Assembly (NCBI GenBank): GCA_003218475.1
Contig: QHNR01000111.1
Location: 1-43,348 of the forward strand
DNA: 43,348 nucleotides
DNA from: Verrucomicrobiota bacterium
GTDB lineage: Bacteria > Verrucomicrobiota > Verrucomicrobiia > Chthoniobacterales > UBA10450
Direction: 5' to 3'
Shown here one piece after another: positions 1 to 43,348 of this stretch. Numbering within the stretch: the first letter of the stretch is position 1; every line of letters begins with the position of its first letter. Under the pieces are notes generated by a model that did no database searches, was not told the origin of the DNA, and saw only the letters and a list, made by a program, of their open reading frames with translations. A program made the translations under genes and the position numbers.

Positions 1-837
1 CAGGCCGGACCAAACAATCAATTCACGCAGTTTTTGTCATTGGAACTTACGCCGTCGATTTTCGAGTGCGAGATCGCTCCGGCGCGCACATTTGTTTACT
101 ACGAGGACGTTGAGCCACTCATGGAGAAAAATTTGATCAAGGGCGGCAGCCTCGAAAATGCGATTGTCGTGCGCGGCGAGGCGGTTCTCAGCAAGGAACC
201 ATTGCGTTTTGCCGACGAATTCGTCCGGCACAAAATTCTCGACGTCATCGGCGATCTCGCGCTCGTCGGGCGCCGTATCCGAGGTCATGTAGTGACAGTA
301 AAGCCCGGCCATGCTGCGAATGCGGATCTAGCCCGGGCAATCGCTCGCGAGCAGACCCAGAGAAGCGCGATGAGCGCACCGCGCGCGATCCCAATAGGCG
401 ATTCCGGTCTGGACACTGGCGAGGTGATGAAGATCCTTCCGCACCGCTACCCTTTTTTGATGGTTGACCGGGTCATCGGCTTCGAGGGCGAAAACAAAAT
501 TACGGCCATAAAATCCATCACGATTAACGAGCCGTTTTTTCAGGGGCATTTCCCCGGTCATCCAGTCATGCCTGGAGTAATGCAAGTCGAAGCGATGGCG
601 CAGGTCGCCAGCATCCTGTTGTTTAAATTGACGAAGACTTCGAGTCGCGTCGGCTATTTCATGAGTGCGGACCAGGTGAAATTTCGCAAACCAGTCTTTC
701 CGGGCGATACGATTTTCATTCACGCGGAGCTGACGAGGGCGCGTGGCAATCGCATGGCGAAAACGAAGTGCTACTGCGTAGTAAACGACGCTGTCGTTTC
801 CGAAGGCGAACTGATGTTCACGTTCCTCGATAAATGA
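1..837 (+). CDS. lpxC/fabZ: Bifunctional LpxC/FabZ (UDP-3-O-acyl-GlcNAc deacetylase C-terminal part fused to 3-hydroxyacyl-ACP dehydratase); 5' end outside window
   Basis: Frame stays open to base 1; LpxC-like 'KGGSLENAIVV...RFADEFVRHKILDVIGDLALVG...GHAANADLARAI' followed by FabZ-like 'ILPHRYPFLMVDRV...NEPFFQGHFPGHPVMPGVMQVEAMAQ'. Confidence 0.93.
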   Translation, partial: QAGPNNQFTQFLSLELTPSIFECEIAPARTFVYYEDVEPLMEKNLIKGGSLENAIVVRGEAVLSKEPLRFADEFVRHKILDVIGDLALVGRRIRGHVVTVKPGHAANADLARAIAREQTQRSAMSAPRAIPIGDSGLDTGEVMKILPHRYPFLMVDRVIGFEGENKITAIKSITINEPFFQGHFPGHPVMPGVMQVEAMAQVASILLFKLTKTSSRVGYFMSADQVKFRKPVFPGDTIFIHAELTRARGNRMAKTKCYCVVNDAVVSEGELMFTFLDK

Positions 838-1613
838 GCGACGTGCAGATTCATCCGACGGCTATTATTGATCCGGGAGCAGAAATCGGTGCGGGGACTA
901 TCGTCGGACCGTATTCTGTGATCGGACCCGATGTAGTGCTCGGCCCAAATTGCTGGCTCCAACATCATGTCACGCTCTGCGGCCCGATGAAGGCTGGAGC
1001 GAAAAATAGATTTTACGCGTACTGCTCCATCGGCCAGCAAACACAGGATTTAAAATATCGCGGCGAACCGACCTATCTTGAAATCGGCGACGAAAACACG
1101 TTCCGCGAATTCGTGACGGCACACCGCAGCACCACGAGCGAAGGCAAAACGCGAATCGGCAATCACGGAAACTTTCTCGCTTACAGTCACATCGGACACG
1201 ATTGCACCGTGGGCGATCACGTCATTTTTTCCAACAACGGCACATTGGGCGGCCACGTGCAGGTAGGAGACCATGCGATGATGGGCGGCCTCACAGCGGT
1301 GCATCAATTTTGTCGAATTGGGCGGTTCGCGATCACCGGTGGCTGTTCGAAAATTGTGCAGGACGTTCCGCCGTTCATGATCGCCGATGGCAACCCGGCG
1401 GAAATTCGTGGGATCAATCTGGTCGGCTTGGAGCGCAAGAATTTCCCGCCCCAAAGCGTGAAACTGATCAAGGAAGCCTTTCGCGTGATTTTTCGCTCCA
1501 AATACAATAGGCGTCAGGCAATCGAAGCGATGCAAAAGGAATTGCCTCAGACGCAAGAAATCACCGAAATCATCACGTTCATCGAGCAAAGCGAGCGCGG
1601 GATTATTCGGTGA
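834..1613 (+). CDS. lpxA: Acyl-ACP--UDP-N-acetylglucosamine O-acyltransferase
   Basis: Left-handed beta-helix hexapeptide repeats, 'IHPTAIIDPGAEIGAGTIVGPYSVIG', 'GNHGNFLAYSHIGHDC'; ATGA overlap with lpxC/fabZ. Confidence 0.95.
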   Translation: MSDVQIHPTAIIDPGAEIGAGTIVGPYSVIGPDVVLGPNCWLQHHVTLCGPMKAGAKNRFYAYCSIGQQTQDLKYRGEPTYLEIGDENTFREFVTAHRSTTSEGKTRIGNHGNFLAYSHIGHDCTVGDHVIFSNNGTLGGHVQVGDHAMMGGLTAVHQFCRIGRFAITGGCSKIVQDVPPFMIADGNPAEIRGINLVGLERKNFPPQSVKLIKEAFRVIFRSKYNRRQAIEAMQKELPQTQEITEIITFIEQSERGIIR

Positions 1614-1711
1614 GATTGAACCACGGATGACGCGGATAACACGGGTCCGAACACAGATATCCTCCTTGTGCGGTACGCGGGCTTCTAAGCCTGCGTAGTT
1701 CGGTCCCGCGT

Positions 1712-2566
1712 TTAGAATCTGAGCTTCAGTCCGTCATAGGCGATACGCACACCATTCGGTAGTCGAGATTCAGCGGATTGTGGAAGGTCATGGCAGATGT
1801 GCGTGAAATAAGTCGCCTTGGGCTTTACGAGAGCAGCGACTTCCACTGCCTGGCCTACGCTCAGATGTGTCGGATGCGGCCTGTCCCGCAACGCATCGAT
1901 GATCAGAACTTTGACGCCAGAGATAAGATCGACAATCGCATCCGGCACCGCGCTGCAGTCGCTTAGGTAAGCGACAAGTTTTTGATTCGCGCGCGAGAAA
2001 AGATAACCATTCACGATCGAGTCGCCATGCGGCACCGGCAACGGAGTGATCAACGTCTCGCCAAGTTTGAACGGCCCATCAATGATGTGCGATTCGGGTT
2101 TGAGATAATATGAAACCGGATTGCTTGTCTTGAACGCAAACTGAAACACACGTTCCAAGTCACGCATCGTTTCGGCCGATGCATAGACCGGCATCGAACC
2201 GCGCGCGTGCGAAAAGCGCCGGAGATCGTCGAAACCCATGATGTGGTCGGTGTGCGAGTGTGTGAAAATCACCGCATCCACGTTGCGGATATTTTCGCGC
2301 AACGCCTGTGTTCTGAAATCCGTTCCGGTATCCACCACCCATGAACACTCCGGCGTTTCGATATAAATCGAGGAACGAAGCCGGTTGTCACGCGGGTCGG
2401 GCGAGCGACAGACGTTGCAATCGCAACCAATCATCGGCACACCCTGCGATGTGCCCGTCCCAAGGAATGTAACCGCAAGTTGAGAGTTGAAAGTTGATTG
2501 TTGAGAGTTTGAAATCTTCAGGAGTCGAACTGTTAACTCGCAACGAATAACTCTCAACCTCCCCAA
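1712..2566 (-). CDS. MBL-fold metal-dependent hydrolase (PhnP/RNase Z-like); true start probably downstream of the annotated ATG, near 'VTFLGTGTSQGVP'
   Basis: 'FLGTGTSQGVPMIGCDCNVCRS', 'FTHSHTDHIMGFDDLRRF' motifs; N-terminal ~30 aa lie in a low-complexity intergenic microrepeat. Confidence 0.85.
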   Translation of the reverse strand: MGRLRVIRCELTVRLLKISNSQQSTFNSQLAVTFLGTGTSQGVPMIGCDCNVCRSPDPRDNRLRSSIYIETPECSWVVDTGTDFRTQALRENIRNVDAVIFTHSHTDHIMGFDDLRRFSHARGSMPVYASAETMRDLERVFQFAFKTSNPVSYYLKPESHIIDGPFKLGETLITPLPVPHGDSIVNGYLFSRANQKLVAYLSDCSAVPDAIVDLISGVKVLIIDALRDRPHPTHLSVGQAVEVAALVKPKATYFTHICHDLPQSAESRLPNGVRIAYDGLKLRF

Positions 2567-4230
2567 TGCCCGCCATTCTCACTCTATTGCGGATCAAGAA
2601 TCTCGCGCTCGTGGAAGAACTTCAGTGGCAGATGGGGCCGGGGTTCATCGCTGTCACTGGTGAAACCGGCGCGGGGAAATCGATCATCATTGGGGCGCTG
2701 CAACTCTTGCTCGGCGAGCGCGCGGATAAATCGCTGATCCGCGCCGGGGCTGATCTCTGCACGGTTGAGGCGGTTTTTAGCGGAACCGATCTACAAAATC
2801 TCAACCCGCAACTTGTCGAAGCTGGAGTCGAGCCGTGCGAGAACGATCTCATCCTAAAGCGCACGCTCTCCTCAACCGGAACTAATCGGCAGTTCATTAA
2901 CGGCTCACCAACGACATTATCGATTCTGAAAAACCTGGGCGATGAACTCGTCGATCTTCACGGGTCGCACGATCACCAATCATTGCTCTCGCCGGAGACA
3001 CAATTGAGCTTGCTTGATTCGTTCGCGCACGCCGAAGAGCAACTCGATGGATATCGAAAGCATCATCGGCAGCTACAGACGCTACTGGCGGAGCATGCCG
3101 CGCTCGACACCGCGGAAACAGCACGCGAACAGGAGCTGGATCTGCTTCGTCATCAGATCACCGAAATCAAGTCAGCGAACCTGGTCGCAGACGAAGAACA
3201 GGAAATCGAGAAGCGGTATAAACTTACCAGCAACAGCAAACGGCTGATCGAGCTCGCCAGCGCAATCGTCAACAAACTTTCCGAAACCGATAATTCCGTC
3301 CTTTCGCAGCTCGCGGAAACTCAGCGGCTACTTCGCGAACTGGAAAGGATCGATGGCTCAATTGGGCAATTTTCATCGGCTCATGCCGCGAGTGTCGTTG
3401 AGCTTTCGGAAATCGCCCGCGCGCTTTCCGCGTATGCCGAAAAACTCGATCTCGACCCACAACAACTCGCTGCGCTCGAGCAACGCGTCTCGCTTTTTGA
3501 AACGTTGAAACGCAAATATGGCGGCTCAATCGCCGAAGTAATCGCGTTCGGCGAGCGCGCGACGGAACGGATGCGGAAAATTGAAGGACGAGATATGGAG
3601 TTGGAACGTCTGGCCAAAGAAATCGAGAATGTTCGCGCGCAAATGAATCGCGCCGGTGAAGCACTGCGCAAACTGCGAGTAAAAGCTGCTCCGAAACTTT
3701 CCGAAAACATCCGGCGCAACTTACGCGACCTCGGTTTCCGACAATCCGAATTCGAAGCAAAACTCAGCGCGCTCGAGGAGCCACGCCCGAATGGATTCGA
3801 CTCGGCGGAATTGCTCTTCTCGCCGAATCCAGGCGAGCCGCTGAGACCGCTTCGCGCCATCGCATCCAGCGGCGAAATCTCGCGGTTGATGCTGGCGATC
3901 AAATCAGCGCTGGCGGCACAAGACGCGATTCCCCTGCTCGTGTTCGATGAAATCGACACAAACGTTGGCGGCGAAATCGCGCACGCGGTGGGCGCGAAAA
4001 TGCGAACATTAGGACGCGATCATCAGGTGATTTGCATCACCCATTTGCCTCAAGTGGCTGCGACTGCCTCTTCACATTTCGTCGTGACGAAGGATGTCGC
4101 ACGCGGCCGCACGTTCTCTGATTTGCATGAAGTCACCGGCAAAGCGCGCCAGGAAGAAATCGCGCGGATGCTCGGCGGCAAAAGCGAATCGGCACTCAAG
4201 CTCGCAGCGAACCTCTTAAAACAAGAGTAA
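2566..4230 (+). CDS. recN: DNA repair protein RecN
   Basis: Walker A 'GETGAGKSIIIGALQLLLGERAD', coiled coil, C-terminal 'FDEIDTNVGGEIAHAVGAKMRTLGRDHQVICITHLPQVAA'. Confidence 0.95.
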   Translation: MPAILTLLRIKNLALVEELQWQMGPGFIAVTGETGAGKSIIIGALQLLLGERADKSLIRAGADLCTVEAVFSGTDLQNLNPQLVEAGVEPCENDLILKRTLSSTGTNRQFINGSPTTLSILKNLGDELVDLHGSHDHQSLLSPETQLSLLDSFAHAEEQLDGYRKHHRQLQTLLAEHAALDTAETAREQELDLLRHQITEIKSANLVADEEQEIEKRYKLTSNSKRLIELASAIVNKLSETDNSVLSQLAETQRLLRELERIDGSIGQFSSAHAASVVELSEIARALSAYAEKLDLDPQQLAALEQRVSLFETLKRKYGGSIAEVIAFGERATERMRKIEGRDMELERLAKEIENVRAQMNRAGEALRKLRVKAAPKLSENIRRNLRDLGFRQSEFEAKLSALEEPRPNGFDSAELLFSPNPGEPLRPLRAIASSGEISRLMLAIKSALAAQDAIPLLVFDEIDTNVGGEIAHAVGAKMRTLGRDHQVICITHLPQVAATASSHFVVTKDVARGRTFSDLHEVTGKARQEEIARMLGGKSESALKLAANLLKQE

Positions 4231-4311
4231 CCCGCGAATTACGCGAATAGACGCGAAGAAGAATTTCTTTTGAATCCATTCGCGTTCATCAGTGTGATTC
4301 GCGAGTACAAA

Positions 4312-4959
4312 TTATTTTGTCACCGCTCCGAGTGGCAGGACGACCTTGCCGAAAACTTCGTTGAGCACCTGCGCCAGCCCGGCGTAAATTGCCGAGAAAC
4401 CGCAGAAGATTCCCTCGTAGCCTGTCAAATGCTTGAAGTCCGGGCCTGCGCTTATGTAATCGCCTATGGCGAGAAGGAAAAAAAGAATGGTCAGCGAACC
4501 AAAAACGACCTGCCCGGCGACGTGCATTCGGAATGTGCCAATGAACATCACTGCAGTGAACAAGCCCCACATTGCAAGATATGCAGCCATTGCGGTGTCA
4601 TTGGAGGGTGTGGCCCATCCTAACTTCGCCAGGATAATCAACGTCACCAGAGAGAGCCAGAACAAGCCGTAGGAAAGAAACGCAGTTGTGGCAAAGGTAT
4701 TGCCTTTCCGCCATTCCATGATGCCGGCGACAATTTGCGCGGCCCCGCCATAACAAATTCCCATCGCCAGGATCATGCTGTTCAGTTCGTACAACCCCGC
4801 GTTATGGAGATTCAGCAATACAGTAGTCATGCCAAAGCCAAGCAGCCCAAGTGGCGCCGGATTGCCTGTTGTATCTCTAAGTTCGATAACAGATTCATTC
4901 ACGGCGCAGCCAGTCTGCCGAAAGAAAGATCCACAACGCAACAACAATATCGGAGGCAA
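4312..4959 (-). CDS. Acetate uptake transporter, GPR1/FUN34/YaaH (SatP) family
   Basis: '[23 protein letters not shown]' and '[40 protein letters not shown]' signature, ~6 TM segments. Confidence 0.9.
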
Positions 4960-5013
4960 ACGATTTAGCTTGTCGATGCGGCAGGGCTGAAATTATCGTG
5001 CGAGTTCTCCCAT

Positions 5014-6195
5014 ATGATTAGACGTGATTATCTCATCATTGGTGCCGGCATTGCCGGAGCAAGCGCATGCGAAGGAATTCGCAAATACGACAAACGCGGC
5101 TCCGTGACACTGGTTGGCGCTGAAGTTTTTCCCCCTTACAAGCGGTGGATACTTTCGAAGACCTTTTTGCGCGAAAAGGACCCTAATCTCAAGAAATTGC
5201 AGGAACCCGACGAGCGCTGGTTCGAAACGCACAAGATCGAGACCCGGTTCGCTACAGCCGTAACACAATTCAACATCGAGCGGCGTTTGGCCGTGCTTGC
5301 CAACGGGGAAACTATTGAATTCAACAAAGCATGCCTGGCGATGGGCAGCCGCCCGGTGCGACCACCCGTGGCCGGGGTTAATCTCGGCAACGTTATTTAC
5401 CTGCGAACGGTCCGCGACGCCCTCGCTTTGAAAGAGATGGCAAGCGTGGAGCGAGGCATCATGGTCGTGGGCGGCGGACTACTTGCATGCGAGGCGGCAG
5501 CGAGTCTGCGAATGATGAAACTGAAGATCGGTCTGATGCATCGTGATCCGTACTTGTTGAACCGCTATCTGGATCCTGAAACCGGAGCATGGCTGACTGA
5601 TCACTTTGCCAAACACAGCGTGGTTCTCTCGATGGGCGAAAGTCTCAACGGCTTCGAAGGCAAAACCGTTTTGCGCAATATCCAGACAAAAAGCGGCAAC
5701 CGCTTCCCAGTCGGTCTCGCTGTGGTTGCGTGCGGCGCAGAACCGAATCTTCACCTGGTCCGCAACACGCCACTATCGGGACCGCACGGCTCCCCTGTCA
5801 CTGAATATCTCGAGACAGAAGAAAAGGGAATTTACGCCGTTGGCGACCTGGCATTTTATCCGGACCGGATCATGGGTGGTGTGCGGCGTCAGACACACTG
5901 GGAAAACGCGCGCGAACAGGGCCTCGTTGCCGGCGCGAACATGACAGGTAAAAAGCGGATTCGCTATGAGCAGGTTCCCTGTTTTTGGACAGAGATGTTC
6001 GATTTGCGGATGGATTTTGTCGGCGATTTCAGTGTCTTGCCGACCCGTGTCGACCTTCAAGGCGCCTATGCAAAGAAAAAGTTTATCGCCCGCTATTATC
6101 AAGGAGACAAACTGCGGGCCATTCTGCTTTGCCAGCAAGCGCAACGTGACGTGGATTCTGCCAAGACGCAGTTGCGCCAAGCGCTGGGGAAATAA
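5014..6195 (+). CDS. NAD(P)/FAD-dependent oxidoreductase (ferredoxin/rubredoxin reductase-like)
   Basis: N-terminal 'DYLIIGAGIAGASACEGI', second Rossmann 'IMVVGGGLLACEAAASL', 'IYAVGDLAFYPD'. Confidence 0.88.
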   Translation: MIRRDYLIIGAGIAGASACEGIRKYDKRGSVTLVGAEVFPPYKRWILSKTFLREKDPNLKKLQEPDERWFETHKIETRFATAVTQFNIERRLAVLANGETIEFNKACLAMGSRPVRPPVAGVNLGNVIYLRTVRDALALKEMASVERGIMVVGGGLLACEAAASLRMMKLKIGLMHRDPYLLNRYLDPETGAWLTDHFAKHSVVLSMGESLNGFEGKTVLRNIQTKSGNRFPVGLAVVACGAEPNLHLVRNTPLSGPHGSPVTEYLETEEKGIYAVGDLAFYPDRIMGGVRRQTHWENAREQGLVAGANMTGKKRIRYEQVPCFWTEMFDLRMDFVGDFSVLPTRVDLQGAYAKKKFIARYYQGDKLRAILLCQQAQRDVDSAKTQLRQALGK

Positions 6196-6210
6196 AAGCG
6201 TTCCAACGGA

Positions 6211-6705
6211 TCAGTGCATATCAGCTGGGATTTCAAACCCCGAATTGCTCACACTTACGAGCTTCCAATCCCACGGCTTCCCCGAAAGACGATGCCACTC
6301 CAGCTCGAAGGGCGTGGGCAATTTGTTGACGCGTTCATCGAGCACTTCCATTACGCCATCGTCGCTGCTGTAGAGCGTGATCTTGCCAATCCACACTGCG
6401 CGCCGCGCGTCAACCTGCACGGCAGGATCAGATGCCATGATCCTGGAGCCACGTATCCATCGAAAGCCTTCTCGCATGCGTTCGAGGACGCGCATCCGAT
6501 CGTCGCCCCACTGATCGTGATAATCGTTTCCTACAAAATCGGCCACAGCCTCCCAGTTTCTGTGTTCGATCGCATGAAAGAAATTCTCGGTGTGCAACCG
6601 AACCTGATGCTCAGGTCGCCAGAGCCAGATCAGATATAGCCCAATGCAAAGGATCAAGACCAACCCGCCAAAGAATCCGCCACGGAACGTAATCGTCACA
6701 GGCAC
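6211..6705 (-). CDS. Hypothetical membrane-anchored protein (NTF2-like fold possible)
   Basis: Single N-terminal TM then 'HTENFFHAIEHRNWEAVADFVGNDYHDQWG'. Confidence 0.55.
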   Translation of the reverse strand: MPVTITFRGGFFGGLVLILCIGLYLIWLWRPEHQVRLHTENFFHAIEHRNWEAVADFVGNDYHDQWGDDRMRVLERMREGFRWIRGSRIMASDPAVQVDARRAVWIGKITLYSSDDGVMEVLDERVNKLPTPFELEWHRLSGKPWDWKLVSVSNSGFEIPADMH

Positions 6706-6750
6706 ACCCTTATTTTTCCCGAGAGCCCGGCCCGGTTAGCGGCTGAACGG

Positions 6751-7272
6751 CTACGGTTTCTTGAAGGATGGCTCGACCGGTTCCTTTACCGATTGGTCTC
6801 GCTCCCAGCCTTCATTCTCCAGCTTGATGTGCTCGATCGCGATCGCATTCGCATTGGCATCGAGATCGGGCAGGATTTCGTATTCTGAAACCCAGCAGCG
6901 ATAAATCTTATAGGCAAGGACCAGTTGTCCGGCCTCGTTATAGAGTTCCAGCACGATATCTTTACGGAAGTCTTTCAGAGAAACTTCTGCCCCAAAGCCG
7001 GCACCAAAGCTCCACACTTTGTTGGCCCAATTCTCGAATTCCGGATCGTGGGTGACACCACGCTCAAGGGTGATCGGCTCGAATTCGGTGACGCCGGGAG
7101 ATTTACGGCTCGTATTGGGATCACCGCCTTCGCGATGAAGAATGACTTCCGTGGTGCGTCGCAGCCCGCTTATTTTGCTAACGCCGGCAACGTAACGGCC
7201 ATCCCACTTGATGCGAAACTTAAAATTCTTGTAGGGATCAAAACGCTTCGGGTTAACCGTAAATTCAGCCAT
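6751..7272 (-). CDS. Phage tail tube-like protein (T4 gp19 / conserved phage tail region protein family)
   Basis: 'DPYKNFKFRIKWDGRYVAGVSKISGLRRTTEVILHREGG...ITLERGVTHDPEFENWANKVW...YKIYRCWVSEYEILPDLDANANAIAIEHIKLENEGWER'. Confidence 0.88.
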   Translation of the reverse strand: MAEFTVNPKRFDPYKNFKFRIKWDGRYVAGVSKISGLRRTTEVILHREGGDPNTSRKSPGVTEFEPITLERGVTHDPEFENWANKVWSFGAGFGAEVSLKDFRKDIVLELYNEAGQLVLAYKIYRCWVSEYEILPDLDANANAIAIEHIKLENEGWERDQSVKEPVEPSFKKP

Positions 7273-7366
7273 AATCAGTGGGTACTTGCGCGCTAATAAA
7301 CCGGCTCGTAAGCGGCGTGTTACGAAAATGAGCCGGATCTGTCAACTTTGCACAGGTGCCGATGGC

Positions 7367-8764
7367 TCAACTCGCGTCACGCGCGTACCAATCCACCTTG
7401 CGCGTCACGTACATGACGATTGCCAGCACGATGAACAGCGCGATTGCGCCCATGAGCAGCGCGTAATCCTGTTGTCGCAACGTAATGTAGAGAAATGTGT
7501 AAACGCCCGTGAGTCCAGCGCCGATCATTAACGTCCGCACACCGCCACCCAGGAAAAAGCGGCAATACCAAGTGATCAATGCCGTCGACGCGACTGCCGC
7601 GATCAGGTAAGCCCAACTGAATCCGATAAATTCCGAAATCGATAATAGCAGCAGGTAAAACAAACAAAGGGCGGCACCCACCATCAGATATTGAAATGGA
7701 TGAATCTTCTGTCGTGCAGTGACTTCAAACAGAAAGAACGTCGTGAAAACGAGCACAAGAAAGAGCACGCCGTATTTGATCGAGCGTTCAACGTACCGAT
7801 ACGCATCCAGGATCGACAGGAACTGCGCTCCGAAAAGTGAATTAGAAACGGCTTGCGTCGTGAATCGCTCGTTGCCAGTACGGCTTGTCCACGATTGCGG
7901 ATAATCGCGTCCATAATACGAAATCTTCCATTTCGCATCGAACCCATCTCGACGCAGTGATCGTTCGGCTGGAAGAAACGCGCCGCGAAAGCCCACATCG
8001 GGCGAGTTTGATCTCAACGTCGCTTCGTTTTGCACGCCGAATGGCGCAAAGAAAATCCCTTCGCTGCCATTAAAATCCAGCGGAATCGAAAACTGAATGT
8101 CGGCTGCAATTGGCTGATCGCTGCCGAGCGGTGCGGTTGCGCCTGTGGTGTAACCCGGAAGCTGCGAACCGGGTAGCATCGGGTGCTTGGTGCCGCCCCA
8201 ATCAAGCAGAATCGTCTCACGTGTCCCGCGTAAATCGTTTATCGCGATGGTGACAAACACATCTTTCCATTGCACGTCCTTCACATCGATCTTGAGCGGA
8301 CCGAAATCGGGCGGCACGAACTTCCCGGAAAGCGTCGTCTGCGCACGATAGACCACCGCATCGTAAATCCCACGATGCAACATTTGTGTTTCCACATTGC
8401 CCGAGACATTCAGGGTTTCAGGCAGAAAATACGCGTTTCCTGTGGCGGTCTCTTCCACTTCACGCCGCTCCATCTTTCCGTCTGGAGCTGGAACTTCTTT
8501 CACCGTTTTGAATTTGTATTGATACGGAATCCCGAGCACTGGCCCGATCACATTTTGTTCCTTCCCCCACGACAAGGTGATATCCGCCACCGCCTCATTG
8601 CGCCGTTGCAATCGCTCCCTTAGCACGCCGGTAATCATTGCCAGCGGAATCAGCAGTACCAACACGAGCGCGCCGACTCCAAGCAATTTGATGATGGTAC
8701 TGTGGCGCCGACCAAACGATGGTTGCGATTTCGGTAATGGTGGTGGGGCTTGGACTTCGGGCAT
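7367..8764 (-). CDS. creD: Cell envelope integrity inner membrane protein CreD
   Basis: N-terminal TM, 'LRERLQRRNEAVADITLSWGKEQNVIGPVLGIPYQ', C-terminal multi-TM block. Confidence 0.88.
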   Translation of the reverse strand: MPEVQAPPPLPKSQPSFGRRHSTIIKLLGVGALVLVLLIPLAMITGVLRERLQRRNEAVADITLSWGKEQNVIGPVLGIPYQYKFKTVKEVPAPDGKMERREVEETATGNAYFLPETLNVSGNVETQMLHRGIYDAVVYRAQTTLSGKFVPPDFGPLKIDVKDVQWKDVFVTIAINDLRGTRETILLDWGGTKHPMLPGSQLPGYTTGATAPLGSDQPIAADIQFSIPLDFNGSEGIFFAPFGVQNEATLRSNSPDVGFRGAFLPAERSLRRDGFDAKWKISYYGRDYPQSWTSRTGNERFTTQAVSNSLFGAQFLSILDAYRYVERSIKYGVLFLVLVFTTFFLFEVTARQKIHPFQYLMVGAALCLFYLLLLSISEFIGFSWAYLIAAVASTALITWYCRFFLGGGVRTLMIGAGLTGVYTFLYITLRQQDYALLMGAIALFIVLAIVMYVTRKVDWYARDAS

Positions 8765-8839
8765 CTCGCGATGTTGAACAAACCAAACGGATTACGCAAT
8801 AGCCTTAACATCAATTCTCTGCGGCTCCGCAAAGTCCGC

Positions 8840-8919
8840 TGTAGCCACGGCCCTGTGGGCCGTTGCCTATCCGTGTGAAGAGCACGCCGGGATGAACCGG
8901 CCACAGGCCGGTAGCTACA
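8840..8919. repeat. TGTAGCC...GGCTACA-type palindromic doublet (REP/REPIN-like)
   Basis: Two imperfect hairpins bounded by 'tgtagccacggcc' and 'ggccggtagctaca'. Confidence 0.6.
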
Positions 8920-8936
8920 ATATTTGCGAAATTGCT

Positions 8937-9686
8937 CTAGGCTCCGGTCTGGCGCCATTGCCGGCGAATTCGCACAGCCTCTCGCATGAAATTTGGGTTT
9001 CGAATTATTTTCGTAGGATTCTGCGGGGCTGATTCGCTTCGCTCGAACAGCGACAAGCAATCAATCAAGCGTCTGCCACGCCAGTTAACTAGTTCCTGAG
9101 TGATGCAATGCAGACCGTGCTGCGCGCACAAAGCGCGAAATAAATCAGCGCTCATGCTGGGGTTTCGATGGTGCGCCCAATCGAGAAGTTTCAGCTTGAT
9201 CAACGGTTTTGCTAATGCCTCCGGAAGCCGCTCGCGTGTCGTGTTAACGTATTCCCCGAAATTGGAATGATGAATGAAACCTTTCCCGCCTATTTTCAAC
9301 TTTGTTCCCAGTTCGCGCAGGTACGCTTCCACGATTTCCCGATCCGGATGCACGAAAGAATCGAAACTGAAAACGAAATCGACGGCGCCGTCGGGAATCA
9401 TCGACAACGAGCGGCCATCATTGAGATAGCAGCGCACATGGGAATCACTCGCGAAACGCCTGCGACATGCTTCGATGCATTCGCTTGAGCGATCAACGGC
9501 CCATAGCTGCTGACAATAATCTTTGAGATAATGCGTCCATCGCCCAAACCCCGGAGCAATTTCCAGAATCGTGCCGGTCGGCAGGAAATCGCGAATGCGC
9601 GGAAAAATTGTGCCGGTCCATTGCGCAGCGGAACTGCCCCAGGGCGCCGACCATTCCTCGCCCGCCTCTCTCCAATCGTACTTCAT
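8937..9686 (-). CDS. Class I SAM-dependent methyltransferase; start taken at the MKYDWREAG Met (9686), not the ORF-track Met at 9923
   Basis: 'ILEIAPGFGRWTHYLKDYCQQLWAVDRSSECIEACRRRF'; the upstream ORF extension reads through an HVERSE-type intergenic repeat and a tRNA fragment. Confidence 0.8.
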   Translation of the reverse strand: MKYDWREAGEEWSAPWGSSAAQWTGTIFPRIRDFLPTGTILEIAPGFGRWTHYLKDYCQQLWAVDRSSECIEACRRRFASDSHVRCYLNDGRSLSMIPDGAVDFVFSFDSFVHPDREIVEAYLRELGTKLKIGGKGFIHHSNFGEYVNTTRERLPEALAKPLIKLKLLDWAHHRNPSMSADLFRALCAQHGLHCITQELVNWRGRRLIDCLSLFERSESAPQNPTKIIRNPNFMREAVRIRRQWRQTGA

Positions 9687-9818
9687 TTTTTCGCGACGGG
9701 TCCAAACCATCTCATACGTGTCATTCTGAGCGAAGCGAAGAATCTCTGATCCTTTAGACCGAAACACCAGAGGCCTAGACAGAGATGTTTCGCTCCGCTC
9801 AACATGACAGTGGCAGCA

Positions 9819-9864
9819 TGGCTGGGGGCGGAATCGAACCGCCGACACGTGGATCTTCAGTCCA
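9819..9864 (-). repeat. Partial tRNA-Phe (3' 46 nt), putative att repeat
   Basis: 46 bp matching the 3' part of the tRNA-Phe at 29412-29484 with one mismatch; homology stops abruptly after 'cagtcca'. Confidence 0.85.
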
Positions 9865-9876
9865 TGTTTCTCACGA

Positions 9877-10244
9877 ATGAACAACATAGGAAATTCTTCC
9901 GGGCGCAAGCGAAAGATCGTCATGTCTGAGAATCTGTTGCAGTGGCTTGCGCCTTATCGCTTGAAGTCCGGTCCGATCTTCGACATCGATCCGCGCAAGC
10001 GAATTGCCAAAGTCGTGAAGGCGTCCCGTGTGAAGTGGAAGCGGAACGGTCTGCGTCACAGTTTCGGCAGCTACCGCATGAGCAAATGAAGAACGAAGGA
10101 CAGGTGGCGCTGGAAATGGGCAACTCCCCGAAAGTTCTGAAAGATCATTACTTCGAGGTTGTCGATGAACGCGCGGCGCGCGAGTACTGGTCAATCAAAC
10201 CACTGCCGACTGACGACCGGAAGATTGTTGCTATCGCATCGTAG
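9877..10244 (+). pseudogene. Tyrosine recombinase/phage integrase, C-terminal catalytic fragment with frameshift
   Basis: Frame 1 'GRKRKIVMSENLLQWLAPYRLKSGPIFD...RNGLRHSFGSYRMSK*' continues one nucleotide off as 'MKNEGQVALEMGNSPKVLKDHYFEVVDERAAREYWSIKP'; R-H and HY motifs. Confidence 0.8.
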
Positions 10245-10332
10245 CGACTGCTTTTCCTGCGCGCGCCAAGCTGGAAGCGGAGCGCAAACTAGGCGACTGA
10301 TTGTAATTGGCGGCGCTGGCCGCCGTCGCATT

Positions 10333-10521
10333 TTAACTTTCCTTTGTTGGGTTTGTTGTTTGTGTCGTGTCAGTGGCACCGAACAGCAATTGACGCCCGC
10401 CCTTGACGTCCTGTTTCGGAATCAGGTCATCTAGGCGAATCAATTTACCTTTTTTGCGCTTAGGCCTTTGATTTCCTGATTCTCCCGTGTGCGCATTCTC
10501 TTTGCTCTTCGGTGCACTCAC
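10333..10521 (-). CDS. Short 'KxDVKGG' peptide (62 aa)
   Basis: 'GKLIRLDDLIPKQDVKGGRQLLFGATDTTQTTNPTKES'; motif shared with 12138-12326 and 19341-19535. Confidence 0.5.
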   Translation of the reverse strand: MSAPKSKENAHTGESGNQRPKRKKGKLIRLDDLIPKQDVKGGRQLLFGATDTTQTTNPTKES

Positions 10522-10643
10522 CTGGGCTTCTTGTCTTTCGAGGGATGGAACCTGCTGCTGAGGATTCCTTAATGATCGGCTGCCGACGGTCTCGCGGTTG
10601 CCATAACGTCATGCAGTAGTCATGAAAACATCATGGATGTGGG

Positions 10644-11147
10644 TTAAGCATGGGTAGAACACTGGAGTGGGTATCGACTGTACCTAACGCGTTTTGATGC
10701 GCTGGTGGGTTCAGGACAGCGCCCGGCCGTTGTCCAAACGCTTTGGAAGCGCAGGCATTCGTGGTCAGGTCTCTCGTAGTCAGGCGCTTCATGTCCGTAA
10801 TGCAAAATCAACTTGGTTCGGGGTTGTTCAAGAGTCGCGTCGAGCCTGTCAGGTGGTCGGCCATACGCATATGCAACGAATTCGCGTTGCTTCATCACGT
10901 CTGTGCTCTCTGACCATTGACGGAATATGCGCTCAATTCTCGACATCGTTTCGCCGTGGGCGTCGCTGACCATTTCGCACGAGATTTGTTGCGCCAATTT
11001 ACGAACCTCATCAAATCCACGTGGGCGCCCACTGACGTTTCTCCTTATATCGCCGCCTGTGCTGAACGGTCGCAGATTCGCCCAGCTATTCGGGTGGCTT
11101 CCGCGCCCCTTCCTCAGGTTTTTCTCAGTGTCCTGCGAATCATCCAC
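10644..11147 (-). CDS. Phage-related protein (DUF5681-like, terminase-associated), C-terminus probably degraded
   Basis: 'NLRPFSTGGDIRRNVSGRPRGFDEVRKLAQQIS...VMKQREFVAYAYGRPPD'. Confidence 0.45.
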   Translation of the reverse strand: MDDSQDTEKNLRKGRGSHPNSWANLRPFSTGGDIRRNVSGRPRGFDEVRKLAQQISCEMVSDAHGETMSRIERIFRQWSESTDVMKQREFVAYAYGRPPDRLDATLEQPRTKLILHYGHEAPDYERPDHECLRFQSVWTTAGRCPEPTSASKRVRYSRYPLQCSTHA

Positions 11148-11289
11148 TATGAGACGTTATGACACGCGCGATAAAGTGTGTCAAAATTCGGCCGCGTGAA
11201 GTACTGGAAAATCATCGCTGACAATCTCAACAGTCTCAATGAGGCGCGATTATGAAAATTCATGTAAGCTTAGCGCGCCCCCCGACAAG

Positions 11290-11454
11290 ATGCCCATTCA
11301 GATTAAGAAAGAGATCGAGCTCGAAATCGCGCACGTCCTCTTCATCGACATTGTCGGCTACTCCAAGCTGCATCAAGAAACGCGGTTGGAGCTTGGGTTT
11401 ATGTCTCAACCCCGGATTCTCGCGGGCGAACGATCGTCGTGCCGACGCGCATAG
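11290..11454 (+). pseudogene. 5' fragment of class III adenylate/guanylate cyclase gene
   Basis: 'MPIQIKKEIELEIAHVLFIDIVGYSKL' matches the N-terminus of 13548-15920, then identity ends. Confidence 0.8.
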
Positions 11455-11504
11455 CGGCGAACCGGTAAGCGCACGCGGGCGAGCGGCAACGATACTTTAG
11501 TACC

Positions 11505-12056
11505 GTGAAAACATTCTTTTCGATCGTTCTCGCCGTCGCCGTCTCCCTCGGCACTGTCCAAGCGGGACACGGCGGACATGGCGGACACGGCGGACGCAGC
11601 GGATATCATGGCGGACGCGGCGGACATTTTAGCTCGATATCGCCGCGAGGCGGACACAAGTTCAGCCGAAGTGCGCCGAAATTCAGTCGTGGCACATCGG
11701 GAACATATCGAAATTGGGGTGGCCGCAAATGGAGCGGTGGTAAATGGAGCGCCGGTAAATGGGGCGGCCGCAAATGGGGCGGCGGTGGTAAATGGAGCAG
11801 CGGCAGCTGGGGCGGCGGTAGTTGGGATTGGTACCCCTCTGGGGGCTGGGGCATTCCTTACGCACTTAACTACGGCTATTATTCTTATGGGTATTACCCT
11901 TGGTATAGGTACGGACTTGGTTATCCATTCTACTGGGGTTGGGGCATTCCTTACGTGTACGCGTACTACAGCTTTTATCCTTACTGGTACTATCCTTCGT
12001 ATCGGTACGCTTATGATTATTACAATTGCTCCGTATCAAGAAGGCGATTCTTTTGA
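11505..12056 (+). CDS. Secreted Gly/His/Trp/Tyr-rich low-complexity protein
   Basis: Signal peptide 'MKTFFSIVLAVAVSLGTVQA', GHGG repeats, 'GGRKWSGGKWSAGKWGGRKWGGGGKW', Tyr-rich C-terminus. Confidence 0.6.
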   Translation: MKTFFSIVLAVAVSLGTVQAGHGGHGGHGGRSGYHGGRGGHFSSISPRGGHKFSRSAPKFSRGTSGTYRNWGGRKWSGGKWSAGKWGGRKWGGGGKWSSGSWGGGSWDWYPSGGWGIPYALNYGYYSYGYYPWYRYGLGYPFYWGWGIPYVYAYYSFYPYWYYPSYRYAYDYYNCSVSRRRFF

Positions 12057-12137
12057 AACCTGACTCCTTGAAATCGCCCGCATGCTCGTGCGTCTCGATC
12101 ACGTTGCCCGCGTCGTCGTAAATTCGTATCTGCCGAA

Positions 12138-12326
12138 TTAGTGGCTGCCTATCGTGCCTGTGCCGCCCGTGATGGGTTTGGATTCGCCCGTAACACCGCC
12201 GCCACCTTTGACGTCTTTTTCTGGCTCCAGGTCACGAATTTCCAAGTCACGAATTTTGGCCTTCTTAAGTCGGCGCCAAACCGAGCGGACTACAACGATA
12301 TTCGGCGATCGGTCCTCCATAACCAA
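12138..12326 (-). CDS. Short 'KDVKGG' peptide (62 aa)
   Basis: 'KIRDLEIRDLEPEKDVKGGGGVTGESKPITGGTGTIGSH'. Confidence 0.5.
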   Translation of the reverse strand: MVMEDRSPNIVVVRSVWRRLKKAKIRDLEIRDLEPEKDVKGGGGVTGESKPITGGTGTIGSH

Positions 12327-12723
12327 CTATTAGTAGGAACGTTTGCTTTAGGATGTTCAACTGACACATTACTCGCAAGCGTCTTGATCGTCCACCACGC
12401 TTTGAAATCGCCCGCGTGACCGTACGTCTCAATCACGTTGCCCGATTCATCATACACGCGAATCACAGCGCGATGTGAAGTGGCAGCGGCTGCGAGCACT
12501 CTATGGTGTCGGAGAGGCGGTTATTGAATGTGAGCCGTGCTGAAGAAGTGGACACCGCGCCAGGGGAGTCCCCGTAACCTTGGCCTCGCAGTCGCTCAAC
12601 TATCAGTGCCGATTGGAATCCTAATTGCGTTTGGCCCACCGTACCACAGCCGACCGAATGGCAGCGCATCGGAAATCAGATCGACGCCGTGATGATCTTT
12701 GCGCGGGCGGACTTCGTAAACGT
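12177..12723. repeat. Segmental duplication, copy 1 (pair with 19385-20009)
   Basis: Near-identical sequence from 'tttggattcgcccgtaacaccgcc' to 'gcg[g/t]gggcggacttc'. Confidence 0.9.
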
Positions 12724-13396
12724 GTTGTGGGCTAGTCATCACAACGGCCAGCGATTGGTGCCCTGTATCAAACAGCAGCAGACCGGTTACGCGCACTAAC
12801 AGTTTCCCAATTGGATTCTTCTTACTAGGTTTCTTCCAACTAGCGTCGATCAAAGGGTTCAACTCATCTCTAGCGAAGTTCGGGTGGCCATCAAGGCGAA
12901 CACGCGGAGTAAATTCTGCCGTCACGGAATGACGCTCGTCTTTCGCCAACGTGCGATGCTTTATCCTGGGATCAACCAACACGATATGGTTATCCGTGTT
13001 CGCTGGGTCAGTAAGCTCGCAATTTGCGCTTTCGCGGCTTCCTATTCTGGCTGTGAGTGCCCAGGCGACGACCGTGACTTTTTGGCCTTCGCCTAACTGT
13101 TTCAATTCGTCGCGACTTCCATACTGAGTGAGATTCGTTGGATGATGTGGCAGATCTTTCATCCATTGAATGCTTCGCAGGACCGATTGTTCATCGTCCG
13201 ACCGGATATTCTTTCGCTTGTTTAGTTCTGGATCACAGGGGTGATCTGGGTCGGGCGGGCCGCACCCTTCATCCGGGCAGTGGGCAACGTCCGCAATGCC
13301 TTTCGGACAGGGTCTGTCCGGGCAGGGCTGCTGCGGGTTAGCAGGTGCACAGAAAACAAACAACGAGAGAAAAAGTATTGGGAGGATTCGTTTCAT
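12596..13396 (-). CDS. Secreted hypothetical protein with repeat-derived C-terminus
   Basis: Signal peptide 'MKRILPILFLSLFVFCAPANPQ'; C-terminus 'YEVRPRKDHHGVDLISDALPFGRLWYGGPNAI' equals the dispersed ORF family. Confidence 0.65.
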   Translation of the reverse strand: MKRILPILFLSLFVFCAPANPQQPCPDRPCPKGIADVAHCPDEGCGPPDPDHPCDPELNKRKNIRSDDEQSVLRSIQWMKDLPHHPTNLTQYGSRDELKQLGEGQKVTVVAWALTARIGSRESANCELTDPANTDNHIVLVDPRIKHRTLAKDERHSVTAEFTPRVRLDGHPNFARDELNPLIDASWKKPSKKNPIGKLLVRVTGLLLFDTGHQSLAVVMTSPQHVYEVRPRKDHHGVDLISDALPFGRLWYGGPNAIRIPIGTDS

Positions 13397-13547
13397 AGCT
13401 GGTTCATATCACTTTGTCATTGCCGTGTGGAGATCAATGAGGCAAAATCCCCCGCGTAAAGTACTGGGAAATCATCGCTGACAAGCTCAACAGCCTGAAT
13501 GAGGCGCAATTATGAAATTCACGTAATCTTAGGGCCCCCCGGACAAG

Positions 13548-15920
13548 ATGCCCATTCAGATCAAGAACGAGATCCAGCTCGAAATCGCCCATGTCTTGTT
13601 CATAGACATTGTAGGCTACTCGAAGCTTTCGATTAGCGACCAGCACGCGGCGGTTGAAGAGCTAACCCGGATTGTTCGCGCGTCGGAACAGTTTCAACGA
13701 GCCGAAGCCGCGAGCCGTTTGACCAGGATCCCAACCGGCGACGGGATGGCGCTGGCATTTTACACGACTCCGGAAGCGCCTGCGCAATGCGCGGTGGAGA
13801 TCAGCCGCGCTCTCAAGGAACATCCGCGTCTGCAACTTCGGATGGGAATCCACAGCGGGCTAGTTGGCGGGGTGGTCGATGTAAACGAACGGGCCAATCT
13901 CGCGGGCGCTGGCCTTAACGTGGCGCAGCGAGTGATGGATTGCGGCGACGCCGGGCACATTCTTCTATCCAAACACGTCGCTGAAGATCTGGAAGAATAC
14001 CAGAGGTGGCGACCGTTCCTGCACGATCTTGGTTCGTGCGAAGTGAACCACGGGGTGCGCGTCTCGGTCGTGAACCTCTATGACGATCAATTCGGCAATG
14101 CGAAGCTGCCGCAGAGATTTGAGACGGCGCAGAAACGCCGGAAGCGTCTGCGCTGGGCGACAATCGCAGCAGCGTTGCTTGCGCTCTCGGCAATTGTCGC
14201 GGGTGCGGTAGTATTTTCCCGTAATCGCGAGCGATCGACGCTGGCAGCGCCGGAGAAAAGCATCGCTGTTCTCCCATTCGGAAACCTGAGCCGCGATGCT
14301 GAGAACGCTTACTTTGCCGAAGGTATCCAGGACGAAATCCTGACGCGTTTATCCAAGATCGCCGACTTGAAGGTCATCTCGCGCACGTCCACACAACATT
14401 ACAAAAGCGCGCCGGAAAACCTGCGTGAGATCGCAAAGCAACTTGGTGTCGCTCACATCCTGGAAGGAAGTGTGCAGAAGAGCGGCGACGCAGTGCGCGT
14501 AAACGTGCAGCTAATCAAAGCAGCGAATGATTCCCATCTTTGGGCCGATACGTTTGATCGCAAATTGACCGATATCTTTTCGGTCGAGAGTGAGGTCGCC
14601 AAATCGATTGCTGAGCAGCTACAGGCGAAACTTACTGGCCAGGAAGAGCAAATCATCGGTGCCAAACCAACAGATAATCCTGAAGCTTACGATGCCTACC
14701 TGCGTGGGCTGGCTTATACCCTAAAGACTGTCGACACACCCGCCAATGCCCTCGCCGCGCAGAAATATCTCAAAGAAGCAGTGCGGTTGGATCCGAAGTT
14801 CGCCCTTGCCTGGGCGCACCTCTCAATCGTTGATTCGCGCAACTACCGCCAACAGAGTCTTCAGCCAACGGTCGCCCTCCGTGAAGAGGCGCGGCAAGCC
14901 GCCGAAACCGCCCTCACTCTTCAGCCCAATCTCGGCGAGGCCGTATTGGCGAAGGGATCCTACTACTACTTTTGTCTGAAAGATTATGACACAGCAGTGC
15001 GTTACTTTGAACAAGCACGTCAACTCCTACCGAATAGCAGCAGAATTCCAGAATCGCTGGCCTATTTGGAGCGGAGGCGAGGCCAGTGGGACAGGAGCGA
15101 GTCGTACTTCAACGAAGCCGAGAAGCTTGACCCGCGCAACCTTCACCTACTCACGCAGCACGCGGTTACCTATATCTCTCGTCGTCGTTTCCCAGAAGCG
15201 CTGCAGAAACTTGACCAGGTTCTGAATATCACACCGGACGACGTGGATGCTCTCGCGCTAAAGGCGCTTATCGCACAAGCCGAGGGTGATCTGCCACGTG
15301 CTGCTGCACTACTCGCTCCGCTGCATCCGAACGCCGACAACCCCGACGCCTTGGGAACACAAGTGTACCAAGCGATCTTGGAGCGCCGCCCTGCACCGGT
15401 CATCCCTCGGCTAAAGGAAATACTCGCCAAGCCCGATCCAGCGTTGGGTTATAGCAATGGCGAGCTGCGCTTTTTTTTAGGCTGGGCGCAGGAAGTCGCC
15501 GGCGACCTTGCCGCCGCCCAGGAAAGTTGGCGACAAGCGCGCAGCGAACTGGAACCTCTCCTCAAAGAACAGCCGGAAAATTATTACCTGATTGGAGATC
15601 TCGCGCTCTTCAATATGGGTCTCGGTGACAAAGCCGCCGCGTTGGCTCTGTCGGAGCGGGCCATGGCCGCGAATCCGATCGAGAAAGACCCCTCGACTGG
15701 TCCTTGGTCGCTCGAGATCCTCGCCCGGGTGGCGGCGCAGATGGGGGAGCCCGACCGCGCCATCGCCGCTTTACAGAAACTACTTTCGATACCGTACGCC
15801 GGCTCAATGAGTACAATCATGCCGCTCACTCCAGCGCTGCTCCGGCTCGATCCAATGTTCGATCCGCTCCGGAGTGACCCGCGTTTTCAGAAACTCGCCG
15901 CGTCGCCCGCGCTGAAATGA
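13548..15920 (+). CDS. Class III adenylate/guanylate cyclase + TM + TolB-like + TPR protein (paralog 1)
   Basis: 'HVLFIDIVGYSKLS', 'RIPTGDGMALAF', TM 'WATIAAALLALSAIVAGAVVF', 'KSIAVLPFGNLS...YFAEGIQDEILTRLSKIADLKVISRTS', C-terminal TPRs. Confidence 0.92.
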   Translation: MPIQIKNEIQLEIAHVLFIDIVGYSKLSISDQHAAVEELTRIVRASEQFQRAEAASRLTRIPTGDGMALAFYTTPEAPAQCAVEISRALKEHPRLQLRMGIHSGLVGGVVDVNERANLAGAGLNVAQRVMDCGDAGHILLSKHVAEDLEEYQRWRPFLHDLGSCEVNHGVRVSVVNLYDDQFGNAKLPQRFETAQKRRKRLRWATIAAALLALSAIVAGAVVFSRNRERSTLAAPEKSIAVLPFGNLSRDAENAYFAEGIQDEILTRLSKIADLKVISRTSTQHYKSAPENLREIAKQLGVAHILEGSVQKSGDAVRVNVQLIKAANDSHLWADTFDRKLTDIFSVESEVAKSIAEQLQAKLTGQEEQIIGAKPTDNPEAYDAYLRGLAYTLKTVDTPANALAAQKYLKEAVRLDPKFALAWAHLSIVDSRNYRQQSLQPTVALREEARQAAETALTLQPNLGEAVLAKGSYYYFCLKDYDTAVRYFEQARQLLPNSSRIPESLAYLERRRGQWDRSESYFNEAEKLDPRNLHLLTQHAVTYISRRRFPEALQKLDQVLNITPDDVDALALKALIAQAEGDLPRAAALLAPLHPNADNPDALGTQVYQAILERRPAPVIPRLKEILAKPDPALGYSNGELRFFLGWAQEVAGDLAAAQESWRQARSELEPLLKEQPENYYLIGDLALFNMGLGDKAAALALSERAMAANPIEKDPSTGPWSLEILARVAAQMGEPDRAIAALQKLLSIPYAGSMSTIMPLTPALLRLDPMFDPLRSDPRFQKLAASPALK

Positions 15921-18283
15921 ACATGCCCGCCGAAATTAAGAAAGAGATCGCGCTTGAAATCGCCCATGTCCTGTTCATCGACATTGTTGGCTACTCGAAG
16001 CTTTCGATTAGCGACCAGCACGCGGCGGTTGAAGAGCTAACCCGGATTGTTCGCGCGTCCGAGCAATTTCAACGAGCTGAAGCCGCGAGCCGTTTGACCA
16101 GGATCCCAACCGGCGACGGAATGGCGCTGGCATTTTACACGAGTCCGGAAGCGCCTGCGCAATGCGCCGTGGAGATCAGCCGCGCTCTCAAGGAACATCC
16201 GCGTCTACAACTTCGGATGGGAATCCACAGCGGGCTAGTTGGCGGGGTGCTCGATGTAAACGAACGGGCCAATCTCGCGGGCGCTGGCCTTAACACGGCG
16301 CAGCGAGTGATGGATTGCGGCGACGCCGGGCACATTCTTCTATCCAAACACGTCGCTGAAGATCTGGAAGAATACGAGAAGTGGCAACCGTTCCTGCACG
16401 ATCTTGGTTCGTGCGAAGTGAAGCATGGCGTGCGCGTCTCGGTCGTGAACCTCTATGACGATCAATTCGGCAATGCGAAGCTGCCGCAGAGATTTGAGAC
16501 CGCGCAGAAACGGCGGGTGCGTCTGCGCTGGGCGACAATCGCGGCAGCGTTGCTTGCGCTCGCGGCAATTGTCGCGGGTGGCGTAATATTTTCCCGTAAT
16601 CGCGAGCGATCGACGCTGGCTGCTCCGGAGAAAAGTATTGCCGTGCTTCCATTTGAAAATCTGAGCGAAGACAAAGCCAACGCCTACTTTGCCATGGGCA
16701 TTCAAGATGAAATTCTGACGCGCCTATCCAAGATCGCTGATCTCAAAGTCATCTCGCGTACTTCCACACAACATTACAAAAGCGCGCCGGAAAATCTGCC
16801 GGAGATTGCCAGGCAACTTGGCGTGGCTCACATTCTGGAAGGTAGCGTGCAAAAAAGCGGTGATGCGGTGCGCGTGAATGTGCAGTTGATCAAAGCAGCT
16901 AACGATTCCCATCTTTGGGCCGATACCTTTGATCGTAAACTGACGGACATCTTTTCTGTCGAGAGTGAGGTGGCCAAAGCTATTGCGGACCAGCTTCAAG
17001 CCAACATTTCCCCGACTGAAAAGGCGGCGATTGAGAAAGCCCCGACAACCGATCTTGTCGCATACGACCTTTACCAGCACGCCCAGGCGCTGGTCGCCGA
17101 TACATCCGATGCTATCCATGCAAGGGAGAAGCTGCCTCAGGCAGCACAGCTGCTCAATGAAGCGCTCGCGCGGGATCCGAACTTTTTACAGGCTTGGTGC
17201 CTGCTCTCCAGAGTGCATAGTGTTGCGTACTTTAGGGGCCATGATCACACGCCGGCCCGTCTCGAGCTGGCCAAGACCGCGCTGGATCGCGCTATACGCC
17301 TCCAACCAGACGCGGGTGAAATCCACCTTGCATCGGCGAATTACTACTACCAGGGCTTTCGCGACTACGAGCGCGCCCGCAGCGAACTGGCTATTGCCAG
17401 AAAGACGCTGCCGAACAATGCTGATGCATTCCTGTACACGGGCCTGATCGACCGACGCGAAGGCCACTGGGAAGAAGCAACTCGCAACATGGAGCGCGCT
17501 CTTGAGCTGGACCCGCGCAACTACTTCATTCTCCAGCAACTCGCTTTCGCTTACGGATGGCAGCATCGCTACGCCGAAGCAGCCCGAATCTATGATCGAG
17601 CACTGACGATCGTGCCGGCGGATCCGAATACTCGCATACAGCAGGCGCTGGTTGCGTTGGATTGGCAGGCTGACATCAAACCCTTTCAGACTACCCTGGC
17701 CGGTTTGATGGCTGAAGATCCCAGTATGGCGCTCGATATAGATACGCTCCTGTATTCTTTCTGCGATCGGGCGTGGGCTGCCGCGACCTGGGTCCTGACA
17801 AACTATCCGCGTGAGGGCGCCGCAAATAATGGTGTCAACTATCCGTATGCATATTGGCAGGGCGTCCTTGCTCGCTCCCAGGGTGATTCACGCACAGCGC
17901 GGGTCGCCTTTGCCGCTGCACGCAGAGAAGTCCAAAAGATAGTGGACCAGCAGCCCAATTTCGCGGCTGCTATTAGTCTGTTGGGAATGATCGACGCCGG
18001 TCTCGACAAAAAAGAAGAGGCCCTAAAGGAGGGTCAACGCGCGTGTGAATTGCTGCCCATTTCCAAAGACGCTATCGACGGTGCATCCCTGGCCATGAAT
18101 CTGGCGCAGATCTACACTTGGCTCGGTGATAAAGATCGCGCCATCGAACAGATCGCGACGCTGGAACGCATCCCGAACCCCCTCAGCTATGGTCTTCTCA
18201 AACTGCACCCTTACTGGGACTCACTGCGTGGCGATCCGCGCTTCGAGAAAATCGTTGCCTCGCTCGCGCCGAAAGAACGGTAA
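15917..18283 (+). CDS. Class III adenylate/guanylate cyclase + TM + TolB-like + TPR protein (paralog 2)
   Basis: Same architecture; N-terminal part nearly identical to paralog 1; ATGA overlap with upstream gene. Confidence 0.92.
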   Translation: MNMPAEIKKEIALEIAHVLFIDIVGYSKLSISDQHAAVEELTRIVRASEQFQRAEAASRLTRIPTGDGMALAFYTSPEAPAQCAVEISRALKEHPRLQLRMGIHSGLVGGVLDVNERANLAGAGLNTAQRVMDCGDAGHILLSKHVAEDLEEYEKWQPFLHDLGSCEVKHGVRVSVVNLYDDQFGNAKLPQRFETAQKRRVRLRWATIAAALLALAAIVAGGVIFSRNRERSTLAAPEKSIAVLPFENLSEDKANAYFAMGIQDEILTRLSKIADLKVISRTSTQHYKSAPENLPEIARQLGVAHILEGSVQKSGDAVRVNVQLIKAANDSHLWADTFDRKLTDIFSVESEVAKAIADQLQANISPTEKAAIEKAPTTDLVAYDLYQHAQALVADTSDAIHAREKLPQAAQLLNEALARDPNFLQAWCLLSRVHSVAYFRGHDHTPARLELAKTALDRAIRLQPDAGEIHLASANYYYQGFRDYERARSELAIARKTLPNNADAFLYTGLIDRREGHWEEATRNMERALELDPRNYFILQQLAFAYGWQHRYAEAARIYDRALTIVPADPNTRIQQALVALDWQADIKPFQTTLAGLMAEDPSMALDIDTLLYSFCDRAWAAATWVLTNYPREGAANNGVNYPYAYWQGVLARSQGDSRTARVAFAAARREVQKIVDQQPNFAAAISLLGMIDAGLDKKEEALKEGQRACELLPISKDAIDGASLAMNLAQIYTWLGDKDRAIEQIATLERIPNPLSYGLLKLHPYWDSLRGDPRFEKIVASLAPKER

Positions 18284-18329
18284 AGCTCACCATGCTGTTC
18301 TACGAAAAGGAGCCACGCTCGTCGATAAC

Positions 18330-18518
18330 ATGAAAGATTGGGAGATCATCGCTGACAATCTCAGCAAAGCCGATTGGGGCTGTATTTCAGCGATTGAGTC
18401 CAATGGACGAACGATCTGGATTGCGGACGCACATCGCGACGATGGAAAGCGCGTTTCGTTGTGCGTGCGGATGAAAAGTTGAGGGCGTTCGTGGAACTGG
18501 AATCGGCGATTAGGACCG
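18330..18518 (+). pseudogene. 'MKDWEIIADNLSK' small-ORF family, frameshifted copy
   Basis: 'MKDWEIIADNLSKADWGCISAIESNGRTIWIADAHRDDGKR' then shifted frame '...DEKLRAFVELESAIR'. Confidence 0.65.
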
Positions 18519-18521
18519 GAC

Positions 18522-18992
18522 GTGAGCCTGTGGCTTGACTGGTGGCTTGCGTTTCAACGCGGTTTCAGTCAGCAGCGGAAGATTGCGGAAAGTCTGCGAT
18601 TTATTTGCTTGCGCACCAAGCCCTGCGCCAAGCGGCGCTGGGGGGATTGGCTACTGGCCAATCATCCAGAGGCGTGGTGCTTGGTAAGCATTACGCTTGG
18701 TTGTCAGAGCTGCACTGAGGCTCAGGTCATTGCGATCATGCAAAATCCCACGCGCGGGGACATGACTTACCAGCTCGCCGCGCAATTGGCTGCGGCGAAG
18801 CTAAACGTCGCCTGTAATCTTACGGACTTGAGCTGTGTCGCCAGTGCCATCGCGGCCGCTGACGCCTGGCTGTGCTCGCATCCAATAGGCAGCAACGTCA
18901 GGGCCCATAGCCAGGCGTGGAAAGAGATCACGCCGACCTACAACACGCTAGCTGATTACAATAACGGCCTGCTTTGTGCGCGGCCGCGTTGA
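18522..18992 (+). pseudogene. Fragment of a secreted-protein domain ('ITLGCQSCTEAQVIAIM...')
   Basis: 'ITLGCQSCTEAQVIAIMQNPTRGDMTYQLAAQLAAAKLNVACNLTDLSCVASAIAAADAWLC' domain-like block with no signal peptide. Confidence 0.45.
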
Positions 18993-19096
18993 CTCTCACC
19001 ACAGGGGCGATAGACTGCGCAGGCAAACAGCAGCCATATTTCACAAATCAGCCGTCATGTTTAATCACGTGGCGCCTCTTGTTTCGCTTGTCACGC

Positions 19097-19285
19097 TCAC
19101 CACTCCTTGAAATCGCCCGCGTGCTCGTGCGTTTCAATCACGGTACCCGCTGCATCGTAAACCCGAATCACAGCATCATGTGAGCGACTGCGAAACTTCG
19201 CATAGTCGATTGCGTTGCTGACTGCGTTTGGCTCGCCGTACCACAGCCGACCGAATGGCAACGCATCGGAAAGTAGATCGGTAGT
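19097..19285 (-). repeat. Dispersed ORF family A copy (DALPFGRLWYGEPNAV...SRSHDAVIRVYD..GDFKEW)
   Basis: Translation on minus strand ends DFKEW*. Confidence 0.8.
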
Positions 19286-19340
19286 GTCCTAATTTGAATT
19301 ACGATTTCGCGTACCGAACGATGGCGCGATTTTATCCTTA

Positions 19341-19535
19341 TTAGTGGTCGCCTGTAGCGCGCGTGGTGCCATTGCCTGTGGTGGATTTGGATTCGCCCGT
19401 AACACCGCCGCCACCTTTGACGTCTTTTTCTGGCTCCAGGTCACGAATTTCCAAGTCACGAATTTTGGCCTTCTTAAGTCGGCGCCAAACCGAGCGGACT
19501 ACAACGATATTCGGCGATCGGTCCTCCATAACCAA
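19341..19535 (-). CDS. Short 'KDVKGG' peptide (64 aa), duplicate of 12138-12326 with different C-terminus
   Basis: 'KIRDLEIRDLEPEKDVKGGGGVTGESKSTTGNGTTRATGDH'. Confidence 0.5.
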   Translation of the reverse strand: MVMEDRSPNIVVVRSVWRRLKKAKIRDLEIRDLEPEKDVKGGGGVTGESKSTTGNGTTRATGDH

Positions 19536-20009
19536 CTATTAGTAGGAACGTTTGCTTTAGGATGTTCAACTGACACATTACTCGCAAGCGTCTTGATCGT
19601 CCACCACGCTTTGAAATCGCCCGCGTGACCGTGCGTCTCAATCACGTTGCCCGATTCATCGTACACGCGAATCACAGCGCGATGTGAAGCCGCATCCTGC
19701 ACATCATTTAGGCGTCGGGGAATCTTTTTTTGCGTGGACAAAATCGACGATTCTGGGTTAAAGTTCTTTGGCAGCGGCTGCGAGCACTCTATGGTGTCGG
19801 AGAGGCGGTTATTGAATGTGGGCCGTGCTGAAGAAGTGGACACCGCGCCAGGGGAGTCCCCGTAACCTTGGCCTCGCAGTCGCTCAACTATCAGTGCCGA
19901 TTGGAGTCCTAATTGCGTTTGGCTCGCCGTACCAGAGCCGACCGAATGGCAGCGCATCGGAAATCAGATCGACGCCGCGGCGATCTTTGCGTGGGCGGAC
20001 TTCATAAGT
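19385..20009. repeat. Segmental duplication, copy 2, with ~80 bp indel relative to copy 1
   Basis: Matches 12177-12723; extra 'ccgcatcctgcacatcatttagg...gttcttt' near 19690-19770. Confidence 0.9.
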
Positions 20010-20100
20010 CTCCATGCTCACAAACAGCTTTGATGTCCCCATAAAGACATAGGACTAAAGTCCAATATGCGCGTCTCGGGAGTACTGTTAGAGTTGGTTT

Positions 20101-20290
20101 GATTACGTCACCCGACGTCCCAACGTACTTTCTGCCGGACTTAAAGGCCGGTTGAGAGGCTTTAACCTTCGCTGAGACACCGCCTAACGCGATCTCCAGA
20201 TTCACCCGGAGCCCCGAGGCTTCCGAAATGAGGCCGCTCTTCAAAGCGCCTCCTGAAGAAGGTTCCTCGTTTCGCGCGAATTTGGAGCAG
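20101..20290 (+). ncRNA. Candidate structured RNA element, copy 1
   Basis: Noncoding element aligned along its length with 22193-22385; conserved 'TTCG[C/T]TGAGACACCG' and hairpins; located just upstream of ORF 20316. Confidence 0.45.
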
Positions 20291-20315
20291 TCAACATCTA
20301 AATGAAAGGCTGTTT

Positions 20316-20573
20316 ATGAAATTCGCTAGCCTCACCAAGTCAATAGCCGTGCCTCACCAAATCCACACCTACGCCGAACTCCGGCAACAGATTCACCACG
20401 ACCTGCGGATTCAACACCCCGAATCGGTCCAACCAAATGGCGAGTCCCCCATCTGTGATTCTTACGAGGTGCGCCTCATGGAACTGCCGATACATTCACG
20501 CCAACGGGATCCAACTAGTCTGTCGCTGATATTCATCGCGCACTTGAACAGGGAATTGGAGGGTAAACAATGA
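20316..20573 (+). CDS. Hypothetical protein
   Basis: 85 aa ORF overlapping (ATGA) the next ORF. Confidence 0.45.
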   Translation: MKFASLTKSIAVPHQIHTYAELRQQIHHDLRIQHPESVQPNGESPICDSYEVRLMELPIHSRQRDPTSLSLIFIAHLNRELEGKQ

Positions 20574-20971
20574 CGGCGATTCCAGTCCAGTTCAAAGATG
20601 AATCTGTCAAACTCGACGATGTCGAGGAGGGCAGGGTCCTGACGGCGCTCGAAGTCATGTATGAGGGCGGCTCGCTCCACGGCAAGACCGCTGATCTCCC
20701 CTCGCGCGACCTCGAGCGCGTGGTGCTTCGCGTCCACGGGCGTAATCGGCATTTCTTTCAAACCTATGAGCGCACAATCTGCGTCGATATTCGCAGCCGG
20801 CGAACGATCTTTCGCTACGCCGGCCTCACTTCTAAATCCAACAACAGCAGTTGGTGGAAGAGGCTGCTCTGCTACGACTGCCCTGCAAAGAGAAAGAGCG
20901 AAAACGCAAATGAATATCGCGTGCAGTTCGCGGCGCTTCGCATCCGCAAACTGAAGGCCATCCAAATATGA
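20570..20971 (+). CDS. Hypothetical protein
   Basis: 133 aa ORF coupled to 20316-20573. Confidence 0.45.
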   Translation: MTAIPVQFKDESVKLDDVEEGRVLTALEVMYEGGSLHGKTADLPSRDLERVVLRVHGRNRHFFQTYERTICVDIRSRRTIFRYAGLTSKSNNSSWWKRLLCYDCPAKRKSENANEYRVQFAALRIRKLKAIQI

Positions 20972-21017
20972 AATTTTTCTGCTCGCTCGTCGCCCCGCAG
21001 TTTTTTCGTCGATAGAC

Positions 21018-21614
21018 ATGAAGACGATAATGTTGATACTGGCGGCAATAGCGACGATGTCGTTTGCCATGTGCCTAGATGCACAAGGGCAACGCCTTTC
21101 CCTGCCGGAAGGTCAGGCAGACTCGCGAATACCGCTGCCTGCGCAATTTCGGGTTAGCGTGGAGGAAGGCATTATCACGCTGAGGGACATGAACAGTGGA
21201 AAAGTCGTGGGCAGGACGACCTTTGAGAGGTTGGGAGTGGTTACACCAACACAAGATAAACTCCGCCATGTGGCCCTTGATGTCACTGCGGCGGTCGTCG
21301 CTGGAAATGGGAGTAGGGAGCGCATCGTTAACCCCCTTCACAAGGTTTACACAGTCGCGGACCATAAGAAAGGCAAAGCGGCATACGCAACAAGCTTGAG
21401 CATGATGTTGCATTTGTTCTCTCGAGTGACACACAGACGAACGGTCGTTATGAGGCACTCATTGAGGACAGGCCGTGAAAGGTTCCATAGGCAGAGGCCA
21501 CGAAAACCGGCGAAGTTCGTGGCGACTGTGAAAGAGCAGCCGTCGCAAATTCAAAAGGTGAGCGCACAGCTTGAAGTGAGCAAACCGGCGCCGCAAGTGG
21601 TCCACAATCCCTAG
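21018..21614 (+). CDS. Secreted hypothetical protein
   Basis: Signal peptide-like 'MKTIMLILAAIATMSFAMCLDAQG'. Confidence 0.55.
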   Translation: MKTIMLILAAIATMSFAMCLDAQGQRLSLPEGQADSRIPLPAQFRVSVEEGIITLRDMNSGKVVGRTTFERLGVVTPTQDKLRHVALDVTAAVVAGNGSRERIVNPLHKVYTVADHKKGKAAYATSLSMMLHLFSRVTHRRTVVMRHSLRTGRERFHRQRPRKPAKFVATVKEQPSQIQKVSAQLEVSKPAPQVVHNP

Positions 21615-21700
21615 AGCTGCGGCCGCCAAACAACCAGCAGCATTTCACAATCAGCCGTCACGTTTCAGCGCGCGGCGGCTTTTTGTTTTGCCCGCTACGG

Positions 21701-21781
21701 CTCTTTGAACTCACCCGCGTGCTCGTGCGTTTCGATCACGTTGTCCGCTTCATCGTAAACGCGAATCACAGCATCATGTGA
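21701..21781 (-). repeat. Dispersed ORF family A fragment
   Basis: 'SHDAVIRVYDEADNVIETHEHAGEFKE'. Confidence 0.8.
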
Positions 21782-22079
21782 TCTTTTGCATTTTTCTCCC
21801 GGCGACAAGATCAAGAATTGCTCGGCGCAATTTCTCGCGGTCTGCTGGATTGTCCGCGTCGAGTTTAAGGTTCATCGCCTCCGCCACGGTTTTAGCGTAA
21901 GCAATGCCCTGCTGCTCGACCAATCGCTCCCAGCGTTCATCGGCCATAACCTCGATAAGATTGGAGACGGAACGCTTCTCTAAAGAGGCCATTTGTCCCA
22001 GTTTGTTCCGTTGCTCCTCACGCACCGTCAGGTTGAGCTTCGGTTTGTTCTTGTTCTTCTTGGATTTTGCCACTCCCAC
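21774..22079 (-). CDS. Ribbon-helix-helix-like DNA-binding protein
   Basis: Basic N-terminus, 'LNLTVREEQRNKLGQMASLEKRSVSNLIEVMADERWERL'. Confidence 0.6.
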   Translation of the reverse strand: MGVAKSKKNKNKPKLNLTVREEQRNKLGQMASLEKRSVSNLIEVMADERWERLVEQQGIAYAKTVAEAMNLKLDADNPADREKLRRAILDLVAGRKMQKIT

Positions 22080-22192
22080 GTAAATCGCTCCTCCGATCTC
22101 AAGCGGACAGGGTCTTATAGGCTAAAAAACGTCAGTCGTAAAATGTGTTCTTGAGATGCGTCATATCTCCATATAAAAGGCGTATCCAATAA

Positions 22193-22385
22193 GATTTCGT
22201 CATCCGACAGTTTCACCTGATCTTCGGCACGGCTGAATAAGCCGCAGGGGCTGGACGTTCGTTGAGACACCGTTTAGCGCGATCCCCGAGATCCAACTGG
22301 AGCCCCTGAGTCAGCCAAAGCGACGCCGCTTCTTCCAAGCGCCTCGTGAGGATGGTTCCTGGTTCCGCACGGAACTGGATTGCAG
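22193..22385 (+). ncRNA. Candidate structured RNA element, copy 2
   Basis: As copy 1; perfect hairpins CGGCT-GAATA-AGCCG and GTTCC-GCAC-GGAAC; upstream of PT-tailed secreted gene. Confidence 0.45.
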
Positions 22386-22413
22386 TAGTTCAACAACCCA
22401 ACCTCAACAAAAA

Positions 22414-23589
22414 ATGCAAAAGCAAGCTAACTCATCTATTAAGCCCATTTACTTTGGAACGCATTGATCCTGGTTTCACTTGTCGCCGTCAGCGCGATTC
22501 CATTCACGCTCGCGCAGCGAAGTAGCATGAAGCAAAGCGCGCAGTTCCAAAAGGCGCTCCCGAGCCAATCCCAAACTTTCACCTTGCCTGGCAGCAGTCT
22601 CGCGCCCGATATGACGGCGTGGAGTCACGCCGGTCCAGCGACTCCAACGCCAACGTGCATACCAAGTCAGTTCCACGTGCTCATCGTCTACAGCGATACC
22701 CTCGCGCCTACCCAATTGCAAAGCCAGATACTGGCCGAGCCAGGGGGTTGCGATAGTTGACCTGTTCGATGCAACCAGCGGTACGCCCACCCTGGGACAA
22801 CTCCAGCAATACCAGATTGTGGTGCCACTCAGCAATATTGCCTCCTCCGGGTTCCAGGATGCGACTACGCTTGGCAACAACTTGGCCGACTACGTGGATG
22901 GCGGTGGCGTGGTGGTCCAGCATGGGTTTACCTTTTACGGCCCGTTCCCGCAGGCAATCAACGGCCGATGGGTGACCGGTAACTACAACCCGTATAACTA
23001 CTCGACGAACTTCCTAGATTTCGGCTTCACCCTGGGGACATTCAACGCGGGGCACCCCCTCATGGCTGGCGTCACCACCCTCCACGCCGGCTTCGCAGAG
23101 AACCTAACGCTTGCTGCTGGAGCGACAGAGGTGGCGCAGACCAACGTCGCCACCTCGCTGGTGGCGTTCCGGCCGGTCAGCGGCGGGCACACCACTGTGG
23201 GTGTCACCGCCTACCTCGGGGTAACCTCGTCCGGGAGCGGAGATTGGGGCAAGGTGATAGCGAACGCCGGCAGGTGGCTGATTGGCGACCCCTGCCCATC
23301 GCCCACGCCGACTCCGACAGCGACAGCCATAGCTACATTCACGCCGACACCGACTGCAACGGCGACCGCCACAGCTACGCTTACATTCACGCCTACACCA
23401 ACTCCAACAGCGACATTCACGCCGACGCCTACAGCTACATTTACCCCGACGCCAACGGCTACGTTTACTCCAACGCCAACAGCGACGGCAACAGCAACGC
23501 CAACGGCAACCTCAACACCTACCCCAACAATTGCACCAAGACCTACACCGACGCCCAGGCCGCGCCCGACTCCCCCGCCTCGGCCATGA
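22414..23589 (+). pseudogene. Secreted protein with PT-rich C-terminal tail, interrupted by one or two frameshifts
   Basis: Frame 22464 '...LAEPGGCDS*' resumes one base off as 'VAIVDLFDATSGTPTLGQLQQYQIVVPLSNIASSG...' ; tail 'TPTPTATFTPTPT...APRPTPTPRPRPTPPPRP*'. Confidence 0.7.
23300..23586 (+). repeat. Tandem PT/AT-codon repeat tract
   Basis: Degenerate 'acnccnacnccnacngcnac' codon repeats. Confidence 0.9.
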
Positions 23590-23714
23590 CCCTGATTCCC
23601 AAGTGACCAGTGATTAGTGCTCGGTGATCAGTTGGGATGACGCGTGTAATGCTCACGGCTCCTTGAAATCGCCGCGATGCTCGTGCGTCTCGATCACGTT
23701 GCCAGCGGCATCGT

Positions 23715-24302
23715 CTATGTTCTTCGCCGGGCGTATTGAAAAAATATGTTGGGCCACGACGACGTCGGCACCGTCCAGTGAACCCTCAAAGCTTGCTGGA
23801 AATCATTAGGCCGGCCTTCCCAAGATGTCGTACCGCTATTGGCAATATTTATTGGCGATGACTTTGGATTTTTTGTAGCCACGAGGCTGGTACCCTGCTT
23901 AGTGCCAGGCGTTAGAATTCGCACCGTCATGAAATGTGGATGCGCTTTTGCCCAGGAGAGCGCCTTCTGTTTGGTATCAAAAAAACGATCGATAACGATT
24001 GCGTTGCGCTCAGCCACAGTCCGTCCGCACGAGCGCGCGGCTTTGCGATAGACCACATCCGGTCCACTGTCTACGGCCACACACGTCGCATCAGGAAAGA
24101 CAACTTTACTGCCATACGGAATTTTCTTTGGATCGACAGCGCAATGCCTTTCGCGCAGCCGTACGCCATTCCAGGCTGCATTCGCCCCTGACCGTTCTCC
24201 AGGCCAGTAAACCGTGACACGCGCGAGTGCCGAATGCTCGCCGGCAAAGGCTTGGCACGCAAAAAGCGAGATGAACCAAGCTGCCGTAATTAGCCGTTTC
24301 AT
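23715..24302 (-). CDS. Secreted 3D-domain (double-psi beta-barrel) protein
   Basis: Signal peptide; 'CAVDPKKIPYGSKVVFPDATCVAVDSGPDVVYRKAAR...IVIDRFFDTKQKALSWAKAHPHFMTVRIL'. Confidence 0.65.
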   Translation of the reverse strand: MKRLITAAWFISLFACQAFAGEHSALARVTVYWPGERSGANAAWNGVRLRERHCAVDPKKIPYGSKVVFPDATCVAVDSGPDVVYRKAARSCGRTVAERNAIVIDRFFDTKQKALSWAKAHPHFMTVRILTPGTKQGTSLVATKNPKSSPINIANSGTTSWEGRPNDFQQALRVHWTVPTSSWPNIFFQYARRRT

Positions 24303-24466
24303 GCCCTTCGCCGATTGCCCCCCTGCCGCTGTAAGTTCGCAGGAAATGGATCAGGGAAAAATGTGGGCAATCGCCTCTATATAAACTTCGGAATTGCGTC
24401 GCGTTTTGGTCCCCTTGTTGCCATTTGTGGAGCGAAACAAAAGCAACTGTCTGGTGAGTAATGAAT

Positions 24467-24652
24467 AATCGCTGACAATCTCAGTAAGGCCGATGGAGTC
24501 GGCACTGCGTCTCAGCGATTGATTCCAACGAGCGAACGATCTGGATTGCAGACGCACATCGCGATAACGGGAAGCGTTTCGTTGTGCACGCGAATGAAAA
24601 GCTAACGGCTTTTCTGAAACTTGAATCGGTGATTCGAGCAGTCAGTCCATAA
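24467..24652 (+). pseudogene. 'MKxWxIIADNLSK' small-ORF family, degraded copy
   Basis: 'IIADNLSKADG...' and shifted-frame 'RTIWIADAHRDNGKRFVVHANEKLTAFLKLESVIRA'. Confidence 0.6.
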
Positions 24653-24707
24653 AATCAATTCTGCTCCTCGCACCGGCCAGCGGTTGGCTGGAACGATTGG
24701 TTAGGTC

Positions 24708-25298
24708 TCATGGTGCATATTCACCAACACTATTGTCCGTGAATACAAGCTTCGACACGACCAACGTGGCTTTGACGTCTTCTTTCTTCATCTGCGCGAG
24801 ACGGGCCTGCTCTGGCATCAACTGGTTGATAGGATACTGGCCAGTGGCCGTGATGCTCTGTCCGGCCGGAATAAGATGATCTGGATTGACCTTAATGTCG
24901 TAGATGTGCGAGCCGAGTAAGTCTGCGAACTGGACTGTGGCGTCGATAAACTTAATGTCTTTGTCTGAGTTGTTCTTTAGCGTCAGAGAAATCTCGTACT
25001 TGTAATAGGAGTCTTCTCCGCGAACAAGACGAGCGTCCCACGCTACAAGTTCAAGGGGCGATTTGGTCGCTAAGGCTGGCGTTGGTGACGCGGCGTTCAG
25101 GGGCGATGAAAGCGGCGAAGCCTTCTCAAGTGTGGTTACGCGCTTTTCGAGATCGCTGAGCCGCTTCTCGACGCTTTGGTCTTGCTGCTGGCCGCACACT
25201 GTTGTGCAGACTGCTAGAATAACGCTGGATGCAAGCAGCGGGGATTTCATGCGCGCGAGCGTGAGCCTAACTATGATTGGACGAATCTTCGTAAGCAA
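24708..25298 (-). CDS. Secreted/periplasmic coiled-coil hypothetical protein
   Basis: Signal peptide region, 'VEKRLSDLEKRVTTLEK' coiled coil, Ig-like 'YYKYEISLTLKNNSDKDIKFIDATVQFADLLGSHIYDIKV'. Confidence 0.6.
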   Translation of the reverse strand: MLTKIRPIIVRLTLARMKSPLLASSVILAVCTTVCGQQQDQSVEKRLSDLEKRVTTLEKASPLSSPLNAASPTPALATKSPLELVAWDARLVRGEDSYYKYEISLTLKNNSDKDIKFIDATVQFADLLGSHIYDIKVNPDHLIPAGQSITATGQYPINQLMPEQARLAQMKKEDVKATLVVSKLVFTDNSVGEYAP

Positions 25299-25379
25299 GT
25301 CACGATTTCTTCGCCTAATTCATGATTGCCAATTAATTGGAGCAAAACATGACAGCGGCGACATGACTGCGCGTCACGC

Positions 25380-25634
25380 TCACCGCTCCTTGAACTCGCC
25401 CGCGTGCTCGTGCGTCTCGATCGCATTGCCCGCGTCATCGTAAACGCGAATCACAGCATCGTGTGAGCGACTGTGAAACTTGGCGTAGTCGATTGCGCTC
25501 GCGACTGCGTTTGGCTCGCCGTACCAAAGCCCGCCGAATGGCAGCGCATCGGAAATCAGATCGACCCCACGATGATCTTTGCGCGGGTGGACCGGGGTCG
25601 GATAAAGAAACGAGCCAATGAGCGCCTCAATCAA
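25380..25634 (-). CDS. Dispersed ORF family A, most complete copy
   Basis: 'RKDHRGVDLISDALPFGGLWYGEPNAVASAIDYAKFHSRSHDAVIRVYDDAGNAIETHEHAGEFKER*'. Confidence 0.6.
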   Translation of the reverse strand: MIEALIGSFLYPTPVHPRKDHRGVDLISDALPFGGLWYGEPNAVASAIDYAKFHSRSHDAVIRVYDDAGNAIETHEHAGEFKER

Positions 25635-25904
25635 TGACCGACATGGAAGAACGCTTTGCCGGTAACAGTGATGACGGGAGCTTGATTAAGTGTCAGTTTC
25701 CTAGGGGCGCTGGCCCAAGTTCGCCACGGCGAATCTGTTTCGCCTGCGGACGAATTCATCCGTGTGTGCGGACCTACGGCAGACTCACATGAGACAGCCC
25801 CTTAGCGTTAAACGCGTACCCTCGCAACCCATGCCCTTAAGGCAGGGAGCTTGCAAGGCTTTTGCTTGCGAGTTCCCGCATAAGAACGTCTTTGGGCTTT
25901 ACCG

Positions 25905-28238
25905 TTACGGACGAGGCGGCGGGGTCGGGCGAGGCCTCGGCGTCGGCGTTGGCCTGGGTGGGATCGTCGGCGTGGGCGTGGGGGTTGCTGTTGCTGTAGC
26001 TGTCGGTGTTACAGTCGCTGTTGCTGTTGCTGTTGCTGTCGCCGTCGCCGTGGCTGTTGCTGTGGGAGTAGGCGTGGGCGTGAACGTAGCCGTCGCCGTT
26101 GCTGTTGGTGTTGGTGTCGGAGTGAAGGTAGCTGTAGCTGTTGCTGTTGCTGTTGCTGTGGCCGTAGGCGTGGCTGTGGCCGTCGGCGTAGGCGTAGGCG
26201 TGCCGCATGGACCCGTATACACCGCCCGGTCGACTCCAATATAATCCGCGTGTGTTCCGTTCGGCCCGGCGTTCTCCACAAAATAGCGGAACGCAAGCCG
26301 GCCGGTGGTTGCCGCTGGAACACCGCTGATGGTCACGGTGAAGAGGGTCCAAACGTGCGGATACTGGTCGTCATAGGTCGGATTGATGTCGAGTAACAAG
26401 TTAGTGAAGTCGCCAACGTCGGTCGAGGTTGTCCCTACGTTGGTGCTCGAGCCGTTGGTGCTCATACGCACTTGGAGCCGGTCGGGGAAGAGTGGGGTAG
26501 TCCGCGTGTAGAAGGTGAGCACGGAGCCGTTCACCAGATTTACCACAGGTGTCAACAACCAGTTGCTAATGGTTCCAACGTCCGCGGTGTCATTGAAATT
26601 GGCCGCAATATAGGCAGTGGGCGCCCCATCAAACGCTGGGAACACGGCATTATTTCCCTGGAACCAGTTGGTTACACCCAACGGTTCGCTATGGTTAATC
26701 ATGAACCACCCAGGCAGGTTCGTAATATCGTCGAAGCCTTCGTTGATAGGCGAACAAGAGAGCATGAGTGGGTTCGTGTACAGGTCAAACTGGTGCAACG
26801 TGCCATTCGGGTTCGTGCCATCGCAGTTCGCGTTGTCCGCCCATAGCGTGTAGAGCTTGCCCATGAGTGCGGACAGACCAACGTAGTCACCAAAGTCGAT
26901 GCCGTTGCCCGACGCCGTCGCGTTCGAGAACCCGCCGCTCAAGCGCTGGTTTGGCGCCCAGGTCGCGCCGCCGTCAGTGCTGAAGGTGCCGTAGTATTCC
27001 GCATCGTCGTTAGGAATCATGTTTGTCCCGTTCACGCCGTCGTCATTGCGGCAATCGTGAAAGCCCACTGCCACCGTGCCGGTTGTGGGATCGAGCGCGA
27101 CGTACGGCAAAAACTGGCTCCGCGTGGTCGCGTCGTCGTTCACGCGCACCCGCGCGCTCCAGGTCGCGCCGTCATCACTCGACGTGCGCATGAAAATGTC
27201 GGTGTCGTTGTTCTCGGCGACCGTCTCGTCGGTGTACACCAGGTAGATGCGGTTGTTGAACGGCCCACCGGTCGCGTCCCATACTACCCCGGCCTCAGCG
27301 TCGATCGAGCGTTCGCTCTGCGCCGGGATAAAGTCGAAGCCGCCCACATTAGTGTCCGAAACGGTGACGCGCGGGCCGAAACCGCCCGCTCCCAAACCGT
27401 CCGCGTCTACATTGGCGTAGATCGTCGACGGACCCTCGTCACCATACGGGTTCTGATAGGTCACGATGACCTTGCCGCCACCCGGGCCAGGCCCGACGGC
27501 AATACCTCCGAAGCTGCCAGTCGCTGACGGGATCGCCTGTTGTGCGTTGAAGGGTCCCCAAACACCGAGACCCGTCACTGGCGCCCCACGCGCCACCATA
27601 CTTCCGTTCTGGTTCCAGTCGACCCACACGCTGCCGTTGCCCACAGCGATCGAGGGTTGGTCAATGGGGCCGGTGCCCGCGGTTACCGGTGCACTGAATG
27701 TCACGCCGCCGTCAGTGCTCAAAATCACGTTGATGTGGTTGAGTGTGTTGTTGATGTAGACCAGGAAGAGGTTGCCGAAGGTATCCCAGGCCGCCTGTCC
27801 GTCACAGCACGCCACACCCGTGGCAATCGTGCCGCGCGTCCAGGTCGCGCCGGCATCTGTTGAGTACGCGCGGAAGATGCTGGCTGTGCCGGGGTTGTTC
27901 GAGGTGGCTACGAGGTTGTTTGTGTTGGTCGGGTTGACGTTCACGAAACTCTCAGCCTGGTTGCCGGCCGTGGCGCTGACGTTTACCACCGGCTCCAGGC
28001 AGGTCAGCGGTGTGAACAGATCGATCGGCTTCACTGCACGCTCTTTGGGCTTTATACATTTACGTGGAAGTTCGGGTACATTAATGCCCTCGGTCGCCGC
28101 CAGCACCTGCGCGTGCAAGGTGGATATGGTAGGCGTGAGGAACGCGAAAACGGTGGCAAGCATAGTCAGGCGGAGGCGTGTGTTCATATGTGTGTTCTTG
28201 TTGATGCGGCGAGTAGATGGATGGAAGAGAACTCGCAA
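25905..28238 (-). CDS. Secreted BNR/sialidase-like beta-propeller protein with C-terminal jelly-roll region and PT-rich tail; start probably 28187
   Basis: 'MNTRLRLTMLATVFAFLTPTISTLHAQ'; repeated 'STDGGVTFS', 'SSDDGATWS', 'STDGGATWA' Asp-box motifs; PT tail ending PRPTPTPRPRPTPPPRP. Confidence 0.8.
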   Translation of the reverse strand: MRVLFHPSTRRINKNTHMNTRLRLTMLATVFAFLTPTISTLHAQVLAATEGINVPELPRKCIKPKERAVKPIDLFTPLTCLEPVVNVSATAGNQAESFVNVNPTNTNNLVATSNNPGTASIFRAYSTDAGATWTRGTIATGVACCDGQAAWDTFGNLFLVYINNTLNHINVILSTDGGVTFSAPVTAGTGPIDQPSIAVGNGSVWVDWNQNGSMVARGAPVTGLGVWGPFNAQQAIPSATGSFGGIAVGPGPGGGKVIVTYQNPYGDEGPSTIYANVDADGLGAGGFGPRVTVSDTNVGGFDFIPAQSERSIDAEAGVVWDATGGPFNNRIYLVYTDETVAENNDTDIFMRTSSDDGATWSARVRVNDDATTRSQFLPYVALDPTTGTVAVGFHDCRNDDGVNGTNMIPNDDAEYYGTFSTDGGATWAPNQRLSGGFSNATASGNGIDFGDYVGLSALMGKLYTLWADNANCDGTNPNGTLHQFDLYTNPLMLSCSPINEGFDDITNLPGWFMINHSEPLGVTNWFQGNNAVFPAFDGAPTAYIAANFNDTADVGTISNWLLTPVVNLVNGSVLTFYTRTTPLFPDRLQVRMSTNGSSTNVGTTSTDVGDFTNLLLDINPTYDDQYPHVWTLFTVTISGVPAATTGRLAFRYFVENAGPNGTHADYIGVDRAVYTGPCGTPTPTPTATATPTATATATATATATFTPTPTPTATATATFTPTPTPTATATATATATATATATVTPTATATATPTPTPTIPPRPTPTPRPRPTPPPRP
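25912..26204 (-). repeat. Tandem PT/AT-codon repeat tract
   Basis: Degenerate tandem codon repeats encoding the PT tail. Confidence 0.9.
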
Positions 28239-28357
28239 GCGACGTGATTTTTGAATGATTTGGAAACGGATGTCGAGCCTTATTTTTGTAACTTCAGCGT
28301 ACTGAGTCTCTCCGATTGACCGGAGCTAGAAAAAAGGGATCGTGATCCTGATTCCGT

Positions 28358-28774
28358 ATGAACCTCATGCGCAGCACTACACTCTCTATCGTTGCATCAA
28401 TCGGCCTCCTGGCTGTTCCGGCGACGTCGCGGGCGCAAGTGACTGGTGGAGAACAAAACCCCCATTTCGGCGATACATCCTCAAGAGCTGACGCCGCATC
28501 GCTGCAAAAAAAAGCCACTCAAGCCCAGGCTCGGATTCATGCCAATAAGGACGACCGCGACCAGCTGATGATCGCGGTCAAGACAAACGAGGTAGCCTCG
28601 GCCAAACAAGTCCTCCTCAGAAACGGATTCACCGCTGAAGATTTGGAAAATGCGAAGATTACTCTACGAACGGGCGGAGGAAAGGGAGGCGAAGACGAAA
28701 TAGAGATATCTGCCACCTGTTGTGATCCCAAGGAAATCACAATTCGACGATCGCTGGAGTACTTCACAAAATAA
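28358..28774 (+). CDS. Small secreted hypothetical protein
   Basis: Signal peptide 'MNLMRSTTLSIVASIGLLAVPATSRAQ'. Confidence 0.55.
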   Translation: MNLMRSTTLSIVASIGLLAVPATSRAQVTGGEQNPHFGDTSSRADAASLQKKATQAQARIHANKDDRDQLMIAVKTNEVASAKQVLLRNGFTAEDLENAKITLRTGGGKGGEDEIEISATCCDPKEITIRRSLEYFTK

Positions 28775-28845
28775 CCGTTACAGAAACAGGGACGATACCT
28801 GCTAGGCGCCCATGTGAGGTCCATCGATCGTTAGGCGTTGGTGAC

Positions 28846-28945
28846 TGCGTCTGGCTCGCCGTACCAAAGCCTGCCGAATGGCAGCGCATCGGAAATTAGA
28901 TCGACGCCGCGATGGTCTTTGCGCGGTCGGACTTCGTAGGTATGG
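28846..28945 (-). repeat. Dispersed ORF family A fragment
   Basis: 'YEVRPRKDHRGVDLISDALPFGRLWYGEPDAV'. Confidence 0.8.
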
Positions 28946-29055
28946 CGTGCTTCCAACATCGGTGAGCGAATCGTAAACCAGTCCGTACTTGCCCTACCAG
29001 ACCGTGATGATCGAAAGAGAACGAGAGAATTTCAACCATTCCCTTTTTGCTTTCG

Positions 29056-29125
29056 CATTTTTCTCCCAGCGACAAGATCGAGAACTGCTCGGCGCAATTT
29101 CTCGCGGTCTGCTAACGCCGTCGAG
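29056..29125 (-). pseudogene. 3' remnant of the RHH-like gene (cf. 21774-22079)
   Basis: 'gcatttttctccc[a/g]gcgacaagatc[a/g]agaa[c/t]tgctcggcgcaatttctcgcggtctgct' shared. Confidence 0.75.
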
Positions 29126-29411
29126 CGACCCCTCACCAGCTCGCAGCTCGCGACGCATCTGGAGAATCGCAGGTGAAACAATTTCTGAGTTCATGCGCTA
29201 ATCGTATAAGCGAATACGCTTACGAGCGCCTGGCGCTGGGCCTCTGTGAGCTTGCGTTTGCTCTTTTTCACCGCGTCACATCCGGCACAAGGTTGCATGA
29301 CGCTGCATGACACTTTCTTCTCCGCAAACCCGTATTTTCTTTCATTTCAGGGGTTTCATTTCCGGTTTTGAAAACGTTTTTTTTGGCGTTCTACTTATGA
29401 AAAAGTGGGTC

Positions 29412-29484
29412 TGGCTGGGGGCGGAATCGAACCGCCGACACGTGGATTTTCAGTCCACTGCTCTGCCAACTGAGCTACCCAGCC
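29412..29484 (-). tRNA. tRNA-Phe (GAA)
   Basis: GGCTGGGTAGCTCAGTTGGCAGAGCAGTGGACTGAAAATCCACGTGTCGGCGGTTCGATTCCGCCCCCAGCCA cloverleaf. Confidence 0.97.
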
Positions 29485-29649
29485 GTGATCGACGCCAATC
29501 TCGCGTGGCGTCATGGGGTTCCCACTATCCAACAATCTGGTTAGAGGGCAAGGCCGCGTAGAGACCGAGACGCTCTCACGCTCGAAACATTTTTGCAGAC
29601 GTTTCTGCCATTCATTGTGCCGGTTACATTTGCAGTTACAATCGGCGAC

Positions 29650-30063
29650 ATGAAGAAGATCATTTCCACAAATGAAGCGCCGGCGGCAATCGGACCATAT
29701 TCGCAAGCGGTACGCAGCGGAAGATTCCTCTTTTGTAGCGGCCAGATTCCGCTCGATCCCAAGTCAGGCCAAATCGTTCCCGGCGATATCGCCGCGCAGA
29801 CCCGGCGAGTCTTGGACAACATTGCAGCCCTTTTAAAAGCCGAGGGACTCACTTTTGATAATGTGGTTAAGACGACCATCTTCCTCACAGATCTTGGCGA
29901 CTTCCAAACCGTAAATGAAATTTATGGCTCATACTTCAAACAGAATCCTCCCGCTCGTTCTACTGTCCAGGTTTCTGCGTTGCCGAAAAACGCGAATGTG
30001 GAAATCGAAGTTATCGCCGTAGCGGAAGAGGCCGAGCCAACGGCGTATGATACTTCCGGGTAA
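29650..30063 (+). CDS. ridA: RidA family enamine/imine deaminase
   Basis: 'APAAIGPYSQAVRSGRFLFCSGQIPLDPKSGQIV...RSTVQVSALPKNANVEIEVIAV'. Confidence 0.93.
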   Translation: MKKIISTNEAPAAIGPYSQAVRSGRFLFCSGQIPLDPKSGQIVPGDIAAQTRRVLDNIAALLKAEGLTFDNVVKTTIFLTDLGDFQTVNEIYGSYFKQNPPARSTVQVSALPKNANVEIEVIAVAEEAEPTAYDTSG

Positions 30064-30200
30064 AGATTGAGATTGTTGATGGCGAAAATTTTTCTGCTTG
30101 GGGACCGCGGGCATTCTGCCGGCGACTCTCCCAAAAACGCGTGGTTGAAGCTGTCCGGCAACATGCCGGACAGAGCGGGCAAAATGCCCGCGCTCCCCAG

Positions 30201-30767
30201 ATGAGCGAAGATCTCCTCGCGCTCTTCCGCAAGACTGGCGCGCTGCTGGATGGCCACTTTATCTTGCGATCCGGATTGCACAGCCGTGAGTATTTCCAAT
30301 GCGCGATCCTCTTGCAGCACACCGACATCGCTGCGCAGGTGTGCGGCTCGCTCGCCGACAAACTGCGCGAGTTTGATTGCGACACAGTTATCTCCCCTGC
30401 TCTCGGCGGAATTATCGTCGGCCAGGAAGTCGGGCGCTCGTTAGGCAAGCGCCACATCTTTGTTAAAAAAGAAGATGGCAAACTTGTTCTGCGCCGCGGT
30501 TTCCAAATTTCCCTTGACGAAAAATTCTTCGTCATCGAAGACGTCGTCACGCGTGGTGGGCGCGTACAGGAAACGATCAATATTGTCCGCGCTCACGGCG
30601 GTACTGTTTCCGCTGTCGGTGTGATCGTCGATCGAAGCGGCAAAACTAAACCAAATTTCGGGTGCCCGTTTGTCAGCCTTGCCGAAATGAACGTCGAGAC
30701 ATTTCCCGCTGACAATTTACCGTCTGATCTCGCGAAAATTCCGGCGGTCAAACCCGGCAGCAAATAA
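30201..30767 (+). CDS. pyrE: Orotate phosphoribosyltransferase
   Basis: 'GHFILRSGLHSREYFQCA', PRPP motif 'FFVIEDVVTRGGRVQETI'. Confidence 0.92.
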   Translation: MSEDLLALFRKTGALLDGHFILRSGLHSREYFQCAILLQHTDIAAQVCGSLADKLREFDCDTVISPALGGIIVGQEVGRSLGKRHIFVKKEDGKLVLRRGFQISLDEKFFVIEDVVTRGGRVQETINIVRAHGGTVSAVGVIVDRSGKTKPNFGCPFVSLAEMNVETFPADNLPSDLAKIPAVKPGSK

Positions 30768-30776
30768 GCGCTAAGC

Positions 30777-30861
30777 TGTAGCCACCGGGCTGCGGCCGGT
30801 CACCAGGACTCATCCGATTCACGACCACCTTCACCAGACGGCCCGCAGGGCCGTGGCTACA
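30777..30861. repeat. TGTAGCC...GGCTACA palindromic doublet
   Basis: 'tgtagccaccgggctgcggccggt...acggcccgcagggccgtggctaca'. Confidence 0.6.
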
Positions 30862-30883
30862 AGGTTTGCTGGGCGGAACGGGA

Positions 30884-33193
30884 TTATTTTGAAAGTAATT
30901 CGGCCAACTCTTTCGTGTTCGTCACGGGCGCTTTGCAGGTAAAATTTTCGCACACGTAAGCGGCTGCTTTTGCATCGACCATCGACATCGCGCGGATGGC
31001 TTCGTTTTTCTCGCCGAGATATTTTTGGCCGTCACTGCCATCGGCCAACAACACGACCGTCTTGGGGACAAAGTGACGATGCACCTCTTTAAGAAGCGCT
31101 TTCGTTTCCTGCGCATCCTTCTTCCCTGCGATCACGATCTGCCGCGGTTTGCTTAAGGAGAAATCGAGCGTGACCAGCAGTTGTGGCATAGCGCTGGGGA
31201 AATGCGACAGGGTGGCTGCAAATGCATCAATCGTTTTTCGCACACAGTCTGCTCCGGCAGCTGCCGGATCATCGCGAAATTGCGATAATCGCAAAAGATT
31301 CAGCGCTGCGACCGAACTCGCAGCCGGCTCCGCGCCGTCATTGTCGTCTTTCATCCGAAGAAACACGCTCCGGTCTTTGCCGCTCGTGCTGAAATAGCCG
31401 CCGTTCTTCTCGTCGAAAAACAAGCGGTCCTGCGTCTCCTGGAGCTGGATTGCAAGCTTTAGCCATTCAATATCGAATGAGGCTTCGTAAAGATCGATCA
31501 GCCCTTGGATAACGAACGCGTAATCGTCAGCGAAACCTTGGATGTCGCTGCGGCCTTGTCGATAATTGCGATACAAAATCTTGCGCGATGAATCGTATAG
31601 CTGCTCGCGCAGAAAATTTGCGGCGCGCGTTGCGATTTCCAAATACCGCGGGTCGTCCAGCACTTGCGCGGCGCGAGCGTATGCGGAGATCATCAGGCCG
31701 TTCCAGGCGGCGATGATCTTATCGTCGAGATGGGGTCGCGGACGTTTGGCACGAATAGCAAACAATTTCTCACGGCTGTGCGCCAGCGCTTTCGCAATGT
31801 CCTCTTTGGTTTTCTGAAAGTGTTCTGCTGTTTCCGCAATTGTGTGACGCTCGATTAAAATGTTCTTGCCGCGGAATTCATCGTGCGGATCGCTTCCTTC
31901 CGGTGCGTTGCCGTGCGCTTGCACGCCATAATGAAAATCAAAAATCTCTGCGGCATCACCCAGCGCTGCGTCGATTTCCTTTTTCGTCCAGATATAGAAT
32001 GCGCCTTCTGCGGTCTTGCCGTGGCCGGGATCGCCGATCCCGACTGCAACGGGGCTATCAGCATCTTCGGCAGAGAAAAAGCCGCCTTCCTTCGATGTCA
32101 TGTCGCGAGCGACGTAATCAAGAATGTCGCGCGCAACTGACTCGAACTCGACCCTCCCCGGCGCTTTCGCGTCCGCCTCTCGGCGCTCATCCCCGGTCGC
32201 GATCCCGACCTGAGGATTGAGGTGAGGGTCACCTAAGATTTGGTGCACGTCGAGATACGCAACGGCGAGCTGTGCCTGATCGTAGAGCATTTTCTCGAAG
32301 TGAGGCACGTGCCAGTAACGATCGACCGAGTAACGATGAAAACCGCCGCCGATGTGATCATGCATTCCCCCCGCCGCCATTTTCCGCAGCGTAAACAAAG
32401 CCCTCTCGAGCGCTTGTTTGCCGGAGTCGCTCTTAGGATCTCGTGCGTAAAATCGCGTCAGGAAATTGAACGTAACTGGCCGTGGAAATTTTGGCGCGTT
32501 ACCAAACCCGCCTTCCTTTGAATCATAGCTGCGGTCAATCTGCCGGTAGGCGGCCTCTAACGTTGCAGCGTCGATTTGGGCTTCGCTCTTTGCGGCCGAT
32601 TGAGATTCTTGCAGTGCCGCAACGATTTTGCCTCCCTGCTCAACAATATTCTCGTGATTTTCTTGCCATGCTGTCGCGATCCGCTCCAGGACTTTTTTAA
32701 ACCCGGGCTGGCCATATCGCTCTTCGGGCGGAAAATAGGTTCCCCCGACAAACGGCTTCAAATCGGGCGTCAACCAAACGCTCATCGGCCACCCGCCACC
32801 GCCGGTCGTCGCTTGGACAAAGGTCATGTAAACGCGATCGACGTCGGGTCGCTCTTCCCGGTCCACCTTGATATTGACGAACTCGCGATTCATGATCGCA
32901 GCCACTTCTTCGCTTTCGAAAGATTCGTGCGCCATGACATGGCACCAGTGGCAGGTGGAATAACCAACCGACAGAAAGATCGGTTTATTTTCTCGACGCG
33001 CCTTGGCGAACGCTTCGTCGCCCCACGGATACCAATCGACTGGGTTATGTGCGTGCTGGAGCAGGTATGGCGATTTCTCGTGTGCAAGCCGATTCGTATA
33101 CTCGGAATGCGCAGGCGTGGGCTCAGCAGAAGCGTCGCTCGATGTCACTAACCACGTTAACGCGAGAAACCCAAAGCGGAAGTAGCTTGTCAT
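30884..33193 (-). CDS. Thioredoxin-domain protein YyaL/SPATA20-like (DUF255)
   Basis: '[29 protein letters not shown]...[19 protein letters not shown]'. Confidence 0.95.
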
Positions 33194-33411
33194 GCTTTGC
33201 TACTTTAAATCGTTAAACCGTTGATGCGTTAAAGCGGTCAAACGGCAATCTCGAGGCCAAACCTACATCACATTCTGTCATTCGGAGCGCCTGCCTAGCC
33301 GTAGCTTTATGCGAAAGCTAGAGGAATGTCTCCAGAAAATGCCGAAGCACGAACGACGAATCGGTCGAGCGGCGGCGCCGTATCTTCTCGTCATTCGTCA
33401 TTGATTCGTCA

Positions 33412-34173
33412 TTGGTAATTCGTCATTCGTCATTCGTGGACACCGCGCATCTCGTTCCTCTGTTTTTCGCAATCGGATTGATTGCGTTTCTTTATTCGTC
33501 GGTCGGTCACGCCGGCGCATCGGGTTATATCGCGACGATGACGCTCTTCGGGCTTGCGCCGACGGTCATTCGTCCGACTGCGCTTGTCCTTAACATTTTG
33601 GTTGCGTCCATTGGTGCATTTCAATTTTGGCGTGCCGGTCACTTCTCTTGGAAATTGTTCTGGCCGTTTGCGCTGCTTTCCATTCCGGCCGCGTATATCG
33701 GCGGCTATTTGCAGCCGTCTGCTGCTTTCCTAAGGATTTTGATAGGTATTGTGCTGCTTTTCTCTGCCGCCCGACTTGTGGTTCGCCGGAGCGACCCGCC
33801 GCAAACGTTCCCTCCTTCGCGGCCGGTAGCGATAAGCGTGGGAGCGAGCCTGGGATTTCTTGCGGGTCTCACCGGAACTGGAGGTGGAATATTCCTCACG
33901 CCGCTACTGCTGTTTTGCCGTTGGGCGCACATTCGACAGGCCGCCGCAGTTTCAGCGCTGTTCATTTGGGTGAACTCGATCGCCGGTTTGGTCGGTTATT
34001 TTACAAAAGTTCGTTCCATCCCTTCGCTAGGCCTGATTCTTGCAGCGGCTGCAATTATTGGGGGTACCATCGGTTCGCATTTGGGAAGCAGGCGTTTTGC
34101 CGTCCGAGTGATTTCGCTTTGTCTGGCGACAGTGCTTCTAATTGCGGGAATGAAACTGATTCTTACAAGGTAG
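33412..34173 (+). CDS. Sulfite exporter TauE/SafE family protein
   Basis: Multi-TM, 'GASLGFLAGLTGTGGGIFLTPLLLF'. Confidence 0.9.
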   Translation: MVIRHSSFVDTAHLVPLFFAIGLIAFLYSSVGHAGASGYIATMTLFGLAPTVIRPTALVLNILVASIGAFQFWRAGHFSWKLFWPFALLSIPAAYIGGYLQPSAAFLRILIGIVLLFSAARLVVRRSDPPQTFPPSRPVAISVGASLGFLAGLTGTGGGIFLTPLLLFCRWAHIRQAAAVSALFIWVNSIAGLVGYFTKVRSIPSLGLILAAAAIIGGTIGSHLGSRRFAVRVISLCLATVLLIAGMKLILTR

Positions 34174-34185
34174 GGGCGATTGACC

Positions 34186-34734
34186 TCAATCGCCCGGGCG
34201 CTTCGGGTGAACCGACCCTACCTCCAGTTTCGGCGCGGTCTGTGGAGACCAGGGGTTGGTTTCGTAATCGGATGCGACGATTTGATCGGCGTATTTTTGT
34301 AAAAGCTCGCAAAGCGCGGCGACATCCAATCCGTAATGTCGTGGGGTGAAATTCGATAGATTTCTCTCTGCCAATCGAAACAAACGCACCGCAGGCGGCA
34401 ACCGCCTGCCATGCTTTGCGTGCGAGGGTTGTTCGAACCGCTTCTGAAGATGAACGAAAGCGCCGGCCGCCTGGATTAGTCCTTTAAAATAGTCCGCATC
34501 GCGCGGCTTGGTCTTGAGCCAGAGCTGTTCCAGGACGTCATGTGCTTCGTAATAACGCTGTTCGTTCCAGCAGCGGAAAAACGCGCGGTAAAACGGATGG
34601 TTTGCCATGTCTTTCTCGTCCGGACCGACATCGCCACCGGCCAGCTCAGCCACAAACTGCGAAATCCTCTCGCCTTTGGTCATGGAGCGCTTAATTTGCT
34701 CGCAGCTCAGATAATGAGCAAACCACCAACTCAT
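34186..34734 (-). CDS. DUF309 family protein
   Basis: 'FYRAFFRCWNEQRYYEAHDVLEQLWLKTKPRDADYFKGLIQAAGAFVHLQK'. Confidence 0.88.
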   Translation of the reverse strand: MSWWFAHYLSCEQIKRSMTKGERISQFVAELAGGDVGPDEKDMANHPFYRAFFRCWNEQRYYEAHDVLEQLWLKTKPRDADYFKGLIQAAGAFVHLQKRFEQPSHAKHGRRLPPAVRLFRLAERNLSNFTPRHYGLDVAALCELLQKYADQIVASDYETNPWSPQTAPKLEVGSVHPKRPGD

Positions 34735-34821
34735 CAGCTCTTCTGGGGGACACCCTCACCCGCCCCCTCTCCCTCGCGAGGGAGAGGCGATCCTGCGGCG
34801 TGCGCGTCCATGTCATAGAAA

Positions 34822-36084
34822 ATGACTGTCCCCACCCTCGCCGTTTTAGTTGCCGCGATCGCAATCTTGATTTTCTGCTCTGCGCTTTTTTCCGGCGTGG
34901 AGACGGCGCTTTTCTTACTCAAGCCACATCAATTGCGCCGCCTAGAAGCGAATCATGCCGGGCTCACGAAATTCATACAGCTATTCCAAGACAATCCGCG
35001 TCGAGTTCTGAACGTCCTGTTGCTCGGCGACGGATTAGTAAACGTCCTGCTAGTGGTGTTGTGTCTTTTCTTCTTATGGCAGGGCCCGCTGGCTGGACGC
35101 ATTCCGCAATGGCTGGTTGGAATTGCGATCTTTGGCGTCGTAGTGCTGCTCTGCGATTTGATTCCAAAACTTCTGGCGCTTTCGGCGCCTTATAGACTCT
35201 CGGCCATCGGCGCCCTGACGTTGCAGATAGCAATGCCGCTCCTTGACCGCATGGGCCGTGGGCTGGAGACAGTCAGCGCTTATGTGGTCGATCTTCTTAC
35301 GCCTGCGCATCTGCGGACGCGCGTGCGTTTGAGCGACGAGGAACTTGGCACCCTGATTGAGATGGGTGAAGAAGAGGGTGCTTTGTACGAAGGCGAAGCC
35401 GAAATGATTCAGGAAATCATTAAGCTGGGCGACAAAACCGCAAAGGATTGCATGACGCCGCGCGTCGATAGTTTCATGTTGCCGGATGATTTGACCAACG
35501 AAGACGCGATCACGCGCTTAAAAGAGAAGCGTCATCGGCGAGTCCCGGTTTATGCAGATACGCCCGACCAAATTCTCGGGATCATCGATGTGAAACTGTT
35601 CCTGCTCGATGCGTCGGAACATTACACCGAAAAGCTCATCGCTCCCTCGTTCGTTCCCGAGACGATGCATGCGCTCGAATTGCTCAAGCTTTTTGTGACT
35701 CACCCCCAGGGTATGGCAGTGGTGGTTGACGAGTTTGGCGGCACCGAGGGAATCATCACAATGGACGACATCGTGGAAGAAATTCTCAGCGATGCGGTGC
35801 CTCGGGACGATGTCGCCCTTTACATCGAGGCTCTCGGTCACGGTAGATTTCTCGTGAGCGGCAACGCGCGTCTCGACGATTTAAGCGAACATCTTGGTTT
35901 CCGGATCGACGCCGAAGGGATAGACACGATCGGCGGACTTATTTTTACCCGGCTGGGTTATTTGCCGCCATCCGGCACAAAACTCGAGATTCCGCGTCTT
36001 GCTATTACTGTGCGCCGCTCTGGGCGCAAACGAATTGAGGAAGTTCTGCTGGAGAAAACAACTGCGTTCGAGGCTGCGGCATGA
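34822..36084 (+). CDS. CNNM/CBS-domain transporter (hemolysin C/CorC-like)
   Basis: N-terminal CNNM TM domain, 'KDCMTPRVDSF...RRVPVYADTPDQILGIIDVK', 'VVDEFGGTEGIITMDDIVEEIL'. Confidence 0.93.
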   Translation: MTVPTLAVLVAAIAILIFCSALFSGVETALFLLKPHQLRRLEANHAGLTKFIQLFQDNPRRVLNVLLLGDGLVNVLLVVLCLFFLWQGPLAGRIPQWLVGIAIFGVVVLLCDLIPKLLALSAPYRLSAIGALTLQIAMPLLDRMGRGLETVSAYVVDLLTPAHLRTRVRLSDEELGTLIEMGEEEGALYEGEAEMIQEIIKLGDKTAKDCMTPRVDSFMLPDDLTNEDAITRLKEKRHRRVPVYADTPDQILGIIDVKLFLLDASEHYTEKLIAPSFVPETMHALELLKLFVTHPQGMAVVVDEFGGTEGIITMDDIVEEILSDAVPRDDVALYIEALGHGRFLVSGNARLDDLSEHLGFRIDAEGIDTIGGLIFTRLGYLPPSGTKLEIPRLAITVRRSGRKRIEEVLLEKTTAFEAAA

Positions 36085-37043
36085 TCGTGTGGTTCATCAT
36101 TTTCTGTTGCTGGGTTGTTTCCTTTTTCTTCAACGGAATTGAGAGCGGCCTGCTCTCGATCGATCCAGTGCGGTTTCGGCAGAATTTGAAGCAGGGTGTA
36201 ACGGCGGCCCGACGGCTGGATCGTCTACTCAAACACCCGGAACGGTTGCTGGCGACCGTTCTGCTCATCACGAACGCAGCCGACATACTTGGTCTGTTGC
36301 TGCTGACGCGCCAACTAGTTCGGTCGTTCGGCTACGCCGGCTTCTTCTTCTCTCTGGCAATCGCGCTTCCGGTTCATCTATTCCTGCTCTTGGTCCTACC
36401 TAAATCGTTGTTCCGGCGATTTCCTTTTCGCGCATTAACTCAGCTTGCAGGTGTACTCGAACTCGCGTCAATGTTGTTTTCACCTCTGCTCGAACTCGGT
36501 TCACGGCTTGGAAAGCTGATCCTGCCAGCTCGTACCGCGAAACACGCGCGACTTTTTGCCGCGCGCGAAGAGCTAAAGCAGATCACCACGGAAAGCGAGC
36601 GCGAGGGCTCTCTTACTCCGACGGAGCGCGCGATGATTCATAGCGTCGTTGACTTTCGCAGTGTCAAAGTTCGCGACGTGATGCTGCCCTCGGCGAAAGT
36701 GGTTGCGTTGCAACCGAGCGCGTCAACTCAGGAAGCACTCGAGCTCGGCGCTGCTTCTGATGTCGATCGTCTGCCGGTGGTTCGACCGGAAGAACAACCT
36801 ACTGGACTGGTCAACGTCCTCGACATCCTGCTGGACCACAACGGAAACAGACCGCTAGGCGATTATGTCCGGCGTATTGTAACCACTACCGAGGAGGAGC
36901 CTGCCTACCGCATTGTGCAACAGTTGCGCGCTGCTCGACTTGGTCTTGCCATCGTCGTGGACAAAGAGAAAAATTTTCGCGGAATCGTCACTATCGACGA
37001 TTTGATTCGGCGGCTCGTTTCTTCGAGCGAGGCGCGGGCCTAA
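36081..37043 (+). CDS. CNNM/CBS-domain transporter, second paralog
   Basis: 'VKVRDVMLPSAKVVALQP...IVVDKEKNFRGIVTIDDLIRRLV'; ATGA overlap with upstream gene. Confidence 0.88.
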   Translation: MIVWFIIFCCWVVSFFFNGIESGLLSIDPVRFRQNLKQGVTAARRLDRLLKHPERLLATVLLITNAADILGLLLLTRQLVRSFGYAGFFFSLAIALPVHLFLLLVLPKSLFRRFPFRALTQLAGVLELASMLFSPLLELGSRLGKLILPARTAKHARLFAAREELKQITTESEREGSLTPTERAMIHSVVDFRSVKVRDVMLPSAKVVALQPSASTQEALELGAASDVDRLPVVRPEEQPTGLVNVLDILLDHNGNRPLGDYVRRIVTTTEEEPAYRIVQQLRAARLGLAIVVDKEKNFRGIVTIDDLIRRLVSSSEARA

Positions 37044-38848
37044 TTTCCTCCAGCGAACAATATGTCTTCATCGCCCAGAATTCGGGCGCAACTTACCAGC
37101 GCGACGTGCGAGAAAGCCTGAGGAAAGTTTCCCAGTTGACGCTTCTGACGTGGATCGTACTCTTCAGAGAGCAGTCCCAGATCGTTGCGCAGATCGAGCA
37201 GGCGCTCGAACAATTCTCGCGCTTCTTTTTTCCGGCCCATGAGGTGCCAACAATCGGCCAGCCAAAACGAGCATGGAAGAAATACCCCTTCGGTGCCTGG
37301 CAATCCGTCGACGCCGGTTTGCTGCGGCCGATAGCGTAGCACCAGGCCGTCTTGCATTAGTTCGCGTTCAATCGCTTCGATGGTGCCCCTGACGCGCTCG
37401 TCACTCACCGGAAGAAACCCAGCGAGCGGCATTGTAAGGAGGCTTGCGTCCAAGGCATCAGACCCATAAAACTGGGTGAAAGCTTTCTTCTTCGGGTTGT
37501 AACCGCGGTCACAAACTTCTCCGTGAATTTGGTCCCGAATCTTTTGCCATCGATCAAAGTGCTCGCCTGCCGCGCAGTCGCAGTCCTCAATCAGCTTGAT
37601 CGCACGATCGAATGCCAGCCAGGCCATCATTTTCGAGTGCGTAAAATGCTGGCGAGGGCCACGGACTTCCCAGATTCCTTCATCCGGCTCCTGCCAGTGT
37701 GACTCCAGGAATTTCACCAGCGCGACCATCAGCGCCCAATCAGGTTCGGTCATTTTGATCCCGGCATTATCAGCCTGCCAGATCGCAGCCAGCACTTCGC
37801 CATAGACATCGAGCTGGAACTGCTGTGAAGCTGCATTTCCGATGCGCACCGGCCTGGAGTTTTCATACCCGGACAACCACGGAATCTCGTATTCATCTAG
37901 ACGGCGTTCGCCGCGAACGCCGTAGATAGTTTGCATTTGTGCCGGGCTGCCCGCGATGGCGCGCAGCAGCCATTGGCGCCAGGAAGTAGCTTCCTCGCGA
38001 TAGCCAGCGCGCAGTAACACAAGCAAAATGAGCGCCGCATCTCGCAACCAACAGTATCGATAATCCCAGTTGCGCACGCCTCCTATTTGTTCTGGGAGTG
38101 AAGTGGTAGGCGCTGCAACCAGGCCACCAGTAGGTGCGTAGGTCAATCCTTTCAGCGTCATGAGTGAGCGCACGATCGCATCGCGCCATTTCCCTTCGGT
38201 TTGAAATTGTTTCGCCCAATCTGCCCAAAATATTTCCGTATCGCGCAATGCGTGCTCAGGATTAATCTTTCTCGGCGGATCTGTGTGAGAGGCGAACCAG
38301 GTAAGCACGAAAGGGATACGGTCACCTTTTGCCACGGTGAACTCAGCCACGGTGGTTAAATCTTCCCCGTGCGTTTCAACTGGTGTTCGTAAGATCAAGC
38401 CATCAGGTCCCGCGATTGCCTCGAGTCCGTCAAAACGCTTGCGTCTTCGCACCCACGGAACGATCTGGCCGTAATCGAAGCGGATGATCAGTTCCATCTG
38501 CATCGGCACTTTGCCGCGCAATCCTTCGACGATGCGGATGATGTCCGGATTCTCACCTCGCGGCGGCATGAAATCGATCAGGCGAACGGCCCCGCTCTTG
38601 GTTTCAATTTCTGTTTCGAGAATTAGCGTCTCTCCCCGGTAGCGGCGGCGCGTGCCTTCAACGTTCTCCGCCGGAAAAAACCGCCAGTGCCCATTTTCCT
38701 TGTCGCCGACCAGCGACGCAAAACAAGCGGGGGAATCGAACCGAGGAAAGCAAAGCCAATCAACGCAGCCGTCGTGACTCACCAGCGCGCCGGTCTGCGT
38801 ATCACTGAGAAAAGCGTAGTCCTCGATCTTTGTATGTTCCTTCGCCAC
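37040..38848 (-). CDS. Glycoside hydrolase family 15 protein (glucoamylase/trehalase-like)
   Basis: 'KIEDYAFLSDTQTGALVSHDGCVDWLCFPRFDSPACFASLVG', 'VRNWDYRYCWLRDAALIL'. Confidence 0.95.
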   Translation of the reverse strand: MAKEHTKIEDYAFLSDTQTGALVSHDGCVDWLCFPRFDSPACFASLVGDKENGHWRFFPAENVEGTRRRYRGETLILETEIETKSGAVRLIDFMPPRGENPDIIRIVEGLRGKVPMQMELIIRFDYGQIVPWVRRRKRFDGLEAIAGPDGLILRTPVETHGEDLTTVAEFTVAKGDRIPFVLTWFASHTDPPRKINPEHALRDTEIFWADWAKQFQTEGKWRDAIVRSLMTLKGLTYAPTGGLVAAPTTSLPEQIGGVRNWDYRYCWLRDAALILLVLLRAGYREEATSWRQWLLRAIAGSPAQMQTIYGVRGERRLDEYEIPWLSGYENSRPVRIGNAASQQFQLDVYGEVLAAIWQADNAGIKMTEPDWALMVALVKFLESHWQEPDEGIWEVRGPRQHFTHSKMMAWLAFDRAIKLIEDCDCAAGEHFDRWQKIRDQIHGEVCDRGYNPKKKAFTQFYGSDALDASLLTMPLAGFLPVSDERVRGTIEAIERELMQDGLVLRYRPQQTGVDGLPGTEGVFLPCSFWLADCWHLMGRKKEARELFERLLDLRNDLGLLSEEYDPRQKRQLGNFPQAFSHVALVSCARILGDEDILFAGGN

Positions 38849-38868
38849 AATAATTCTTCCTCTTCCTC

Positions 38869-39525
38869 TTAATCTTCGTCTTCCTCTCTTGCCCGCCGTA
38901 GCCTCGGCGAAGGCGGGTGCTCCTGTTCCGTTTCTTCTGTGATGGCAGCCGTGTCGGCTGCGTCCGCAAGTTTCGCGATCTCCTCAGGCGTCAATCGGAA
39001 CACGGTCCATTCATCCATCGGCTTTGCGCCAAGGGACCGATAAAATTTGATCGCCGGTTCGTTCCAATTGAGCACCGCCCATTCCATCCGCCCGCAGCCA
39101 CGATCACGCGCAATCTTCGCAAGCTCAACAAGCAATACCCGACCATAGCCTTTGCCGCGCTTCTCCAGCTTCACGAATAAGTCTTCGAGATAAAGCCCAG
39201 ATCGCCCGAGCCATGTCGAAAAATTATGAAAGAAAACTGCAAACCCCACCGGCGTTTTTCCTTCAAACGCAAGAAGCACTTCCGCCGCCGGCCGTTCACC
39301 GAACAAAACATCGACAAGCTGTTCTTCCGTCGCACTGACTTCGTGCGGCGCGCGCTCGTACGTAGCCAAATCGCGAATCAGTTCCAGGATGACCGGCACG
39401 TCCTCCACGCGCGCGGGGCGGATCTGAAAATCACCAACATCTTTCATCCTAGTGCTGATTGTCCATGACACGCGAACGGAAGCAAACTCGCGTGAAATCC
39501 GACGTCGAACGCAGGGATCGACCAA
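38869..39525 (-). CDS. GNAT family N-acetyltransferase; start probably at an internal Met/Val near 'FQIRPARVEDVPVI'
   Basis: 'LYLEDLFVKLEKRGKGYGRVLLVELAKIARDRGCGRMEWAVLNWNEPAIKFYRSLGA'. Confidence 0.92.
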   Translation of the reverse strand: MVDPCVRRRISREFASVRVSWTISTRMKDVGDFQIRPARVEDVPVILELIRDLATYERAPHEVSATEEQLVDVLFGERPAAEVLLAFEGKTPVGFAVFFHNFSTWLGRSGLYLEDLFVKLEKRGKGYGRVLLVELAKIARDRGCGRMEWAVLNWNEPAIKFYRSLGAKPMDEWTVFRLTPEEIAKLADAADTAAITEETEQEHPPSPRLRRAREEDED

Positions 39526-39600
39526 ACCAACTGATCGTGACAGCGCGTATCGAGTTCACGTAAAATCCAAGCTTCAGCGGAAACTCTGCAAGGTCTCCCT

Positions 39601-40195
39601 ATGAAAAAGCGACGCACTGCCCAATCCGCTTTCTTCAGCTTGTGCGTTTTAATTGGCTTGGTCGTCTTTTTTGGTTGGACTTCTTTTGGCGACGTTGGCT
39701 ACGGCAAATCCGCAAACATCAATTCGCACGCATACACGCCATCTGGACGCACGGGTTTACTCTACTGGAGCCACTCCCACGCCCACTGCGACTCCTTGCG
39801 CTTCGGTCGGCGCTTGGACCGAGCAGGCTCCCTCTCCCACCGCTGTCTCGAGAAACGCCGTGTCTTCACAAGGAGGCAACCTTTATAGTTTCGGCGGGAT
39901 CGCCAACAATATCGCTATTGCAAACGCTTACAAATACAGCCCTGGGACCAATACGTGGATGCCGATCGCCTCGCTTCCGGCACCGTGTGGCTGGGTTCAG
40001 CGCCTCAAGCGACGGCACCTACATTTACATTCTTGGCGGCGTGGACCAAAACTTCACGACGACGGCCACGCTTTGGCGCTACGACCCAATCAGCAATACC
40101 TATAACACGAACCTGCCCGATTATACTATTCCCACCTACTTCCACGCCACTGCGTACCTTAACGGCAAAATTTACCGCGTCGCAGGTCGCGAGCG
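39601..40195 (+). pseudogene. Truncated, frameshifted kelch-repeat secreted protein
   Basis: Three frames in succession: 'MKKRRTAQSAFFSLCVLIGLVVFFG' / 'GNLYSFGGIANNIAIANAYKYSPGTNTWMPIASLPAP' / 'FSASSDGTYIYILGGVDQNFTTTATLWRYDPISNTYNTNLP'. Confidence 0.75.
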
Positions 40196-40217
40196 AAGCC
40201 GAACGGGTCAATCGCCC

Positions 40218-41285
40218 CTACCCTAGCGCGCGACCGATGCGATTTAGACCTTCTTCGAACATTTGTGTATCCGCACCCATGCCGATGCGGAAATGATCGG
40301 GCATTTCAAAGAAGCGACCCGGAACCGCTGAGGTGTCGAATTTCGATCTCAGTCGCTCAAGAAAAACATTTACGTCTCCATTGAGCAACTGCATGAACGC
40401 GGTCGTACCCCAATCGGTCCAAGCGGCGGAAATCGCTGACTGCCGCGCAAGAAAATCCCGGAGCAATTTGCGATCCGCCTCAACGAGGGAGCGCCCTCTT
40501 TCGCGAAGAAGATTCAGGTGATTGAAGGCGGCGACGCTGAGAAGCTCACCCGGGTAAACCGGCGTCGCGCTATAAAGGTCATTCAGGCGGCGCATCTTCC
40601 ACGCGAGACCCGGCTGCGCTAGGATCCATCCGCATCGCAGACCGCTGACACCGTACACCTTCGTTAAGCTGCTGGTCACTACGAACTCCGGCCCCAGATG
40701 AAACGATGTGCGCGGCGTGTCCTCGTAAACCGCATCCAGATAAACCTCATCGACGAGCACTAGCGCGCCGACGCTGCGTGCGATATCACCGATTTCACGC
40801 AGTACCGGCTCCGGAGTAAGCGCACTCGTCGGATTATGAAGATTTGTGATCACGATGAGGCGGGTCTTCGGCGTAATACAACGAAGAACCTCCTTCGCGT
40901 CCACTCCCCAGCCGTTTTCTCCAGCACGCTGAAAGCGCTTCACGTTCGCTTGCAGGTAACGGGCTACATCGAGAATGGGCCCGTATGCCGGATGCTCGAT
41001 TAAAACTTCATCGCCCGGTTCGATGATCGCGGCCATGGCCAGATGATTCGCCATGGAAGTGCCGGCAGACTCTACAACGCAGTCGGGATCGACTCCATTG
41101 TGCGCAGCAATCGCTGCCTGCAGTGGCGGGTAGCCATAGCTGTTGTCGCCATTGATTTCGAGCTCTTTCAGATCGACCGAAAGTTCGCGGAGCGGAAACG
41201 GCGCCACGCCGCTCGTTGCGAGATTGAACCGCGCACGGCTCTGCGTCTTAGACCAATGCATGTAGTCAGAGTGCTTGTATCTCAT
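40218..41285 (-). CDS. PLP-dependent class I/II aminotransferase
   Basis: 'ITNLHNPTSALTP', 'LVLVDEVYLDAVYED', 'VVTSSLTKVYGVSGLRCGWI'. Confidence 0.92.
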   Translation of the reverse strand: MRYKHSDYMHWSKTQSRARFNLATSGVAPFPLRELSVDLKELEINGDNSYGYPPLQAAIAAHNGVDPDCVVESAGTSMANHLAMAAIIEPGDEVLIEHPAYGPILDVARYLQANVKRFQRAGENGWGVDAKEVLRCITPKTRLIVITNLHNPTSALTPEPVLREIGDIARSVGALVLVDEVYLDAVYEDTPRTSFHLGPEFVVTSSLTKVYGVSGLRCGWILAQPGLAWKMRRLNDLYSATPVYPGELLSVAAFNHLNLLRERGRSLVEADRKLLRDFLARQSAISAAWTDWGTTAFMQLLNGDVNVFLERLRSKFDTSAVPGRFFEMPDHFRIGMGADTQMFEEGLNRIGRALG

Positions 41286-41501
41286 GAATGCGCGCCTCTG
41301 AATCTGATGACAATCATCGTGGCATCGAATAATCCATGCTGACGGCGGGGCTTCGAAGAATCCAGTCTTGTCATTCCGAGCCCATTCGACTCACTTCGCT
41401 CGCTCAAGGCAAACTCCGCGAAGTCGCCTGCCGAGCCGTAGTCCCGCAACTGCGGGACGAAGGCTGGAGGAATCTCTGAATTTCGGAAACGTGGTACATT
41501 G

Positions 41502-43139
41502 TCACTTTGTTCCAGCGTCAAATTTATAGATTTTGAATTCCGGACTCGCCGCCATCACCGTGGCGCTTTGGGCGAGATGCTGTGCGAATTCAGGATAGTA
41601 ATCCAACCACCAGAACGTATTCGTGGTGAACACTACGTGTGTGGCGCCGCGGCGTCGCAGCTTTTCAAGATCAACAATCGCGTCCTGGCCATCGCTCGGA
41701 ACACCGGCGTAAATCCCGTCTTTTTCCAGAAAATGCCAGCCCTTGCGCTCCGAATAATAAAATATCGTTGGGTCGCCCATGTCGGCGGCAACTATTAACG
41801 CATCGGACGCGGTGATTTTGTCTAATTCCAGACCAGTATCTCGAAGTTGAGCGGCGGACGATTCGTAAAGTGGTCGCAAGTTCACATAGGAAAGAATTGC
41901 AAATGAACCAGTGAGCAGAAGTGACAATATTATCGCGACAGGACGCGAAGCGATTTTCGACGCGAAAAAGGCACAAGCGGCCCCGGCAAATGCAGCTGCG
42001 ACCGGCACCAGAGGAAGTTGATACCATCGGTGGCGATTGCCGTAGCCTAGCGCTACGACGAATAGAACCATAGCAGCCAGCCACCAATCAAAGAGGCGGC
42101 CGTATCTCCCTCGCGGCCCCACGAACAAACCCATGAGCGCCATGACCACCAGAACGGGTGTCAGGCTTGATGTCGCAGTCTGGCGCGCGATGTCCCAGTA
42201 CCACCCCAAACTCTCGATTCGAACACCACCGGCACCGAAGAAATGATGCGGATAAAATCTCTGTGCGATTTGATGCGCATGCCAGTACCAGGCGGCAGAT
42301 GGCAGCAATGTGATAGCCGCGAAGAGAAGCAGTTGTAGCCGGGATCGGTGATCCCGGCTTCTAAGGAGCTTTATTTCGCGTCGGCCGGGATCAGCGATCC
42401 CGGCTACAGTCAGATACGCAAGCGGCGCGAAGATAATAGCGCTTGTAATTTTGATTAGGATCGACAGGGAAATCGCAATCGCTGCCAGAAACAAGGGCGT
42501 CCACTTTTGATCGTGCGTCCAACACAGAAAAAAATATAACCCGATGATCGCGAGAATAAGCGATGGGACGTCTGGCATGAACGAGCGACCGGCAAAAATA
42601 TTCAAAGGCGCGAAACTGAAGAAAAATGTGGCCCAAACCGCTGCTGTGCTGCCGAAAATTTCCCGGACGAGCAAAAAGAAAAATGGCAGGGAAACAGCGA
42701 AGAAAATTACGGCCTGGCCGCGTCCAATCCATTCATGAACACCCGCTAATTTGTAACAAATCGCCGCAACGAACGGCAAAATCGGAAATTCCGTTCCAAC
42801 GTAGCCTGTGGCATCACCGGCCCAATCGATCTGCGGATAAGCAAAATGAAAACCTCGCTGGCTAAAGTTATGCGCAATCGCGGCGACGTCGCTTTGCCGC
42901 CAGCTCCAATGGTCGACGTAGGGTTGATTAATGAAAATCAGCCGCGCCGCGACGGCTAGAATCCAAATAGCTGCCAGAAGTTTGCCAGCGTGGCCATCCC
43001 GCCGCCGGATCCAGAAAACAATCGCAGCTCGGCGCAAGAGAATGCTCCGGAACAATCCGCCTCTCCCCTCAGGCGAGGGGAGAAGATTGAGGTGAGGGGT
43101 CTTCGGCATCATGTAAGCACGAAATAAGCAAACCCTCAC
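41502..43139 (-). CDS. Polytopic membrane glycosyltransferase (GT39/PMT-like); true start probably downstream of the annotated Met
   Basis: 'YVDHWSWRQSDVAAIAHNFSQRGFHFAYPQIDW...GTEFPILPFVAAICYKLAGVHEWIGR', many TMs. Confidence 0.82.
   Translation of the reverse strand: MRVCLFRAYMMPKTPHLNLLPSPEGRGGLFRSILLRRAAIVFWIRRRDGHAGKLLAAIWILAVAARLIFINQPYVDHWSWRQSDVAAIAHNFSQRGFHFAYPQIDWAGDATGYVGTEFPILPFVAAICYKLAGVHEWIGRGQAVIFFAVSLPFFFLLVREIFGSTAAVWATFFFSFAPLNIFAGRSFMPDVPSLILAIIGLYFFLCWTHDQKWTPLFLAAIAISLSILIKITSAIIFAPLAYLTVAGIADPGRREIKLLRSRDHRSRLQLLLFAAITLLPSAAWYWHAHQIAQRFYPHHFFGAGGVRIESLGWYWDIARQTATSSLTPVLVVMALMGLFVGPRGRYGRLFDWWLAAMVLFVVALGYGNRHRWYQLPLVPVAAAFAGAACAFFASKIASRPVAIILSLLLTGSFAILSYVNLRPLYESSAAQLRDTGLELDKITASDALIVAADMGDPTIFYYSERKGWHFLEKDGIYAGVPSDGQDAIVDLEKLRRRGATHVVFTTNTFWWLDYYPEFAQHLAQSATVMAASPEFKIYKFDAGTK
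42334..42408. repeat. TGTAGCC...GGCTACA palindromic doublet inside the coding sequence
   Basis: 'tgtagccgggatcggtgatcccggcttctaaggagctttatttcgcgtcggccgggatcagcgatcccggctaca', 75 bp. Confidence 0.85.
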
Positions 43140-43348
43140 CCTCCCCTCACCCTTGAGAAGGGAGAGGCGATATACGGTGCTGAATAGGATCTACCTCTGC
43201 GCTCTCTCATGCGCATCTTCCAAGCGTCTTGACAGCTGAGGTAAAGTCAATCGGGTACGGTAATCCCAAATCGCACAGTAAGAGTTAGCATGAAAACAGC
43301 GGTTCGCGTTTGTTCTCCGGCACATGTGGGATTTTTGGTGCTGACATT

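Follow-up and report, generated by a model that had tools for sequence, protein, structure and literature searches.

Two copies of a conserved element in the window

The window, a stretch of 43,348 nucleotides from a Verrucomicrobiota bacterium of the order Chthoniobacterales (contig QHNR01000111.1), contains two stretches of ~190 bases that can be aligned end to end. Each is followed on its 3' side by a + strand open reading frame, as the original prediction had it. The secreted PT-tailed protein announced for one of these frames is encoded after copy 2, in a gene that is split by a frameshift in the assembly. The features of the locus are listed below.

20052..20063, + strand: palindromic box GGACTAAAGTCC upstream of copy 1
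20101..20202, + strand: copy 1, conserved 5' core (P1, P2 and core strand), from covariance model R1
20105..20118, + strand: copy 1, P1, ACGUC-ACCC-GACGU, from the sequence; could equally be a DNA palindrome
20135..20151, + strand: copy 1, P2 hairpin, CCGG...CCGG, from the sequence
20203..20290, + strand: copy 1, 3' domain, from alignment A5 and pair counts
20230-20234 with 20248-20252, + strand: copy 1, P5, GAGGC with GCCUC, supported by the tree-based null
20269-20273 with 20278-20282, + strand: copy 1, P6 hairpin, GUUUC with GAAUU, without support from the tree-based null
20316..20573, + strand: ORF of 85 aa (MKFASLTK...) directly downstream of copy 1, of the kind that follows "type 1" copies
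22193..22292, + strand: copy 2, conserved 5' core, from covariance model R1
22223..22255, + strand: copy 2, P2 region, from the sequence, model R1 and covariation
22223-22228 with 22250-22255, + strand: copy 2, outer P2, UUCGGC with GCUGGA
22230-22234 with 22240-22244, + strand: copy 2, inner P2, CGGCU with AGCCG, covarying beyond the tree-based null
22293..22385, + strand: copy 2, 3' domain, from the sequence, alignment and pair counts
22362-22366 with 22371-22375, + strand: copy 2, 3' hairpin, GUUCC with GGAAC
22464..23589, + strand: gene of the secreted PT-repeat protein downstream of copy 2, in two frames, start codon uncertain

Covariance model R1 was seeded with 34 other copies of the element, none of them from the window, and covers its 5' ~100 nt. 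It matched both copies, with 72.8 bits (E = 2.7e-15) for copy 1 and 82.0 bits (E = 2e-17) for copy 2, at the same start points as had been proposed from inspection. The conserved blocks quoted in the original prediction are present as given, and the 5' hairpin can be drawn as described (copy 1, CCGG/CCGG; copy 2, CGGCU-GAAUA-AGCCG). No other helix of the family varies as much, and this one covaries. For the 3' hairpin the reported change from U-A to C-G is real, but across the family the helix finds no support beyond phylogeny. A central CGCT(N)AGCG hairpin, claimed for both copies, had to be abandoned: copy 1 carries CGCT but AACG, copy 2 carries AGCG but CGTT, and relatives do not retain the motif either.

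The frameshift in the PT-repeat gene lies near a G run at ~22745 and may be a sequencing or assembly error or reflect a broken gene.

Secondary structure and covariation

From the diverged copies, the 5' core of ~100 nt is made up of the P1 hairpin, a two-part P2 hairpin and then a conserved strand, CUUCGCUGRGACACCGCUUAACGCGAUCUCC. P1 (ACGUC/GACGU) is near-invariant and shows almost no compensatory changes. The outer part of P2 reads UUCGGC/GCUGGA and the inner part CGGGCU/AGCCCG, the latter being swapped for example to CGGCU/AGCCG, and some copies carry a single CCCCGAA/UUCGGGG hairpin. The 3' domain, with P5 (GUGAGGC/GCCUCRU) and P6 (GUUCC/GGAAC), is more variable than the core; certain copies have the core alone before the gene, and downstream of truncated copies intact genes are still found. 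At two loci, L130 and L154, an insert of ~100 nt rich in TTGAGAGTTGAG-type inverted repeats replaces the P5 hairpin. An additional CUCCAG/CUGGAG hairpin was rejected on inspection, being broken in many copies.

In the alignment of 104 copies to the model, which is biased towards the structure used to fit it, 91.9% of cells pair, and neither the observed pairing nor the covariation score was reached in 500 shuffles. The signal was weaker when the 34 seeds were aligned with MAFFT without fitting to the structure; here 5 of 500 shuffles reached the score and 1 of 500 the pairing. For the unfitted alignment of the 3' domain, with a structure picked by eye, neither was reached in 500 shuffles. A stricter null, in which substitutions were redistributed on the tree (400 replicates), singled out two helices. 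Inner P2 is 86.3% paired as compared to 76.4% under this null, with 49 double-changed cells against 12.2, and none of the 400 replicates attained either value. P5 is 87.6% paired against 69.2% (0/400 replicates), with p = 0.04 for double changes. P1 (p = 0.04) and P4 were marginal, and outer P2, P3 and P6 received no support beyond phylogeny. An R-scape-like test of all pairs returned no individually significant base pair. The covariation expected from the original prediction is thus found at the level of two helices and not of single pairs, and the case for structure rests on inner P2 and P5, the conserved core being otherwise mostly invariant. Thermodynamic folding agreed only weakly with the structure, with z-scores between −0.7 and −1.3 as compared to −0.3 for controls. 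RNAalifold gave little signal for the first 52 copies and for 83 cores, which we put down to misaligned loops.

Distribution of the element

More copies are found in the window's own genome, on at least three other contigs. DNA searches with either window copy as query located the element in 25 of 35 genomes of the genus and, in a first draw, in none of the genomes outside it. The covariance model matched ~150 places across the order. They lie in 50 of 213 genomes, distributed over 8 of 45 genera with up to 15 matches per genome, and bear out the expectation of further homologs. All matches fall into one family of the Chthoniobacterales, Ca. Udaeobacter and relatives, a largely uncultured group that ranks with the most abundant bacteria of soil. 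Among 390 genomes across the phylum only two matched, both of that family; these scans used strict filters, with which weak relatives outside the family may be missed. An exact degenerate pattern of 24 bases matched 66 stretches in 85,462 GTDB genomes, on contigs titled Udaeobacter, Spartobacteria, Chthoniobacterales or Verrucomicrobia, with the exception of one contig titled Acidobacteriaceae, which may be misbinned. The homologs in many genomes rule out chance resemblance or a local duplication of two copies. A viral origin was likewise discarded: scans of IMG/VR viral contigs by protein and by pattern were both empty, the latter with 0 matches.

Conservation of the core

At eight loci that precede one orthologous secreted gene, the identity of the core was mostly 0.87-0.92. 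Third codon positions of the same gene were mostly at 0.58-0.70 (0.88 in the closest pair) and the upstream DNA at 0.53-0.72. For 124 related pairs with secreted genes, which are non-independent as many come from a shared locus, the means were 0.84 for the core and 0.60 for third positions. Past the P1 region, the remaining ~75 nt of the core show a conservation close to that of codon positions 1 and 2, whereas the flanks drift. That core identity outlasts third codon positions points to selection on the core.

Promoter geometry and downstream genes

Positions are counted here from the aligned element start, three bases 5' of GATTACG. A −35-like motif (TTGAC/TCGAC) precedes 82 of 135 copies and almost invariably occupies −37 to −34; among control windows it was present in 8 of 103. 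A −10-like box is found at −13/−12. By the same measure the boxes of the two window copies themselves are only weak. The GGACTAAAGTCC palindrome upstream of copy 1, for which chance predicts 0.01 occurrences in the window, has counterparts upstream of 26/135 copies and is a possible regulator site. Promoters of two distinct types lie in front of one and the same leader, so the shared unit is the leader and not the promoter. The longest downstream ORF lies on the same strand as the element in 101 of 116 cases, so that the element occupies the fixed place between promoter and same-strand gene by which a cis-acting leader is recognized. From this promoter geometry we infer that the element is transcribed.

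The genes that follow are mostly unrelated to each other and largely encode predicted secreted repeat proteins. The MKFASLTK ORF belongs to a small protein family (MKF) that accounts for 20 of 127 downstream ORFs; a relative of this ORF had no match in Pfam. Among the other 107, a strong hydrophobic N-terminal stretch, a crude proxy for a signal peptide, is present in 80, as compared to 109 of 231 control ORFs. Matches to Pfam and NCBIfam include beta-propellers, delta-60/DUF5122, Kelch, NHL, collagen-like, S74 and laminin G domains, with few members each. Not obviously exported are the MKF small proteins and the products of two genes starting with MTPRPPIFIS. At some related loci a short ORF (MVPGSARNWIAVNAVQQ..) starts from the P6 region, its stop overlapping the gene start as ATGA. 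Coupling to such an upstream ORF is suggestive in some copies and was dropped as a general explanation, 81 of 132 copies having no such ATG.

Between 20000 and 22600, the region of both window copies, no terminator-like site was detected. U runs occur in 8 of 127 leaders, and Shine-Dalgarno-like motifs precede 35 of 127 starts, which barely exceeds the control frequency. Together these results argue against the common riboswitch platforms and would thereby favor a trans factor or ligand acting on stability, translation or elongation.

Comparison with known RNA families

At gathering score, Rfam 15 recognized only a tRNA elsewhere in the window, and no family for the element. The c-di-GMP-I (GEMM) riboswitch is likewise a leader RNA, often found 5' of genes with surface or extracellular functions; under relaxed Rfam thresholds it was absent from the window region up to E = 5 and from eight relative loci up to E = 0.5. 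The SAM-II riboswitch (RF01726) appeared at 22342-22430 with 24.7 bits, below its gathering score of 44. It was rejected, as the match covers no more of copy 2 than its 3' end, together with the spacer, and is absent from copy 1 and from the eight relative loci. EAR elements, LoaP leaders and 5' stabilizer hairpins are leaders that serve processive antitermination or mRNA stabilization; they are 5'-terminal and structured and stand on genes or operons, some of them for extracellular products. The element has no sequence or Rfam match to these, and some of its target genes are short. With orphan cis-regulatory motifs and riboswitches it shares a conserved, probably structured 5' core, a variable 3' part and the position at predicted message starts in front of several different genes. 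It differs from them in its restriction to one bacterial family and in genes that mainly encode exported repeat proteins, and neither a ligand nor a terminator or Shine-Dalgarno switch came to light for it. Open-licence PMC papers on riboswitches in Udaeobacter, Chthoniobacter or Verrucomicrobia contained nothing on the element. The proposal of an undescribed structured RNA thus holds up, homologs being many, two helices covarying, and neither an Rfam match at gathering score nor a conserved reading frame being found. We class the element as a previously uncatalogued RNA family among cis-acting leader RNAs, not as a confirmed riboswitch.

Assignment of the element

We attribute the element, with a probability of roughly 60%, to a structured cis-acting 5' leader RNA that is confined to one family of Chthoniobacterales and marks a regulon of exported proteins. 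The leader would begin at the predicted transcription start or within a few bases of it. It is carried by numerous genes that are unrelated to one another, the majority of them encoding exported repeat proteins; it would thus mark a regulon and probably control these genes jointly. Most likely a trans-acting factor or a small ligand binds the conserved core, and binding would alter the fate of the message after initiation by way of stability, translation or antitermination. More tentatively, the leader may form a new regulatory class, either an unknown-ligand riboswitch or a docking site for a regulator, and coordinate the expression of exported surface proteins as one regulon. Within the leader reading, a metabolite or ion riboswitch of unknown class, with the core as aptamer and the 3' part as expression platform, would agree with the conserved core and variable 3' domain, the position at message 5' ends and the several copies before different genes. 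We consider this sub-case doubtful, given the lack of an intrinsic terminator at the window copies, the low counts of U runs and Shine-Dalgarno-like motifs, downstream genes that suggest no metabolite and the occurrence in one family only.

An explanation at the DNA level, a promoter-proximal operator (ACGTC-N4-GACGT, around +5 to +18) whose duplication took downstream sequence along, draws on P1, a near-invariant palindrome with compensatory changes almost nil, and on copies that retain only the first ~25-40 nt, although the search pattern itself used that segment. It is unlikely in view of the other ~75 nt of conserved core and the covariation of inner P2 and P5. A mobile or repeated promoter-leader cassette, spread by duplication and functionless itself, could account for the many copies, among them partial and paired ones and many at contig ends. 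We regard it as improbable: the distance to the same-strand gene downstream varies rather little, IMG/VR yielded no pattern match, and a non-systematic look revealed no transposase associated with the copies. The core, moreover, has outlived flanks and third codon positions at orthologous loci across species, which also argues against the passive DNA repeat that the original prediction had named as a possible refutation. Least probable is that the element is coding sequence or a leader-peptide region, decayed or still under translation; protein-like parts in two frames and the short P6-region ORFs with ATGA overlap would point to it. Stops recur in every frame in most copies, conservation lacks a 3-base periodicity, loop lengths vary by non-multiples of three, the ATG is missing from most copies, and a fused peptide from the element used as query found only the element itself and no parent protein. 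The decayed coding sequence, the other refutation foreseen, is thereby disfavored as well.

As a structured leader, the element would add a new RNA family for ligand and binding-protein tests, and by tagging exported repeat proteins it would allow a regulon of otherwise unannotated surface genes to be traced by sequence.

Other features of the window

Near-identical peptide ends of the AVIRVYDEAGNVIETHEHAGDFKE type occur at six places on the minus strand (~12099, ~19138, ~19642, ~21736, ~23694 and ~25421) and appear to represent a repeated protein tail. Finally, two neighboring ORFs at 13548-18283 (790 and 788 aa) each combine an adenylate/guanylate cyclase domain with TPR repeats and look like a tandem duplication.
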